From Banduia mediterranea (lineage in GTDB: Bacteria > Pseudomonadota > Gammaproteobacteria > Nevskiales > Nevskiaceae): a stretch of 64,000 nt of DNA. The notes below the pieces were generated by a model. The model ran no database searches. It was given only the letters and a program-made list of their open reading frames with translations, and had not been told where the DNA came from. The position numbers and the translations under genes were made by a program. Position 1 is the first letter of the stretch. Each line of letters opens with the position of its first letter. The stretch spans positions 1-64,000 of the forward strand of contig NZ_JAVRIC010000012.1 of NCBI RefSeq assembly GCF_031846245.1. The letters run 5' to 3'. Shown here one piece after another: positions 1 to 64,000 of this stretch.

Positions 1-764
1 GTGAACCGGATCTTGCTGCGCTTCGATAATGCCGAGGCAAAGCGCTTCCCGAACTTCGGGTCCGCGTTGATGCCGGTCCCCACGGCCGTACCGCCCTGTG
101 CCAGGGCCTTGAGCCTGGGTAGCGCGGATTCGACGCGGGCGATGCCGTTGCGGATCTGCTGGGCCCAGCCGGACAGCTCCTGATCGAATCGCACCGGCAT
201 TGCGTCCATCAAATGCGTGCGTCCGGTCTTGGTCTGCCCCGATAGTGACTTGGCCTTGCGCTCGATGGTCTTGACCAGATGCGCCAGCGCCGGCAGCAGA
301 TGCTCTTCCACGCGCAAGCTCGCCGCCACGTGCAAGGCCGTCGGAATCACGTCGTTCGACGACTGGCCATAGTTGACGTGATCATTGGGGTGCACCGTCC
401 GGCCGAGCCTGCCGCTCGCCAGATGCGCGATCACCTCGTTGGCGTTCATGTTGCTGGAGGTGCCGGAGCCGGTCTGGAAAACATCCACCGGAAAATGCTC
501 GTCGTGCCGACCGTCGGCGACCTCGCTGGCGGCCTCGATGATCGCGGCCGCCATGTCGGCTTCGATATAGCCCAGGGTCTGATTGACCTCGGCGGCCGTC
601 AGCTTGACCAATGCCAGCGCGCGGATGAAGGCGCGCGGCATGCGCAGACCGGATACCGGGAAGTTCTCGACGGCGCGCTGTGTCTGCGCGCCCCACAGCG
701 CTTTGCGCGGGACCTGCAACTCGCCCATGCTGTCTCGTTCGGTCCTGAATTTCCTGTCCTTCAT
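1..764 (-). CDS. fumC: Class II fumarate hydratase, N-terminal part (runs off window start)
   Basis: Interconverts fumarate and malate in the TCA cycle, in the cytoplasm. Reading the minus strand from ATG at 764 gives 254 residues before the window ends, about the first half of a class II fumarase (usual length about 465). Visible family motifs are GSGTSSNMN (about residue 99), HPNDHVN and QSSNDV (about 125-139), and GRTHLMDA with the conserved His at about 184. GSGTSSNMN and HPND favour fumarase over aspartase, but the GSSxMPxKxN loop lies outside the window. A GGAG lies 9 nt upstream of the ATG. A start at the internal Met13 is possible. The gene diverges from purB across 188 bp. Confidence 0.93.
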
Positions 765-877
765 GCCTCGATTCTCCGGTAGGGGCGGGCGATCGTCGCG
801 ACTGTCGCGCGCCTCGCAAGGCGCCTGGAAGCAGGCCCTGGTCCAGCAATCGGGTAATTGTTGACCAGCCCGAGTAA

Positions 878-2319
<1,442 letters not shown>

Positions 2320-2320
<1 letters not shown>

Positions 2321-2796
2321 TGAGGGGCGGCGCCTCGCTCGCTAGCAGCACGGCTTACACCGAGCGCGCCTGCGAGGCCTTGCAGACCGCGCAGCGCCAG
2401 TTGGACTGGCTCAGTCTGGCGCTGGAGCCGCGACTGTACGGATATCCCCAGTTCCATGCGCGCTTGCGCGCGTTCCTGCTGCGGCATCATCGCGTCCGAG
2501 TACGCCTGTTGTTGATCGAACCGATGCGCGTCTTGCTGCAAGCGGGGCAAGGCATCGACTTCATTCGCTCCATGAGCAGCCGTGTGGAAATCCGCACCGC
2601 CTCGCCGGAACTGGCGGTGGCGCATGAGGAATGGATGATCCTCGACCAGAGGCGCTGGCTGCACACCGCGCCACCGCCGGCACGTGGTGGGTTCGACGAG
2701 GCCCGCCCGGCCGAGGTCAGACCCAGGCAGCGGCTGTTCGACCAATGGTGGGAAGTGGCGCCGCCGGCGTCCGCACTCAGGCGCCTGCACCTCTGA
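2320..2796 (+). CDS. Conserved hypothetical protein (DUF7931-like)
   Basis: A 158-residue soluble protein of unknown function, coupled to purB through a one-base overlap. It has no signal peptide or membrane segment. It is rich in Arg and Leu, with a middle part that looks like a small alpha/beta fold (VRVRLLLIEPMRVLLQAG, then VEIRTAS and EEWMILD). It resembles a small gammaproteobacterial family that I believe is called DUF7931; that assignment is from memory. It converges on the thioesterase gene with only 12 bp between the stops. Confidence 0.72.
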
Positions 2797-2808
2797 AACG
2801 CCGCCGGC

Positions 2809-3246
2809 TCAGTTTTCCGGCGCGATGCGTTCGAACGCCATGATTCGGTCACGGATCGGGCCGGGAACCGGTATCGCGCGGTTCTCGGCGTAGTCGAACC
2901 AGACCAGCGCGGCCTGGACCACGGCGATCAACGTATCGCCCTGAACCATCCTGGATTCGGTACGAAAACTGGTCCGACCGATCTTGCGGATTCGGTAGGC
3001 GATTTCGAGCGTGGCCGGTGCATGCAGCTGCGCCTTGAAGTCACACTCGATGCGCGCCAGGATCAGGCCGAAATCCTGGCCTAGCCGTCCACCGGTCTGT
3101 GTCAGCTGGGCGAAATAATCCAGCCGCAGCGTTTCGTCATAGGTGAAGAAACGAGCGTTATTGACATGCCCGAGGGCATCCATGTCACCCCAGCGGACTT
3201 GAAGCGATTGCCGAAAGGCGAACTCGGCATCCAGCTCTGAGTTCAT
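2809..3246 (-). CDS. Acyl-CoA thioesterase, 4HBT hot-dog family
   Basis: Predicted to hydrolyse acyl-CoA thioesters in the cytoplasm. The 145-residue length and the motif WGDMDALGHVNNARFF (residues 19-34), which carries the expected catalytic Asp, are typical of the 4-hydroxybenzoyl-CoA thioesterase/YbgC family. The following segment (RIECDFKAQLHAPATLEI) is the usual second strand pair of the hot-dog fold. Its ATG overlaps the stop of the upstream membrane-protein gene (ATGA), so it is the last gene of a three-gene minus-strand operon. Substrate cannot be told from sequence. Confidence 0.88.
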   Translation of the reverse strand: MNSELDAEFAFRQSLQVRWGDMDALGHVNNARFFTYDETLRLDYFAQLTQTGGRLGQDFGLILARIECDFKAQLHAPATLEIAYRIRKIGRTSFRTESRMVQGDTLIAVVQAALVWFDYAENRAIPVPGPIRDRIMAFERIAPEN

Positions 3247-3644
3247 GCCAGGGCCCCGCGGTAGCGTTCAATCTGCTGTACCTGCCTGCGGTAGCCCCAC
3301 AAGTTCCACAGCACGAAAGCGCCGGTCAGCCAGATATGGCAAACCGCGAACGGATGCGACTGCGGCGTGAAATCGAAGGAGTAGATCGTGCACCACAACA
3401 GCAGCGCACAGGCCAGCACCTGCCACAGCAGAATCAGCAGAAAACGACCGGCCAGTGACTGACGCGCAGCCGAGACACTGAGCAGCAGACCGAACGGGAT
3501 GCCGCTGGCCGCCCAGTAGCGATAGGACCACTGCAGCGGCGTTTCCACATTGGCGATGAAGAAATGAGGCGCCCACCACAGCAGGGTGGCCACGGCCAGG
3601 ACGAAATAGGCAAGCATCACCAATGCCGCAAGAGTTCGGTTCAT
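3243..3644 (-). CDS. Hypothetical integral membrane protein
   Basis: A 133-residue inner-membrane protein with four likely helices, at about residues 5-26, 45-60, 66-90 and 100-118, and a basic C-terminal tail (YRRQVQQIERYRG). I do not recognise a named family. It is joined by ATGA overlaps on both sides: the upstream DUF1289 gene ends in its start codon, and it ends in the start codon of the thioesterase gene. This indicates one co-translated transcript. No catalytic motif is visible. Confidence 0.75.
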   Translation of the reverse strand: MNRTLAALVMLAYFVLAVATLLWWAPHFFIANVETPLQWSYRYWAASGIPFGLLLSVSAARQSLAGRFLLILLWQVLACALLLWCTIYSFDFTPQSHPFAVCHIWLTGAFVLWNLWGYRRQVQQIERYRGALA

Positions 3645-3904
3645 CGCGAAGTGAAGGCCTTAGTGACAGTGTCGGATTCGATTATAGACAGCCGGTATTG
3701 CGCGGCGCGGCGAATCTGCTCGCGCGCCACGTGATGGGCCGTCGGCCATGCCTGAATTTCCGGCATGGTACGGCCGCACCCGACGCAGATTCCGGCGCTG
3801 TCGAGCTTGCATATCGAAACGCAGGGTGAGGTCGACTCGGGGGCAGACGCGTTGGCGCGAATCTCGGACAATTTGATGGCACGGCATGGATGGACGGTTG
3901 TCAT
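3641..3904 (-). CDS. DUF1289 domain-containing protein
   Basis: A small Cys-rich protein of about 87 residues. SPCVSICKLDSAGICVGCGR gives Cys28, Cys32, Cys40 and Cys43, the spacing of DUF1289 (YdhL-like) proteins, probably a metal-binding knuckle. An upstream in-frame Met at 3940 is possible, but it would extend further into the 5' region of the divergent lipoprotein gene, so I prefer ATG at 3904. The stop overlaps the next gene's start (ATGA). The role of the family is unknown. Confidence 0.78.
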   Translation of the reverse strand: MTTVHPCRAIKLSEIRANASAPESTSPCVSICKLDSAGICVGCGRTMPEIQAWPTAHHVAREQIRRAAQYRLSIIESDTVTKAFTSR

Positions 3905-3960
3905 GGGTGAAAATGACATACGCTCGCTACTATAAGCCAACTACAACGAAGAATTGCTGG

Positions 3961-4551
3961 ATGAATGGGATAGTCCACCTGCTCGGCGCCGTGCTTCTGG
4001 CGCCGGTGCTGCTCGCCGCATGTGCGGGACAGGAGTTCTACGAGCACCTGCCGTTTACCGAAGGCGTGGTGCAGGACTACGATCTGGACGCCAGCAGCCG
4101 GCGGCGTTTGCAGTATTTCGTCTCCGACGATATTCACTTGGTGCGGGTCCGCGGTGACGGCCGTCGTGGTGTCGCGGACGGACGACTGTTCGACCGCTCC
4201 AGGCAGGAGATCGAGGAAATCGTCGTCACCGGCGGCACGCCGGGCATCGTCCTGGCCAGCGGCCTCGACTGGATGGCGGTGAGTTTCGAACGCGGGGGCT
4301 ACCTGTACTTCACGTCGCGGCCGCAGAACTATGGGCTGGACGTCAGCACACGCCCGATCGAGGGGCGTTACTACCTCTACGCGCCGGACTGGAATGGTCG
4401 TTCCGGCACGATCATGTACGACAATCAGCAATATCAGGCCGTTGACGAAAGCTGGCGTTCATTTCTGCTGGTCGACCGCAGCGCAGTATCCGAAACTCGG
4501 GGCGCGCGGGCGATTCTGCCTGGACGCACCCTGGACACGAGTCGCCGCTAG
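3961..4551 (+). CDS. Putative lipoprotein of unknown function
   Basis: A 196-residue predicted lipoprotein. A hydrophobic signal segment (residues 4-20) ends in the lipobox LLAAC with Cys21, so the mature protein is probably membrane-anchored facing the periplasm. The remainder (LQYFVSDDIHLVRVRGDG, then WMAVSFERGGYLYFTSRP) is strand-rich with no membrane helix and no motif I recognise. Starting at ATG 3961 places the lipobox correctly; an earlier in-frame Met would put a 25-residue polar extension before the signal. It diverges from the DUF1289 operon. Confidence 0.8.
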   Translation: MNGIVHLLGAVLLAPVLLAACAGQEFYEHLPFTEGVVQDYDLDASSRRRLQYFVSDDIHLVRVRGDGRRGVADGRLFDRSRQEIEEIVVTGGTPGIVLASGLDWMAVSFERGGYLYFTSRPQNYGLDVSTRPIEGRYYLYAPDWNGRSGTIMYDNQQYQAVDESWRSFLLVDRSAVSETRGARAILPGRTLDTSRR

Positions 4552-4559
4552 CAGCCTGC

Positions 4560-4844
4560 TCAGCGCCAGACCGCGCTGTCCGCCAGTCGTTCGAAGGGCT
4601 CCCGTAGATCCTCGAAGGCCTCCGGCGCGGTCGCGCCGATCAGGCTGTAGCCCTTCGAATCACGCACCGTCAGTGTCACCAACGCGCGATGGGCGCCACT
4701 GTGCAGGCGGTAGCGCCGCTCGAAGCGTAGCGCGGGCATGCCGTCCAGCATGATCTGCACGGGCACACCGGCTTCGTAGTCCAGGCTGTGCTGTCGCGCC
4801 TGCGCTTCCTTCCCTGTGGCGCTTGGGTATGCTGGGTGGTCCAT
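4560..4844 (-). CDS. Small hypothetical protein, start overlaps the ABC1 kinase gene
   Basis: A 94-residue product (from Met at 4844; a longer reading from 4865 is possible). The C-terminal half (VTLTVRDSKGYSLIGATA, then FEDLREPFERLADS) resembles the end of PsbP/DcrB-type domains, but the match is weak and the protein is shorter than those families. The 5' end overlaps by 16 bp the proposed start of the plus-strand kinase gene, so one of the two starts may be wrong. It converges on the upstream lipoprotein gene with 8 bp between stops. Confidence 0.5.
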   Translation of the reverse strand: MDHPAYPSATGKEAQARQHSLDYEAGVPVQIMLDGMPALRFERRYRLHSGAHRALVTLTVRDSKGYSLIGATAPEAFEDLREPFERLADSAVWR

Positions 4845-6160
4845 TCGACAGGTGCACTCCTCCAAGACCCGTGGTCAGACAAGGTCGTCGTTCATCCCGT
4901 TTGTTCCTGACTGGTGCTCGCACGCTGGGGCGCTCGGTGTTGGGTTCCGTTGGTGCGCTGGCGCGAGGACAGTCGCGGGATCAGGTGTGGCAGGCGGTGG
5001 GTGAGGACTGGTATCGCACGCTGTCGGAGATGAAGGGTGCAGCGATGAAGTTCGGGCAGATGGTCTCGCAGTACGCGGACGTGCTGCCGGCTCCGCTGGC
5101 GGAGCAGTTGCAGAAGCTGCAGCGCGACGCCCAGCCGATTCCGTTTGAGGAGGCCCGTGGGATTCTGGACGAGGTATGGGGTGAGGTGCAGTGGCTACGG
5201 TTGCCGTGGGTCGATCCGCAGGCCATGGCCTGTGCCTCCATCGGGCAGGTGCACGCGGCGCGGCTCGACGACGAGCGCGACGTGGTCGTCAAGATCCGCC
5301 ATCGCGGCGTGACCGACGACATCGATTCCGACATCGCGATGCTGGGCCGCATGCTCAAGCTCAGCCGGGTGATGCCGGTGGATGCCAAGGCGATCGACGA
5401 GGTGCTGGCCGAAGTTGCGGATCGTCTGCGCGAGGAGACCGATTACTGCATCGAACTGGCCAATCTCCAGGCCTTGCGGGCGAGCAATGACGATCCGGCG
5501 GTGAGGCTGCCCGAGCCGGTCATTGATTTGTGCTCGGATCGCTGCCTAGTGCTCGAACGCGTCGATGCCGCGTCCCTGGAAGAGGCCAAGTCCTGGCCTC
5601 AGGCCGAGCGCGACCGGCTCGGCGACACCCTGATGCGATGGACCTTCGACCAGGTGTTCCGGCACGGCGTGCTGCATGCCGATCCGCATCCCGGCAACTT
5701 CGGTTTCTATCGCGACGGCGGGATCGCGGTCTATGATTTCGGCTGCGTCAAGCGCATCGCGCCGGAGATGGCCGCGCAGATGCGCGATTTCCTGCGTGCG
5801 GCCGACCGCCGGGACTGGTCGGCGATTCACCAGTTGCTGATCGAACTGCATGCACTACGCGGTACCGCCGGCGATCGCGGGAAAACGCCGGCCTTGGCCG
5901 ATCTACAAGCGCTGTATCAACGTGTGCACGAGGCCATCTACGGCAGCCTGTTCGCCGAGCAAAGCTATGACTTTTCCGATCCGGCGGTGCTGGAGCGCTC
6001 ACGTGCGCTGGCCACACGCTCGATCAAACATGTGGCGGACTTCCGTCCGGTGCGTGACATGGCCTTCGTGATGCGGACGCTGAGCGGAAAGTACTGGCTG
6101 TTGCGGGCGCTGGGTGCGCGCGTCGACTTACGGTCCATCATCGATCGTCACACGGCCTGA
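4829..6160 (+). CDS. ABC1/UbiB-family atypical kinase (AarF-like)
   Basis: An ABC1 (ADCK/UbiB) family protein of about 443 residues. Members bind ATP and support ubiquinone or other isoprenoid lipid metabolism. Family features seen are the KxGQ motif KFGQMVSQ (about residue 74), the Ala-rich-loop position CASIGQVHAA (about 135), the invariant Lys in DVVVKIRHRG (about 155), HADPHPGNFG and YDFGC. Unlike E. coli UbiB, no C-terminal membrane helix pair is evident, so it looks more like the soluble cyanobacterial/mycobacterial-type members. The start is uncertain: ATG 4829 lacks a clear Shine-Dalgarno sequence and a GTG at 4871 is an alternative. Confidence 0.88.
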   Translation: MLGGPFDRCTPPRPVVRQGRRSSRLFLTGARTLGRSVLGSVGALARGQSRDQVWQAVGEDWYRTLSEMKGAAMKFGQMVSQYADVLPAPLAEQLQKLQRDAQPIPFEEARGILDEVWGEVQWLRLPWVDPQAMACASIGQVHAARLDDERDVVVKIRHRGVTDDIDSDIAMLGRMLKLSRVMPVDAKAIDEVLAEVADRLREETDYCIELANLQALRASNDDPAVRLPEPVIDLCSDRCLVLERVDAASLEEAKSWPQAERDRLGDTLMRWTFDQVFRHGVLHADPHPGNFGFYRDGGIAVYDFGCVKRIAPEMAAQMRDFLRAADRRDWSAIHQLLIELHALRGTAGDRGKTPALADLQALYQRVHEAIYGSLFAEQSYDFSDPAVLERSRALATRSIKHVADFRPVRDMAFVMRTLSGKYWLLRALGARVDLRSIIDRHTA

Positions 6161-6184
6161 TCTGAACGAAACTGGACGCATGAT

Positions 6185-6550
6185 TCAGGCGACAACTACC
6201 TTGACACGCACCGTCTCGGCCTTGGGCTCGCTGCGCTCCGCAGGCTGTGCCAGCGCCTGCGTCGCCGCCTTGCGCCAGTCTTCCAGCTCGCTGGGAAACA
6301 AGCCCTTCTCGCGACACCACGCCGCCTTCTGCGCCTCGCTCATCGCTGCCGTCGCCAGCACCGATTCAAAGCGAGCCACAGCCGTCCAGCCACCGCTCTT
6401 CTTCCCGGACGCCAAAGCTTCCGACCTCCATCGTTCCAAAGTGTCCGCCGACACGCCCACCTCAGCGGCCACAACCTTCACGTCTGCACTCTCGGGCGGT
6501 AGCAACCGCGCAACCGCTCTGTCCTTGAATCCTTGTCCATATCGAGCCAT
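6185..6550 (-). pseudogene. Truncated IS transposase OrfA (helix-turn-helix)
   Basis: The 121-residue reading frame starts MARYGQGFKDRAVARLLPP and contains a helix-turn-helix (VKVVAAEVGVSADTLERWR), then a second segment ending FPSELEDWRKAATQALAQPA. This is the pattern of IS3-type OrfA proteins. In such proteins the region continues into a Lys/Arg-rich coiled coil and a frameshift into OrfB. Here it ends abruptly after SEPKAETVRVKVVVA and no OrfB integrase follows, so the element is a remnant. AGGA lies 8 nt upstream of the ATG. The family is from recognition of the motif pattern, not from a search. Confidence 0.75.
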
Positions 6551-6674
6551 GTCTAATTCCTGTCGCCCCCTCTCCGTGGTTTTCCAATCGAGACGACAAC
6601 TATTCTGACGCGGGGGGCGCACCGCCGGGCTCGCGGTGCACGAGGTCATCGTCGCCGCGTTACAGGCGGGGCAG

Positions 6675-6729
6675 AACGCACGAATTGGTTCGGATTGAAT
6701 AGGGGAAACAGTAAACTGTCACCGTAACC
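6675..6729. repeat. 55-bp direct repeat, copy A
   Basis: This segment matches 7369-7423 at 54 of 55 positions (one C/T difference in GGAT[C/T]GAAT). Both copies lie in the same orientation on either side of the GNAT gene, 694 bp apart. Copy A lacks the clean left arm seen in the full 76-bp element at 7348-7423. It holds the stop codon of the acetyltransferase. Confidence 0.9.
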
Positions 6730-7282
6730 GTAACCCGGCATGGCTTGCTCCCGACAGGCGGTACAGAAAGTGCTGACGCAGGCCGGTGTTTTCCGGAACA
6801 TGAGGATGCTCGAAGGTACCAGCCTGCCGCATACCCAAACGCTCCATAACGGCGCGTGATCTGTGGTTGCCGAGCGTTGTGAAGGACACAATTTCTTCCA
6901 ACTGGAGTACTTGGAAACCGACACGAAGAGCCTCCGAAGCAGCTTCCGTAGCAAACCCTTTGCCCCAATGCTGAAACGCAAGACGCCACCCGACCTCGAC
7001 GCAAGGAGAAAAAGGGAGTTCTGCCGATGGTGTGTGCAAGCCGACAAAGCCAATGAACTCTTGCGAGGCTTTGCATTCGGCTGCCCAGAAGCCCCACCCA
7101 CGCTCTTCGATGAGTGACTGACAACGGTCAGCCATGGCGTCACTCTCCGCACGCGTAAGAAGAGTCGGGAAATACTCCATCACCTTTGAATCTGAATTGA
7201 GCGCAGCAAACGGCTCGCGATCAGCAGGTAGCCATTGCCGCAAAAGAAGACGCTCGGTTTCAAATTCGATCAGATTAGCCAT
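6719..7282 (-). CDS. GNAT-family N-acetyltransferase (RimJ/RimL type)
   Basis: A 187-residue acetyltransferase. It opens with LIEFETERLLLRQWLPADRE, the standard start of RimJ/RimL-like GNATs. It has GWGFWAAECKASQEFIGFVG and the acetyl-CoA segment HWGKGFATEAASEALRVGF (usual Q/RxxGxG/A), then LEEIVSFTTLGNHRSRAVMERLGM. I chose ATG 7282 because the family motif begins there; in-frame sequence up to 7375 is repeat-derived. The C-terminus reads into the downstream repeat (GLRLR then TGA), so the original end may have been replaced. The gene is visibly more A+T-rich than its neighbours and is bracketed by direct repeats, suggesting transfer. Substrate is unknown. Confidence 0.88.
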   Translation of the reverse strand: MANLIEFETERLLLRQWLPADREPFAALNSDSKVMEYFPTLLTRAESDAMADRCQSLIEERGWGFWAAECKASQEFIGFVGLHTPSAELPFSPCVEVGWRLAFQHWGKGFATEAASEALRVGFQVLQLEEIVSFTTLGNHRSRAVMERLGMRQAGTFEHPHVPENTGLRQHFLYRLSGASHAGLRLR

Positions 7283-7312
7283 GAGCCTGATGGTATTGAC
7301 GCATAACGAATA

Positions 7313-7344
7313 GGGATAGATCGCGCGCAGCCGCGATCTATCCC
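7313..7344. repeat. Perfect hairpin upstream of the acetyltransferase gene
   Basis: GGGATAGATCGCG (7313-7325) is exactly complementary to CGCGATCTATCCC (7332-7344) across a 6-nt loop. It lies 31 bp upstream of the GNAT start codon. There is no T-run on either side, so it is not a typical intrinsic terminator. Confidence 0.85.
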
Positions 7345-7347
7345 GGG

Positions 7348-7423
7348 GGTTACGGTGACGGTATACAAAACGCACGAATTGGTTCGGATCGAATAGGGGA
7401 AACAGTAAACTGTCACCGTAACC
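7348..7423. mobile_element. 76-bp MITE-like element with 12-bp perfect terminal inverted repeats
   Basis: GGTTACGGTGAC (7348-7359) and GTCACCGTAACC (7412-7423) are perfect inverted ends. The inner 55 bp up to the right end is repeated at 6675-6729. No reading frame fits inside. The size and structure fit a small non-autonomous element or a REP/RAYT-type repeat unit; which one cannot be told from one window. Confidence 0.65.
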
Positions 7424-7429
7424 TCGTAA

Positions 7430-7500
7430 CCTTGGTGTCCACCGAGATCACGGGCAGACCGCGCCGTTGGAACTCGCGCGGGTCGAGCTGGCGAGCGGGG
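7430..7500 (-). pseudogene. Fragment of ISAzo13-family transposase
   Basis: The minus strand here reads LDPREFQRRGLPVISVDTK. That closely resembles the conserved block of ISAzo13 (Rhodopirellula-type DDE) transposases, in which VISVDTKKKELVG is characteristic. The match stops at the Lys where the 76-bp element begins, and on the other side it runs into the dispersed repeat at 7537. Only about 22 codons remain. Confidence 0.6.
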
Positions 7501-7536
7501 TTTGAGGCGCTTTGGAGGTTGGTGAAAGGCTTTGGG

Positions 7537-7620
7537 TTTCGCGCAAAGACGCAAAGCCGCCAAGGAAAACAAACGTCAAAGTCTTTTGCCGTTCTTCGCG
7601 CCTTTGCGGCTTTGCGCGAC
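7537..7620. repeat. CGCAAAG-type palindromic dispersed repeat, copy 1
   Basis: TTCGCGCAAAGACGCAAAG with the following CCGCCAAGG is mirrored by CGCCTTTGCGGCTTTGCGCG at 7599-7618, forming a long imperfect palindrome with an internal spacer. A related unit occurs at 23831-23914. Repeats of this appearance are scattered in intergenic DNA of many bacteria. Confidence 0.7.
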
Positions 7621-7641
7621 ACATCAGCTTCTACTCGTGTC

Positions 7642-8532
7642 TCACCGCCTGAAGCGACAAGTCAGTTCCGAATAGGCATCGATGCGGCGATCGCGCAGGA
7701 ACGGCCAGCAGCGGCGCACGTTTTCGGAGCGTGCCAGGTCCACGTCCACCACCAGCACTTCCGCGCGCTCGGTGCCGGCTTGGGCCAGGAATTCGCCCTG
7801 CGGGCCGACCACGAAGCTGGAGCCCCAGAACTGCGCGCCGCTCAGAGTGCCGGTGGGATCGGCTTCGAAACCGGTGCGATTGGCGACGATCACCGGCAGG
7901 CCGTTGGCGACGGCGTGCGAGCGCTGGATGGTGGTCCAGGCGTCGCGCTGGCGGCCCTTCTCGGCCTCGTCGTCGTCCGGATTCCAGCCGATGGCAGTGG
8001 GATAGAACAGCAGGTCCGCACCGGCCAGCGCCATCATCCGCGCGGCTTCCGGGTACCACTGGTCCCAGCACACCAGCACGCCGAGCCGGCCGACCGAGGT
8101 GTCGATCGGCTCGAAGCCGAGATCGCCCGGGGTGAAGTAGAACTTTTCGTAATAGCCGGGATCGTCCGGGATATGCATCTTGCGGTAGATGCCGGCCAGC
8201 GAGCCGTCCGACTCCAGGACCACGGCGGTATTGTGGTATAGCCCCGGCGCGCGGCGTTCGAACAGCGAGCCGATGATGACCACGCCCAATTCGTGCGCGA
8301 GTCCGCCCAGGAATTCGGTGGACGGGCCGGGAATGGCCTCGGCCAGGTCGAACAGTTCGGTGGATTCGTACTGGCAGAAGTAGGGCCCGGTGTGCAGCTC
8401 CTGCAACAGCACCAACTGCGCGCCGCTCGCGGCGGCTTCGCGAATCGCGGTCTCGGAGGTCCGGAGATTGTGGTCGCGGTGGTCGTCGCAGGCCTGCTGC
8501 ACCACGCCGACACGGAGAATTTTGGGCTTCAT
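7642..8532 (-). CDS. aguB: N-carbamoylputrescine amidase
   Basis: Hydrolyses N-carbamoylputrescine to putrescine, CO2 and ammonia, the last step of the agmatine deiminase route. The 296-residue nitrilase-superfamily protein has the Glu-Lys-Cys triad: Glu45 (VLLQELHTGPYF), Lys118 (YRKMHIPDDPGYYEK) and Cys155 (LVCWDQWYPEAAR). These contexts are specific to AguB. The frame begins GTG-ATG; I use the ATG at 8532, 9 bp after the aguA stop. The gene order aguA-aguB supports the pathway. Confidence 0.95.
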   Translation of the reverse strand: MKPKILRVGVVQQACDDHRDHNLRTSETAIREAAASGAQLVLLQELHTGPYFCQYESTELFDLAEAIPGPSTEFLGGLAHELGVVIIGSLFERRAPGLYHNTAVVLESDGSLAGIYRKMHIPDDPGYYEKFYFTPGDLGFEPIDTSVGRLGVLVCWDQWYPEAARMMALAGADLLFYPTAIGWNPDDDEAEKGRQRDAWTTIQRSHAVANGLPVIVANRTGFEADPTGTLSGAQFWGSSFVVGPQGEFLAQAGTERAEVLVVDVDLARSENVRRCWPFLRDRRIDAYSELTCRFRR

Positions 8533-8541
8533 CACCGTAGA

Positions 8542-9579
8542 TTACCGTCGGCGATCGAATGCGGGAATCTGCATGGTCGTGCAATGCAGGCTGCCGTACT
8601 GGTGGATCAGCGCGCGGCAGTTCACGCCGACGATCGTCCGGTCCGGAAAGGCCTCGCGCAGATGGGCGATGGCGAGATCGTCCATCGGGTCATCGTAGGT
8701 CGGCACCAGCACACCGCCGTTGACGATCAGGAAGTTCGCATAACCGGCCGGCAGGCGGCGGCCGTCCGCATCCAGAATCGGAGCCGGCAGGGGCAATGGA
8801 ATCAGGCGGTAGGGCTGGCCGTCCGCACGCGACAGGCCGGCCAGTTCCTGGGCCATGCCGGTCAGCAGCGCGTAGTGCGGGTCGGAGGTGTCCTCGCAGG
8901 CCTGGTACGCGATCGTGTCCACGCTGCAGAACCGTGCCAGCGTGTCGATATGGCCGTCGGTATCGTCGCCAAGCAGGTCGCCGTGCTTGAGCCACAGCAC
9001 GCGATCCACGCCCAGCATCAGCTTGAGCCGCGATTCGATGCCAGATTTGTCGTAGTCCGGATTGCGCGTGGGCGTCAGCAGACAGCGTTCCGTGGTCAGC
9101 AGCGTGCCGATGCCGTCGGATTCGATGCCGCCACCCTCAAGCACGAAATCGACGGATTCCAGCGTATAGCCTTCGAACGCACCGGCCGCGTGCAGCTTCT
9201 TGCTGATGAGATTGTCACGGTCTGCAGAGAACTTGCCGCCCCAGCCATTGAAGCGGAAGTCCAGCATCACCGGTGTACCGTTTCGAAACACCGTGATCGG
9301 TCCATGATCGCGCGCCCAGACGTCATCGCTGGCGGCGGCGTAGATCCACAGGCGGTCCGGCGGTATGCCGGCTTCGATCAAGCGCTGTTGCAGGTCCACG
9401 GTCCCGGATTCGCGGCTGATGATCAGCGGCGCGAACCGGGCGATCGCGCAGGCCAGTTCCACGAAGTTGGTTTCCACCGCATCGAAGATGCCGGCGAAAT
9501 CGCCATCGGCGCGCGGCCAGGTCAGCATCACCGCGATTTGCGGATGCCACTCGGCGGGCAGGACGGTTGAGGTCGGCAT
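8542..9579 (-). CDS. aguA: Agmatine deiminase
   Basis: Converts agmatine to N-carbamoylputrescine and ammonia in the cytoplasm. The 345-residue protein is a guanidino-modifying enzyme of the PAD family, with WPRADGDF near the start, VWARDHGP (Asp91), NGWGGKF, the acidic cluster FVLEGGGIESDG (Glu149), DDTDGHIDT (His210) and the nucleophile Cys333 in LHCTTMQIP. ATG 9579 matches the usual family N-terminus; the frame remains open further upstream but the extra residues are low-complexity Pro. It forms a two-gene operon with aguB. Confidence 0.95.
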   Translation of the reverse strand: MPTSTVLPAEWHPQIAVMLTWPRADGDFAGIFDAVETNFVELACAIARFAPLIISRESGTVDLQQRLIEAGIPPDRLWIYAAASDDVWARDHGPITVFRNGTPVMLDFRFNGWGGKFSADRDNLISKKLHAAGAFEGYTLESVDFVLEGGGIESDGIGTLLTTERCLLTPTRNPDYDKSGIESRLKLMLGVDRVLWLKHGDLLGDDTDGHIDTLARFCSVDTIAYQACEDTSDPHYALLTGMAQELAGLSRADGQPYRLIPLPLPAPILDADGRRLPAGYANFLIVNGGVLVPTYDDPMDDLAIAHLREAFPDRTIVGVNCRALIHQYGSLHCTTMQIPAFDRRR

Positions 9580-9645
9580 GGGCGTTCCGGGCGGAGGTTG
9601 GGGAGGCAAAGTCGCCGAGGGTGGCCGCGCCTGCGGCACCTTGAA

Positions 9646-9674
9646 AAACGCCCCGGCCAAGGGCCGGGGCGCGC
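9646..9674 (-). terminator. Rho-independent terminator of the 9700-10020 gene
   Basis: On the minus strand GCCCCGGCC and GGCCGGGGC form a 9-bp stem around a short loop (CTT), followed by GTTTTTC. It lies about 25 bp downstream of the minus-strand gene ending at 9700 and upstream of aguA. Confidence 0.8.
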
Positions 9675-9699
9675 AGTTTAGCGGATTGGTGCGTCGAGT

Positions 9700-10020
9700 T
9701 TAGGGTACGAGCCGGTCGCGATGGGCCACGGGAGGGGGGGCTCCGGGCACGACGGCATCAATTACCCGATCTTTCTCGAAAAACACCGAAAAGCCATCGT
9801 AGTTCCAGCGGTTGATCAGTGGCTGCTTGGGCGCGGTGCCGCCTGCTGCGGAGCGGCTGGCCGGTTCGCCGTAGCGGCGCTGTACCTCGGCCATGCTGGT
9901 GCCGCGAGTCGGGAGCGTGAGCTTGGCTTGCGCGGCTCCAGTTTCGGGCGCGCTCAATACTTCGGCGGTCGCGCAAGCGGCCCAGGCCAGCATCAGTCCA
10001 GAAATCAGAAAACGCAGCAT
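9700..10020 (-). CDS. Small secreted conserved hypothetical protein
   Basis: A 106-residue protein with an N-terminal signal peptide (MLRFLISGLMLAWAACATA, probable cleavage after Ala19). The mature part has TLPTRGTSMAEVQRRYGEP, then NRWNYDGFSVFFEKDRVIDAVV. This layout (a short MxxVxxxxGxP helix, then a Tyr/Phe-rich strand pair) recalls the small BamE/SmpA-like fold, but I cannot assign it. It is probably periplasmic and monocistronic, with its own terminator downstream. Confidence 0.75.
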   Translation of the reverse strand: MLRFLISGLMLAWAACATAEVLSAPETGAAQAKLTLPTRGTSMAEVQRRYGEPASRSAAGGTAPKQPLINRWNYDGFSVFFEKDRVIDAVVPGAPPPVAHRDRLVP

Positions 10021-10088
10021 GTGTATGGCCTCCGGAGTTCGTTCGGACTATAGCATTGCCGCAAATCACCGCCCCAAAGTCGTGTGGT

Positions 10089-11237
10089 TCACGTCGCCTT
10101 CTGCAAGTCCTCGATCATCGCCGAAAGAAAGCGCGTGGCTTCGCCGCCGGTCACGCAGCGGTGGTCGAAGCTGACCGACAGCGGCAGGATCCTGGCGATG
10201 GTGATCTGACCATCGATCGGGACCACCGCATCGCGAGTCGAACCGGCGGCGACGATCGCGACGGTGGGCGGCACCACCACTGGCGTCGCGTACTTGCCGC
10301 CGAATCGGCCGAAGTTGGACAGGGTGATGGTGTAGCCGCGCAGTTCCTCGGGTGGCATCGTGCGGCTCTGGGCGGCCTCCTTCATTTTCACCAGGCCGGC
10401 GCGCAGCGAGGCTTCGTCGCGGTTGGCGACGTCCTGCAATACGGCGACGAACAGGCCCTCGTCGGTATCCACGGCCATGCCGACGTGAATCTTGCCGAGC
10501 ACGCGTCGGCCGATGTCGTGCTGGTCGTACCAGGCATTGAGCGAGGGTTCGCGTTTGCAAGCGGCCACCAGAGCGCGCAGCAGACGCATGGTCAGATCCT
10601 GCTTGCCTTGCCAGGCGTGAAGCACGGCGTCGTCGGTGACGGTCGCCGTGGCGATCTCGTCACGCGCCTGCGACATGGCGTTGGCCATGGCCTTGCGCGG
10701 TCCGCGCAGTTTTTCCAGTGGCCCGACCTCGCTCAGCACCTTGTGCACGCGTTGCACGTCGGCCGCGGTGATCATGCCTTCGGGCCCGGTGGCGGTGATG
10801 ATCGTCAGGTCCACATTGAGGCGGTGCGCCAGCGCTCGTACCGCGGGTGTCACCTTGAGTCCGCCCGCCGTCCCGACGCGCGTAGCCCTTTCGGCGACGA
10901 CCTCGTTGCCCTGCTTCATGGCGCCGACGACCACGCCGGTATCGCGGATCGCTTCGGATTCGGCTTCGGTGGTTGCCGGCGCAGGCGCTGCCTGCACGAC
11001 TTCATCGCCTTCGAACTCAACCAGGGGTTTGCCGACCTCGACGGTGTCGCCATCGGCCGCGCACAGCCTGGCGATGCGCCCGGTCACCGGACTCGGCACC
11101 TCGACCACGGCCTTGGCGGTTTCGACCGAAACCAGCGGCTGGTCGACCTTGACCTCGTCGCCGACCTTGACCAGCCATTCGCGGATATCGGCTTCCTGCA
11201 GGCCTTCGCCGAGATCCGGTAATTTGAAGATGCTCAT
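10089..11237 (-). CDS. Dihydrolipoamide acyltransferase (E2) of branched-chain 2-oxoacid dehydrogenase
   Basis: The E2 core transfers acyl groups from E1 to CoA. The 382-residue protein has one lipoyl domain (Lys42 in SVETAKAVVEVPSP), a hinge, a peripheral-subunit-binding domain (about 128-165, KVTPAVRALAHRLNVDL) and a C-terminal catalytic domain. The catalytic motif reads SFDHRCVTGGE (His359) rather than the textbook HRxxDG; such variants occur in this E2 branch. GGAG lies upstream of ATG 11237. The E1 genes lie upstream, separated by a toxin-antitoxin pair. No E3 gene is in the window. Branched-chain specificity is inferred from the two-gene E1 and the overall type. Confidence 0.9.
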   Translation of the reverse strand: MSIFKLPDLGEGLQEADIREWLVKVGDEVKVDQPLVSVETAKAVVEVPSPVTGRIARLCAADGDTVEVGKPLVEFEGDEVVQAAPAPATTEAESEAIRDTGVVVGAMKQGNEVVAERATRVGTAGGLKVTPAVRALAHRLNVDLTIITATGPEGMITAADVQRVHKVLSEVGPLEKLRGPRKAMANAMSQARDEIATATVTDDAVLHAWQGKQDLTMRLLRALVAACKREPSLNAWYDQHDIGRRVLGKIHVGMAVDTDEGLFVAVLQDVANRDEASLRAGLVKMKEAAQSRTMPPEELRGYTITLSNFGRFGGKYATPVVVPPTVAIVAAGSTRDAVVPIDGQITIARILPLSVSFDHRCVTGGEATRFLSAMIEDLQKAT

Positions 11238-11300
11238 GGGTTCTCCTTCTTGGGCGCAAGTCTTGTCGCTTGCCCGCCCATTGCTATTCCGTTCTCGAGT

Positions 11301-11522
11301 TCACGCTGAAAAATGTGCGTCGAGCTTGTCCAGCGCCTTCAAGCCGTCCTCGACCGAGCCATTGGCCGCGAGCGCACGAAATCGTGTCTCAGCGTCGAAC
11401 TCGGCAATGGCCTGCGTCGAAAATTCCTCGATGAGCTTGTTGATACTGATGTTCCGGCGCTTCGCGAGCGACTTCAGTCGCAGGTGTTTGTCGTCGGGTA
11501 AGCGAATGGTCAGTGTCGCCAT
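11301..11522 (-). CDS. Ribbon-helix-helix antitoxin
   Basis: A 73-residue protein starting MATLTIRLPDDKHLRLKSLA, a CopG/Arc ribbon-helix-helix DNA-binding fold, followed by a helix (NISINKLIEEFSTQAI) and an acidic C-terminus that would bind the toxin. It starts 4 bp after the stop of the PIN-domain gene, with a GAGG ribosome site inside the toxin's last codons. Known RHH/PIN pairs usually regulate their own promoter. Here the toxin is promoter-proximal, the less common order. Confidence 0.85.
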   Translation of the reverse strand: MATLTIRLPDDKHLRLKSLAKRRNISINKLIEEFSTQAIAEFDAETRFRALAANGSVEDGLKALDKLDAHFSA

Positions 11523-11526
11523 TGGG

Positions 11527-11949
11527 CTACCTCTTCAATAGAGCTTCGGGCGTGACTACATTGATGTCGGCGAATTTGAGCTCGCCGCGTGCCAGATTGC
11601 GAAGATTGTTCGTGATCAGCCATTGAGCCTGACCGGCGACGGCGAGCTCGATCAAATGGTTGTCGCCTTCGTCGCGCAGGTTGGGGCGCCACAAAAAGTA
11701 AATCGACACCCACTCGCTGGTTGAATACAAAGCGTTCAAAAGGCTCCGGATTTCAAGTGAGTCGAGCGGGCAGGATCTGCGGATATCCGGCCTGCTCGGC
11801 ACATCCTCATATTCACTGAACAGCGCGTTTCCGATCAGCAGCCGGTAGCGGCCAGTCAAGCACCCGCGCAGAATCTCGCGAGCGGGTCCCGTTCGGCCGA
11901 TCAGTGCCGCAATCAGCACGCTTGTATCGATGACGATCCGTTGCTGCAT
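11527..11949 (-). CDS. PIN-domain toxin (putative endoribonuclease)
   Basis: A 140-residue PIN-domain protein. Its acidic metal-site residues are Asp8 (RIVIDTSVLIAAL), Glu46 (LFSEYEDV) and Asp93/Asp96 (LRDEGDNHLIELA), with NN at 114-115 in place of the common terminal Asp position. The type is the COG1569 'putative toxin component, PIN family'. It precedes the RHH antitoxin with a 4-bp gap. No Shine-Dalgarno sequence is obvious before the ATG at 11949. The pair sits inside a metabolic operon. Confidence 0.85.
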   Translation of the reverse strand: MQQRIVIDTSVLIAALIGRTGPAREILRGCLTGRYRLLIGNALFSEYEDVPSRPDIRRSCPLDSLEIRSLLNALYSTSEWVSIYFLWRPNLRDEGDNHLIELAVAGQAQWLITNNLRNLARGELKFADINVVTPEALLKR

Positions 11950-11999
11950 TGATGCAATGGTTGCGCATATGCTGTCATCCGTAAAGCTGTACGCCGGGC

Positions 12000-13010
12000 T
12001 CAGCCCAGCGGCGCCACTTCGAAGACCTTGCGCACCTCGACGAGGATGCGCTGCATGTCCGGGATGTAGGCGCGCTCGCGCCGCGCCAGCGGCATGATCG
12101 TGTCGTAGCCGGAAACGCGCATCACCGGCGCGAACAGTGTCAGCAGGCCGTGCTCGGCGAGGTTGGCGGCAATCTCGGAGGCCCAGCCGCCGGCGCGCGG
12201 TGATTCCTGGATGATCACGCAGCGGCCGGTCTTGCTCACGGATTCGAGGATCGTGCCCATGTCCAGGGGCTTGAGTGTCGCTATGTCAACCACTTCGGCG
12301 GAGATGCCTTCCTCGGCCAGGGCGTCGGCCGCCAGCCGCGTCTCGTGCATCATCGCGCCCCAGGACACCAGGGTGATGTCGGTGCCGTCGCGTTCGATGA
12401 AGCATTCGTCCAGCGGCAGGGCTTCGCCGTTGTCCTCGATCGATTGCTTGAACAGCCGGTAGATGCGGGTCGGCTCCAGGAAGATCACCGGGTCCGGATC
12501 GCGCATTGCGGCCAGCAAAAGACCGTAGGCGCGGCTCGGCGAGGACGGACACACCACACGCAGTCCCGGCATGTGGGCGAAGGTGGTTTCCAGGGATTCG
12601 GAATGATGTTCCGGGGCGTGGATGCCGCCGCCATTCGGCGCGCGGATCACCATCGGGCAGGACAGACGCCCGCGCGTACGGTTGCGGTAGCGGCTGGCGT
12701 GGTTGACTACCTGATCGACGCAGGGATACATGAAGCCCGAAAACTGGATTTCGGCGACGGGTTTGAGGCCCTGCGTCGACAGGCCGATCGCCATCGCGGC
12801 GATCAGGGTTTCGGCCAGCGGTGTGTCGATCACGCGATCCGGGCCGAATTCGTCGAGCAGGCCGACGGTGGCGCGGAACACGCCGCCGTTGCGGCCGATG
12901 TCCTCGCCGAGCATGACCACATCCGGATCGCGCCGCATCTCCGAGCGCAGCGCCAGATTGATCGCCTCGATCAGGGCCAGGTTGGCGACTTCGGTCTTGG
13001 TGCCGTCCAT
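12000..13010 (-). CDS. 2-oxoacid dehydrogenase E1 component, beta subunit
   Basis: The 336-residue beta subunit of a thiamine-diphosphate-dependent E1 (transketolase-like central and C-terminal domains). Typical segments are NLALIEAINLALRSEM, VVMLGEDIGRNGGVFRAT, PLAETLIAAMAIGLSTQG and EIQFSGFMYPCVDQVVNHAS. With the alpha subunit it decarboxylates branched-chain 2-oxoacids and acylates the E2 lipoyl group. Its start overlaps the alpha-subunit stop (ATGA at 13010), so the two are translated together, as suits a 1:1 heterotetramer. Confidence 0.93.
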   Translation of the reverse strand: MDGTKTEVANLALIEAINLALRSEMRRDPDVVMLGEDIGRNGGVFRATVGLLDEFGPDRVIDTPLAETLIAAMAIGLSTQGLKPVAEIQFSGFMYPCVDQVVNHASRYRNRTRGRLSCPMVIRAPNGGGIHAPEHHSESLETTFAHMPGLRVVCPSSPSRAYGLLLAAMRDPDPVIFLEPTRIYRLFKQSIEDNGEALPLDECFIERDGTDITLVSWGAMMHETRLAADALAEEGISAEVVDIATLKPLDMGTILESVSKTGRCVIIQESPRAGGWASEIAANLAEHGLLTLFAPVMRVSGYDTIMPLARRERAYIPDMQRILVEVRKVFEVAPLG

Positions 13011-14119
13011 CAGTGCGCCCCCTCGACCGGTCCGCGTGCCGCCACTTCCTCGCGCTGCCAGTGCATCGAGGTCGGCAGTTCGGCATAGAGATGATCGAAG
13101 ATCGTTTCCGGCGGTTCGGCCTCCATGGCGGTGAAGGCTTGAGCTGCGGATTCCGCTGCCGCCACTGCTTCGCTCTGTAGCGACTCCTCGTCTGCGCTGC
13201 TCCAGGCGTTCTGCGATTCGAGATAGGCGCGCAGCCGTTTGATCGGACAGCGCGCCCAGGCGGCCTTGACCTCGTCCTCGCTGCGGTAGCGGCGCGCATC
13301 GTCGGCGGTGGTGTGGTCGTGCAGGCGGTAGGTGATGGCCTCCACCAGTTGCGGCCCTTCGCCGGCTCGTGCCGCCGCGATCGCCTGGTTCAGGATTTCA
13401 TAGGTGGCGATAGCGTCGTTGCCGTCGACCTGCTGGCCGATGATGCCGCCGGCGATGCCCTTCTGCGCCAGGGTCTGCGCGCCGGTCTGTTTGTCGCGCG
13501 GCAGCGAGATCGCCCACTGGTTGTTGGTCACCAGAAACACGATCGGCAGGTTCCAGACCTTGGCCGAGCTGACGGCCTCGTAGAAATCGCCCTTGCTGGT
13601 GGCGCCGTCACCGCAGGACGCCAGTACCACGCGGTCCTGCTTGCGCAGCCGGAACGCGTAGGCGACGCCGATGGCGTGCGGCACGTGTGTGGCGATCGGT
13701 ACCGAAAGCGGATAGTCCTGGCGCGCCGAGTCGGCGGCGTAGTCCATGCCGCGCTCGTCGCCTCCCCAATAGAGCAGGATCTCGGTCATGCTCACGCCGC
13801 GCAGGAACTGCGCCGCGTATTCGCGATAGGCGGGGATGTAGACATCGTCGGCGCGCAGCGCCATGCCGACGGCAGTGCCCACGGCTTCCTGACCGAGGCA
13901 GGCGGCGTAGGTGCCGAGCTGCCCGGTTCTCTGCAGGGCCACGGCTTTCTTGTCGAAGGCGCGGGTGCGCACCATGCTGCGGTACATGCTCCTGACGCGA
14001 TCCGGGTCCGCTGCCCCGTCCGGCAGGGCCGCCAGGGGGCGGCCCTCGGTATCCAGATACCGTGTCAGGATGATTTCAAAGCTCGCGACACGCTTGATCG
14101 CGTCTTTCGGTTCGTTCAC
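13010..14119 (-). CDS. 2-oxoacid dehydrogenase E1 component, alpha subunit
   Basis: The 369-residue E1 alpha subunit. It has the thiamine-diphosphate motif GDGATSKGDFYEAVSSAKVW followed by LPIVFLVTNNQWAIS, and the phosphorylation-loop region YRLHDHTTADDARRYR typical of the branched-chain enzyme. The frame opens at a GTG at 14134. A second GTG at 14119 has a better-spaced GAGGT ribosome site, so I use it. It is the first gene of the operon; the branched-chain assignment is by motif pattern and E1 organisation. Confidence 0.92.
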   Translation of the reverse strand: MNEPKDAIKRVASFEIILTRYLDTEGRPLAALPDGAADPDRVRSMYRSMVRTRAFDKKAVALQRTGQLGTYAACLGQEAVGTAVGMALRADDVYIPAYREYAAQFLRGVSMTEILLYWGGDERGMDYAADSARQDYPLSVPIATHVPHAIGVAYAFRLRKQDRVVLASCGDGATSKGDFYEAVSSAKVWNLPIVFLVTNNQWAISLPRDKQTGAQTLAQKGIAGGIIGQQVDGNDAIATYEILNQAIAAARAGEGPQLVEAITYRLHDHTTADDARRYRSEDEVKAAWARCPIKRLRAYLESQNAWSSADEESLQSEAVAAAESAAQAFTAMEAEPPETIFDHLYAELPTSMHWQREEVAARGPVEGAH

Positions 14120-14442
14120 TTCCTCACCTCGCACAATGTCTTGGCCCGTTACGCTTCATCGCGGCGTACGGTTGACCGATTGCGCCAGTGTAGCGGCGTA
14201 GCATCGAAAGCTGCATGCGGCGATCTCGGGGATGGTTGCGATGCCGAAAATCATCTCTTTCGATCAGTCGCTTACCGGCTGGTGCCGGTCGTGCGTGATG
14301 GCACCGAGCCGGCCGGCATGAAGAGCGGCTTCTGTCACGAAACCATCAGCGTGATGTCACATCGCCCATCTAGGATGTCGGCGCGTTTGCATATTTGACC
14401 GCGCCATTTGGCGGTCTCCTAATTTTCTGAAGGGGAGCCAGC
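14120..14442. other. Divergent promoter region between the E1-alpha gene and phoX
   Basis: These 323 bp hold no convincing gene. They contain a candidate Pho box (14332-14360) and a 6-bp-stem hairpin (GACCGC at 14397-14402 with GCGGTC at 14411-14416) in the presumed phoX leader. The rest shows nothing I can name. Confidence 0.6.
14332..14360 (+). promoter_or_regulatory. Candidate Pho box upstream of phoX
   Basis: Three heptamers spaced 11 bp apart read CTGTCAC (14332), CCATCAG (14343) and ATGTCAC (14354). PhoB sites are direct repeats of CTGTCAT-like heptamers at 11-bp spacing. The outer two fit well and the middle one is poor (four of seven positions). It lies about 85-110 bp upstream of the phosphatase start. 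Confidence 0.4.
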
Positions 14443-16569
14443 TTGAGCCAGCACGATCATGATCCGGTCACCAATCGATCGGACAACGAAACTTTCGACT
14501 CTGTCCTGATCAAGTACATATCTCGTCGCGGGCTCATGCAGGGCACCGGCGGTGCCGCTGCGATGACCCTGCTGGGCAGCGTTGCTTTGGTCGCTTGCAG
14601 CGATGACGACGACAATGACGGCGGTGGCGACACGGATATGCCGACATCGCTGGGCTTTACCGCCGTTCCGCACAGCGATGCCGATACAGTCCTGATTCCG
14701 GCCGGCTATTCAGCCCGCGTCCTGTACGCGCTGGGCGATCCGATTGCCGCGGGCGTGGCCGACTATTCCAATGACGGCACGCAGGGGGACTTCGACCAGC
14801 GCTCGGGCGATCATCACGATGGGATGCACTATTTCCCGATTGACGGAAGCTCCAGCAACGGCATCATCGCCATCAACCATGAAAACCTGACGCGTGCCTA
14901 TCTGCATGCCAACGGTCCGACCGATATCGACGGCGTTCGTCCGCAGTCCGAAGTCGTCAAGGAAATGAACGCCCACGGCGTCGCAGTCTTCGAAGTCAAG
15001 GCCGAAGGCGGCGTCTGGAGCGTCGTGCAGGATTCCAGCTTCAATCGCCGCATCACGCCGTTCACCGAAATGCGCCTGAGCGGTCCGGTGGCCGGTAGCG
15101 ACTATGCCAAGACCCAGTTCTCCACCGACGGCAGCAAGACGCGCGGCACGTTCAACAATTGCGCCAACGGTTACACCCCCTGGGGCACGTATCTGAGCTG
15201 CGAGGAAAACTGGGCATACTATTTCCACCGCGACGAGGGCGATGATCGCGGCGCCAGCGAGAACGCGTTGCTGGCGCGCTATGGCATCAGTCCCGGCGCG
15301 GCCGGAAATTATGGCTGGACGACGGTGGAGGGCGATGCGTTTCAGCGTCTGGACATCACCGTCAAGGGTGCCTCGGCCGCGGTCGACTACCGCAACGAGG
15401 CCTATACCTACGGCTACATCGTCGAGATCGATCCCTACGACAAGACCGTGACTCCGGCCAAGCGTACGGCCATGGGCCGCTTCTTCCACGAAGGCTGCTG
15501 GGTCGGGCCGGTCGAAAGCGGCAAGCCGCTGGTTTTCTACATGGGCTGCGATGCGCGCAACGAATACATTTACAAGTTCGTCAGCGACCAGGCCTGGGAC
15601 TCTGCCGATGCCGATGCTGACGATCGTATGGCGGCGGGTGACAAGTATCTGGGCGCCGGTACCCTTTACGTGGCGAAGTTCAATGCCGACGGTACCGGCG
15701 AATGGCTTGAGTTGAGCCAGGGCGTTAACGGTCTGAGCGGCGACAACACGACCTATCCGTTCGCGACTCAGGCGGACGTACTGGTGGCGACCCGTCTGGC
15801 GGCCGACAGCGTCGGCGCCACACCGATGGACCGCCCCGAGTGGGGTGCGGTGAATCCGGTCAACGGTGAGGTTTACTTCACGCTGACCAATAGTTCCAGC
15901 TCGAGCAGCGGACGTGGGCAGGGCGGTGGCGGATCGTTGCCGGTCGACGCCGCAAATCCGCGCAGCTACGACGACGATGCCGATGGCGACAGCGACGGCA
16001 ACGCCAACGGCCACATCATCCGCTGGAAGGAAAACGGCGACTCCGATGCGGTGAGCTTCAACTGGGACATCTTCGCCTTCGGTTCACCGGCGGCGCTGCC
16101 GGCCAACATCAACCTGTCCCAGCTGGACGCGAGCAACGACTTCTCCAGCCCGGACGGGCTGTGGTTCGACGACGGCGGCATCCTCTGGATCCAGACCGAT
16201 GACGGTGCCTATACCGATGTCACCAACTGCATGATGCTGGCCGCGATTCCGGGTGCGGTCGGTGACGGCACCACGGTGACCACGTCCAGTGGACAGGACA
16301 GCTTCGTCGGTGTGCCGCCGGGCGATACGCTGCGTCGCTTCCTGGTAGGTCCCAAGGAATGCGAGATCACCGGTATCACCATGACGCCGGATCGCAAGAC
16401 GATGTTCGTCAACATCCAGCATCCGGGCGAGGACGGTGATGTCGCCGCGCCCAGCAGCAACTGGCCGGCGGCCAGCGGCGTGGCGACCGATGCGGGAGCG
16501 TCCGGAGCGCGTCCGCGTTCTGCCACGGTGGTGATCACCAAGGACGATGGCGGCGTCATCGGCTTGTAG
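14443..16569 (+). CDS. phoX: PhoX-family alkaline phosphatase (DUF839), Tat-exported
   Basis: A 708-residue secreted phosphomonoesterase of the PhoX (DUF839) family, whose members use Ca2+/Fe3+ cofactors. The N-terminus carries the twin-arginine motif SRRGLMQG (residues 28-35) and a hydrophobic stretch ending LVACSDDDD, so a lipoprotein-type cleavage is possible. Family segments include FDQRSGDHHDGMHYF, NHENLTRAY, TPWGTYLSCEENW and FFHEGCWVGPV. It starts at TTG 14443: an AGGGGAG is well placed 7 nt upstream and no ATG follows before the Tat motif. A Ser-rich linker (SSSSSSGRGQGGGGS) lies near residue 485. A strong terminator follows. Confidence 0.9.
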   Translation: MSQHDHDPVTNRSDNETFDSVLIKYISRRGLMQGTGGAAAMTLLGSVALVACSDDDDNDGGGDTDMPTSLGFTAVPHSDADTVLIPAGYSARVLYALGDPIAAGVADYSNDGTQGDFDQRSGDHHDGMHYFPIDGSSSNGIIAINHENLTRAYLHANGPTDIDGVRPQSEVVKEMNAHGVAVFEVKAEGGVWSVVQDSSFNRRITPFTEMRLSGPVAGSDYAKTQFSTDGSKTRGTFNNCANGYTPWGTYLSCEENWAYYFHRDEGDDRGASENALLARYGISPGAAGNYGWTTVEGDAFQRLDITVKGASAAVDYRNEAYTYGYIVEIDPYDKTVTPAKRTAMGRFFHEGCWVGPVESGKPLVFYMGCDARNEYIYKFVSDQAWDSADADADDRMAAGDKYLGAGTLYVAKFNADGTGEWLELSQGVNGLSGDNTTYPFATQADVLVATRLAADSVGATPMDRPEWGAVNPVNGEVYFTLTNSSSSSSGRGQGGGGSLPVDAANPRSYDDDADGDSDGNANGHIIRWKENGDSDAVSFNWDIFAFGSPAALPANINLSQLDASNDFSSPDGLWFDDGGILWIQTDDGAYTDVTNCMMLAAIPGAVGDGTTVTTSSGQDSFVGVPPGDTLRRFLVGPKECEITGITMTPDRKTMFVNIQHPGEDGDVAAPSSNWPAASGVATDAGASGARPRSATVVITKDDGGVIGL

Positions 16570-16601
16570 GCCTCAGCACAGCCGCAGGCGTTGCCTCGAT
16601 A

Positions 16602-16635
16602 CGAAGAACGCCCGCCCATTGGCGGGCGTTCTTCG
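16602..16635. terminator. Intrinsic terminator after phoX
   Basis: CGAAGAACGCCCGCC (16602-16616) pairs exactly with GGCGGGCGTTCTTCG (16621-16635) around a CATT loop, a 15-bp perfect stem followed by TTTG. It lies 32 bp after the phoX stop and isolates it from the lol genes. Confidence 0.85.
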
Positions 16636-16715
16636 TTTGAGTGCCCGCTTTCGGCGCGGGCGGTGGAGCGAGTGCGCACGTTTCGCACATTGCAGATGTG
16701 CTCTAATTCTTCGCC

Positions 16716-17963
16716 ATGTACAAACCCCTCGAACTGTTCATCGGCCTGCGCTACACGCGGGCCAAGCGGCGCAATCACTTCATTTCGTTCATCTCCGCCG
16801 CTTCGATGGCGGGGATCGCCATCGGCGTGATGGCGCTGATCACGGTGCTGTCGGTGATGAACGGCTTCGAGCAGGAACTGCGCAACCGCATCCTCGGCAT
16901 GGCCTCGCATGCGACGATCTCGGCGTTTCGCGGCGGGCTGGAGGAATGGCCGGTGATCGCCGAGGCCGCGCAGAAGCATCAGGAAGTCGAAGCGGTGGCA
17001 CCGTACATCGACGGTGAGGGCATGGTGCGGGTCGGCGGTGAGCTGTCGGGCACACTGCTTCGCGGCGTGCTGCCGGACATGGAGGCGCAGGTCTCCGACG
17101 TCTCCGCCCACATGAAGGCCGGCTCGCTGGATTCGCTGCAGGCCGGTGAGTACAAGATCGTGCTCGGCGCCGAGCTGGCACGCGCGCTGGGCATCGGCGT
17201 AGGCGACAAGGTGGATCTGATGATTCCGCAGGCCAGCGTCACGCCGGCCGGGGTGTTGCCGCGCTTCCGTCGTTTCACCGTGGGCGGTGTGTTCGAAGTC
17301 GGCATGTACGAATTCGATCGCGGTCTGGTGATGATCCATCTGCAGGACGCCCAGGCTCTGCTGCGCATGGGTGAAACGGTCAGCGGCGTGCGCCTGAAAC
17401 TGCACGACCTGTTTCAGGCGCCGCGTGTGTCGCGCGAGGTCGCGGCCGATCTGCCGGGGCTCTACTACGTGTCCGACTGGACGCGGCAGCACTCCAATTT
17501 CTTCAGCGCCGTGCGCACCGAGAAGATGGTGATGTTCATCATTCTTTCGCTGATCGTCGGCGTGGCCGCGTTCAACATCGTCTCCACACTGGTGATGGTG
17601 GTGCAGGACAAGCAGGCCGACATCGCGATACTGCGCACGCTCGGCGCCTCGCCTCGAACCGTGCTGGGCGTGTTCATGGTGCAGGGCACCTTGATCGGCC
17701 TGATCGGTACGCTGTTCGGCGTGGTACTCGGCGTGCTTCTGGCGATCAACGTACCGACGCTGGTGCCTTTCCTGGAAAGGCTGACCAATCACCAGTTTCT
17801 GGATCCCTCGGTGTACTACATCAGCAAGCTGCCCTCGCAACTCGAATCGACCGACGTGGTGCGCATCGCCCTGATGTCCTTCGTGCTGGCGGTGTTGTCG
17901 GGACTGTATCCGGCCTGGCGCGCGTCGCGCGTGATGCCGGCGGAGGCGCTGCGCTATGAATGA
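16716..17963 (+). CDS. Lipoprotein-releasing ABC transporter permease (LolC/LolE family)
   Basis: A 415-residue inner-membrane permease that extracts outer-membrane-bound lipoproteins and hands them to LolA. It has an N-terminal helix with [20 protein letters not shown], a large periplasmic domain (about 55-265) and three C-terminal helices, including [20 protein letters not shown]. Only one permease gene accompanies lolD, suggesting a homodimeric (LolF/LolC-E hybrid type) transporter rather than the E. coli LolCDE set, though a partner could be elsewhere. It overlaps lolD by 8 bp. Confidence 0.92.
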
Positions 17964-18675
17964 TCGGGCGATGGGGGCGCCGCAAGCGGTGGTGGTGCAC
18001 GCCCAGGGCCTGTGCAAGACCTTCAAGGACGCACGCGTCAATCTGCAGGTCTTGCGCGACATCGATTTCGAACTGCGTCGCGGCGACTGTGTAGCCATCG
18101 TCGGCGCCTCGGGTTCCGGCAAATCCACCCTGCTGCACCTGCTCGGCGGCCTCGACGCGCCGAGCGCCGGCGAAGTCTGGGTGGAAGGCGAGAACATGGC
18201 GAAACTGTCCGACGCCGCGCGCGGGCGGCTGCGCAACCGTTCGATGGGTTTCGTCTACCAGTTTCATCACCTGCTGCCGGAGTTCACGGCGCTCGAGAAC
18301 GTGGCCATGCCGCTGCTGATTCGCGGCCTCAAGGTGCCCAAGGCGCGCGAGACGGCAGCGGAGCTGCTGGGTCGGGTCGGGCTCGGCGAACGGCTCGAAC
18401 ACAAGCCGGGCGAACTTTCGGGCGGCGAGCGCCAACGTGCCGCAGTGGCGCGTGCCTTGGTGACTCGGCCGGCCTGCGTGCTGGCCGATGAGCCGACCGG
18501 AAATCTGGACACGGATACGGCGGCCCGCGTGTTCGAACTGATGCTGGAACTGAACCGGGAACTGGGAACCAGTCTGGTCGTGGTGACGCACGATCCAGTG
18601 CTGGCCTCGCGCATGGATCGCGTATGGATGCTGGACCACGGACATCTGCGTCTGCGGGAGGCCGCGCCGGCCTGA
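17956..18675 (+). CDS. lolD: Lipoprotein-releasing system ATP-binding protein
   Basis: The 239-residue ABC ATPase that powers lipoprotein release. It shows Walker A ([16 protein letters not shown]), the Q-loop in [21 protein letters not shown] (typical of LolD), the signature [15 protein letters not shown], Walker B ([12 protein letters not shown]) and the switch His (VVVTHD). It overlaps the permease gene by 8 bp and comEC by about 50 bp, so the three genes look like one transcript. Confidence 0.95.
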
Positions 18676-20891
18676 TCGCGGCCTTCGTCGCCGGTGTGCT
18701 GCTGGTTCAGCAGCTGCCGGCCTTGCCGCCGCTGGCCGTGTTGCCGGCGCTGTTGTTGCCGCTGCCGGTGCTGGGCCGCTGGCGTTGGCCGTATGCGGTT
18801 CTGGTGCTGGCCGCGACCCTGACGATCCTGCGTGCCGACCTTCGCCTTGCCGACCGCTGGCCACCATCGCGGCATGGCGAGGACGTGGTGCTGCGAGCCT
18901 GGATCGACGGTCTGCCGGAACGTGAGTTCGGGGATTGGCGCTTCGTGGTGCGGCCCGGCGACCGCGATCTTCCCCAACGCATACGCGTCAGTTGGTACCG
19001 CAGTCAGGCGCCATTGCGCGCCGGCCAGTGCTGGGACTTCACGCTGAGGCTGCGCACACCGCATGGCTCACTCAATCCTGGCGGTCTCGACTACGAACGC
19101 TGGCTGTTCTCCAACCACTACGGCGCCACCGCCTATGTCCGCGAGGCGAGCCGCTGCGCGGACAGTGACCGGCACTGGGGCGTGGACCCGATTCGCCAGA
19201 CGCTTTCCGACCGGCTGCACGCTGGGTTGCCGCAACATCCCGGCCTGCCGCTGCTGAACGCGCTGCTGATCGGCGATCGTTCCGGACTCGGCGACGAGGA
19301 CTGGCGCGTGCTGCGCGAGAGCGGCACCAGTCATCTGGTCGCGATATCGGGGCTGCACGTGGCGCTGATCGCCGGTGTGGCGTTCTGGCTGATGCGTTGG
19401 GCCTGGGCCTTGTGGCCGCGCCTGTGTCTGTTGTGGCCGGCGCAGCGCGTGGCAGCGATCACCGCTGCGCTGGCGGCCGCCGCTTACTCGGCGATGGCCG
19501 GATTTTCGCTGCCGACCTTGCGTGCCCTGCTGATGTTGCTGGTGTTCGTCGTCGCCAGTCTGCTCGGGCGTTTGAGTTCGTCGTTCATCACTTTGGGGCT
19601 GGCCGCGGTCGTGGTGCTGCTGCTCGATCCGTTCGCGGCGCTGGCGCCGGGCTTCTGGCTGTCGTTCGGGGCGGTGGCGGCGATCCTCTATGTGGTCTCT
19701 GGCCGCGCGGCGCCAGCGACACCGTATCGGGGATTTCTGCGACTGCAGGCCGTACTCGGGCTGCTGCTGATTCCCGCCAGCCTGTGGTACTTCGATGGCG
19801 CCAGCCTGATTGCGCCGATCGTCAATCTGCTGGCCGTACCGTTGTTCGCGATCGTGCTGCCGGTGCTGTTGCTGGCGACCGGGCTCGCGCTGTGCTGGGA
19901 CGTCATGCTGCCGCTGCTGGGCGTTTGCGCCAGTGCGCTGGCGCAGCTGATGCAGGGGCTGGCCTGGCTGGTCGATCATCTCACCTGGGCCTGGCAGCCA
20001 CTGACCGTCAATGGATTTTCCGTGTTGCTGGCCGCCGCCGGCGTGCTGCTGCTGGCGGCGCCGCGCGGCCTGCCCCTGCGGGTGCTGGGTCTGTTGCTGT
20101 GTGTGCCGCTGCTGTTCCCGCCGAAACAATCGCCCGAGCAAGGCTTTCGCCTGACGGCGCTCGATGTCGGGCAGGGGCTGGCGGTGGTGGTGCGCACGAA
20201 AACCCACACCCTGGTCTACGACGCCGGCCCGGCCTACGCCGGCGGTTTCGATGCCGGCGACATGGTGGTGGCGCCGTACCTGCGCTCGCAAGGCGTGCGG
20301 CGCGTCGACCGGCTCATGCTGTCGCACGGCGATAACGATCATGCCGGCGGTGTCGCGGCGATCCGCGCGGCGCTGCCGGTGGTGTCGGAGCTGGGCGTCG
20401 AGCGGCCGTGTCGCGCCGGCGCGCGCTGGAACTGGGATGGTGTGCAGTTCCGCGTGCTGCATCCGGATGTCGCACTGGTAAGCGGGTCCGACAACAACCG
20501 GTCCTGCGTACTGCGCATCGACGCGCCGCAAGGTAGCGCCCTGCTCAGCGGTGATATTGAACGCGAAGCGGAGTCACACCTGCTGTCGACGATGCCGGAC
20601 GCGCTCGCCGCCGACCTGCTGCTGGCGCCGCACCATGGCAGCCGCACCTCGTCCAGCGAGGCCTTCGTCCATGCCGTCTCCCCACGGCTGGTGATTTTCG
20701 CGGCCGGTTGGCGGCATCACTTCGGGCATCCGCATCCGGAGGTTGTGGCGCGCTATCGCGCGCTCGGGGCGGACATGGCGACGACCGGTGTCGAGGGTGC
20801 CGTGAGTGTTCGTTTCGAAGGAGTAGGGCGGCCGGTGCAGCGCTGGCGGCGGACGCACCGTCGTTACTGGAACGCGCCCGCCGAGCCCTGA
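18624..20891 (+). CDS. comEC: DNA internalization-related competence protein ComEC/Rec2
   Basis: The inner-membrane channel for single-stranded DNA uptake. The 755-residue product has N-terminal helices, an OB-like domain (about 85-170), the Competence domain with [19 protein letters not shown] (about 238), about eight further helices, and a C-terminal metallo-beta-lactamase-like domain starting [14 protein letters not shown], with the metal motif [10 protein letters not shown] and [16 protein letters not shown] 18624 lies inside lolD in another frame; a later start is possible because the first 16 residues are not typical. Its presence suggests potential natural competence. Confidence 0.92.
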
Positions 20892-20981
20892 TCCGCCCAG
20901 GCCTCGCGTAATCCCTAGCTGGACCGAGGTCCGGCAGGGGTTTAGTTTTGTCGGCACGTCAGCACATTTGCGAGATCGACG

Positions 20982-21929
20982 ATGAACGTGTCCGGAGCCG
21001 TCTCAGGAAGCAGTACCGATGCCGCACAGCGTGCCGCTGCAATGGCGGCGCTGGACGGGGCCGACCGCCAGTGGCCCGATCCGCGAGCTGCCACGGGCTT
21101 GATGCCGGCCAGCAACGAAGCCTATTTCCACCCGCAGTACGCTACGCTGATGCGCGAGCAATTCGGCATCGGCCCGGGCGTGTCGATGGTGAGCTTCTCG
21201 GAGAGCGTCGCCGGCACTGCGCGACAGCCGATCGATCTGGAACTGGCGCAGCTCGCGCAGGATGTCTACGACGTCAACGGCCAGGGCATCGACGGCTGGA
21301 GCCGGCTCGACGGTGACGCCCTGCGCGCCGCCGGTATCGACCCCGGCACGCTCGAAGACAGCGACAGCGGACTGCGCGCCGCGATCTACCAGAACGACGA
21401 AGGGGAGACCGTTCTCGCGTTCGCGGGCTCCAATGACGGACCGGACTGGCTCAACAATCTGCAACAGGGCATCGGCATGGACGCCGAGCAATACGATCAG
21501 GCCACGGCGCTGGCGCGCCGCGCCGCCGTGGCCTTCGGTGATGAGCTGGTGATCGTCGGGCACTCGCTGGGCGGCGGTCTCGCCTCCGCTGCCTCGCTGG
21601 CCACCGGCAACAGCGCCGTGACCTTCAATGCGGCGGGGCTTTCGGACAACACCATCGAAGACCTCGGCCTGGTGCCGGATGCGGCGCGCGAGACTGCCGA
21701 AGCCGGCCAGATTCGTCGCTACAACATCGAAGGCGAAATCCTCACCTGGGAACAGGAAGATGCCTACGGCGATTCCTGGATCCTGCCGGATGCCCTGGGC
21801 CATGAGGTCGAAATGGCTGATCCCGACCCGCTGGGCGGCCTTTCCAGCTTGTGGCCGCCAAACGTGATCGGGCACCGGATCGAGCTGCACGGCATGGGCT
21901 CGGTGCTGGATGCGATGCGCGCCGGTTGA
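20982..21929 (+). CDS. Lipase-like alpha/beta hydrolase (class 3/DUF2974-like)
   Basis: A 315-residue predicted lipase. The nucleophile elbow is VIVGHSLGGGLASAA with Ser195. The preceding block (AIYQNDEGETVLAFAGSNDG, then DWLNNLQQGIG) is typical of class 3/Mbeg1-like lipases. Likely acid and base are in the segments AYGDSWI or MADPDPLGG (about 262-284) and NVIGHRIELHG (His298). There is no signal peptide or membrane helix, so export would need a dedicated secretion system. It is followed by an ankyrin-repeat lipoprotein 97 bp downstream. The N-terminal 80 residues are unassigned. Substrate and cellular role are not known. Confidence 0.82.
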   Translation: MNVSGAVSGSSTDAAQRAAAMAALDGADRQWPDPRAATGLMPASNEAYFHPQYATLMREQFGIGPGVSMVSFSESVAGTARQPIDLELAQLAQDVYDVNGQGIDGWSRLDGDALRAAGIDPGTLEDSDSGLRAAIYQNDEGETVLAFAGSNDGPDWLNNLQQGIGMDAEQYDQATALARRAAVAFGDELVIVGHSLGGGLASAASLATGNSAVTFNAAGLSDNTIEDLGLVPDAARETAEAGQIRRYNIEGEILTWEQEDAYGDSWILPDALGHEVEMADPDPLGGLSSLWPPNVIGHRIELHGMGSVLDAMRAG

Positions 21930-22026
21930 TCGCACACATTGACAAGGTCTGCTCCGGACCGCGAGGATCAAGGCAGATGGAGCTGCACGGGCGCCGCTGT
22001 CGGCCGTCCGTCACCTTGAGAGACCG

Positions 22027-22764
22027 ATGCTGCGACTGATCGCGAACCTGGGCGTGCTGGCCGCGCTCATCGTTCTGTCGGTGGGCTGTGGCGATGCGGC
22101 GACACCCGGGAAAGCCATGCCGTCCGGATTTACCGAGCCCAGGAATATCGTGCTGGCCGAGGCAGTGGCGGCCAATGACGTGGAGGGCGTGCAGGCTGCG
22201 ATCCGGGCGGGCGGCGACGTGAATGCACGGGGGGAAGAAGGCGTGGGCCTGCTGCATTGGGCGATTCTCAATCGCGCACCCGATGCGCTCGGAGCCCTGC
22301 TCGATGCCGGTGCCGACCCCCTGGTCACCACCGAGGCCGGACGCGCCGCCATGCACTATGCCGCCGTGGCGGATGATCCCGCGTATCTGAAAGTGCTGCT
22401 GTCGCGCGGCGCATCCACCGAGGTCCGCAACAGCCGCAACGGCCACACGCCGATTTTCGACGCCGTGGGGGGGCGCGGCGCCGAATCGCTGAGCCTGCTG
22501 ATCGAAGCCGGAGCGGACGTCAATGCCGCTGCGCCGATGGGCGATACGCCGCTGCATGAGGCCGCTTCGGTCGGTGATTTCGATGGTGTGAAGCGCCTGC
22601 TCGAAGCGGGTGCCGATCCGTGGGCACGCAACGCGCAGAAGGCTACGTTCCAGGCCTATCTCAGGGTCGGGCCCGCCGAATCCGCTTATACCGAGAAGGC
22701 GCAGCGCCAGCGCGAGGCCATCCGCAACTGGCTGCGTGCGCAGCGCATCGAAGTCGACTTCTGA
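22027..22764 (+). CDS. Ankyrin-repeat lipoprotein
   Basis: A 245-residue predicted lipoprotein. The signal segment (LIANLGVLAALIVLSVGC) ends in a lipobox with Cys21, so it should be anchored facing the periplasm. About five ankyrin repeats follow (residues 40-220), with hallmark AIRAGGDVNAR, LLDAGADPLVT, LIEAGADVNAAAPMGDTPLHEAA and LLEAGADPWAR. Ankyrin proteins act in protein binding. Its position directly after a lipase lacking a signal peptide suggests it may bind or neutralise that enzyme, which is my inference. GAGAG precedes the ATG. Confidence 0.88.
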   Translation: MLRLIANLGVLAALIVLSVGCGDAATPGKAMPSGFTEPRNIVLAEAVAANDVEGVQAAIRAGGDVNARGEEGVGLLHWAILNRAPDALGALLDAGADPLVTTEAGRAAMHYAAVADDPAYLKVLLSRGASTEVRNSRNGHTPIFDAVGGRGAESLSLLIEAGADVNAAAPMGDTPLHEAASVGDFDGVKRLLEAGADPWARNAQKATFQAYLRVGPAESAYTEKAQRQREAIRNWLRAQRIEVDF

Positions 22765-22813
22765 GCGGCCTACTGTTGGCGCTCAGCGCTCAGAAGGATG
22801 CGCAAGCCCGCGT

Positions 22814-23290
22814 CTATAGTTTCGTGGGATTCGGCACGTCGCCGTAGACGGCGAGCGGGTCGAAAGTCTTTTCGGATTCCCGGAACAGCAGGCCGCGTTC
22901 GAAGTCGCCGGGTCCGGTCGGAATCTCCCGGTAGAAGCAGGAACGGTAGCCCACGTGGCAACTCGCGTCGCCGGCCACTTCCACTCGCAACCAGATCGCG
23001 TCCTGATCGTCGTCGATGCGCAGTTCCACCACTTTCTGCACCAGCCCGCTGGTGGCGCCCTTGTGCCACAGCACCTGCCGGCTACGGCTGAAGTAGTGCG
23101 CTTCGCCGGTGGCGATGGTGCGCTTGAGCGCCTCGGCATTCATGTAGCCCAGCATCAGCACTTCGCCGGTGGCGGCGGCGGTCGTCACGCAGGGCAGCAG
23201 ACCGTGCTCGTCGAACTTGGGCGCCAGTTCGGTGCCTTCTTCGACTTGCTCGATCGTCCTGCGTGCGTGGAAGTGGATGTCCTCGGCCAT
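22814..23290 (-). CDS. hisI: Phosphoribosyl-AMP cyclohydrolase, stand-alone paralogue
   Basis: Opens the purine ring of phosphoribosyl-AMP in histidine synthesis. The 158-residue protein has no HisE domain and no his genes nearby. Motifs: [29 protein letters not shown] and the zinc cysteines Cys111 and Cys118 ([15 protein letters not shown]). The usual DCDxDA box reads DDDQDA here, so the third zinc ligand Cys is Asp94. It diverges from zur across 43 bp containing a Zur-like palindrome. Such Zur-linked HisI paralogues are known as zinc-starvation back-ups. I place the start at ATG 23290, where the family begins. Confidence 0.9.
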
Positions 23291-23316
23291 GATTGGGGCG
23301 GTGCGCAAAGGGCGCG

Positions 23317-23326
23317 TGTTATAACA
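23317..23326. promoter_or_regulatory. Candidate Zur operator between hisI and zur
   Basis: TGTTATAACA is a perfect 10-bp palindrome, the only A+T-rich stretch in the 43-bp divergent gap. It resembles gammaproteobacterial Zur operators, which centre on GTTAT/ATAAC half-sites. It ends 7 bp before the zur ATG and lies 27 bp from the hisI ATG, so one bound dimer could control both genes. Confidence 0.65.
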
Positions 23327-23333
23327 TAGGACC

Positions 23334-23822
23334 ATGACGCGCGCGAACAGCCGAAAAACCACACAAAAGCCGCGCCCGGCCAAGCTCGCCGCGGCCCGTT
23401 TCGACGAAATCGAAATCCAGTGCGAACAGCGCGGCCTGCGTCTAACCGAGATGCGGCGCGAGGCCTATCTGCTGCTTGCCGAAAAAAATGCGCCACTGTC
23501 GGCCTACGACCTGCTGGAAGGCCTGGAAGCCCGGGTTGGCCGCAAGCTCGCGCCACCCACCGTGTACCGCGCGCTGGATTTCCTGCTGGAGCAGGGCTTC
23601 ATCCACCGTATCGCTTCCAGCAGCAAATACCTCACCTGCGACCATCCGGGCGAGGCGCATGAAAGTATCTATTTCATGTGCAGCAACTGCGGCACCGCCC
23701 GCGAGATCGAGGACACGCGCATCGCCAAACTGCTGTCCGAGGACGCCAGCGGCGTCGGTTTCTCACCGCAGCGTCACGTCGTCGAGGTTCAGGGCGTGTG
23801 CAAGGACTGCGGGACTGCCTAA
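23334..23822 (+). CDS. zur: Fur-family zinc uptake regulator
   Basis: A 162-residue metalloregulator of the Fur superfamily. The winged-helix segment [21 protein letters not shown] matches the E. coli Zur helix almost exactly, which separates it from Fur. Structural zinc cysteines are Cys116/Cys119 (FMCSNCG) and Cys156/Cys159 (GVCKDCG), and Cys102-Asp-His is in the expected regulatory zinc site (TCDHP). With zinc bound it should repress genes of zinc uptake and zinc sparing. It diverges from the hisI paralogue and probably autoregulates through the shared palindrome. AGGA lies just upstream of the ATG. Confidence 0.92.
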
Positions 23823-23830
23823 ATGAGCGT

Positions 23831-23914
23831 TTTCGCGCAAAGACGCGAAGAGCGCCAAGAAGGTTTCAAAAATGCTTCCGCTTTTCCTTGGCGACTTGGC
23901 GCCTCGGCGCGAGC
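23831..23914. repeat. CGCAAAG-type palindromic dispersed repeat, copy 2
   Basis: TTTCGCGCAAAGACGCGAAG with AGCGCCAAG is mirrored by CCTTGGCGACTTGGCGCCTCGGCGCGAG, forming a long imperfect palindrome. It shares TTTCGCGCAAAGACGC and the overall layout with 7537-7620. It fills the gap between the convergent zur and queD-like genes and may serve as a bidirectional transcription end. Confidence 0.65.
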
Positions 23915-23938
23915 CCCAAAAGCGCATGGGGTACCCGC

Positions 23939-24775
23939 TCAGAGCCGCGCCACCGCGCCCTTCATGACCCCTTCGTAAGCACGCACCTCGATCTCCGCGC
24001 CAGGGCGCAGTTCGGCCACGCGCCGCGCAATGTGCTCGGCGATGCGCTCCACGGTGCTGTCGGCGTCCAGCAGATCGCTGCGGGTTTCCGGCATCGCCAG
24101 TTCGAAGCGACCTTCGGCCGAGTCATATCCGTAGCGGATGCGGCCGTTGCCGCGCGCGATGATGTCCTCGCGGCTGCCGAGATAGATGTCGGTCCAGCGC
24201 ATCGCCCATTCCGTTTCGAGTTCACTGTCGCGCTCGCCGTTCACGCGGATGTGCAGGCGCGAGCGGTGTCCATGTGCAATCCGCTGGCACAGGCCGTTGT
24301 GTTTCTTCAGGCCGTGCACGTAGTGATAGAAGATGCCGTCGATGTCCTCATGGTGCAGCCGCAGGTCGATCGCATCGACGCTGGGCGGAACGATTCCGAG
24401 GAAGCTCGGCGCCAGGAAGGTGCCGATCGCGACGGGGTCGATCTCCGCGGTGTCGAGCAGGCTCACCGCCGCCGGCGGCGACACATGTTCGATCGCGCCG
24501 AGGTCCGACTTGAAGATCAGTTGCGTGCGCTCGATCGTCTCGTCGAATTGCAATTCGGGCGCGAGACGGGGAACCAGCAGGGTGTGATCGACGCTGGAAT
24601 CGATGGCGCGCTTGAGGCGTCGCTTGACCTCGCCGAAGTCGAGCACCATGGACTGGTCATCCAGCTCGCCGTGCAGTTCCACGTCCACGATCCAGCTTTC
24701 GCCGACCAGGCCGCGCGCGGCATCAAGAATTGCGCTGTCGATGACAGTCAGGTGTTCGACGAAAAGGCTGGTCAC
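23939..24775 (-). CDS. Tandem 6-carboxytetrahydropterin synthase/6-PTPS-like protein
   Basis: A 278-residue protein of the T-fold QueD/PTPS family, about twice the usual length. The first half has the family's C-terminal pattern without zinc ligands (LVGESWIVDVELHGELDD, MVLDFGEVKRR, VDHTLLV). The second half carries the active-site pattern: His154, the nucleophile position Cys163 in KKHNGLCQ, and the zinc pair His168/His170 in AHGHRSRLHI. Such enzymes act in queuosine or other pterin pathways; this long type has no assigned reaction that I know. It converges on zur, so a zinc link is possible but no operator is visible before its start. Confidence 0.8.
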   Translation of the reverse strand: MTSLFVEHLTVIDSAILDAARGLVGESWIVDVELHGELDDQSMVLDFGEVKRRLKRAIDSSVDHTLLVPRLAPELQFDETIERTQLIFKSDLGAIEHVSPPAAVSLLDTAEIDPVAIGTFLAPSFLGIVPPSVDAIDLRLHHEDIDGIFYHYVHGLKKHNGLCQRIAHGHRSRLHIRVNGERDSELETEWAMRWTDIYLGSREDIIARGNGRIRYGYDSAEGRFELAMPETRSDLLDADSTVERIAEHIARRVAELRPGAEIEVRAYEGVMKGAVARL

Positions 24776-24887
24776 AAGGATTCAAGGGCCGGACGAACAG
24801 GCATTCTACAGCCTGTCGACGCGGGCATCCTGTAAACTGCAGGGCTCTTTTCGCCCCGTCCGGCGCCGCACGCACAACCTCTTCGAA

Positions 24888-26306
24888 ATGTCCATCGTCA
24901 CTCGCTTCGCCCCCAGCCCGACCGGATTTCTCCATATCGGCGGTGCCCGCACCGCGCTGTTCTCCTACCTGTATGCCAGGCGCCGTGGCGGCAGGTTTCT
25001 GCTGCGCATCGAGGATACCGACCGCGAGCGCTCGACCCAGTCGGCGGTGGACGCGATCTTCGAGGGCATGGCCTGGCTGGGCCTGAAGTCCGACTTCGAG
25101 ATCGTCTACCAGACGCAGCGCTTCGATCGGTATCGCGAGGTGATTGCGCAGATGCTCGAAGCCGGGACGGCCTATCACTGCTATGCCTCGAAAGAAGAGC
25201 TGGACGCCCTGCGCGCGCAGCAGCAGGCCAACAGGGAAAAGCCGCGCTATGACGGCCGCTGGCGTCCCGAGCCCGGCAAGACCTTGCCGGCGCCGCCGGA
25301 CGGCGTGAAGCCGGTGGTGCGCTTCCGCAACCCGGTCGATGGCGATGTGGTGATCGACGATCTCATCAAGGGCCGGATCACGGTGGCCAACCGCGAGCTG
25401 GACGATCTCATCATCGCCCGCGCCGACGGCACGCCCACGTATAACTTCTGCGTGGTGGTGGACGATCTGGACATGGGGATCAGCCATGTCATTCGCGGTG
25501 ACGATCACGTCAACAACACGCCGCGCCAGATGAACATCTTCCGCGCGCTCGGCGCCGAGCCGCCGGCCTACGCGCATGTGTCGATGATACTCGGCGGCGA
25601 CGGTGCCAAGCTGTCCAAGCGTCATGGCGCGCTCGGCGTGATGGAGTATCGCGCCATGGGATTCCTGCCGGAGGCGATGCTCAATTATCTGGTGCGCCTC
25701 GGCTGGAGTCATGGCGACCAGGAGCTGTTCACGCGCGAGGAAATGGAGCGGTACTTCGACTTCGACCACGTCTCGTCCGCGCCGGCGCGATTCGACATGG
25801 AGAAGGCCTACTGGGTCAACCACCAGTATCTGAAGACCGCCGATCTGGCGGTGGTGGAACCCGAATTCGACTGGCATCTGCGCCGGATGAATCTGGATCC
25901 GGCGGCCGGTCCGGCACTGTCCGAGGTGATTCTGGCGCAGCGCGAGCGCTGCCGCACGCTGCTGGAAATGGCCGAGAAATCCGCCTTTCTGTATTCGGAG
26001 ATCGAGTCCTACAACGAAAAGGATGCTTCCAAGCATCTGACGATCGCCGCCGCCGACATCCTCAAGGCGCTGATCGAGCGGCTCGGCGCGCTACCGGTCT
26101 GGGACGCCGAAGCCATCCACGGCGCCGTTCATGGCGTGGCCGAAATGCACGGCGTCGGCCTCGGCAAGGTGGCGCAGCCGATCCGTGTCGCCGTGGCCGG
26201 CATGGCGGTGTCGCCGCCGATCGACGAAACCCTGCGTCTGCTGGGGCGCGATCGAACAATCATGCGCCTCGGCGCCGCACTGAATCACATCGGTTTGAGA
26301 GCATAA
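24888..26306 (+). CDS. gltX: Glutamate--tRNA ligase
   Basis: A 472-residue class I synthetase charging tRNA-Glu. It begins [20 protein letters not shown] (HIGH equivalent His16) and has [12 protein letters not shown] and the KMSKS equivalent KLSKRHGA. The following anticodon-binding domain is full length. The length and the [14 protein letters not shown] segments fit the bacterial discriminating or non-discriminating type; which one cannot be told here. ATG 24888 is where the family begins; the frame extends upstream without support. thrS follows after 55 bp and may be cotranscribed. Confidence 0.95.
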
Positions 26307-26361
26307 GCAACCGCGCGCCTTTCCCCCTCGGAGGAAGGCGTCCAAAGCGACACAAGAAGAC

Positions 26362-28308
26362 ATGTCTATCGAAATCAGTTTTCCGGACGGCAACAAGAAG
26401 TCGTTCGATATGCCCGTGACCGGGCTCGAAATCGCCCAGGGCATCAGCCCCGGACTCGCCAAGAAGGCGATCATCGTCAAGGTGGACGGTGCGCAGCGGG
26501 ACCTGACGCGGCCGATCGAAAAGAGCGCCGCGATCGAGATCGTGACCCGCGATCAGCCCGAAGCGCTGGAAGTGTTGCGCCACGACGCCGCGCACGTGCT
26601 GGCGCAGGCGGTTCAGGAACTTTTCCCGGGCACGCAGATCACCTTCGGCCCGTCCACCGAAGTGGGCTTCTATTACGACTTCGCGCGTGACGAACCCTTC
26701 ACCGAAGCCGATCTCGAAACCATCGAAAAGCGTATGCGCGAGATCGTGCAGCGCGACCTGCCGATCGCACGCGAAGTCTGGAATCGCGACGAGGCGATCG
26801 CCTATTTCCAGAAGATCGGCGAAAAGTACAAGGCCGAGTGGATTCGCGAAGGCATCTCGCCGGATGAAGAACTCAGTATTTATCGTCAGGGCGGCGACTG
26901 GCTGGACATGTGCATGGGGCCGCATCTGCCATCCACCGGGCGGCTCGGCAGCGCCTTCAAGCTGACCAAGGTGTCCGGCGCCTATTGGCGCGGCGATGCC
27001 AACAATGCGCAGCTGCAGCGCATCTACGGCGTGGCCTTCGCCAACGACAAGGATCTCAAGGCCTACCTGCACATGATGGAGGAGGCGGAGAAGCGCGATC
27101 ACCGCCGCCTCGGCAAGCAACTCGACCTGTTCCACATCCAGGAAGAGGCCGTGGGCCAGGTATTCTGGCACCCCAAGGGCTATTCGATCTACCGTTCGCT
27201 CGAGGCCTACATCCGCCGCAAGATCGGCGCGAAGGGCTATGTCGAGGTCAAGACGCCGCTGCTGCTGGACCGCAAGCTGTGGGAGCGATCGGGCCACTGG
27301 GAGAAATACCACGAGAACATGTTCATCGCCGAGGTCGAGGAAAGCGAAAACCATCACAGCTCGCTCGCGCTCAAGCCGATGAACTGTCCGGGTCATGTGC
27401 AGATCTTCAACCAGGGCATCACCTCGTATCGCGACCTGCCGCTGCGCATGGCCGAATTCGGTTCCTGCCACCGCTACGAGCCGTCCGGCGCCCTGCATGG
27501 CCTGATGCGCGTGCGCGGTTTCACCCAGGACGATGCGCATATCTTCTGCACGCCCGAGCAGATGCCGGTGGAAGCGGCCAACGCCGGCCGCCTGATCTTC
27601 GAGGTCTATCGCGAACTGGGTTTCGACAAGGTTGACGTGAAGCTCTCGACCCGGCCCGAGCAACGTATCGGCGCCGACGCAGTCTGGGACCGCGCGGAAG
27701 CGGAACTGGTCAAGGCCTGCGAGATGATGGGCGTGGACTACACGCTGCAACCGGGCGAGGGCGCGTTCTATGGCCCGAAGCTCGAGTTCACCCTGCACGA
27801 CGCCATCGGCCGCGCCTGGCAATGCGGCACCGTACAGGTGGATTTCAATCTGCCGGAGCGCTTCGAGGCGGAATACGTGGCCGAGGACGGTTCGCGTCAG
27901 CGGCCCGCGATGCTGCACCGCGCCGTGCTCGGTTCGATGGAACGCTTCATCGGCATTCTGATCGAGCAGTACGCAGGCACCTTCCCTCTGTGGATCGCGC
28001 CGGTGCAGGCCGTGGTCGCGACCATCGTCTCGGATGCCGACGATTATGCGGCCACTGTCCAGGCCGCTTTTGCCAAGGCGGGCCTGCGCAGCGAACTCGA
28101 TCTGCGCAACGAGAAAATCAACTACAAGGTGCGCGAGCACTCCGTCGGCAGAATCCCGGTGATCGCCGTGATCGGCCGCAAGGAAGCCGAGGATGGCACC
28201 GTGGCCTTGCGCCGTCTGGGCACGCAGCATCAGAAGACCTTGCCGCTGGACGAGGCGATCGCCCTGCTGACGGCCGAAGCCCTACCACCTGATCTGCGCC
28301 CCGGATGA
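26362..28308 (+). CDS. thrS: Threonine--tRNA ligase
   Basis: A 648-residue class II synthetase. It has an N-terminal TGS domain (1-62), an editing domain with His74/His78 ([10 protein letters not shown]) and Cys184/His188 ([10 protein letters not shown]), a catalytic domain with motif 2 ([20 protein letters not shown]) and an anticodon-binding domain (about 545-640). All three active-site zinc ligands are kept: Cys342 (MNCPGH), His393 (DDAHIF) and His519 (MLHRAV). Unlike the classic gammaproteobacterial arrangement, it is not followed by infC-rpmI-rplT-pheST, so it could be a second copy. AGAAGA precedes the ATG. Confidence 0.95.
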
Positions 28309-28333
28309 TTCCGGGTACACGGAGCCTCATGGA

Positions 28334-29413
28334 ATGCTGATCATCACCGCACAACTGGTTGCGGGTCTGGTGTTGCTGGTGTTCGGAGCCGAATGGCTGG
28401 TGCGCGGCGCCGCACGTCTGGCCAGCAGTTTCGGCGTTGCGCCGTTGATCGTCGGCCTCACCGTGGTGGCCTTCGGCACCAGCGCGCCGGAGCTGGCGGT
28501 TTCGGTGCAGGCGGCGTATTCCGGTAGCGCCGACATCGCGCTCGGCAATGTCGTGGGCAGCAATATCTGCAACGTCCTGCTGATCCTGGGCCTTGCCGCG
28601 ATCGTGGCGCCGCTGGTGGTACACCGTCAGCTGGTAATCCTCGATGTGCCGCTGATGATCGGAATTTCGGTGCTGGTGCTCGTGCTGGGGCTCGACGGGC
28701 GGATCGGGCGCGGCGACGGTGTGCTGCTGTTCGTCGGGCTGATCGGCTATGTCAGTTTTTTGCTGATCAAGTCGCGTCGCTCCGGCGGTGAGGTCCCTGA
28801 GGAGCTGAAGGACGCGATCGGCGAGGAGGGCGCCAAACCTGCACCGGTATGGAAGGATCTGCTGCTGATCGTGCTGGGTTTGGCCGCCCTGGTCGGCGGA
28901 TCGAATCTGTTCGTGAGCGGGGCGGTCACGATCGCGACGCTGCTGGGCTGGTCGGAACTGGTGATCGGCCTCACCGTGATCGCGGTCGGTACCTCGCTGC
29001 CCGAGATCGCCACCTCGGTGATGGCCGTGATTCGTGGCCAGCGCGACATTGCGGTCGGCAATGCCGTGGGCAGCAACATCTTCAATCTGCTGTCGGTGCT
29101 GGGTATCGCCTCGATCGTTGCGCCGGATGGCATCAGCGTGCCGGCGGACGCGATCAATTTCGATCTGCCGGTAATGATCGCAGTGGCCGTGGCCTGTCTG
29201 CCCATCTTCTTTTCGGGGCATCGCATCGACCGCTGGGAGGGCGGATTGTTTTTCGCCTACTACGTGATCTATACCGCCTACCTGATTCTGCGCTCGACCC
29301 AGCATGAATTGCTGGGAGCGTTCAGCACCACTTTGGCCTGGCTCGTTCTGCCGCTGACCGCCGTCACCTTGCTGGCGATCGGCCTTAACGCCTGGCGCGT
29401 GCAACGGCGATGA
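28334..29413 (+). CDS. Calcium/sodium antiporter (CaCA family, YrbG-like)
   Basis: A 359-residue inner-membrane cation exchanger with ten or eleven helices in two inverted halves. The two alpha-repeats are clear: GLTVVAFGTSAPELAVSV with GNVVGSNICN in the first half, and GLTVIAVGTSLPEIATSV with GNAVGSNIFN in the second. These carry the ion-binding Glu residues. A cytoplasmic loop (about 145-175) separates the halves. The stop overlaps the ATG of the peptidase gene (ATGA), implying coupling. Ion specificity (Ca2+ or other) cannot be read from sequence. Confidence 0.93.
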   Translation: MLIITAQLVAGLVLLVFGAEWLVRGAARLASSFGVAPLIVGLTVVAFGTSAPELAVSVQAAYSGSADIALGNVVGSNICNVLLILGLAAIVAPLVVHRQLVILDVPLMIGISVLVLVLGLDGRIGRGDGVLLFVGLIGYVSFLLIKSRRSGGEVPEELKDAIGEEGAKPAPVWKDLLLIVLGLAALVGGSNLFVSGAVTIATLLGWSELVIGLTVIAVGTSLPEIATSVMAVIRGQRDIAVGNAVGSNIFNLLSVLGIASIVAPDGISVPADAINFDLPVMIAVAVACLPIFFSGHRIDRWEGGLFFAYYVIYTAYLILRSTQHELLGAFSTTLAWLVLPLTAVTLLAIGLNAWRVQRR

Positions 29414-31479
29414 GCGCACCGCCGACGCCCCCGCGCGCGCGCCGGACAGTTCACGAGCATCAAGACGCCCACGGCACGCGCGCGGATCCCTACCACTGGC
29501 TGCGCGACGACACGCGCCAGGATGCCGAGATGCTGGCGCATCTGCGCGCCGAGAATGCGTACTGCGACGCGGTACTGGCTCCGCACGCGGTGCTGGAGCA
29601 GGCGATCTACGACGAGATCGTGGCGCGTCTCAAACCGGACGACAGCTCCGTGCCGGTGTTCGACAACGGCTACTGGTACACGGCCCGCTACGCGCCCGAT
29701 CAGCAGTACGTGATCCACCTTCGCCAGGCCGGCAGCCTGGACGCGGCCGAAGAAATCCTGATCGACGGCAACCGCATGGCACAGGGCAGTGACTACTTCG
29801 AACTGGGCCACTACGAGATCAGCCCGGACAATCGCTGGATGGCCTATGCCATCGACCGGGTCGGCCGCCGCGAGTATGAAATCCGCATTCGCGATCTGCA
29901 CAGCGGTGAAGACCTGCCGGATCGAATCGTCCGCGCCGAGGCCGACCTGGCCTGGGCCAACGACAGTCAAACCGTGCTGTACATCGCCAAAGACCCCGAA
30001 ACCCTGCTGGGTGATCGCGTCATGGCGCACCGGCTCGGCGAGGTCGAAGACCGCTTGCTGTACCGCGAAGAGGACGACCGCTTCTTCATGGGCGTTTCGC
30101 GGTCCAAGGACGGGTGCTGGCTGCTGATCGGCCTCAACGCCACACTGACCTCGGAATGCCGCTATGCCGATGCCGGCGGCCCGGAGTTTCACTTCGAGCC
30201 CGTCATCGCGCGCGAGCAGGCGCATGAATATGAAGCCGAGCCGCTGGGTGAGGACTTCATCATTCGCAGCAATCGCGGGGCGCGAAACTTCAGGCTGGTA
30301 CGCGCGCCCAGATGTTCGGCCGGCGATTCCGCAACTTGGGTCGAACTCATCGCCGGACGGGACGACGCGGTGATCGAGGACTTCGACGTGCACCGAAACT
30401 GGCTGTTCGTCAACGAACGCGTCGATGGTCTGTTGCGGCTGCGTCGTCTCAGCTGGGACGGAACGCTGGATCAGCAGCTGGGTCCGGACCACGCCAGCGC
30501 CGATGCCGCCACCACGATGCTCGATGCGTTGCCGGAACTCGACGCCCCGGTGCTGCGCTACGTGCACAGCTCGCTCGCCAGCCCGGCCAGCACCTACGAA
30601 CTCGATCTGCGCAGCGGCGAACAGCGGCTGATCAAGCGCCAGCCCGTGCTGGGCAGTTTTGACGAATCGGACTATGTCAGCGAACACCGGCGCGTCACCG
30701 CGCGCGACGGCGCGCGTGTGCCGGTATCCATCGTCTACCGGCGCGGTACGGCGCTGGACGGCACTGCGCCGGCGCTGGTCTATGGATACGGCGCCTACGG
30801 TCTGTCGCTGGACCCGAGCTTCTCCAGCTCTCGTCTGGCCCTGCTGGATCGTGGCTGCGTCTGCGTCATCGTGCATGTGCGCGGTGGCGAGGAACTCGGG
30901 CGCGACTGGTACGACGGCGGCCGGCTCGCCAACAAGATGAACAGCTTCCACGACTTCATCGACGTCAGCGAATGGCTGGTGCAACAAGGCTATGCCGCGC
31001 GTGACCGCCTGTTTGCCAGCGGCGGCAGCGCCGGTGGCCTGCTGATGGGCGCCGTCGCCAACCTGCGTCCCGATTTGTACGCCGGCATGCTGGCGCACGT
31101 GCCGTTCGTCGACGTGCTGAGCACCATGCTCGACGACAGCCTGCCGCTCACGACCAACGAATACGACGAATGGGGCGACCCGTCCGAGGCCGACGCCTAC
31201 GGCTGGATGCGTGGCTATTCACCCTACGACAATGTGCGCGAGCAGGCCTATCCGGCGATGCGCGTCACGACGGGCCTGTGGGATTCGCAGGTGCAGTACT
31301 GGGAGGCCGTCAAGTGGGTCGCACGATTGCGCGAGGCGAACACCGGTGATGCTCCGATCCTGCTGCAAACCGAACTCGGCGCCGGTCACGGCGGCAAGTC
31401 CGGTCGCTACGAGCGCCTGCATGAAGTCGCGCGTGACTACGCGTTTCTGATCTGGCGCGCCGGCCTTCACAAGGCCTGA
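29410..31479 (+). CDS. Oligopeptidase B-type S9 serine peptidase
   Basis: A 689-residue prolyl-oligopeptidase-family enzyme that cleaves short peptides after basic residues. It has an N-terminal beta-propeller (about 70-400) and a C-terminal alpha/beta hydrolase domain. The catalytic Ser is in FASGGSAGGLLMGA, with the acidic residue in TGLWDSQVQYWE and the His in LGAGHGGKSGR. RGGEELGRDWYDGGRLANKMNSFHDF is characteristic of OpdB. No signal peptide is present, so it should be cytoplasmic. The gene overlaps the antiporter gene by 4 bp. Confidence 0.92.
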   Translation: MSAPPTPPRARRTVHEHQDAHGTRADPYHWLRDDTRQDAEMLAHLRAENAYCDAVLAPHAVLEQAIYDEIVARLKPDDSSVPVFDNGYWYTARYAPDQQYVIHLRQAGSLDAAEEILIDGNRMAQGSDYFELGHYEISPDNRWMAYAIDRVGRREYEIRIRDLHSGEDLPDRIVRAEADLAWANDSQTVLYIAKDPETLLGDRVMAHRLGEVEDRLLYREEDDRFFMGVSRSKDGCWLLIGLNATLTSECRYADAGGPEFHFEPVIAREQAHEYEAEPLGEDFIIRSNRGARNFRLVRAPRCSAGDSATWVELIAGRDDAVIEDFDVHRNWLFVNERVDGLLRLRRLSWDGTLDQQLGPDHASADAATTMLDALPELDAPVLRYVHSSLASPASTYELDLRSGEQRLIKRQPVLGSFDESDYVSEHRRVTARDGARVPVSIVYRRGTALDGTAPALVYGYGAYGLSLDPSFSSSRLALLDRGCVCVIVHVRGGEELGRDWYDGGRLANKMNSFHDFIDVSEWLVQQGYAARDRLFASGGSAGGLLMGAVANLRPDLYAGMLAHVPFVDVLSTMLDDSLPLTTNEYDEWGDPSEADAYGWMRGYSPYDNVREQAYPAMRVTTGLWDSQVQYWEAVKWVARLREANTGDAPILLQTELGAGHGGKSGRYERLHEVARDYAFLIWRAGLHKA

Positions 31480-31619
31480 GCTGTAGGGTGGGCAAAGCGT
31501 AGCGTGCCCACCCTACGCCCGCTACGAAGAATCGAGCCGAACGCTTCCAGCCGGTGCACGCCGTGGCGGCGGCACAGCTCGGCAATGGTATTTCGATTGT
31601 TTTCGATCAGCGGGTGCAT
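31467..31619 (-). pseudogene. Truncated MNT-type nucleotidyltransferase remnant
   Basis: The minus strand from ATG 31619 reads MHPLIENNRNTIAELCRRHG, then VHRLEAFGSILRSG. This matches the N-terminus of small (MntA/COG1669-like) nucleotidyltransferases, in which (L/V)FGS starts the active site. The catalytic SDxD part is missing: the frame runs into the palindromic repeat and stops after 50 codons inside the end of the peptidase gene. Such proteins usually pair with HEPN toxins, but none is nearby. Confidence 0.55.
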
Positions 31620-31869
31620 TGCAGAATTCTAACCCGAGGGCCACTCGGCTTTTCGCACTTTACTGTTGCGCGGCTGCGCGGAGTTGCGGCCGTACGTCGA
31701 TGACATCCACTACAGATACGAGTAAACGGGATGAACTGGGAGCGTTGCGCGAGGAGATACAGGCCTTGCTCCGAGCTTTGGAGTCCTGGAAGGAAGGAGG
31801 CTGAGTACCGTTTGCGAGTTCAGGATGCCGGGTTAATGTATGCATGCGCCAACTACCGGGAAAACGTCG
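31480..31869. other. Gap with a palindromic repeat and a gene remnant
   Basis: This 390-bp stretch holds a 12-bp-stem palindrome (31483-31516) and the remnant of a nucleotidyltransferase gene. It also has a short plus-strand frame at 31700-31804 (34 codons, LGALREEIQALLRALES) that could form one helix but has no ribosome site. I see nothing else. Confidence 0.6.
31483..31516. repeat. GGGTGGGCA-type palindromic repeat
   Basis: GTAGGGTGGGCA (31483-31494) and TGCCCACCCTAC (31505-31516) are exact inverted copies around a 10-nt loop. It starts 4 bp after the peptidase stop, where it could end transcription, although no T-run follows. Palindromes of this look are common dispersed repeats in proteobacteria. 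Confidence 0.8.
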
Positions 31870-32697
31870 ATGCTGCGAGCGGTCTTGCTGTTGTGTTGCT
31901 GCGCGGCCGTCACGCCGCTGGCGCAGGCCCAGTCTCTGAAGATGGATGGCCAGTGGGAGCAGGGTGGCCTGATCGTTGGTCAGACCGACGCGGGCGCCCA
32001 GGTCTGGTTCAACGAGCAGGCGCTGCCGGTTTCTTCGGACGGCGTATTCGTCTTCGGTTTCCATCGCGACGATCCGGCACTGGCAAGTATTCGGGTGCGT
32101 GACGCGCAGGGCCACGAACATACCGAGACGCATTCCGTCGCTCAGCGCGACTACCCGGTGCAACGCATCGACGGTCTGCCGGACAAGATGGTGACTCCGC
32201 CCAAGGCGGTGCTCGACCGCATCGCCGACGATGCGAATCGGGTCAAGGCTGCGCGTTCGCATGAATTGCCGCGCACGGACTTTGCGGACGGGTTCGTGTG
32301 GCCGGTGCAGGGACCGCTGTCCAGCGTCTACGGCAGCCAGCGCATCCTCAATGGCGTGCCCAAGCAGCCGCACTACGGTGTGGATATCGCGGTGCCGACC
32401 GGAACGCCGATCGTCGCCAGCGCCGGCGGCGTGGTCGAGATGGCGGACCCGGACCTTTACTACACCGGCGGAACGGTGATCATCGATCACGGTGCCGGCG
32501 TCAGTTCGACCTATCTGCACATGTCTCGGCTGGACGTGAAACCGGGGCAGGAAGTGAAGCGCGGTCAGACCATCGGTGCCGTCGGGGCCACCGGTCGTGT
32601 CACGGGGCCGCACCTGTGTTTTCGCTACAACTGGCGTGAGTCGCGGCTCGATCCGCAACTGCTGCTGCCGACACACGGCGAGAGCGCGACGCTCTGA
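31870..32697 (+). CDS. Secreted M23 (LytM-like) metallopeptidase
   Basis: A 275-residue periplasmic protein likely to act on peptidoglycan or to regulate it. The signal peptide ends near Ala20 (PLAQAQS). A beta-rich region (23-95) precedes the M23 domain (about 140-265). Zinc-site residues are His168 and Asp172 (PHYGVDIA) and His217 (TYLHM). The usual HxH ending reads GPHLCFRYNW, so the second His of the pair is Cys250; I recall HLC forms in one M23 subfamily, but activity is not assured. The start is ATG 31870, where the signal peptide begins. Confidence 0.9.
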   Translation: MLRAVLLLCCCAAVTPLAQAQSLKMDGQWEQGGLIVGQTDAGAQVWFNEQALPVSSDGVFVFGFHRDDPALASIRVRDAQGHEHTETHSVAQRDYPVQRIDGLPDKMVTPPKAVLDRIADDANRVKAARSHELPRTDFADGFVWPVQGPLSSVYGSQRILNGVPKQPHYGVDIAVPTGTPIVASAGGVVEMADPDLYYTGGTVIIDHGAGVSSTYLHMSRLDVKPGQEVKRGQTIGAVGATGRVTGPHLCFRYNWRESRLDPQLLLPTHGESATL

Positions 32698-32715
32698 ATC
32701 GGACAGGGGAACCCT

Positions 32716-33171
32716 ATGCGGCTGTTGGTCAATATCGTGATCGTGCTGCTGATCGCGGGCGGTGCCTACGGGATTTACAAGACGCTGTCGACGCCCGACG
32801 ATCTGTTTGCCCTGACCGGCGACTTCGCCGCCTGTCCGCCGCGCCCCAGCTGCGTGTCGTCGATGGCGGGCGACGCGATACACACGATCGCGCCGCTGAA
32901 CAGCGCCTTGGGCCGTGAGGAGACGATGCGTCGTCTGCGTGACCAGATCCAGGCCATGGGCGGCAGCATCAAGCATGAACTTCAGGGGTATCTGCACGCC
33001 GTATTCCAGACGCCGAAGATGCATTTCCACGACGACGTGGAGCTGTTGTACCGAGCCGACGGACGGGTCGAGGTGCGCTCGATTTCCCGCCTGGGCTATC
33101 GGGATTTCGGCGTCAACCGGAACAGGATCGAAATGCTGCGTCGTCGCTTCGACGATACGCCGGCCTCCTGA
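32716..33171 (+). CDS. DUF1499 domain-containing protein
   Basis: A 151-residue protein with one N-terminal membrane anchor (residues 3-20) and a DUF1499 domain: ACPPRPSCVSSMAGD with two Cys, then FHDDVELLYRADGRVEVRSI and SRLGYRDFGVNRNRIEMLRRR. The family is widespread and of unknown function. GGGGAAC lies before the ATG. It is 18 bp downstream of the M23 peptidase gene and probably cotranscribed. Confidence 0.88.
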   Translation: MRLLVNIVIVLLIAGGAYGIYKTLSTPDDLFALTGDFAACPPRPSCVSSMAGDAIHTIAPLNSALGREETMRRLRDQIQAMGGSIKHELQGYLHAVFQTPKMHFHDDVELLYRADGRVEVRSISRLGYRDFGVNRNRIEMLRRRFDDTPAS

Positions 33172-33477
33172 GCGACTGCGCAGGGCCGCCGGCGGGCGCT
33201 TCCGTCAAAACAATTCCCCAGATCCAGCAGTGCCGTTCGCGCGCTGACTTAGACTGATTTCCTCCCGCAAATGGGAATCTGTTGCATCTCGCATGTGATT
33301 CTGGATTAGAATAAGTCGTATTCACGTTGAGCCCGCGTCACAACGTGTCAGGCATGCGGCAATGCCCGGGGATGGTGTAGGGCCGGCCGGAACACACCGA
33401 TCAGAAATAACGACGCCTCATGTTTGCAGGCGGACGCCTCACAGCGTGCCGTCGATGATCAATTAGGGAGCATCAGC
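33172..33477. other. Promoter region of the iron-uptake operon
   Basis: A 306-bp non-coding stretch. It contains an A+T-rich block around 33270-33325 with an imperfect palindrome (33309-33323) and a good AGGGAG ribosome site before the receptor gene. No terminator with a T-run is evident after the DUF1499 gene. Confidence 0.6.
33309..33323. promoter_or_regulatory. Weak candidate Fur-like operator
   Basis: GAATAAGTCGTATTC has 5-bp inverted arms (GAATA/TATTC) in an A+T-rich block 155 bp before the TonB-receptor start. It only loosely resembles the GATAATGATAATCATTATC Fur consensus. The assignment rests mainly on the iron-uptake genes downstream. Confidence 0.3.
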
Positions 33478-35763
33478 ATGACTTTTCGCCGCACGGCCGT
33501 CGCGACTGCGATTTTGAGCCTGTACAGCGCGCCGGACCTGGTTCACGCCCAGGCCGATCAAACGAACAATGCCCATGCCGGCGATGTTGCAATGGCGGAC
33601 AGCGTGCAGGTTCTGCCGACTGTTCAGGTCGAAGGCGAGGCGATCGATCCCTACAAGGTGAATGAGGCGCAGTCGCCGAAGTTCACGGCGCCGCTGCTGG
33701 ATACGCCGAAGTCGTTCACGGTGATCTCCGAGGAATTGCTGCGGGATACCGCCGCAAGCTCGTTGCAGGATGCCCTGCGCCAGGTGCCGGGCATCACCTT
33801 TGCGGCCGGCGAGGGCGGCCAGCCGATCGCCGATCGTCCAATCATCCGAGGCATCAATTCCACTTCGAACGTGTTTGTCGACGGCATGCGCGACATCGGC
33901 TCACAGACCCGCGAAGTGTTCGCCCTGGAGGCGGTGGAAGTGCTCAAGGGTTCCGATTCGGTCTATGCCGGCCGCGGTTCGGGCGGCGGCAGCGTCAATC
34001 TGGTGTCCAAGACCGCCAAGGGCGAGGACTTCACGCGCGGCACGCTGATGTTCGGCACGGCTGACACGCTGCGCGGCACCATCGACCAGAACTGGGCGAT
34101 CAACGACACCGTGGCGTTTCGTCTTGGCGTGCTGGGTGCCAAGGGCGGAACGCCGGGGCGCGACAGTGCGGTGGACTTTGACAAGTGGGGCGTTTCCCCG
34201 TCGCTGGCCTTCGGTCTGGGCACGCCGACCCGTGTGACGCTGGACTACTACCACCTCAGCGACAACAGCATGCCGGACTACAGCATTCCCTACGATCTGG
34301 AGACCGGCGTGCCGGCGACCGAGACGCTGGGTGTGGATGCCGACAGCTTCTACGGTCTGGTCAATCGCGATTTCCGTGAGGGCGAGACCGACATCGCCAC
34401 GGTGTTCGTGGACCATGATCTGGAGAACGGGCTGCACCTGCGCAATGCCACGCGCTGGGGCAAGTCGACCAATTCCTACGTGGTGAGCAACCCGGACGAT
34501 TCGGCTGGCAACGTCGCCAATGGATCGGTCTATCGTTCCACCAAGAACCGCTGGAGCCAGACCAAGACCATCGCCAACCAGACCGACCTGACCGGGCGCC
34601 TGGTCACCGGGTTGCTGGAGCACAGCTTCGACTTCGGCGTGGAATTCACGCGCGAAAAGAAGGAGCAGGACGGCTATACGATCACCAGCGCCAATCCGCA
34701 TGTCGATGCGGACGGCAACGTCACACGCAATTGCGACGATCCGCTGCTCGACCCGACCCAGCCGTCCTACGACTGCACTGACCTCTACAACCCGAACCCC
34801 TACGATCCCTGGGCCGGCACGATCGCGCGCAACGACAAGCCGTCGTTCTACCAAACCGATGCGACGGCGATCTATGCCTTCGACACGATCAAGTTCAGCG
34901 AACAGTGGCAGGCGAGCCTGGGTGTGCGCTGGGATCGCTACGAGACCGAAGTCGAAACGCCGTCGGACCCGGCTGCCAACGCGCATTCCAGCGATACCTT
35001 CATCAACTACCAGCTCGGCTTGGTCTACAAGCCCGTCAGCTCTGGCAGCATCTATGCCTCCTACGGCACGGAAACCACGCCGGCACCGCTGGGTTCGGGT
35101 GACGAGGATGCGCCGTTCCCAGGCTCTCCGGACGACTGCACACAGCGCTGCCGCGCCGACAACACCAATATCGATCCGGAAGAGACGGAAAACTTCGAAA
35201 TCGGCGCGAAGTGGGAGCTGTTCAATCAGCGTCTGCTGCTGACGGCGGCGATCTTCGACCTTTCGCGCGAGAACGCCTACATCGAGGTGGAGCCGGACGT
35301 CTTCGACACCGCCGGCGAAACCAGCGTGCGTGGTGCCGAATTCAGCTTCTCCGGCAGCATTTCGGAGAAATGGAAAGTGTTCGGCGGCTATTCCTATCTG
35401 GATTCGGAACTGGTCCGTGCGGCCACCGGCAGCGTCGCCGAAGGCAAGGAACTGCCGAACACCCCGGAGCACAGCTTCACCCTGTTCAGCAACTATGCGA
35501 TCACGCCGGCGATTACCGTGGGCGGCGGCGCCAACTATGTCAGCGAAGTCTACGGCAGTCTGACGTCCGACCCGGTGAAGAAGATACCGGACTACTGGCG
35601 CTTTGATGCCATGGCGTCCTGGGCGCTGATGCCGGACCTCGAACTGCAGCTCAACGTCCAGAACATCACCGACGAGGTCTATTACACCAAGGCCTATGCG
35701 GCGCACTATGCGGCATTGGGTTCGGGACGCCAGGTTCTGGTGTCCGCCAACTTCTCGTTCTGA
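33478..35763 (+). CDS. TonB-dependent siderophore receptor (catecholate/Fiu-like)
   Basis: A 761-residue outer-membrane receptor. The signal peptide ends near VHAQA. A plug domain follows (about 55-190: DTPKSFTVISEELLRDTAA, RGINSTSNVFVDGMRDIG, VEVLKGSDSVYAGRGSGGG), then a 22-strand barrel ending in the terminal aromatic motif RQVLVSANFSF. The plug sequence resembles Fiu/catecholate receptors. AGGGAG upstream fixes ATG 33478. The next gene, piuC, is a usual partner of Fiu-type receptors. Ligand is inferred, not shown. Confidence 0.93.
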   Translation: MTFRRTAVATAILSLYSAPDLVHAQADQTNNAHAGDVAMADSVQVLPTVQVEGEAIDPYKVNEAQSPKFTAPLLDTPKSFTVISEELLRDTAASSLQDALRQVPGITFAAGEGGQPIADRPIIRGINSTSNVFVDGMRDIGSQTREVFALEAVEVLKGSDSVYAGRGSGGGSVNLVSKTAKGEDFTRGTLMFGTADTLRGTIDQNWAINDTVAFRLGVLGAKGGTPGRDSAVDFDKWGVSPSLAFGLGTPTRVTLDYYHLSDNSMPDYSIPYDLETGVPATETLGVDADSFYGLVNRDFREGETDIATVFVDHDLENGLHLRNATRWGKSTNSYVVSNPDDSAGNVANGSVYRSTKNRWSQTKTIANQTDLTGRLVTGLLEHSFDFGVEFTREKKEQDGYTITSANPHVDADGNVTRNCDDPLLDPTQPSYDCTDLYNPNPYDPWAGTIARNDKPSFYQTDATAIYAFDTIKFSEQWQASLGVRWDRYETEVETPSDPAANAHSSDTFINYQLGLVYKPVSSGSIYASYGTETTPAPLGSGDEDAPFPGSPDDCTQRCRADNTNIDPEETENFEIGAKWELFNQRLLLTAAIFDLSRENAYIEVEPDVFDTAGETSVRGAEFSFSGSISEKWKVFGGYSYLDSELVRAATGSVAEGKELPNTPEHSFTLFSNYAITPAITVGGGANYVSEVYGSLTSDPVKKIPDYWRFDAMASWALMPDLELQLNVQNITDEVYYTKAYAAHYAALGSGRQVLVSANFSF

Positions 35764-35820
35764 GCCTGTCGACGAGGGCCCGGTCCGGCACAATGGACCG
35801 GGTTCTTCGTCACTATTCGA

Positions 35821-36501
35821 ATGCTGATCTCGATTCCAGATGTACTCGACGCGCAACAGCTCGCGCACTGCCGGCGCCAGCTGGAGTCCGCGCAGTGGAT
35901 CGACGGCAATGTCACCTCAGGACATCAGTCGGCGCGAGCCAAGCGCAACCGTCAGCTGCCGGAGGACTCGGCAGCCGCGCGCGAGGTCGGGGCCACGATA
36001 CTGCGAGCCCTGTCGGCCAATCCGAGATTCATCGCAGCGGCCCTGCCGGCGCATGTCTTTCCGCCGCTGTTCAACCGTTACGGTGTGAAGGAACGTTTCG
36101 GGGCGCATGTGGACAATGCGGTACGACAGCATCGCGGCAGCGGCGCGCGTATCCGCACCGACCTGTCAGCGACGCTGTTCTTCGCCGAGCCCGCGGAATA
36201 CGACGGCGGCGAACTGGTGGTGGAAGACACCTATGGCAGCCACAGCGTCAAGCTGCCGGCCGGCCATCTCGTGGTCTATCCGTCGAGCAGTCTGCATCAT
36301 GTCACCGAAGTCACGCGCGGCGAGCGTCTGGCCTCGTTTTTCTGGATTCAGAGCATGGTTCGCGACGAATCGCAGCGTCGTCTGTTGTGGGATCTCGATC
36401 AGTCGATTCAGCAGTTGGCGATGACGATGCCCGACCACGCCGCCGTGCTGCGCCTGACCGGCACCTATCACAATCTGTTGCGCCGCTGGGCCGAGGTCTG
36501 A
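35821..36501 (+). CDS. piuC: Fe(II)/2-oxoglutarate-dependent PKHD-type hydroxylase
   Basis: A 226-residue dioxygenase of the PiuC/YbiX family, found next to Fiu-like receptors. The 2-His-1-carboxylate iron site is visible as HVDNAV (His and Asp, about residue 99) and LHHVTEV (His, about 160). Start [13 protein letters not shown] and [20 protein letters not shown] are family hallmarks. Its substrate is not established in the family; a role in handling the imported iron ligand is plausible. It starts 57 bp after the receptor gene. Confidence 0.93.
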
Positions 36502-36510
36502 GCGCGCACG

Positions 36511-37164
36511 ATGGAACCGCCAGCCGCGATTCTGGAGACGGCGCGCCGTCAGCAACGGCGCTCGGCCTGGCTGCGTACGCTCACGCAGTGGCACTGGATC
36601 AGTTCCGGGCTGTGCCTGATCGGCATGCTGCTGTTCGCCGTGACCGGAATCACGCTCAACCACGCGGCTTCGATCGGTGCCACACCCCAGATCGATACCG
36701 TGGAGGCGCAGTTGCCGGAGGCCCTGCTGGAGTCCCTGCGCACGCAGACGGCTTCACGCCCGGACAAGGCGCCGCTGCCCGCTGCGCTCAGTGCCTGGCT
36801 GGACCATCGCGTACCGCATTCGGTGAGTGGTCTGCCGGCCGACTGGAGCGAGGACGAAATCTATCTGGCGATGCCCAGGCCCGGCGGCGACGCCTGGATC
36901 AGCGTCGATCTGCGATCGGGCGAGTTGCTGTACGAGGAGACCGATCGCGGCTGGATTTCCTATTTCAACGACCTGCACAAGGGGCGCAATACCGGCGTCA
37001 TGTGGCGCTGGTTCATCGATGTATTCGCAGTCGCCTGCGTGGTGTTCTGCATCACCGGCCTGCTGCTGTTGCAACTGCACTCATCGCGTCGACGCTCGAC
37101 CTGGCCGCTGGTGGGGCTCGGTCTGCTGCTGCCGCTGTTGCTGGCATTGCTGTTCATACACTGA
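36511..37164 (+). CDS. PepSY-domain membrane protein (possible iron-reductase component)
   Basis: A 217-residue inner-membrane protein. A helix at about 28-50 ends in TGITLNHA, the hallmark of PepSY-associated proteins. A periplasmic region (55-155) includes YEETDRGWISYFNDLHKGRN, and two helices follow (about 168-190 and 200-216). PepSY proteins of iron clusters (for example FpvG of Pseudomonas) reduce ferric siderophores. It lies 9 bp after piuC, in one operon with the flavoreductase at 38545, which would be a natural electron donor. That pairing is inference. Confidence 0.85.
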   Translation: MEPPAAILETARRQQRRSAWLRTLTQWHWISSGLCLIGMLLFAVTGITLNHAASIGATPQIDTVEAQLPEALLESLRTQTASRPDKAPLPAALSAWLDHRVPHSVSGLPADWSEDEIYLAMPRPGGDAWISVDLRSGELLYEETDRGWISYFNDLHKGRNTGVMWRWFIDVFAVACVVFCITGLLLLQLHSSRRRSTWPLVGLGLLLPLLLALLFIH

Positions 37165-37174
37165 AGAGGCTTGA

Positions 37175-37696
37175 ATGAAACGCTTGTCATTGATCATCGG
37201 CGCGTTGCTGAGTGGCGCCGCCCATACCGCCTCGGGCGCCAAAATGGACCTGAGCGTCGAGGTGCCGCGCCTGTCCGTCGCCGAATATCACAAGCCCTAC
37301 GTGGCCGCGTGGATCGAGCGTGAGGACCGCAGCGTGGCGGCAACCTTGTTTGTCTGGTACGAACTGGACAAGCGCGGCCGTGAGTCCGGTGACAAGTGGC
37401 TCAAGGATCTGCGCCAGTGGTGGCGTCGCGGCGGTCGCGGTCTGGACATGCCGGTCGACGGCATCAGCAGCGCAACACGCGCGCCGGGTGTTCACGCGCT
37501 GAGCTTCGGTGCGGACAGCGCGGCGCTCAAGGCGCTCACGCCGGGCCACTATCGGCTGCAGGTGGAGGCGGCGCGCGAGGTCGGCGGCCGCGAACTGCTG
37601 AGTCTGGAATTCGACTGGCCCGTGGACGGGACATTCACTGACAAAACCCAGGGCGACAGCGAACTGGGCCGTATCGAACTCAAGATCGCGCCCTGA
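37175..37696 (+). CDS. DUF2271 periplasmic protein
   Basis: A 173-residue secreted protein with a signal peptide ending near TASGA (residue 22). Family features are [40 protein letters not shown] and the motif [16 protein letters not shown]2271 genes occur in iron-acquisition operons beside PepSY and DUF4198 genes; the biochemical role is unknown. GAAGAGG precedes the ATG by 7 nt, and the gene starts 10 bp after the PepSY gene. Confidence 0.88.
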
Positions 37697-37727
37697 ATCG
37701 CGCGCTCACACGAACCTGGAGATGAAC

Positions 37728-38540
37728 ATGTTGAAGCGAACGAGTGCCGTGCTGCTGATGGCTGCCTGCCTGGGTCTCACGCCGGTGGCGGCGCTGGCGC
37801 ACAAGTTCTGGCTGCTGCCGAGCGCAACCGTGCTGGCATCTGACCAGTGGATCACCGTGGACGCCGCGGTTTCGAACGACCTGTTCTATTTCAACCATGT
37901 GCCGGGCCGGCTCGACAGTCTCACGATCACGGCGCCCGACGGCAGCAGCATCGAGCCCGAAAACCAGTACAGCGGCAAGTTCCGCAGCAGCTTCGACGTG
38001 CATCTGGCGCAGGACGGCACCTACCGCATCGCCCTGGTCAATCAGGGGCTGTTCGCGAGTTGGGAAGTCGACGGCGAACCCAAGCGCTGGCGCGGCGATG
38101 CCGAGAGCTTCGCCAAGGAAGTGCCTGCGGATGCCACGAAGCTGCGCGTATCCGAATCCAGCGGCCGTACCGAAGCCTATGCCACTGCCGGGGCGCCGAC
38201 CGAGACTGTGTTCCAGCCGAGCGGCGTTGGCCTGGAACTGGTGCCTTCGACGCATCCCAATGATCTGTACAGCGGCGAGACCGCGAGCTTCGGATTCCTT
38301 CTGGACGGCAAGCCCGCTGTGGGTCTGGAAGTGGGGGTCGTTCCCGGCGGCACGCGCTACCGAGATCGGCAGGACGAAATCAGTCTGACGACAGACGACA
38401 AGGGGCAGGTCGAAGTCAGCTGGCCGGCGCCGGGCATGTACTGGCTCAATGCCGAGTTGGAGGACGACAAGACTTCGATACCGCAGGCCACGCAACGGCG
38501 CGTCGCGTATGCCGTGACGCTCGAAGTGCTGCCCCAGTAG
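37728..38540 (+). CDS. DUF4198 periplasmic protein
   Basis: A 270-residue secreted protein. The signal peptide ends at VAALA, directly followed by HKFWLLPS, so the mature protein begins with a His, typical of DUF4198 (NikM-like) proteins in which the N-terminal His can bind metal. The rest is beta-rich with a final immunoglobulin-like part ([18 protein letters not shown]). Two in-frame ATGs exist (37722 and 37728); GGAG spacing fits 37728. It is part of the iron operon. Confidence 0.88.
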
Positions 38541-38544
38541 TTCC

Positions 38545-39963
38545 TTGCGTTTGATCGGTAACGCCGCGGCGGGGCTGTCTCTGGCGGCGCTCGCCGCGCT
38601 GCTCTGGCTGTGGCAGCCGGCGTTCGTCTGGCGAATGCCAGGGGCCGATCGGATCGCCGTGGCGGTCGCCGCGTGCCTGCTGTGGTTGTCGCTGTGTGTC
38701 TGGGCGCGTCGGGGTCGCGGGCGCACGCCTCCGGAGAGCGCTTCAGGCACGGTTGCCGTGGTCTACGCCAGCCAGACGGGGAGCGCCGAGCGTCTGGCGA
38801 ATCAGACTGTTTCGTCCCTGGAGGCCGGCGGCATCGGTGCTCGTCTGATACATCTTAGAGGCCTGGATTCAGCGGCGCTGCCGCGATCGGCTACCGAGGC
38901 CGTGCTGTTCGTCGTCAGCACCACCGGTGAGGGCGAGCCGCCGGATGACGCCCGCGCGTTCGTCGAGGCATTGCGACGTAGGCCCGCCGCGGTCCGGGAT
39001 CTGCGCTATGGACTGCTGTCGCTGGGAGACCGCAGCTATGCGCAGTACTGTGGTTTCGGTCGCGAATTCGAATCCCTGTTGCGCACGGGAGGGGCGACAC
39101 CGTTGTTCGAGACGGTGGAAGTTGATAACGGCGATGCGACAGCGATCGAACGATGGCACGACGCACTGGCCGTACTGGGTACCGAGGCGCTGCCGCCGCT
39201 GGTGCCCGAGCCCTTCTTGCGGATGCGGCTGGAAGCGCGCCGTTTGCTCAATCCCGGCAGCCCTGGCGGGCCGGTGTTTCACCTGAGCCTTGCACCGGAA
39301 ATGGGAACCGTGCCGGATTGGCAGGCGGGCGATATTGCCGAGATTCGTTTGCCGGGCAGTGCCGGCCTGATCCGGGAATATTCTCTGGCCTCGGTACCGG
39401 CCGACGCGCGTCTGGAACTGCTCGTGCGCCAGCAGCGTCACGCTGATGGCTATGGGGTCGGTTCCGCCTGGCTGACCCTGGATTGTCCGCTGGGTGGACC
39501 TGTCGATGTGCGTGTGCGACGCAACAGCGCGTTCCACGCACCGGAGGGTTCGCGGCCGATGTTGCTGATCGGAAACGGCACCGGGATCGCGGGTCTGCGG
39601 GCGCATCTCAAGGCGCGTGCCGCCGCGAAGCTGGGCGGCGCCTGGTTGATCTTCGGCGAGCGTCAGTCCCGCCACGATTTCCATTTCCGTGAGGAGATCG
39701 AAGATTGGCAGCGCACTGGCGTGATCGAGCGTGTGGACCTTGCGTTTTCACGCGATACCGCGCAGTGCATCTATGTGCAGCAGCGGATCGTCGAATCGGG
39801 CGCTGCTCTGGACGACTTCGTGCACCGCGGTGCCGCGATCTATGTCTGCGGCAGCCTTGAGGGCATGGCGCCGGGCGTGGACGCAGCCTTGCGTCAAGTG
39901 CTGGGGAGCCCTCTTCTTGAAAGCCTTGCCGCCGATGGCCGCTATCGGCGGGATGTCTATTGA
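38545..39963 (+). CDS. Membrane-anchored flavodoxin/ferredoxin-reductase fusion (sulfite reductase flavoprotein-like)
   Basis: A 472-residue diflavin reductase. Two N-terminal helices (about 5-25 and 37-53) anchor it in the inner membrane. A flavodoxin domain follows (about 70-205, VYASQTGSAERLA, STTGEGEPPDDA, LGDRSYAQYCGFG), then an FAD/NAD(P)H reductase domain (REYSLASVP, LIGNGTGIAGLRAHL, IYVCGSLEGMAPGV). It should pass NADPH electrons to a partner, probably the PepSY protein, for iron reduction. It starts at TTG 38545, only 4 bp after the DUF4198 stop; the ribosome site is weak. It lacks a haem-protein subunit, unlike CysJI. Confidence 0.88.
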   Translation: MRLIGNAAAGLSLAALAALLWLWQPAFVWRMPGADRIAVAVAACLLWLSLCVWARRGRGRTPPESASGTVAVVYASQTGSAERLANQTVSSLEAGGIGARLIHLRGLDSAALPRSATEAVLFVVSTTGEGEPPDDARAFVEALRRRPAAVRDLRYGLLSLGDRSYAQYCGFGREFESLLRTGGATPLFETVEVDNGDATAIERWHDALAVLGTEALPPLVPEPFLRMRLEARRLLNPGSPGGPVFHLSLAPEMGTVPDWQAGDIAEIRLPGSAGLIREYSLASVPADARLELLVRQQRHADGYGVGSAWLTLDCPLGGPVDVRVRRNSAFHAPEGSRPMLLIGNGTGIAGLRAHLKARAAAKLGGAWLIFGERQSRHDFHFREEIEDWQRTGVIERVDLAFSRDTAQCIYVQQRIVESGAALDDFVHRGAAIYVCGSLEGMAPGVDAALRQVLGSPLLESLAADGRYRRDVY

Positions 39964-40065
39964 GCGCATGCGAAGGCCCGGGGGCAGGTTCCGCAGCTCT
40001 GGCCCTTGAGCACAACCGGACGCCGAGCGCGTTAACATGCGCGACCTCCTGAATTTCAGTGCTCG

Positions 40066-41844
40066 ATGACGTCAAAAAAGGCCGGTTCCCCAACGGGGGC
40101 GGATACCTACAAGCGATTGCTCGGATATGCCGCGCCGCACTGGCGGGTGTTCATCGTCGCGGCGCTGGGCATGGCGCTGTTCGCACTGGCGGATGTCAGC
40201 TTCATCTATCTGGTCAAGCCGCTGCTCGACGGCAGTTTCGTCGAGAAGGATCCGTTCATCATCCGCATCATGCCGCCGGCGATACTCGGCCTGTTTTTGC
40301 TGCGCGGTGTGTCCTCGTTCATTTCCACCTACGGCATGTCCTGGATCGGCCGCCGCGTGATTCGCGACCTGCGCCAGGAACTGTTCGATCACCTGTTGAG
40401 CCTGCCGGTGTCGTTCTACGACCGCGTTCCGTCCAGCGCTCTGATCACGCGGCTGTCCTATCACGTCGAGCAGGTTGCGGAATCGACCACCACGGTCGTG
40501 ACCACGGTGCTCAAGGAAGGCCTGACTGTGATCGGCCTGATCGGGTTGATGTTCCATCTGGACTGGCGGCTGACGCTGTTCACGATCATTGTCGGGCCGA
40601 TCATCGCGGTGCTGATCCGCTTCGTGAGCGCGCGCTTTCGCAAGATCGGCCGGCGCATACAGGATTCCGTGGGCGGGATCACGCATGCGGCGGACGAGGC
40701 GATGCAGAATCATCGCGTCGTCAAGATCTACGGTGGGGAAGGCTACGAACGCGCCAAGTTCGAGAAGGTCAATGACCACAATCGCTGGCTGGTGCTGAAG
40801 ATGACGGCGACCCAGGCCAGCAGTACCGCCCTGGTGCAGTTCATCGCCGCCTGGGCAGTCGCGGGCGTGGTGTTCTTTTCGACCCGACCGGACATGCTGG
40901 CCGATATCACGCCCGGAACGTTCGTCTCGTACATGGGGGCGATGCTGGCCCTGCTCGGGCCGATCAAGCAGCTCACCACGATCAATGAACGTTTGCAGAA
41001 AGGGATTGCCGCTGCGGACAACATTTTCACCCTGATGGACGAGCGAACCGAGCCGGACCAGGGCACGCGGCCGCTGTCGAGAGCGCGCGGTGACATCGAA
41101 TACCGCGACGTCGACTTCCGTTACCGTGCCGACGCGCCACTGGTACTGCGTGATATCGGGTTCACCATCGAAGCCGGTACGACGGTGGCCTTCGTCGGCC
41201 GTTCCGGCAGCGGCAAGTCGACGCTGCTGGGCCTGCTGCCGCGCTTCTACGATCCGAGTGCCGGAACCGTACTGGTCGATGGCGTGGACGCGCGCGACTA
41301 TCCGCTGGGCGCGCTGCGACGGCAGATCGCGGTGGTCGACCAGCAGGTGCGTCTGTTCAATGCCAGCGTTGCCGAGAACATCGCCTACGGGCTTGAATCG
41401 AAACCCGACCGCGCGGCGATCGAACAGGCCGCCCGGCACGCCTACGCCTGGGAGTTCATCAGGAATCTGCCACGCGGGCTGGATACTGCAGTCGGTCAGA
41501 ACGGCGTGACCCTGTCGGGCGGACAGCGCCAACGGCTGGCAATCGCACGCGCGCTGCTCAAGGACGCGCCGATCCTGATTCTGGACGAGGCGACCTCGGC
41601 GCTGGACACCGAATCCGAGCGCTACATCCAGCAGGCGCTGGAGCATCTGGTCAAGGGACGCACCACACTGGTGATCGCCCATCGTCTGTCGACGATCCAG
41701 AACGCCGATCGCATTGTCGCGATGCAGGACGGCGCGATCATCGAGACCGGTACCCACGAGCAACTGCTCGATGCCGGCGGGCTTTACGCATCGCTCTATC
41801 GCATGCAGTTCGAGGACGCCGCAGCCGATGCGAAAGTGGCTTGA
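40066..41844 (+). CDS. msbA: Lipid A export permease/ATP-binding protein
   Basis: A 592-residue half-size ABC exporter that flips lipid A-core across the inner membrane. Six helices (about 25-310) precede the nucleotide-binding domain with Walker A ([17 protein letters not shown]), the signature LSGGQRQRLAIARAL, Walker B (ILILDEATSALD) and the H-loop (VIAHRLS). It overlaps lpxK by 17 bp, and the msbA-lpxK-ycaR-kdsB order is a conserved gammaproteobacterial block, which supports the name over other exporters. Confidence 0.95.
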   Translation: MTSKKAGSPTGADTYKRLLGYAAPHWRVFIVAALGMALFALADVSFIYLVKPLLDGSFVEKDPFIIRIMPPAILGLFLLRGVSSFISTYGMSWIGRRVIRDLRQELFDHLLSLPVSFYDRVPSSALITRLSYHVEQVAESTTTVVTTVLKEGLTVIGLIGLMFHLDWRLTLFTIIVGPIIAVLIRFVSARFRKIGRRIQDSVGGITHAADEAMQNHRVVKIYGGEGYERAKFEKVNDHNRWLVLKMTATQASSTALVQFIAAWAVAGVVFFSTRPDMLADITPGTFVSYMGAMLALLGPIKQLTTINERLQKGIAAADNIFTLMDERTEPDQGTRPLSRARGDIEYRDVDFRYRADAPLVLRDIGFTIEAGTTVAFVGRSGSGKSTLLGLLPRFYDPSAGTVLVDGVDARDYPLGALRRQIAVVDQQVRLFNASVAENIAYGLESKPDRAAIEQAARHAYAWEFIRNLPRGLDTAVGQNGVTLSGGQRQRLAIARALLKDAPILILDEATSALDTESERYIQQALEHLVKGRTTLVIAHRLSTIQNADRIVAMQDGAIIETGTHEQLLDAGGLYASLYRMQFEDAAADAKVA

Positions 41845-42886
41845 ACGTCGCTGGTACCACGGTTCCGCTCCGCTGCTGCTGAGGCCGCTGTCCAGCATCT
41901 ATGGCGGCGTGTCGAGATCGCGCGCCGAGCGTGACCGGCTCCAGGCGAGTCAATTGCCGGTGCCGGTCATCGTGGTCGGCAACATCTCGGTCGGCGGTAC
42001 CGGCAAGACGCCGTTCGTGATCTGGCTGGTGGAGCGCCTGCGCGAATGGGGCATGAACCCGGGCGTGATCAGCCGTGGCTATGGCGGTCGCGCCAAGACC
42101 TGGCCGCAGGCCGTGACCGCGGCATCCGATCCCGCCCTGCTTGGCGACGAGCCGGTGCTGATCGCCGCGACCCTGTCCTGCCCGCTGTTCGCGGCACCGG
42201 ACCGCGATGCCGCCGCCAGGGCCTTGCTGCAGCAGCACCCGCAGGTCGACGTGCTGGTCGCCGATGACGGCCTGCAGCATTACCGACTGTCGCGACAGCT
42301 TGAAATCTGCATGGTCGATGGCCGGCGCGGATTCGGCAATTGCCAGCTGCTGCCGGCCGGCCCGCTGCGCGAGCTGCCGCAACGCCTGGATTCCGTGGAT
42401 CTGGTCGTCGTCAACGGCGGCGGCAGCGAGGTGCCCGAATGCCGCGCGCCGGTGATTCGCGTGCGCGTCACAGTGCAGACGGCGATGCCCCTGGCAGGCG
42501 GCCCGGGCCGGGCACTGAGTGAATTCGCCGGCATGCGGGTGCACGCCGTGGCGGGTATTGGTGACCCTTCACGCTTCTTCTCGGTGTTGACGCGATTCGG
42601 AATCGAACTGGTGATGCACCCATTTCCCGACCATCACCGTTTCCGTCCGCGGGATCTGGAATTTGGGGATACCGCTCCGGTGCTGATGACCGACAAGGAC
42701 GCAATCAAGTGCGCGGGCTACGCCGATCCGCGCCTGTGGCGCGTGCCGGCCGTGCTGGAACTGGCGCCAGACGCGCTGTGGTCTGTGCGAAAATCGGTGG
42801 ATGTGATGCGTCAGCGCTGGGACGCCCGAAAAGGCGCCCCTGTGCCCGCACAGCCCGCGTTGGACAAGAGTGCCGAACATGGATAA
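41828..42886 (+). CDS. lpxK: Tetraacyldisaccharide 4'-kinase
   Basis: Phosphorylates the 4' position of the lipid A disaccharide at the inner membrane. The 352-residue protein has the P-loop [13 protein letters not shown] (about residue 46), [22 protein letters not shown] and MTDKDAIKC, all LpxK hallmarks. The start ATG 41828 overlaps the end of msbA. The C-terminus runs 8 bp into the Trm112-like gene. Confidence 0.95.
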
Positions 42887-43067
42887 GCGATTGTTGGATC
42901 TGTTGGTCTGCCCGGTGACGCGCGGTCCCTTGCTGTGGAACGCGGACCGCCAGGAATTGTGGTCTCGCAGTGCGCGCCTGGCCTATCCGGTGCGTGACGG
43001 CATTCCGGTCATGCTGGAAGAGGAATCGCGCCCGCTTACGGACGAAGAGCTGGAGCGGCTGCGCTGA
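42879..43067 (+). CDS. Trm112-family small zinc-ribbon-like protein (YcaR)
   Basis: A 62-residue protein of the Trm112/YcaR family ([31 protein letters not shown]). Of the usual zinc cysteines only one (Cys11) is present, so metal binding is doubtful, as in many YcaR proteins. Eukaryotic Trm112 activates methyltransferases; the bacterial role is unclear. It lies between lpxK (8-bp overlap) and kdsB as in other gammaproteobacteria. Confidence 0.9.
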
Positions 43068-43093
43068 TTCGGCGCACCGGCAAGGGCCATGAC

Positions 43094-43861
43094 ATGAGTT
43101 TCAAGGTTGTGATCCCGGCGCGCTTGGCGTCCACGCGCCTGCCGCGCAAGGTCCTGCGCGATATTGGTGGCCGTCCGCTGATCGCCTGGGTGGTCGATGC
43201 CGCGCGCCGCAGTGGGGCCGAAGAAGTGATCCTCGCGGTGGACGATGCTGAAGTCGAGGCGGTCGCCGCCGATTTCGGCATTCCCGTGGTGATGACCAAG
43301 CCTGAGCACCCGTCCGGCACCGATCGCATTCATGAAGTCGCAGTACGTCGTGACTGGCCGGGTGACACCATCGTGGTCAATGTCCAGGGTGACGAGCCGC
43401 TGATGCCGCCCGAACTGATTTCGAACGCCGCGCAGCTGCTCGCCAATGACCCGCAGGCCGACATCGCCACGCTCTGTCATCCGCTGCATGCACTGGAGGA
43501 ATGGCTGGATCCGAACGTGGTCAAGCTGGTCCGTGATGCGCGCGGCCGAGCTCTGTACTTCTCGCGCGCGCCGATTCCCTGGCAGCGTGACGGCGCGTCA
43601 CGCGGCACACCGAAGCTACCGGCTGAACCGCCCCTGAGGCACATTGGCATCTACGCCTATCGCGTGGCGGCGCTCAAACACTTCGCCGCTCTGCCGCCAG
43701 CGCCGCTGGAGCAGGTCGAAGCGCTGGAGCAGCTTCGGGCGCTGTGGAACGGCTTGACGATCCTGGCTGGCGTGGTGGAGCAGTCGCCACCGCGGGGCGT
43801 CGATACCGAAGAAGACCTGGCGGCCGTGATCGCATATCTCAGGCCTGCTTCAGGCGCCTGA
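43094..43861 (+). CDS. kdsB: 3-deoxy-manno-octulosonate cytidylyltransferase
   Basis: Activates Kdo with CTP to give CMP-Kdo for lipopolysaccharide inner core. The 255-residue protein shows FKVVIPARLASTRLPRKVL at the N-terminus, HPSGTDRIHEV, VVNVQGDEPLMP and YFSRAPIPWQRD, then HIGIYAYR. It ends the msbA-lpxK-ycaR-kdsB operon and is followed by a strong bidirectional terminator. Confidence 0.96.
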   Translation: MSFKVVIPARLASTRLPRKVLRDIGGRPLIAWVVDAARRSGAEEVILAVDDAEVEAVAADFGIPVVMTKPEHPSGTDRIHEVAVRRDWPGDTIVVNVQGDEPLMPPELISNAAQLLANDPQADIATLCHPLHALEEWLDPNVVKLVRDARGRALYFSRAPIPWQRDGASRGTPKLPAEPPLRHIGIYAYRVAALKHFAALPPAPLEQVEALEQLRALWNGLTILAGVVEQSPPRGVDTEEDLAAVIAYLRPASGA

Positions 43862-43901
43862 TCGAAGGACCTCGCGGTGCCCCTCGACAGGGCAAGACGC
43901 C

Positions 43902-43936
43902 AAAGAAAAAGGCCGGATTTCCCGGCCTTTTTCTTT
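43902..43936. terminator. Bidirectional intrinsic terminator between kdsB and rne
   Basis: AAAGAAAAAGGCCGG (43902-43916) pairs exactly with CCGGCCTTTTTCTTT (43922-43936) around a 5-nt loop. The A/T-rich outer stem gives a T-run on both strands, so it can end both kdsB (plus) and rne (minus). Confidence 0.9.
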
Positions 43937-43956
43937 GCTCCGCTCGGGTTCTCCGA

Positions 43957-46900
43957 TCAGGAGCCCGCTCCCGCGGTCTTCTCGGCCGGCTTCTGTGTCG
44001 TTTCGTTGCCGCCATCATCGACCGACGGCGATTCGTCGTCGGACGGTGTCGCTGCCTCGGCTTGCACGTCATCACCGCCCGGGGTCTTGTCGGGACGCGG
44101 CGATTCCACAGGCTTGAGGGTTTGACGAATTTCAGGCTCGACCGTCTCGTTGGCCTGGATCAGGCGCGGCAAAAAGCTCTGGTTCCTGACCGGCGACAGC
44201 GGACGCGTTTCGGACACCACCGGTTCGGAGGTACCGGCACTGCCCGCGGCCGGCGCCAACAGGCGCGGCAAAAAGTCGCCACGCACGCTTTCGCTGGGTC
44301 GAACCAGGGGCTTGCCGTCGGCATCGTGGTGCGCCGCAGGCATTTCCGGCTGTTCGACGACCGACACAGACGCGGCTTGAGCCTCGGGCTCGTCAGCCGG
44401 GGGTTCTTCTGAGTCTGCTTCGGCGCTTGCCGCGGCGGTTTCAGTTTCAAGGGTCGCTTCATTCTTGAGCTTGGCCTCGGCTTCAGCGGGAGTGGGCTCC
44501 TGCATGTCGGCTTCGGCGAACGGGGCTTCGGAACGCTTTTCGGCCAGCTCCTGCTCGTCCACTTCCAGATTCACGGCCGGCTCGGCGGCGCTGTCGGCCT
44601 TTGTGGCCTCGGCCTCCATGAACTCGGGTTCCGTGGTCTGCGCTTCCAGCGGCAATTCGGCCTGGTCGGGGACCGCCTTGCCTGTTTCGGTCTCTGCGAG
44701 CACAGGCTTCGGGGCGATCTCGTTCGCCCTGTCGTCCGCCCTGTCGTCCGTCTGTCCGGCCTCTGATTCGGCTACAGCTTCCTGCTTCCTTGGCGCCTCG
44801 ACAACGCCGGCTTCCGTGACGACTTCGGTGCTGCGCGCTGCATCTATGGTCTGCGAATCCGTCTCGTCAGAGGGAGGAGCGCTTTCGGACGACGGGCCAT
44901 CTGCGGCCGCGCCTGCGGAAGTCGGCGCGCCGGTGCCGCGCGAACGCTCGCCGCGGTTGCGGTTGCGGCCGCCACGCCGGCGACGGCTGCGCTTCGGTCG
45001 ATCCTCGTCCGGGGTGGCGGGCTGCTCAGCCGAGGATTCGGCTGTAGCGGTGGCGGCGTCCCGAGAGGCCTCAACCTCGGCCTCGGCGCCTACGGTTGGT
45101 GCTGTGGCGACCGCTTGCAGCGTATCCTTATCGGCTTGTTCGAGCTCCTGCGCTTCTTTGCGGGCACGGCCCTGACGCGGCGGACGCTCGCGCTTGGCTT
45201 GATCCTGCTGTGGCTGCTGCTCGCGCTGTGCGTCCGCACGAGCCTCGTCGCGCTTCGCTTCGTCCTTGCGCGGGCGCTCCTCACGACGCGGTTCGTCGCG
45301 ACGCGCACCCTCATTGCGGTTGCGTCCGCCGCGGCTGCGACCGCCACGACGATTGTTGCTGCCGCCGTCGCGACTCTTGTTTCCGCTATTGCGTGAATCC
45401 TGCCCGCCCCGGCGGCGCGAGGTCCCGGTCTCCGCGCTGGAATCGCCGGCCGACGCAGTACCGCGGCGCTGGCTGCGGACCGGCGCGGCTTCCTCGGCCA
45501 CTGAGGCATCACCAACGAACCAGCGCTTCAGGCGGGCCCAGAGCGATTCGGTGGGGGCGGCGGCGGTCGTCGCAGCGACCACGGCGACCGGTACGGTCTG
45601 GGCGGCCGGCGCCGGGCTTGGCGGCGACACGACTTCCACCGCGGCACGCGTGAGCGCTCTTTGCGGCGGATTGCTGGCTTCCACATACGCGGCGCGCTGG
45701 GGCGCCTGGAAGTCGTTCGGAAGATCGTAGCTGACGGCGTCGTTCTGATCCTGCGACAACTGATCGGCGCGGACACGCAGAATTTCGAAGTTCGGCGTTT
45801 CCAGGGTCTCGTTCGGAACCACCGTGACGCGCGTGGCGCAGCGCGCTTCGATGACTGACAGCGCGTCGCGCTTCTCGTTGAGCAGGAAAGTGGCGACGCT
45901 GACCGGAAGCTGTGCGATCACACGTCCGGTGCGGTCCTTCATGCACTCTTCCTCGATCAGGCGCAGGATCGACAGGCCCAGCGATTCGACGCTGCGAATC
46001 TGGCCGCGGCCCTCGCAGCGTGGGCACGGAGTCTGGGTATGTTCGCCCAGCGACGGCCGCAGGCGCTGGCGCGACATCTCCAGCAGGCCGAAGCGGGAAA
46101 TGCGTCCGAGCTGAATGCGTGCCCGATCGATCTCGCAGGCCTGACGCAGACGGTTTTCGACTTCGCGCTGGTTCTTCTGCGCGTTCATGTCGATGAAATC
46201 GATCACGACCAGTCCACCGAGATCGCGCAGGCGCATCTGTCGAGCAATCTCGTCGGCCGCCTCGCAGTTGGTCTGCAGTGCGGTTTCCTCGATGCTCTTG
46301 CCGCCGGTGGCGCGCGCCGAGTTGATGTCGATCGAGGTCAGCGCCTCGGTCGGGTCGATGACCACCGAGCCGCCGGACGGCAGCTGCACCAGACGCTGGT
46401 GCGCCGATTCGATCTGCGATTCCACCTGAAAACGTGAAAACAGCGGAATCGTATCCTGATAGAGCTTGAGCTTGTGCACATGCTGCGGCATCACCTGCTG
46501 CATGTGAGTACGCGCCTGCTCGTAGGTCTCCTGGTGGTCGACCATGACCTCGCCGATGTCCGGGCGCAGGTAGTCGCGCAGCGCGCGCAGGATGATGTTG
46601 CTTTCCTGATAGATGAGGAATGGCGCCGCCTTGGTTTCGGAAGCCGCGAGGCACTGACCCCAGATTTCAGCCAGATAATCGAGATCCCACTGCAGTTCCT
46701 CGGGCGTGCGGCCGATGCCATTGGTGCGCACGATGACACCCATGCCATCCGGAATCTGCAACTGGCTGAGCGCTTCGCGCGCTTCGTCGCGTTCCTCGCC
46801 CTCGACCCGGCGCGACACTCCGCCGGCACGCGGGTTGTTCGGCATCAGCACCAGGTAGCGGCCGGCGAGGCTCGCAAACGTGGTCAGCGCGGCGCCCTTG

Positions 46901-47232
46901 TTGCCGCGCTCTTCCTTTTCGACCTGGACCACCAGTTCCTGGCCTTCCTGAAGAAGATCACGGATGTTGTTCGACTTGTTCTTGTCGGGGTCGCCCTTGA
47001 AGTAGCTGCGGGCGATTTCCTTCAGCGGCAGAAAGCCGTGACGGTCCGCGCCGTACTCGACGAAACAGGCTTCGAGGGAGGGTTCGACCCGGGTGATGCG
47101 GCCCTTGTAGAGATTGCCCTTCTTTTGCTCTCGTGCTGCGGTTTCGATGTCCAGATCGTAGAGCTTCTGGCCATCAACGATGGCAACGCGCAACTCCTCG
47201 CGTTGCGTCGCGTTGATGAGGATACGCTTCAT
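43957..47232 (-). CDS. rne: Ribonuclease E
   Basis: The 1091-residue main endoribonuclease of mRNA decay and rRNA/tRNA processing. The N-terminal catalytic half has an S1 domain (about 35-120, [19 protein letters not shown]), the acidic catalytic sites [12 protein letters not shown] and VVIDFIDM, and the Zn-link CPRCEGRG (about 404-411). The C-terminal half (from about 510) is low-complexity: Arg-rich RNA-binding stretches ([25 protein letters not shown]), then acidic Ala/Glu-rich sequence. FLPRL occurs twice near the end (residues 987 and 1020). The length fits RNase E rather than RNase G. Divergent from rluC, as in E. coli. Confidence 0.95.
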
Positions 47233-47538
47233 GTTGTGCGGTCTCGTGTAACGCTCGACCGCGGACGGGCGAGGGGCGGTGCGTATCTGAGTTCGCGCCG
47301 GCCCCGAAATTCGTTAACCGCCCGCGGGAGCGCGGGTGGAACTGCTGAATGCCCGCGCGCACCAATGCGCTGCGAGCCTAATTCGATACGAGGAACGGAT
47401 AACCGCCATAGCCAATTTGCTATAGTCATTGTCCCGTCCTTCGACCGTGACGGTCGCCCCTGACGATGTTCGGAGGCCGCAAGCGGCAATCCCAACATCG
47501 TCAAACATCACTTTTTCAAGCTGCGGAGCGTCGCTATT
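47233..47538. other. rne-rluC divergent region with nested hairpins
   Basis: This 306-bp non-coding region carries both promoters. A structured block lies close to rluC: CGACCG-TGA-CGGTCG at about 47443-47457, and GACGATGTT (47462-47470) exactly complementary to AACATCGTC (47494-47502), enclosing GCCGC-AA-GCGGC. In E. coli the long rne leader mediates autoregulation by RNase E; whether this structure belongs to the rne or the rluC transcript is not clear. Confidence 0.6.
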
Positions 47539-48486
47539 GTGCCTGCGCCCCAGGGTTTTCCACAAGTCCGCCATCTCAGCGTTGAAGGTAACGATGAGGG
47601 GCAGCGTTTGGACAACTTTCTTCTGAAGCATCTGCCGGGCGTGCCGAAATCGCACGTCTATCGTTTGCTGCGTTCCGGACAGGTGCGCGTCGACGGCGGA
47701 CGCTGCAAGCCCGACCGCCGTTTGCGGCTGGGTGAGGCCGTGCGTGTGCCGCCGGTGCGCGTTGCCGAGCGCGGCGAACCGGTGCGCCCGCCGGATCGCG
47801 TGCTGGACCGCCTGAAGTCCGCGATCCGCCTCGAAAACGAAGATTACCTCGCGCTAGACAAGCCGGCGGGCTTGGCCGTTCACGCCGGCAGCGGGCTGGA
47901 TTACGGCGTGATCGAAGCGATTCGAGCCTGGCAGACCTATGACTATGTGGAGCTTTGTCATCGCCTGGACCGCGATACCAGCGGCGTGCTGTTGCTGGCG
48001 AAGTCGCGCAAGGCGCTGTTGCGCGCGCAGAATGCGTTTCGGGATGGTTTGGCGCAAAAGCGCTACCTGGCCCTGGTGATCGGCGCCTGGAACGGCGGTG
48101 TGCGCGAGGTCGATTCGCGGCTGCTCAAGAATTTCCCCCAGGGCGGCGAGCGCATGGTGCTGGTGGACGAGCACGGCAAGCCTTCACGAACGCGTTTTAC
48201 ACCGACACGGCGTTTTGTCGACGCCACCTTGTGCGAGGTCGATATCTTTTCGGGGCGCATGCACCAGATCCGGGTCCACGCCAACGAAGTCGGGCAGGGG
48301 GTCGCCGGCGACCGCAAGTACGGATTCCGTGATGCGCAGAAGCCGATACGTGAAGCCGGCTTGAAGCGCCTGTTCCTGCATGCCCGCGGTCTGCAGCTGC
48401 CTGCGCAGGACGGTTATCCGACGCTCCGGGTGGAAGCGCCGCTGCCTGCGGAGCTGGAGGCCGTGCTCGAACGGCTCCCCTCATGA
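47539..48486 (+). CDS. rluC: 23S rRNA pseudouridine synthase, RluC type
   Basis: Makes pseudouridines in 23S rRNA (positions 955, 2504 and 2580 in E. coli). The 315-residue protein has an S4 domain (about 20-80, QRLDNFLLKHLPGVPKSHVY) and the catalytic motif HRLDRDTSGVLLLAKS with its Asp. RMHQIRVHANEVG follows. It starts at GTG 47539. It diverges from rne, the usual rluC position, which supports RluC over RluD. The stop overlaps the HAD gene (ATGA). Confidence 0.93.
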   Translation: MPAPQGFPQVRHLSVEGNDEGQRLDNFLLKHLPGVPKSHVYRLLRSGQVRVDGGRCKPDRRLRLGEAVRVPPVRVAERGEPVRPPDRVLDRLKSAIRLENEDYLALDKPAGLAVHAGSGLDYGVIEAIRAWQTYDYVELCHRLDRDTSGVLLLAKSRKALLRAQNAFRDGLAQKRYLALVIGAWNGGVREVDSRLLKNFPQGGERMVLVDEHGKPSRTRFTPTRRFVDATLCEVDIFSGRMHQIRVHANEVGQGVAGDRKYGFRDAQKPIREAGLKRLFLHARGLQLPAQDGYPTLRVEAPLPAELEAVLERLPS

Positions 48487-49142
48487 GTCGGCGTTTCGAA
48501 TTGTTGATCTTCGACTGGGACGGAACCCTGGCCGATTCGGCGGCCACGATCGTTTCGAGCATGCAGCAGGCGATCACCGCCCTTGAGCTTCCGCGCCGCA
48601 GTGACGACCAGATTCGCGAGCTGATCGGTCTGGGGCTCGTCGATGTCATGGAGCGACTCTATCCGGGCATCGATGCGCAGCATCTCATCGGCTTGCTGGA
48701 GGCCTACCGCAAGCGCTTCGTCGGGCATGCCTCCGGCGAGGCGCCGCTGTTTGCCGGGGCTCTCGACACGCTGCGTCGGCTCGATGTCATGGGTTTCCGC
48801 ATTGCCATCGCCACCGGCAAATCCCGCGTCGGGCTGCGCCGCGCGCTGGCGCACCATGGCGAACTCGCGCGGCTCGTGTCCTCGTCGCGCTGTGCCGACG
48901 AAACGGCGTCCAAGCCCCACCCGAAGATGCTGCACGAGCTGCTGGAGGAGGAGCAGCTGGGGCCGGAACAGGCGCTGATGATCGGCGATACGGAGTATGA
49001 CATCGCCATGGCCCGTTCGGCCGGACTGCTGGGGCTCGGCGTGGCCTGCGGCGTCCATGCGCCGTCGCGCATTCGCGCCGCCGGTGCCGCGGGCGTGATC
49101 GACGGAGTGCAGGACCTGCCGGCCTGGCTGGCCGCTTCGTGA
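48483..49142 (+). CDS. HAD-family hydrolase (phosphoglycolate-phosphatase-like)
   Basis: A 219-residue haloacid-dehalogenase phosphatase. Motif I is LLIFDWDGTLADS (nucleophile Asp11), motif II IAIATGKSR, motif III Lys in ETASKPHPKMLHE, and motif IV MIGDTEYDIAMA. The helical cap (about 20-85) places it in the Gph/YjjG-like subfamily I. Substrate is not predictable. Translationally coupled to rluC through ATGA, an association seen in many proteobacteria. Confidence 0.92.
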   Translation: MSRRFELLIFDWDGTLADSAATIVSSMQQAITALELPRRSDDQIRELIGLGLVDVMERLYPGIDAQHLIGLLEAYRKRFVGHASGEAPLFAGALDTLRRLDVMGFRIAIATGKSRVGLRRALAHHGELARLVSSSRCADETASKPHPKMLHELLEEEQLGPEQALMIGDTEYDIAMARSAGLLGLGVACGVHAPSRIRAAGAAGVIDGVQDLPAWLAAS

Positions 49143-49153
49143 AGTTCAGGCTC

Positions 49154-49750
49154 TCAGGGCAGCGGCCAGCCAGCCTCGCTCAGCAGCCGGCTCAGCGCGA
49201 TCAGCGGCAGTCCGATCAGAGCGGTCGGATCGGAGGTGTCGATGGATTCGAACAGCGTGATGCCGTAGCCCTCGCACTTGAAGCTGCCGGCGCAGTCCAG
49301 GGCCGGCTCCAGTGCGAGGTAGCGTTCGATCTGATTCGAGTCGAGATGGCGCATGCGCACGGTCGTCGTGTCCAGCGCCTGTCGCGCATCGCCGACCGGC
49401 GAGATCAGGCAGACCGCCGTGTGAAAGCGTGCCAGTCGCCCTGACAGCTGCGCCAGTTGGGTGCGCGCCGAGGCGAGTGCGCCCGGCTTGCCGAGCAGCT
49501 TGCCTTCGCAGGCGGCGACCTGGTCGGAACCGATGACCCAGGCGCCGGGATGGCGGTGGGCGACGTGGCGGGCCTTGTGCTCCGCCAGCCGTTCCGCCAG
49601 TGCCGCGGGCGGCTCGTCGAACCCCGGTGTTTCGTCGATATCGGCCGCCTCGGTGAGGAATGGGAGGCGCAGCCGGCCGAGGAGTTCGGCCCGGTATCGG
49701 GACTGCGAGGCGAGAATCAGGGCGGCTGCAGACATTTTCTTCTTTGACAA
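49154..49750 (-). CDS. Maf-type nucleotide pyrophosphatase (YceF-like)
   Basis: A 198-residue house-cleaning pyrophosphatase for modified nucleotides. It has LILASQSRYRAELL, IDETPGF, VIGSDQVAACEGKLLGKPG and CEGYGITLFESIDTSDPTAL. The YceF subgroup prefers 7-methyl-GTP; gene neighbourhood with yceD-rpmF-plsX fits YceF. The start may be Met1 (49750) or Met6. It diverges from yceD across 31 bp. Confidence 0.93.
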   Translation of the reverse strand: MSKKKMSAAALILASQSRYRAELLGRLRLPFLTEAADIDETPGFDEPPAALAERLAEHKARHVAHRHPGAWVIGSDQVAACEGKLLGKPGALASARTQLAQLSGRLARFHTAVCLISPVGDARQALDTTTVRMRHLDSNQIERYLALEPALDCAGSFKCEGYGITLFESIDTSDPTALIGLPLIALSRLLSEAGWPLP

Positions 49751-49781
49751 GCATTTGGGCGCTCACTATTATCGCGCGCCC

Positions 49782-50213
49782 ATGACGGTCCCTCACATCC
49801 TGCCGCAGAGAATCCGCGCCGAAAGCGCGGTTCGTCGGCGACAGCGCATCGAGGGTCGCCTCGGCCTGGAGCAACTGGAGCGCTTGCGCGAGCTTGCGGC
49901 CGGTGAGACGGGGCAGCTTGAGACGAGGCTGGATGCTTCGGCGGACGCGGACGGCAGCTGGCATGTGCGGGGCTCGCTGGAAGGACGGCTCGAGCTGGTG
50001 TGTGAACGCTGCGCGGAGACGTACGACTGGTCGTTCGATATTGATGTGGACTGGCGTCTGGTCGAAAGCGAGGCCGAAGAGCAGCGCTTGCTGGCTGAGT
50101 GTGAGCCCGTGTTGATCGAAGACGACTGGCTGCCGGTTCGGCAGTTGATCGAGGACGAAGTCCTGCTCGCGGTGCCGGTCATGCCGGTTTGCGAACGGAA
50201 TACCTGCCGCTGA
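49782..50213 (+). CDS. yceD: 23S rRNA accumulation protein YceD (DUF177)
   Basis: A 143-residue DUF177 protein needed for normal 23S rRNA levels in E. coli. Features: LEGRLELVCERCAETYDW with a CxxC, and an acidic C-terminus ending PVMPVCERNTC with a second Cys pair, so zinc binding is possible. It is followed by rpmF 95 bp downstream, the conserved pairing. The start ATG 49782 lacks a strong ribosome site. Confidence 0.9.
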   Translation: MTVPHILPQRIRAESAVRRRQRIEGRLGLEQLERLRELAAGETGQLETRLDASADADGSWHVRGSLEGRLELVCERCAETYDWSFDIDVDWRLVESEAEEQRLLAECEPVLIEDDWLPVRQLIEDEVLLAVPVMPVCERNTCR

Positions 50214-50308
50214 GCGGCATGCGATAATTTTTTGTGGAACCCAGTCGTCGAATTGCTTGACGCGAATTAAATCAGGATCGCGCACGCGCGGTCTCACGGA
50301 GTTGAAAA

Positions 50309-50494
50309 ATGGCTGTTCAGAAATCCAAGAAGTCCCGCTCGATGCGCGGTCACCGTCGTTCGCACAACGCGCTCAAGCCGCCTGCGCTGTCGGTGGACCC
50401 GACTTCAGGCGAGACGCATCTGCGTCACCACGTGACCGCGGACGGTTACTACCGCGGCCGGAAAGTGATCGAGAAGAACACCCCAGAAGTCTGA
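50309..50494 (+). CDS. rpmF: 50S ribosomal protein L32
   Basis: A 61-residue ribosomal protein. The N-terminus [20 protein letters not shown] and the segment [15 protein letters not shown] are standard for L32. The zinc-finger cysteines of some L32 forms are absent, so it is the Cys-minus type. GGAG is well placed before the ATG. It lies between yceD and plsX as in most proteobacteria. Confidence 0.97.
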
Positions 50495-50551
50495 ACCGGC
50501 GCGTGCCGAGGCACCGGAACGGGGTTCCGGCGCGGAAGATTTGGGGGAACA

Positions 50552-51622
50552 TTGACTGACACTCCAATCACCGTAGCCGTGGATGCAATGAGCGGCGATC
50601 ACGGCCATACGGTCGCGGTCGAATCCGCTCTTTCGTTTTTGCGCGATTATCAAGACGTCAAGCTGATACTCGTGGGGGACGAGGCCGCCCTGCGCTCGGC
50701 ACTGGGGCGCTCGATTCCGCCGCAGATCGAGATTCAGCCTGCGTCCGAGGTAGTCGCGATGGACGAGCTTCCGTCGCGCGCACTGCGCACGAAGAAGGAC
50801 TCTTCGATGCGTGTGGCGATCAATCTGGTCAAGGACGGCCGCGCCCAGGCCTGTGTGTCGGCGGGGAACACCGGCGCCCTGATGGGAATTGCCAAGTTTG
50901 TGCTCAAGACGCTGCCGGGCATCGATCGCCCGGCGATGCTGTCGCCGATGCCCACGCTCAAGGGGCATACCCACATGCTGGACCTCGGCGCCAATGCCGT
51001 ATGCACCGCGGAGCAGCTGTTCCAGTTCGCGGTGATGGGATCGGTGCTGGTCAGCGCGGTCAACGGTTTGTCGAAACCGAGCGTGGGCCTGCTCAATATC
51101 GGCTCCGAGGAGATCAAGGGCGTCGAGTCGATACGACAGGCGGCGAGCCTGATCCAGCAGGCGGATCTCAATTACGCCGGATTCATCGAAGGTGACGAGA
51201 TTTTCACCGGCGCGGTCGATGTCGTGGTCTGCGACGGGTTCGCCGGCAATGTGGCGCTCAAGACCAGCGAAGGCGTGGCCAAGCTGGTTCGCCAGTTCAT
51301 GAAGGAAGAATTCACGCGCAACATGTTCACCAAGCTGTCGGCGATCGCGGCCCGGCCTGTACTGCAGGCCTTTGCCGACCGTATCGACCCGCGTCGCTAC
51401 AACGGCGCGAGCTTTTTGGGCTTGCGCGGCGTGGTCATCAAGTCGCACGGCGGTGCCGACGTGCTGGCTTTCGCCAACGCGATTCGTGTGGCGCGACTGG
51501 AAGTGCAGAAAGCGGTGCCGATGCGTATCAGCACCTTGCTGGCGTCCACGCTCGGGGAAAGCGCCACTGCGGACCCGATGCAGGAAACCGGGCGCTGGAT
51601 GGCTGCAGGCGGCGAGTCCTAG
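50552..51622 (+). CDS. plsX: Phosphate acyltransferase
   Basis: Makes acyl-phosphate from acyl-ACP for phospholipid synthesis. The 356-residue protein contains TVAVDAMSGDHG, ACVSAGNTGALMGIAKF, LDLGANAVCTAEQL, NIGSEEIKG and VVCDGFAGNVALKTSEG. It starts at TTG 50552 after GGGGGAA. The usual fabH-fabD-fabG-acpP genes do not follow; instead an oppositely oriented signalling operon ends 36 bp downstream. Confidence 0.95.
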   Translation: MTDTPITVAVDAMSGDHGHTVAVESALSFLRDYQDVKLILVGDEAALRSALGRSIPPQIEIQPASEVVAMDELPSRALRTKKDSSMRVAINLVKDGRAQACVSAGNTGALMGIAKFVLKTLPGIDRPAMLSPMPTLKGHTHMLDLGANAVCTAEQLFQFAVMGSVLVSAVNGLSKPSVGLLNIGSEEIKGVESIRQAASLIQQADLNYAGFIEGDEIFTGAVDVVVCDGFAGNVALKTSEGVAKLVRQFMKEEFTRNMFTKLSAIAARPVLQAFADRIDPRRYNGASFLGLRGVVIKSHGGADVLAFANAIRVARLEVQKAVPMRISTLLASTLGESATADPMQETGRWMAAGGES

Positions 51623-51657
51623 CCATCAAGGCCGCCGATCGAGCCGTCCCACTTCTC

Positions 51658-52311
51658 TTATTCCTGCACGAAGCGGATGCGTGTTCCGCTGAGCTCGAAC
51701 TCGTCGCCGGTTTCAAGCCGGCGTGCAGCAGAACCGATCGCCGTGCCGTTGAGCTGCGGTCGACCCCGTCCCTTGTCTCCGCTGACATGAACGATGTAGT
51801 AACCATCGGCACGACGAGTGATCGCCACCACTTGAACCCCGGGCTTGCCTAGCGTGGTCAGCGCCTTGGTCAGCTCCAGCCCGCGCCCGGCGTTGGCGCC
51901 GCTGATCACTTCGAGTCGCCCGACAGTGGGCGCCGTGGGCGCTGGCGCCGCGCTGGCGGTGGCCGCGTCGATCTGGCTGGGCTTGAGGATCACGGTTTGA
52001 TCGAGCGCATCGTCCTGGTTCAGCAGGGTGCTTTCGTAGCGCAGGAAATTGCGACCGACGGTGACGGTGTCGCCGTGCGAGAGGGAATGCTTGGCGACCT
52101 GGCGCCCATTGACCTGGGTGCCGTTGGTGGAATCGAGATCTTCCAGGAACGAGTCCTGAAGAATGGTCACGATCACGGCATGACGCCCGGACACGGACTT
52201 GTCGGCGAGACAGATGTCGTTGTCGGGATGGCGTCCGATCGAAACACGTTCCTTGTCGAGAACGACTTCGCTCACGGCCCCGGCCGCGTCCGTGACGATC
52301 AGTTTTCCCAT
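51658..52311 (-). CDS. FHA-domain protein
   Basis: A 217-residue cytoplasmic protein with an N-terminal forkhead-associated domain (about 20-90) that binds phospho-threonine: VSIGRHPDNDICLADKSVSG with GR and S41, then LDSTNGTQVNG. A linker with LDQTVILKP (Thr106) and an Ala/Pro-rich stretch precede a second beta-rich region (about 132-215) whose GLELTKALTTLGKP and GRGRPQLNGTAIG suggest a degenerate second FHA fold. It is the last gene of the kinase-phosphatase-FHA set, 62 bp after the PP2C gene. ATG 52311 is preferred; the frame opens 5 codons earlier. Confidence 0.88.
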   Translation of the reverse strand: MGKLIVTDAAGAVSEVVLDKERVSIGRHPDNDICLADKSVSGRHAVIVTILQDSFLEDLDSTNGTQVNGRQVAKHSLSHGDTVTVGRNFLRYESTLLNQDDALDQTVILKPSQIDAATASAAPAPTAPTVGRLEVISGANAGRGLELTKALTTLGKPGVQVVAITRRADGYYIVHVSGDKGRGRPQLNGTAIGSAARRLETGDEFELSGTRIRFVQE

Positions 52312-52373
52312 GTCGCGTCGACCCACCTAAGAATGAAACCCGAAAGTACCGCGCCAATTCACCCCGAAACACA

Positions 52374-53195
52374 CTAGAACCACTCCACCAAACGTTCGTA
52401 CCAGCGCTTGCCTCGGGCCAGCGACTGATCCAGGCGCGCCAGAATGACCGCGATATTATCCTTGCCTCCGGCTGCGTTGGCGGCATCCACCAGCGCGCTT
52501 GCCGCTTTCGGGAGGTTATCAGCAAACCGCCGCAGGCTTAGCGCGATTTCCTCGTCGCTGAGCAGGTCGCAGAGCCCGTCGGAACACAGCAGCACGATGT
52601 CGCCCAGTTGCAGGCTGTCCTCGATCAGGTCGACTTCAACGGAGCTTTCCACGCCCAGGGCGCGGGTGACGATGTTCTTGCGCACCAGGCGCCCGGCTTC
52701 CTCACGCGTGTAATGACCGCGTGCCACCAGTTCTTCGAGCAGGGAATGATCGCGCGTGATCTGGTCGAGTTCGCCTTCGCGCAGCCGGTACAGGCGCGAG
52801 TCTCCGACATAGGCGATCGACAGGCGATCGTCATGCAGCAGACAGCAGACCACCGTGGTGCCCATGCCCTGGCATTGCGGTTGCGATTCGGCGACATGCT
52901 GGATCGCGTTGTGCGCAGCCTCCACGGCCTGGCGCAGCAGCAGCGCCTCGCTGGAATAGCCGCTGGCGGCTTCGATCTGGCCATGTTCGCGCTGATCCCA
53001 GTCGCGCCGCACGATGTCGAGGATCGTGGCGACGGCGATGCCGCTGGCGATCTCGCCAGCGTTGTAGCCGCCCATGCCGTCGGCCAGCACCAGCAGGCCA
53101 AGCCGAGGATCCTCGGCGATCGCGTCCTCGTTATTGGTCCGTACCCGCCCTGGGTGAGTCAGCAGCGCAGTGGCGACCTTGTCCTGTAGTGCCAT
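52374..53195 (-). CDS. PP2C-type Ser/Thr protein phosphatase
   Basis: A 273-residue metal-dependent phosphatase. Motifs seen are RTNNEDAIAEDP, VLADGMGGYNAGE (metal Asp), GMGTTVVCCLL, YVGDSRLYRLREGELDQITRDHS and CSDGLCDLLSDEEI, then GGKDNIAVIL. This is the PppA/Stp1-like type. It starts 16 bp after the kinase stop and should reverse that kinase's phosphorylations. Confidence 0.93.
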   Translation of the reverse strand: MALQDKVATALLTHPGRVRTNNEDAIAEDPRLGLLVLADGMGGYNAGEIASGIAVATILDIVRRDWDQREHGQIEAASGYSSEALLLRQAVEAAHNAIQHVAESQPQCQGMGTTVVCCLLHDDRLSIAYVGDSRLYRLREGELDQITRDHSLLEELVARGHYTREEAGRLVRKNIVTRALGVESSVEVDLIEDSLQLGDIVLLCSDGLCDLLSDEEIALSLRRFADNLPKAASALVDAANAAGGKDNIAVILARLDQSLARGKRWYERLVEWF

Positions 53196-53211
53196 CGTGG
53201 CCCGGTCCGGA

Positions 53212-55866
53212 TCAGCTCAGAGTCTGCAGCAGCACGCGCAGCTCGGCTGAAAATTCGGCGCCGAGCGCGTAGCGTCGTTCAAGCGGTTTGCTCATGGCGC
53301 GATCCAGGATCGGTGAGACGCCGGCGGGAAGCTCCGGCCGCAGCGTGGTCGCAGGCGCCGGCGTTTCGTTGGCGATGCGGTACATCAGCGTGGCCAGCGA
53401 GTCCGCCTGGAACGGCAGCGCGCCGGTCAGCAGCTGGTAGAGCGTGACGCCGAGCGAGAACAGGTCCGACCGACCATCGACCTTCTTGCCGGCCAGCTGC
53501 TCCGGCGACATGTAGCTGGGCGTGCCCAGCACCATGCCGGTCCTGGTCTTGCTTGAGTCAGTGATGCGGGCGATGCCGAAGTCCATGACCTTTACGGTGT
53601 TCGATCGCTCCACCAACATCAAGTTCGCCGGTTTCACATCCCGATGAACCACGCCCTGCTGATGCGCGTAGTCCAGCGCTTCGGCCGCGTCGGCGATGTG
53701 GCGCAGCACATCGGTGACCGGCAGCAGCGCATTCGCCTTGGTGTGGCGCGTGAGGTCGTGGCCGCCGACGAATTCCATCGCGATGAACGCCAGGTCGTGT
53801 TCCTCGCCGGCGTCGAAGATCGAGACGATATTCGGATGACTGAGTCGCCCCGCGGTTTCGGCCTCGCGGAAGAAGCGGGCGCGCGCGTCGTCGAGCTCGT
53901 CCTCTTCGAAGTTCTGTGCCAGGGCCATGGTCTTGATCGCCACCTGCCGGCCGATCTTGGGGTCGCGTCCCAGATAGACGATGCCCATCGCGCCCTTGCC
54001 GAGCTCCTTTTCGACCTGGTAGCGCCCCAGCATCGGCTTTTCCATCTGCTCGGTCTTGTCCAGCACCATCGTGCCGCCGGGATGCGAGCTGCCGCCGCCG
54101 AGGATCACGGTTTCGGACAGGCGCCGTGCGCGTGTCAGCTTCTCCGCCACATCGCGGAAGTCGCGGTCATGTCCGGCGATGAACTGATAGACCGACTCGG
54201 CCTTGTTGAACTGGCGCCGGCGTTCGAAATCCAGCGCCAGGTTGTAGAGCAGCTCCAGCAGCTTGTCGTCGACCGGCTGCACGCGTCGGAACTTCTCGAA
54301 GGCCATGTCCAGTTGGCCCTGGCCCTGGAATGCGAGGCCAAGCATGCGGTTGGACTCGGCGCCTTCGACTTCGGTGCGTGACTTCAGCACTTCGGTGATG
54401 CGCAAGCGCTTCACCGTCATGAACAAATGACCGCTCACCAGCAGCAGGGCGGGCGTGACCAGTTTCAGCCACAGGCCCAGATCGCTCATCAGATAAAGCT
54501 CGGTACCCACGAGCGCGATCACCAGCACCGTGGTCAGCACGGCGGCCACGGCCGGCCCCAGTGCCGGCGACAGCAGCGCGAGATACAGCGCCGCGGCCAG
54601 CAGGGCGCCGATCTCCGCGAACGCCGCCCATTCTGGGCGAACATAGAAGTCGCCCTGCAGGATGCTCGAAACGGTGTGCGCCATTGCCTCCACCGGCGCC
54701 ATGCTCGGTGAAACCGGCGTCGCCAGACTGTCGCCGATGCCGGTGGCAGTCGCGCCGATCAGCACCAGTTTGTCGCGGAACTGGCTGGCCGGCACCGTGC
54801 CGCTGAACACGTCGAAGAACGAATAGACCTTGAACGCGGGCTTGCCGCCCTGATCGCCGTAGAAGTGGGTGTACATCTGCAGGTCGGGGCGTGTCGGGAT
54901 TTCGAGTCCGCCGAGCGCGATGCCCTCGCCGAGCCGGACCTCGATGTCGTCCACCCCCAGGTTCAGCGCCGCGGCCGCCATCGCCAGCGACAGTGACGGA
55001 TAGTAGGCGTCGTAGTACTGCACCACCAGGGGTTCGAAACGCATGGCGCCGTCGACGTCCGGCAGCGTGTTGAGGTGGCCGATCATCGCGGCGGCGCGCC
55101 CGATGCCCGCCACCGGGATCTGGGCCGCCAGTGCCGGAACCGGCAGCAGGCCCTGCGTGCGCGCGTCGATCCGGTCGACGACGTGGCTCAGGGCGTTGCG
55201 GCTGACGTAGTCCGGCAGCGGCGCGTCGGGTCGTCCGATCGGAACGCCGATGCGGAAATGCAGGGCCAGTGCGACGTTGCCGGCGTCCGAAAGCGAGCGT
55301 CGCAGCGTGTCGTCCACCGACAGGCCGCGCCGGGCTTCGAGCAGCCGCGCGGCGAAGCGGTCCAGGGCCGCACTGTATTCGGTGGCCAGCGCGGATCGGT
55401 GATAGCGCTGTGCGAGCACGCCGGCCGCCGCATTATTGGCCGCGAGCGCATCCAGCGCCGCGCCGAATTGCTCGATCTCGGACGGCACTGTCTGGATCAG
55501 CGGCGAGGCGGCAAGCTGATCCGACAGTTCGCGCAGCGCCGCCAGGCCCGGATCGAGCTGATCCTCGAAGTAGAACACCGTGTTGCCGATCGTCTTGGCG
55601 CCGCCGTCATGCAGCAGATCGATCATTGCCGCATGCAGATTGCGCGGCCATGGCCAGCGCCCCAGGCGGTCGATGCTGGCGTCGTCGATCGCGATGATCG
55701 CGATGCGGTCGCTCGGCGTCTCGTCGCGCAGCTGCACGCCCACGTCGTAGGCGCTGCGCTCCAGGGTCTGGACGGCGCGTCCAAATACCAGATAGGCGAG
55801 CACGACGAACAGCACGGCGAATACCAGGCCGGCCGCCCAGTCCCTGGACCCTATGGAAGTCTTCAC
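53212..55866 (-). CDS. CHASE2-domain receptor serine/threonine kinase
   Basis: An 884-residue membrane kinase. One helix (about 11-29) is followed by a large extracytoplasmic CHASE2 sensor (about 35-405, IAIIAIDDASIDRLGRWPWP, DKLVLIGATATGIGDS) and three helices (about 415-485). A cytoplasmic TPR-like stretch (505-570) and a linker with SETVILGGG (Thr586) lead to the kinase domain (614-880): glycine loop ELGKGAMGIVYLG, Lys645 in VAIK, HRDVKPANL (His741), DFGIARI (Asp762) and MSPEQLAG. All catalytic residues are intact. An about 100-residue Ala/Leu-rich insert (105-205) interrupts CHASE2. It leads an operon with PP2C and FHA genes. Confidence 0.93.
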   Translation of the reverse strand: MKTSIGSRDWAAGLVFAVLFVVLAYLVFGRAVQTLERSAYDVGVQLRDETPSDRIAIIAIDDASIDRLGRWPWPRNLHAAMIDLLHDGGAKTIGNTVFYFEDQLDPGLAALRELSDQLAASPLIQTVPSEIEQFGAALDALAANNAAAGVLAQRYHRSALATEYSAALDRFAARLLEARRGLSVDDTLRRSLSDAGNVALALHFRIGVPIGRPDAPLPDYVSRNALSHVVDRIDARTQGLLPVPALAAQIPVAGIGRAAAMIGHLNTLPDVDGAMRFEPLVVQYYDAYYPSLSLAMAAAALNLGVDDIEVRLGEGIALGGLEIPTRPDLQMYTHFYGDQGGKPAFKVYSFFDVFSGTVPASQFRDKLVLIGATATGIGDSLATPVSPSMAPVEAMAHTVSSILQGDFYVRPEWAAFAEIGALLAAALYLALLSPALGPAVAAVLTTVLVIALVGTELYLMSDLGLWLKLVTPALLLVSGHLFMTVKRLRITEVLKSRTEVEGAESNRMLGLAFQGQGQLDMAFEKFRRVQPVDDKLLELLYNLALDFERRRQFNKAESVYQFIAGHDRDFRDVAEKLTRARRLSETVILGGGSSHPGGTMVLDKTEQMEKPMLGRYQVEKELGKGAMGIVYLGRDPKIGRQVAIKTMALAQNFEEDELDDARARFFREAETAGRLSHPNIVSIFDAGEEHDLAFIAMEFVGGHDLTRHTKANALLPVTDVLRHIADAAEALDYAHQQGVVHRDVKPANLMLVERSNTVKVMDFGIARITDSSKTRTGMVLGTPSYMSPEQLAGKKVDGRSDLFSLGVTLYQLLTGALPFQADSLATLMYRIANETPAPATTLRPELPAGVSPILDRAMSKPLERRYALGAEFSAELRVLLQTLS

Positions 55867-55947
55867 GACCAGCCCCCCGCGATCGCTTTCGATATCAAGG
55901 TCATACTACGGCCTTTCCCCCCGGCTTAGGACACTGCCCGAACCGCG

Positions 55948-57297
55948 ATGGCCAAACAGCGATCGATTTATGTCTGCCAATCCTGCGGCGCGACAGCCCC
56001 CAAATGGGCGGGTCAGTGTCCGGAATGCGGCGAATGGAACACGCTGGTCGAAAGCGTCAGCGATACCCGGCGCGGCGGCTATGCCGGAAGCTCGCCGGTG
56101 CCCGAAGTCCAGACCCTGGAATCGATTTCCGCAGAGAACGCGCCGCGCGTGTCGACCGGAATGCCGGAGGTGGACCGGGTGCTCGGCGGCGGCATCGTGC
56201 CGGGCGCGGTCTGTCTGATCGGCGGCGATCCCGGCATCGGCAAGTCCACGCTGCTGCTGCAGGTGCTGGCGGCGGTGCAGGGCCGGCTGCCGACGCTGTA
56301 CGTGACCGGTGAGGAATCCCTGTCCCAGGTCAGTCTGCGCGCGCGGCGCCTGGGGCTGACGCGCATGGACCTGCCGGTGCTCGCCGAAACGCGAGTCGAG
56401 GCGATCCTGCAGGCGATGGCGGTCAACGCGCCAGGCTTCGTGGTGATCGACTCGGTGCAGACGCTGTCGTCCGATTCGCTGGATTCGGCGCCGGGCTCGG
56501 TGTCGCAGCTGCGCGAGTGTTCGGCGCAGTTGGTGCGCTTTGCCAAGAATCAGGGTTGCTCGATCGTGCTGGTGGGGCATGTGACCAAGGAGGGCGCGAT
56601 CGCCGGTCCGCGCGTGCTCGAACACATGGTCGACACGGTGCTGTACTTCGAACACGACCCGGGTTCGCGCTTCCGCATCATTCGCGCCGTCAAGAATCGT
56701 TTCGGCGCCGTCAACGAGCTCGGCGTGTTCGCGATGGGCGACGACGGACTCAAGGAAGTCGCCAACCCTTCCGCGCTGTTCCTTTCGCGTCACGAGGAGG
56801 CCGTGCCGGGCAGCGTGATCATGGTCACGCGGCAGGGCAGTCGGCCGCTGCTGGTGGAGGTGCAATCCCTGGTCGATACCAGTCACGGTTCGCAGCCGCG
56901 CCGCGTCGCACTGGGGCTCGAAGGCAATCGCCTCAACATGCTGATGGCGGTGATGCACCGCCACGGCGGCATTTCACTGGCGGACCAGGACGTGTTCGCC
57001 AATGTCGTCGGCGGCATGCGGATTCAGGAGACGGCGGCCGATCTGCCGCTGCTGATGGCGGCGCTGTCGAGTCTGCGCGGGCGCCCGGTGCCGATGGATA
57101 CGGTGGTCTTCGGCGAGGTCGGGCTGGCCGGGGAGATTCGTCCGGTCGCCGCAGGTGAGGAACGCTTGCAGGAAGCGGTCAAGCATGGCTTCCGTCGCGC
57201 GCTGGTGCCGGCCGCGAATCAGCCACGCCGTTCCGCGAAACTCGACATGGAAATCGTGCCGCTGCAACGCCTGTCTCAAGCCATCGACGCCTTCTGA
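55948..57297 (+). CDS. radA: DNA repair protein RadA
   Basis: A 449-residue RecA-like ATPase that drives branch migration during recombination. It has an N-terminal C4 zinc finger (VCQSCGATAPKWAGQCPECG), Walker A GGDPGIGKSTLLLQ, the RadA-specific KNRFG motif (VKNRFGAVNE) and a C-terminal Lon-like domain (RRVALGLEGNRLNMLMAV). Family length and order are normal. It diverges from the CHASE2 kinase gene across 81 bp. Confidence 0.96.
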   Translation: MAKQRSIYVCQSCGATAPKWAGQCPECGEWNTLVESVSDTRRGGYAGSSPVPEVQTLESISAENAPRVSTGMPEVDRVLGGGIVPGAVCLIGGDPGIGKSTLLLQVLAAVQGRLPTLYVTGEESLSQVSLRARRLGLTRMDLPVLAETRVEAILQAMAVNAPGFVVIDSVQTLSSDSLDSAPGSVSQLRECSAQLVRFAKNQGCSIVLVGHVTKEGAIAGPRVLEHMVDTVLYFEHDPGSRFRIIRAVKNRFGAVNELGVFAMGDDGLKEVANPSALFLSRHEEAVPGSVIMVTRQGSRPLLVEVQSLVDTSHGSQPRRVALGLEGNRLNMLMAVMHRHGGISLADQDVFANVVGGMRIQETAADLPLLMAALSSLRGRPVPMDTVVFGEVGLAGEIRPVAAGEERLQEAVKHGFRRALVPAANQPRRSAKLDMEIVPLQRLSQAIDAF

Positions 57298-57465
57298 GCT
57301 GCGCTAAGGACCGTGCCGCGAGCGACACCCTGCACAATGTCGCCTGCGACATGGCCGTTGCCCTCATCCACCACTCGCAGTCGCGAGCGGTCCCCCTCCC
57401 CCGCAAGCGGACGAGGCTAGGTCGGCATCACGCGGCGCGTGATTCAGGTTAAGGGCGCGGGGAAA

Positions 57466-58248
57466 TCAGTCGAAGCTGGAAAAATCAGGCCGCCGCTTTT
57501 CGACAAACGCGGTCATCGCTTCGCGCGCTTCGCCGCCGGCGAGCATCGCCACGAAGGCATCGGATTCGAGCTGCATGATCGCGGCGATCGCCTCGCCTTG
57601 GCCCTGCTTCATCAGGCGCTTGGTGGTGCGCAGCGCCTCGGGCGGCTGCGCCACCAGACGCAAGGCGAGTTCTCGCGCAACGGCTTCGGTTTCGTCAGCG
57701 GCGACCACGCGATTGACGAGGCCGAATTCGACTGCACGCGCGCCATCGAAGCGTTCTCCGAGCATCAACAGTTCCGCCGCCTGGCGGTGCCCCAGCAGTT
57801 GCGGGAACAGCATGCTGGAGCCTGCTTCCGGACACACGCCGATATTGACGAACGGCATCTGGAACACGGCGTTGTCGCCGGCGATGACGAAGTCGCAATG
57901 CAGCAGCATCGTGGTGCCGACGCCGATCGCGATTCCGTTGACGGCCGCCACCACCGGCTTCGGGTTGTCGATCAGCGCTTTCAGAAAGCGCCATACCGGG
58001 GCATCCTCGCCAACCGGCGGATGCTTCAGGAAATCCTGCATGTCGTTGCCGCTGGAAAAGATCTCCGCATGCCCGGCCAGTACGATGACACGGACCTCGC
58101 GGTTTTCGGCGGCGGTCAGCAAGGCGTCGCTGAGAGCCGTGTACATCGCCTTGGTCAGGGCGTTTTTCTTGCCCGGCCGGTTGATGCGAATCGTGCAGAT
58201 GCGATCGCTTTGTTCGCTTAGGATTTGCGACTGTTCGGTTTCGTTCAT
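57466..58248 (-). CDS. Enoyl-CoA hydratase/isomerase family protein
   Basis: A 260-residue crotonase-fold enzyme. The oxyanion-hole segments are FSSGNDMQDFL (about residue 63) and NGIAIGVGTTMLLHCDFVIA (about 104). The active-site region GVCPEAGSSMLFPQLLGH has a Glu at the position used in hydratases and isomerases. The short N-terminus and the FSSGNDMQD form resemble enoyl-CoA isomerase-like (PaaG/ECI) members. Substrate is unknown. It is monocistronic, diverging from the M28 peptidase gene. Confidence 0.88.
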   Translation of the reverse strand: MNETEQSQILSEQSDRICTIRINRPGKKNALTKAMYTALSDALLTAAENREVRVIVLAGHAEIFSSGNDMQDFLKHPPVGEDAPVWRFLKALIDNPKPVVAAVNGIAIGVGTTMLLHCDFVIAGDNAVFQMPFVNIGVCPEAGSSMLFPQLLGHRQAAELLMLGERFDGARAVEFGLVNRVVAADETEAVARELALRLVAQPPEALRTTKRLMKQGQGEAIAAIMQLESDAFVAMLAGGEAREAMTAFVEKRRPDFSSFD

Positions 58249-58392
58249 GGTGATTGCGCCTGAAATTGAGTGCTGCGGAGATTACCACGCGGCCCCGTCC
58301 GTCCAGAGCGTCGGCGAGAGGGGCGCGGGTCTGGTTGTGGCACTCATTTTGCGAATATTTACCCGTCTGTTTACCTCCATTCAGATCAATAC

Positions 58393-59832
58393 ATGACTCG
58401 AATTCGCGTGTTCGCTGCGAGCCTGCTCCTGTCCACATTCGTTGCCCCGGCGGCGGCGGATACCGTCGACGCCGATGCGATCGATCGCGTGCGCGATGCC
58501 GCGATGGACAGCGACTACGCCTATCGCCAGGCGGGATGGCTCAGTGATCGAATCGGCCCGCGCCTGTCCGGTTCGCGCGGACATGCCGCGGCCATCGAGT
58601 ATGTCGCGGAGCAGATGAAGCAACTCGGCCTCAAGGTCAGCTTGCAGCCGGTCAAGGTGCCGCATTGGGTTCGTGGCGAAGAGACGGCGAGCCTGGTGGA
58701 CTACCCGGGGCGCCCGGATGGCATCACCCAGAAGGTGATGTTGACCGCGCTCGGCAGCTCCAGCGCCACGCCGCCGGACGGCCTGACCCGCGAGGTGGTG
58801 GTGGTACGCAGCCTGGACGAACTCAAGGCGCTCGGCCGCCGTGGCGTGCAGGACAAGTTCGTGCTGCTGTATTCGAAATTCGACCAATTCATGGCGGACA
58901 ACGGCCACGCCGGTGCAGCCTACGGGCTCGCCGGTGCGTTCCGCTTCGGCGGTCCCAACGAGGTCTCGAAACTCGGCGGCGCGGCGGCGCTGGTGCGTTC
59001 GGTCGGCGGCGCCGAATACCGTTTGCCGCATACCGGCGCCACCCACTTCGCGGCCGATGTGGCGGCGATTCCCGCAGCGGCGCTCAGCGCGGAGGACGCC
59101 GACCTGATCCTGCGCCTCGCCGAGGATGGCCCGGTGCGCCTGCACATGACACTGACGCCGCAGACGCTGCCGGATGTCGACAGTTTCAATGTGATCGGCG
59201 ACCTCAAGGGCAGCGACAAGTCCGACGAGATCGTCATCATCTCCGGCCACCTGGATTCCTGGGATCTGGGAACCGGCGCGCACGATGACGCGGTGGGCGT
59301 GGCCACGGCGATGTCCGCGGCGGCGATGTTCAAGCAGCTCAAGCTGAAGCCGCGTCGCACCCTGCGGGTGATCGCCTGGGCCAACGAAGAGAATGGCACG
59401 CGTGGCGGCAAGACCTATTTCGAGGCGCACCAGCAGGAGATCGAGCAGCATGCAGCGGCGATCGAGAGCGATTTCGGCGGCGGCCGACCGGTGGGTGTGT
59501 ATGCCCACGTGACCGAAGAGACGCTGGAACTGCTGAAACCGCTCAACGAGGCACTGAAGCCAATTGGCGCCTCGCTGTCCGATCGGCGCACCACACCGAC
59601 CGGGGCCGACATCAGCCCTCTCGGCAAGGCCGGCGTGCCCAATTTCGCGCCACTGGTGGACTCGCGCAGCTACTTTGATTACCACCACACGGCGGCCGAT
59701 ACCTTCGACAAGCTCGATCCCGAGGAGGTTCGCTACCAGTCTTCGGTGATGGCGACCCTGGCCTGGTGGCTGGCCAATACCGACGAGGTCTTGCCGCGCG
59801 TGCCGGTACAGGCGGCGACGACGGGACACTGA
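58393..59832 (+). CDS. Secreted M28-family aminopeptidase/carboxypeptidase
   Basis: A 479-residue zinc peptidase with a signal peptide ending near VAPAAA (residue 22). A PA-like inserted region (about 130-255) precedes the peptidase core. The co-catalytic zinc ligands are seen as GHLDSWDLGTGAHDDAVG (His, Asp), WANEENGTRGG (Glu-Glu), ESDFGGG (Asp) and YFDYHHTAADTFD (His). The architecture resembles plasma glutamate carboxypeptidase-like M28B enzymes. It should act in the periplasm or outside. There is no clear ribosome site before ATG 58393. Confidence 0.92.
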   Translation: MTRIRVFAASLLLSTFVAPAAADTVDADAIDRVRDAAMDSDYAYRQAGWLSDRIGPRLSGSRGHAAAIEYVAEQMKQLGLKVSLQPVKVPHWVRGEETASLVDYPGRPDGITQKVMLTALGSSSATPPDGLTREVVVVRSLDELKALGRRGVQDKFVLLYSKFDQFMADNGHAGAAYGLAGAFRFGGPNEVSKLGGAAALVRSVGGAEYRLPHTGATHFAADVAAIPAAALSAEDADLILRLAEDGPVRLHMTLTPQTLPDVDSFNVIGDLKGSDKSDEIVIISGHLDSWDLGTGAHDDAVGVATAMSAAAMFKQLKLKPRRTLRVIAWANEENGTRGGKTYFEAHQQEIEQHAAAIESDFGGGRPVGVYAHVTEETLELLKPLNEALKPIGASLSDRRTTPTGADISPLGKAGVPNFAPLVDSRSYFDYHHTAADTFDKLDPEEVRYQSSVMATLAWWLANTDEVLPRVPVQAATTGH

Positions 59833-60418
59833 CCGCGCCGACTGCGCCGGATCAGGGCGTCTGGTCAGGGCGTCTGGATTGAGCGCCGCATCACGAATTC
59901 ACCAAAACATTTCGGAAAATCACCTGAGCAGGGGATATCGCTGTGCCTGTCGGGGCGGGAGAATGCCGGATGCCTCGACGGGCAGCGCGAAATGATCGCG
60001 GTTCCGTCGAGGCGCCGGTTGACCGTCCCCCGACGCAGGCAAGGGCTTTCCCCGGATGCGCAGATCAGCACCGTCATTTCGCAGCGTTGCGCTGCCCGAG
60101 TTTGCCGCGGCCCGTGCACGCGATCTGGCTGCGTACGGCGCGCCCAGGCCGTCGCTGCCGCAGACGTCGAGCCGCAGACGTCGATGTACAGCATTCTGCA
60201 CGGTCTGAAGCGCGGCGAGCGCCAAGCCCGCTTTTTGCTGCCGGCATTCGATCGGCCGGTCACGGGCCGGGAGCGTGAAGTCCCGCCGGAACGGACGATC
60301 CGCGATCTAGTCGGCGCCGGTGTGAGTGTCGGCATCGCCATGCCACCGCGCCGCGTGCGACTCGCCGTTGCGGTGTGAGTGCTTCACCGTTCGGTAGAGA
60401 CCTGCCGGGGGTGAGCGC
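59833..60418. other. Gap without a confident gene
   Basis: These 586 bp lie between the M28 and PhoX-like genes. Open frames exist on both strands (the longest about 158 codons), but their translations are Arg/Pro/Ser-rich without family motifs and look like GC-rich chance frames. A 13-bp tandem duplication (TCAGGGCGTCTGG at 59852 and 59865) lies at the start. I see nothing else. Confidence 0.55.
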
Positions 60419-61840
60419 TCAGCTACGGAAAGCGTCCGGAATGCTCAGCTCGTAGGTTGCGCCGCTGCCCTGGCGCAGGCCCGCCAGATTCGGCCCACGC
60501 TGTGAACTGAAGTAGAGGCGGCTACCGTCCGCGGTGAATGCGGGGCCGGTGATCTCGCTGCCGGGCGCGTCGATCTGCACCAGCACTTTTGCAGTCTGGT
60601 TGGGCACCACCACGATCAGGCGCTTGGCTTCGCCGTCCTCGGCGACCAGCACGTCACCATGCGGGCTCACGGTGACATTGTCGACATCGTCGAACGGCGG
60701 GTCGATGAAGCTGTTGTCGAACACCAGCTCGATCAAGGCATTGTCGATGTCGTAGGCGTAGACACGGTTGTCGCCCTTGCTGGCGAAGAACAGCAGGGCA
60801 CGCGTCACCGCGCTGCCGCCGGGCGGAATCTGGGACAGCTCGGGCGGCACCTCGTACAGCCAGATGCCCTCGCCCCCGTTGAACACCGTACCCGGCACCA
60901 TGCTGCCTTCGGCGCTCAGGGCTTCACGGACCGTGCCTTGCGGTTCGCCGGCACGCTGCACGTCGACCCATTCCACACGATGCAGGCTGCGCAGCAGCGC
61001 ATCGTCCTCGGCGTAGCCGCCGTTCTCGTAGCCTTCGATGTTCATCGCCTGCAGCGTGCCGCTCTGCATTTGCAGACGCGGCATGCCGTCTTCGCCGGTC
61101 ACCAGGTCGCTGCTATCGGCGACGAAGCGGTACAGACGCCCCGAACCGGAATCCTCGGTCAGGAACACGCTGCGCGTGTGCAGGTCCACCGCGGCGGCTT
61201 CGTGGCTGAACAGGCCCAGCGCCGGCAGGGCGCGCGCATCGTCCGCACTGCCCATCGGCAGACATTCGTAGACGCGGCCGTCGCCGGTTTCCTCGCAGGA
61301 CAGCCAGGTGTGCCAGGGCGTGGCGCCGCCAGCGCAGTTGCGGCGGGTGCCGTCGAGAATGCGCCGGGCGGCGACGATGTTGCCGCCAGCATCGAACTGC
61401 AGTGCGCCGACGCCACCGTCGGGTCCGGCAACCTCGCTGTTGGACACGTAAACCCAGCCACCATCTTCGGTGGCGAAGCAGGCGCCGCCGTCCGGCGCCT
61501 CGTGCCAGTTGTAGCCGTTGAGGCCGAGAGGTTCGAAGCGGCCGGTCAGCGGATTGCTGAGATTCCGGGCCACCGCGCGCAGAGCGAAGCCTTCCGGGAT
61601 GTACACCCCGTCGATTCCGGAATCCACCAAGGGCCCGACCTTGGACAGAGGCCCCGGAGCGATCGTGAACTCGGATTGTGGGCCCAGTGGTTCGCCGCCG
61701 CCGGAATCCAAAGCGCCGCCGCTTCCGGAGCCGCTGCAGGCCTTGAGCCAGGGCGTCAGCGAAACGGCGCCCGCCGTCCAGAATGCTTGCTGCAGAAAAC
61801 GACGACGACTGCTGCGACCAGCCGATGAGTGTACCGACAT
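60419..61840 (-). CDS. PhoX-like (DUF839) secreted protein, short form
   Basis: A 473-residue exported protein of the DUF839/PhoX superfamily. The twin-arginine motif SSRRRFLQQ (residues 10-18) precedes a hydrophobic stretch ending WLKACSGSGSGG, so a Tat-exported lipoprotein is likely. Shared family blocks are NWHEAPDGGACFA, CAGGATPWHTWLSCEET and LYRFVAD. It is much shorter than the PhoX at 14443 and lacks several of its segments, so phosphatase activity is less certain. A single CTGTCAT-like heptamer lies upstream on its strand (61901-61895). The gene follows ilvB on the same strand. Confidence 0.85.
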   Translation of the reverse strand: MSVHSSAGRSSRRRFLQQAFWTAGAVSLTPWLKACSGSGSGGALDSGGGEPLGPQSEFTIAPGPLSKVGPLVDSGIDGVYIPEGFALRAVARNLSNPLTGRFEPLGLNGYNWHEAPDGGACFATEDGGWVYVSNSEVAGPDGGVGALQFDAGGNIVAARRILDGTRRNCAGGATPWHTWLSCEETGDGRVYECLPMGSADDARALPALGLFSHEAAAVDLHTRSVFLTEDSGSGRLYRFVADSSDLVTGEDGMPRLQMQSGTLQAMNIEGYENGGYAEDDALLRSLHRVEWVDVQRAGEPQGTVREALSAEGSMVPGTVFNGGEGIWLYEVPPELSQIPPGGSAVTRALLFFASKGDNRVYAYDIDNALIELVFDNSFIDPPFDDVDNVTVSPHGDVLVAEDGEAKRLIVVVPNQTAKVLVQIDAPGSEITGPAFTADGSRLYFSSQRGPNLAGLRQGSGATYELSIPDAFRS

Positions 61841-61918
61841 GTGTGTGCTTCCCCGGAAAAAAGGCGAAGCATCGCAGCCTTGTTTTGCGTGGCGATGACA
61901 GCCGCCACGCGGCGGGCC

Positions 61919-63760
61919 TCAGAACATCTCGGTCTGATCGCTCGCGCCGACTTTTTCGCCGACCGCGGGCGCTTCACGCGACGCGATCCACTCGCCGGTG
62001 ATCATCTGGTCATAGGTCGCACCCGGTCCGACCATCGGATAGACCAGGGCGTCCGGATCGATGATGACTTCGAGAAACGCCGGACCGTCGAATTCGATGA
62101 ACTCGCGAATCACGCGCGGCAGATCCTCTCTGCGGTCGAGGCGCACGGCGTAGTCATAACCGTCGGCCTGGGCCGCCTTGACGAAGTCCTTCTTGTGCAG
62201 CGACTTGTCGGTGGCCGAGAAACGGCTCTTGAAGAACAGTTTCTGCCACTGGCGCACCATGCCGTCGCCGAAATTGTTGAGCACCACGACCTTGACCGGC
62301 AGGTTGTAGGTGGTCACCGTTTCGAGCTCGCCGATGTTCATGCGAATGCTGGCGTCGCCGTCGATATCGATGACCACGCGATTCTGGCCGGCGAAGGCCG
62401 CGCCGATCGCGGCCGGCAGGCCGAAGCCCATGGTACCCATCGATCCCGAGGTCAGCCACAGACGCGGTTCGCGAAAATCGAAATACTGGGCGGCCCACAT
62501 CTGGTGTTGTCCCACGCCGGTGGCGATGATCGCCTCGCCGCCGGTCAGGCGATTGATCTCCTCGATCACGGCGTAGGGCTGGATCAGGGCGGATTCGCGG
62601 TCGTAGTTCATCGCGTGGCGCGTCTTGAGCTCGGCGAGGTGCCGGTGCCAGGCCGACCAGTCACGCGCGAAGCCGATGTCCTTGCCGTGTTCCGTGAGTT
62701 TGCGCAGCGCCGCCGGCAGCAGGCCGACGTGATGCCAGTCGACGCGCTTGACCTTGTTGATCTCGGCGGCGTCGATGTCCAGGTGCGCGATGAACTTGGC
62801 GCCGTGCGCAAACTGGTCGGGCTTGGTGGCCACCCGGTCGTCGAAGCGGCTGCCGACGGCGATGATGCAATCGGCGTCCTCGACAGCGTAATTGGCGTAG
62901 GCGCGGCCGTGCATGCCGAGCATATGCATCGAGCGTTCGGCGGTGGTGTCGTAGGCACCCAGGCCCATCAGCGTCATCGTCACCGGAATGCCGAAACCGT
63001 CCGCGAACTCACGCAGCGCCTGCGCCGCGCCGGCATTGATCGCGCCGCCGCCGACGTAGAGCAGGGGCCGTTCGGCGCGCGACAGCAAATCGAAGAAGCT
63101 CGTGCACTTGGATTCCGGAACCGGCGAGGCCTCCAGCGCACGCAGGCGGGCACGAAAGCCCGGCACCGGCAGCACGCCTTCGCCGGAGTAGGGCCCCATC
63201 CAGTTCTGCACATCCTTGGGCACGTCGACCACGACCGGCCCCGGGCGGCCCGAACGGGCGATCTCGAACGCGGTGCGTACCGTCGCTTCGAGCTGGCTCG
63301 GGTCCGTGACCAGAAACACATGCTTGGCGCAGGCACCCATGATGTTGGTGACCGGTGCTTCCTGGAACGCATCCGTGCCGATCGCGGACGTCGGCACCTG
63401 ACCGCAGATCACCACGATGGGGATCGAGTCGGCCATGCAATCGCGCACCGGGGTCACGCAGTTGGTGGCGCCGGGGCCGGAGGTGACCAGTGCCACGCCG
63501 ACCTTGCCGGAAGCGCGTGCGTAGCCGGATGCCATGAAGCCGGCGCCCTGTTCGTTGGCCGGCACGATCAGCGGCATGCGCTCGTCGTGCAGCTGGTTGT
63601 AGCGAAAGATTGCGTCGTAGGTGGGCAGAATCGCGCCGCCGGAATAGCCAAATACCGCGTCGACGCCCTCGTCTTCCAGTACCTGGACGATGATGTCCGC
63701 GCCGGACAGTCGTTGGCCGGCGAGGCGATGGCGTAGCGGTGAAAGCGGAGCTTGGGTCAT
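61919..63760 (-). CDS. ilvB: Acetolactate synthase large subunit-like enzyme
   Basis: A 613-residue thiamine-diphosphate enzyme that makes acetolactate for branched-chain amino acids. It has the catalytic Glu70 (PLIVPANEQGAGFMASGYA), the FAD-domain region (VAVGSRFDDRV), and the ThDP motif DIDGDASIRMNIGELETV followed by VVVLNN. FAD-site sequence and length fit the anabolic (IlvB/IlvI) form rather than catabolic AlsS. No ilvN/ilvH regulatory subunit gene is adjacent, although the large subunit usually needs one. The leader (63781-63836) is structured. Confidence 0.9.
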   Translation of the reverse strand: MTQAPLSPLRHRLAGQRLSGADIIVQVLEDEGVDAVFGYSGGAILPTYDAIFRYNQLHDERMPLIVPANEQGAGFMASGYARASGKVGVALVTSGPGATNCVTPVRDCMADSIPIVVICGQVPTSAIGTDAFQEAPVTNIMGACAKHVFLVTDPSQLEATVRTAFEIARSGRPGPVVVDVPKDVQNWMGPYSGEGVLPVPGFRARLRALEASPVPESKCTSFFDLLSRAERPLLYVGGGAINAGAAQALREFADGFGIPVTMTLMGLGAYDTTAERSMHMLGMHGRAYANYAVEDADCIIAVGSRFDDRVATKPDQFAHGAKFIAHLDIDAAEINKVKRVDWHHVGLLPAALRKLTEHGKDIGFARDWSAWHRHLAELKTRHAMNYDRESALIQPYAVIEEINRLTGGEAIIATGVGQHQMWAAQYFDFREPRLWLTSGSMGTMGFGLPAAIGAAFAGQNRVVIDIDGDASIRMNIGELETVTTYNLPVKVVVLNNFGDGMVRQWQKLFFKSRFSATDKSLHKKDFVKAAQADGYDYAVRLDRREDLPRVIREFIEFDGPAFLEVIIDPDALVYPMVGPGATYDQMITGEWIASREAPAVGEKVGASDQTEMF

Positions 63761-63780
63761 GGCGACATCTTCTGCGGTAT

Positions 63781-63836
63781 CGAACCGGGCGGCTTGCCGA
63801 ACACGCTGCCCGGTCTGGGTTGAATCACCCGGTTCG
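63781..63836 (-). promoter_or_regulatory. Structured ilvB leader (possible attenuator)
   Basis: CGAACCGGG (63781-63789) and CCCGGTTCG (63828-63836) are exact 9-bp inverted copies enclosing 38 nt, which itself has a GCCCGG-type alternative partner. The structure starts 20 bp upstream of the ilvB ATG. No leader peptide rich in Leu/Val/Ile is visible, so the mechanism is unknown. Confidence 0.4.
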
Positions 63837-63949
63837 AGCAGCCAAGGTCCGCAATAGCGGCCTTCCGGAACAAAAAAAGGGTGCGAAGATTAGCGCTGTT
63901 GCGTCGCCGATGCCATGCGGAGCCGCAGTTTGAGGGATACGAGACCCGC

Positions 63950-64000
63950 TCAGCGTCCCCAGCCGAGCTTGTGGCTGAGCTTGGAAAGCACGCTGCGCTG
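63950..64000 (-). CDS. C-terminal end of an unidentified gene (cut by window edge)
   Basis: The minus strand entering at 64000 reads QRSVLSKLSHKLGWGR and then TGA (63952-63950). Only 16 codons are visible, so the product cannot be named and even the coding status is tentative. It would lie upstream of ilvB on the same strand, 189 bp away. Confidence 0.35.
   Translation of the reverse strand, partial: QRSVLSKLSHKLGWGR

What the first reader, a model, noticed from the sequence alone, without database searches (positions are those of the whole stretch)
20982..22764. Signal-less lipase followed by an ankyrin lipoprotein: candidate antibacterial effector/immunity pair
The lipase has a clear GHSLGG nucleophile but no export signal, which fits injection by a type VI or type IV secretion machine. 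The next gene encodes a periplasm-facing lipoprotein made of ankyrin repeats, a binding fold. Lipase effectors of T6SS/Xanthomonas T4SS are often paired with periplasmic lipoprotein immunity proteins. The pair sits alone between comEC and hisI with no other partner to explain it. No VgrG, PAAR or XVIPCD domain is seen, so the route is unknown.
Basis: partly seen in the sequence, partly recalled or inferred. Interest (0 to 1): 0.62.

Follow-up and report, generated by a model that had tools for sequence, protein, structure and literature searches.

The report
Antibacterial lipase and ankyrin immunity pair
These two genes are relatives of a known weapon-and-antidote pair (a fat-cutting enzyme that bacteria inject into rivals, and the ankyrin protein that blocks it), but here they sit in a genus in which none of the injection machines known to deliver such enzymes could be found.

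Summary
A 315-aa lipase without an export signal (20982-21929) is followed by a 245-aa ankyrin lipoprotein (22027-22764), between comEC and hisI. The two match, by sequence, the two chains of one crystal complex: the Enterobacter cloacae T6SS lipase Tle and its ankyrin immunity protein Tli (7ubz, 'Tle6'); the predicted lipase fold also finds this complex (9cys) first. The Ser195-Glu252-His303 triad is kept. An ankyrin gene lies beside the lipase in 77 of 89 loci, and the two proteins co-diverge (Mantel r 0.75). Effector and immunity is therefore the right reading of ancestry. Three things differ from the textbook case. (1) The genome lacks TssC, TssM, VgrG and P/X-type VirB4; the only T4SS found is an F-type conjugation system, so the delivery route is unexplained. 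(2) The lipase has no lysine and ends before the Lys461 position, so the Arg180-Lys461 glycation crosslink that activates E. cloacae Tle cannot form. (3) Like most of its family, the ankyrin gene carries a Met just after the signal peptide, family-wide backed by a ribosome-binding site (weak in the window itself). Both genes are under purifying selection. Verdict: new variant of a known kind.

The parts
20982..21929 (+). Tle6-like phospholipase, 315 aa, no signal peptide, no Lys and no Cys
   Evidence: ORF; 7ubz_B E = 3e-23; AlphaFold model mean pLDDT 84.4, best PDB match 9cys E = 9e-15; composition
21564..21566 (+). catalytic nucleophile Ser195 (GHSLGGG), equivalent to Ser341 of E. cloacae Tle
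   Evidence: invariant in the family alignments; aligned
21735..21737 (+). catalytic acid Glu252, equivalent to Glu393 of Tle (Glu or Asp in homologues)
21888..21890 (+). catalytic His303, equivalent to His448 of Tle; the protein ends 12 residues later, before the Lys461 position (His+13)
21120..21161 (+). N-terminal AYFHPQYATLMREQ segment (residues 47-60), shared with module-free Luteimonas/Lysobacter lipases (YHPQ motif)
22027..22764 (+). Tli6-like ankyrin-repeat lipoprotein, 245 aa, candidate immunity protein
   Evidence: 7ubz_A E = 2e-18; 39% over the whole length with the Xanthomonas sacchari partner
22027..22089 (+). lipoprotein signal peptide ending in lipobox LSVG-C21 (+2 residue is Gly, not Asp)
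   Evidence: read from the sequence
22117..22119 (+). Met31 codon just after the signal peptide: candidate internal start for a cytosolic isoform; only a weak GGGA upstream
   Evidence: position conserved in 33 of 38 non-redundant partners
22153..22632 (+). ankyrin repeats (about residues 43-202)
   Evidence: Pfam Ank/Ank_2

Best explanation
The two genes are a Tle6/Tli6-type toxin-immunity pair. The lipase is a phospholipase meant to act on membrane phospholipids in the periplasm of another cell (or of a sibling). The ankyrin lipoprotein, anchored in the periplasm, cups the lipase, displaces its lid helix and blocks it. A shorter form of the ankyrin protein, made from an internal start after the signal peptide, probably binds newly made lipase in the cytosol and helps it fold. 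Unlike E. cloacae Tle, this lipase cannot be activated by an Arg-Lys glycation crosslink. Shown by computation: homology of both chains to one solved complex, an intact triad, conserved pairing, co-divergence, purifying selection, absence of the crosslink lysine, and absence of core T6SS and P/X-type T4SS genes. Inferred: enzyme activity, inhibition, cytosolic isoform, and delivery. The route is unknown in this genus; either an unrecognised route exists or the pair outlived its delivery machine.
For: PDB sequence search: lipase to 7ubz_B E = 3e-23, ankyrin to 7ubz_A E = 2e-18, the two chains of one effector/immunity complex. Foldseek: 9cys (same complex) E = 9e-15, next match 1.5e-5. Triad Ser195/Glu252/His303 conserved. 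Ankyrin ORF beside the lipase in 77 of 89 loci and fused to it in 2 more. Lipase and ankyrin similarities co-vary (r = 0.75, 0 of 2000 permutations, 49 non-redundant pairs). Delivery modules on homologues: XVIPCD in 22 of 77, plus VgrG, PAAR, Hcp, Rhs, WXG100. Purifying selection on both genes between two species (lipase P = 7e-4, ankyrin P = 2e-7). Internal Met after the signal in 33 of 38 partners against 10.8 expected; Shine-Dalgarno upstream of 19 of 40 such Mets against 10 of 130 control Mets, P = 9e-8. Published biology of Tle/Tli: PMC11470151, PMC10294624.
Against: No TssC, TssM or VgrG and no P/X-type VirB4 in the genome. No delivery module on the protein. The lipase evolves faster (dN/dS 0.28) than its partner (0.05), as expected if only immunity were strongly kept. 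The Shine-Dalgarno in front of Met31 of the window itself is weak. No activity or binding data.
Confidence: 0.78

Rival explanations
1. Orphan immunity: the ancestor lost its T6SS or X-T4SS, and the lineage keeps the ankyrin lipoprotein as protection against Tle6-type lipases of neighbours; the lipase is retained only in passing. (This is a special case of the best explanation in which delivery has ceased.)
For: Core T6SS genes absent in both species of the genus; ankyrin dN/dS 0.05 against 0.28 for the lipase; 8 genomes of the same family and 3 more of the order do have TssC, so loss is plausible.
Against: The lipase is intact in both species, its triad is kept and it is under significant purifying selection (P = 7e-4). 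Two genomes only; when a machine would have been lost is unknown.
Confidence: 0.35
2. The lipase is exported by a route not recognised here: the F-type conjugation T4SS, outer-membrane vesicles, lysis, or an unknown machine.
For: F-type T4SS genes (TraC, TraB, TraK, TraE) in the genome. Purifying selection on the lipase without T6SS/X-T4SS. Seven of 50 homologue-bearing genomes also lack both TssC and P-type VirB4.
Against: I know of no F-type system that delivers antibacterial lipases; no signal or module is recognisable. Three of the seven exceptions are Gram-positive and one is a Bacteroidota member, where other known machines apply.
Confidence: 0.25
3. A cell-internal lipid-remodelling enzyme with an ankyrin regulator, not a weapon.
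For: Conserved at the same locus in both species of the genus, no delivery module, purifying selection.
Against: The ankyrin partner carries a lipoprotein signal and so faces the periplasm while the lipase is cytosolic; all modular homologues are secretion-linked; found in only 3 of 85 genomes of the order, unlike a housekeeping gene.
Confidence: 0.1
4. Chance adjacency of an unrelated lipase and an ankyrin protein.
For: Ankyrin proteins are common.
Against: Both chains hit the same solved complex; 77 of 89 loci paired; co-divergence.
Confidence: 0.01

Closest known systems
Tle/Tli of Enterobacter cloacae ('Tle6', PDB 7ubz, 9cys; PMC11470151)
   Same: Lipase domain fold, Ser-Glu-His triad, ankyrin-repeat lipoprotein as partner, Met after the signal peptide of the partner that could start a cytosolic form
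   Different: No lysine in the window lipase and no residue at the Lys461 position, so no Arg-Lys glycation crosslink; shorter and different N-terminal part; no T6SS found in the genome
Serratia-type stand-alone lipases (PMC11470151 names Serratia marcescens Slp as a Tle homologue; close Serratia loci here L049, L051, L052)
   Same: About 315-320 aa, no delivery module, ankyrin gene directly downstream
   Different: Serratia forms keep Lys at His+13; that Slp is a lipase effector is from the literature, and no T6SS was found in the window genome
Module-free lipases of Luteimonas/Lysobacter (L014, L023, L026, L034, L039)
   Same: Closest in sequence (L014 51%), shared YHPQ segment, downstream ankyrin lipoprotein
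   Different: In those loci the short lipase stands in tandem with longer lipase/ankyrin pairs, and in the four genomes tested by their own locus (L014, L023, L026, L034) a TssC or a P/X-type VirB4 is present
X-T4SS lipase effectors with XVIPCD (e.g. Xanthomonas sacchari L004)
   Same: Same lipase domain (43%) and same ankyrin partner (39%)
   Different: They carry a C-terminal XVIPCD and have the ankyrin gene upstream; the window lipase ends after the lipase domain

Membership tests
Tle6/Tli6 (E. cloacae Tle/Tli type) | Lipase domain homologous to E. cloacae Tle | tested here: met
   7ubz_B E = 3e-23; 9cys E = 9e-15 by fold
Tle6/Tli6 (E. cloacae Tle/Tli type) | Ser-Glu-His triad | tested here: met
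   Ser195, Glu252, His303
Tle6/Tli6 (E. cloacae Tle/Tli type) | Encoded next to an ankyrin-repeat immunity lipoprotein of the Tli type | tested here: met
   7ubz_A E = 2e-18; lipobox and repeats
Tle6/Tli6 (E. cloacae Tle/Tli type) | T6SS in the producing cell | tested here: not met
   No TssC, VgrG or TssM; genome 99.66% complete
Tle6/Tli6 (E. cloacae Tle/Tli type) | Arg180-Lys461 glycation crosslink (shown for E. cloacae Tle, suggested for all Tle6) | tested here: not met
   No Lys in the protein, which ends at His+12; Lys at His+13 in only 24 of 101 family members
Tle6/Tli6 (E. cloacae Tle/Tli type) | Cytosolic Tli isoform from an internal start | tested here: inconclusive
   Met31 is present at the conserved place, but its Shine-Dalgarno is weak in the window
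Tle6/Tli6 (E. cloacae Tle/Tli type) | Phospholipase A1 activity and neutralisation by Tli | not testable with these tools
   needs biochemistry
X-T4SS effectors (X-Tfe) | C-terminal XVIPCD | tested here: not met
   No PF20410 match in the window lipase, while 22 of the 77 scanned lipases, L004 among them, match
X-T4SS effectors (X-Tfe) | X-type T4SS (VirB4) in the genome | tested here: not met
   No PF03135 match; only F-type TraC found

The most novel reading that the evidence does not exclude
A Tle6-type phospholipase and its ankyrin partner remain active and selected in a genus without T6SS or X-T4SS, so they either leave the cell by an unrecognised route or have been turned to another use, and they are stabilised without the glycation crosslink proposed for the family.
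Probability: 0.3. Interest if true: 0.65.

Novelty: new variant of a known kind. Interest (0 to 1): 0.42.

Why it matters
It gives a natural test of two open points about this toxin family. First, the proposal that all Tle6 lipases depend on an Arg-Lys glycation crosslink: this protein has no lysine and most homologues lack a Lys at the crosslink position, so a different way of stabilising the fold should exist in much of the family. Second, whether the dual (periplasmic and cytosolic) immunity protein is general: a Met with a ribosome-binding site just after the signal peptide is common across T6SS- and T4SS-type members. It also flags a genus in which the pair is under selection although the usual injection machines were not found.

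Tried and rejected
Calling the genome free of T4SS: rejected. PF03135 found nothing, but a TrbI search led to an F-type conjugation system with TraC_F, which PF03135 had missed; the VirB4 tally over the 50 homologue genomes therefore also does not cover F-type systems. A T4SS coupling-protein hit on contig C39 proved to be a fragment in a mobilisable element with a relaxase, IS66 and an ABC-3C cargo. Claiming that the crosslink lysine is confined to a handful of homologues: withdrawn after counting; the Glu+10/Lys+13 pattern is in 5 of 101, but Lys+13 alone is in 24 of 101. The Arg180 column could not be aligned because matches to 7ubz do not reach that far. Phage records: no homologue. PADLOC matches of the ankyrin protein look like general ankyrin-repeat matches and were not followed. 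NCBIfam SA1320 and Dot/Icm Ank matches lie far below their cut-offs. Promoter and terminator scan: nothing. Prediction of the complex was not available.

Full report
Observation. The lipase ORF (20982-21929, 315 aa) and the ankyrin ORF (22027-22764, 245 aa) are as described. The lipase starts at 20982: an in-frame TAG lies just upstream with no other start codon between, and the N-terminus has no hydrophobic segment. The ankyrin protein starts with a signal peptide ending in LSVG-C21 and holds Pfam ankyrin repeats. Upstream of comEC lie what read as lolC/E and lolD genes (named by inspection). A second species of the genus has the same two genes at the same place.

Identity. A sequence search of the PDB gives one hit for the lipase, 7ubz_B 'T6SS lipase effector' (E = 3e-23, residues 80-312). 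The ankyrin protein, among many general ankyrin matches that score higher, hits 7ubz_A, the other chain of the same complex (E = 2e-18). This is Tle/Tli of Enterobacter cloacae, for which the name Tle6 was proposed (PMC11470151). An AlphaFold model (mean pLDDT 84.4; above 90 through most of residues 71-315, lower around 151-170, probably the lid) has 9cys, the same complex, as best PDB match (E = 9e-15). Ser195, Glu252 and His303 match Ser341, Glu393 and His448 of Tle (numbering from the paper, offset worked out on the alignment). The partner is not a generic ankyrin match: it aligns over its whole length, C-terminal tail included, with the partner of a Xanthomonas sacchari XVIPCD lipase (39%, E = 2e-33).

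Family context. An alignment-based scan gave 80 loci in named genomes. With nine others, 77 of 89 have an ankyrin ORF within 400 bases of the lipase; in two Providencia loci ankyrins are fused to the lipase. The exceptions are eight Xenorhabdus, one Nocardia and one Terracoccus. Across 49 non-redundant pairs the lipase and ankyrin similarities co-vary (Mantel r = 0.75, 0 of 2000 permutations). Of 77 full-length lipases, 22 carry XVIPCD, and others carry PAAR, VgrG, Hcp, Rhs or WXG100 modules. The domain is thus a polymorphic-toxin cargo used by several machines. The window lipase belongs to the module-free kind, nearest to Luteimonas and Lysobacter proteins (L014, L026, L023), with which it shares a YHPQ segment.

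Delivery. The genome (99.66% complete) has no TssC, no VgrG-type hub, no TssM and no P/X-type VirB4. The sister species also lacks TssC and TssM; VgrG and VirB4 were not searched there. A TrbI search gave a hit in both species; in the window's own genome it lies in an F-type conjugation system (TraC_F, TraB, TraK, TraE). Among 50 genomes with a homologue, 26 have TssC, 28 have P-type VirB4 and 7 have neither (overlap tallied by hand). The window's genus is thus an exception. The lipase is rare in its order: 3 of 85 genomes, one of them a distant form.

Selection. Between the two species the lipase has 14 nonsynonymous and 16 synonymous differences (dN/dS 0.28, P = 7e-4 against neutrality) and the ankyrin gene 2 and 15 (0.05, P = 2e-7). 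For comparison part of comEC has 0.16 and part of hisI 0.04. Both genes are constrained, the immunity-like gene more.

Crosslink. In E. cloacae, methylglyoxal joins Arg180 and Lys461 and this is required for activity; the authors raise the possibility that all Tle6 lipases are so treated (PMC11470151). The window lipase has no Lys and no Cys and ends 12 residues after the catalytic His, one short of the Lys461 position. Among 101 family members with an aligned His, Lys stands at His+13 in 24, the Glu+10/Lys+13 pattern in 5, and 8 (window included) have no Lys in the lipase core. The sister protein has two Lys, neither at the C-terminus. The crosslink as described is unlikely to be universal.

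Dual start. E. cloacae makes a cytosolic Tli from start codons after the signal peptide, which is needed to activate Tle (PMC10294624, PMC11470151). After removing partners over 70% identical, 33 of 38 signal-bearing partners have a Met within 22 residues after the hydrophobic stretch (10.8 expected from their Met content). Of these Mets, 19 of 40 have a Shine-Dalgarno of at least 4 bases at a suitable distance, against 10 of 130 other internal Mets (odds ratio 10.9, P = 9e-8). This includes Xanthomonas-type partners of XVIPCD lipases. The window has the Met (Met31) but only a weak GGGA. The relatedness of the sequences is only partly corrected by the 70% filter.

Conclusion. The pair works like, and shares descent with, Tle6/Tli6 effector-immunity pairs. 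Two features tied to that family, a T6SS and the glycation crosslink, were tested and not met, so it is filed as a variant, not as a proven T6SS effector. Whether it is still delivered to other cells, by what route, or survives as orphan immunity cannot be settled by sequence.

Noticed in passing
G000 contig C23, locus L096 5628-17221, cargo at 9524-13433: F-type conjugation T4SS (TraC, TraB, TraK, TraE) interrupted by a cargo that reads as a CBASS-like defence set: SMODS nucleotidyltransferase, AAA ATPase and Cap17-like nucleosidase.
   Followed up: partly
G000 contig C39, locus L012: Mobilisable element: relaxase, partial T4SS coupling protein, ABC-three-component (CTD7, DUF3732) genes and an IS66 transposase.
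   Followed up: partly
L083 and L088 (Providencia rettgeri, P. rustigianii): The lipase is fused to C-terminal ankyrin repeats in one 482-484 aa protein, as if effector and immunity-like domain were one polypeptide.
   Followed up: no
L014, L023, L026, L034, L039, L064, L068, L069, L073: Luteimonas/Lysobacter lipases of about 490-590 aa carry a repetitive, Asp/Gly-rich C-terminal tail of 150-290 residues; the two scanned one by one (L014, L023) have no Pfam match there. They often stand in tandem with a short lipase like that of the window; a possible undescribed delivery or assembly module.
   Followed up: no
L054, L055, L059, L060, L061, L067, L075, L081 (Xenorhabdus): Homologous lipases with no ankyrin ORF detected nearby; they may use another immunity protein.
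   Followed up: no
L063 (Terracoccus): The lipase domain is fused to an N-terminal WXG100 domain, suggesting type VII secretion in a Gram-positive, without an ankyrin neighbour.
   Followed up: no
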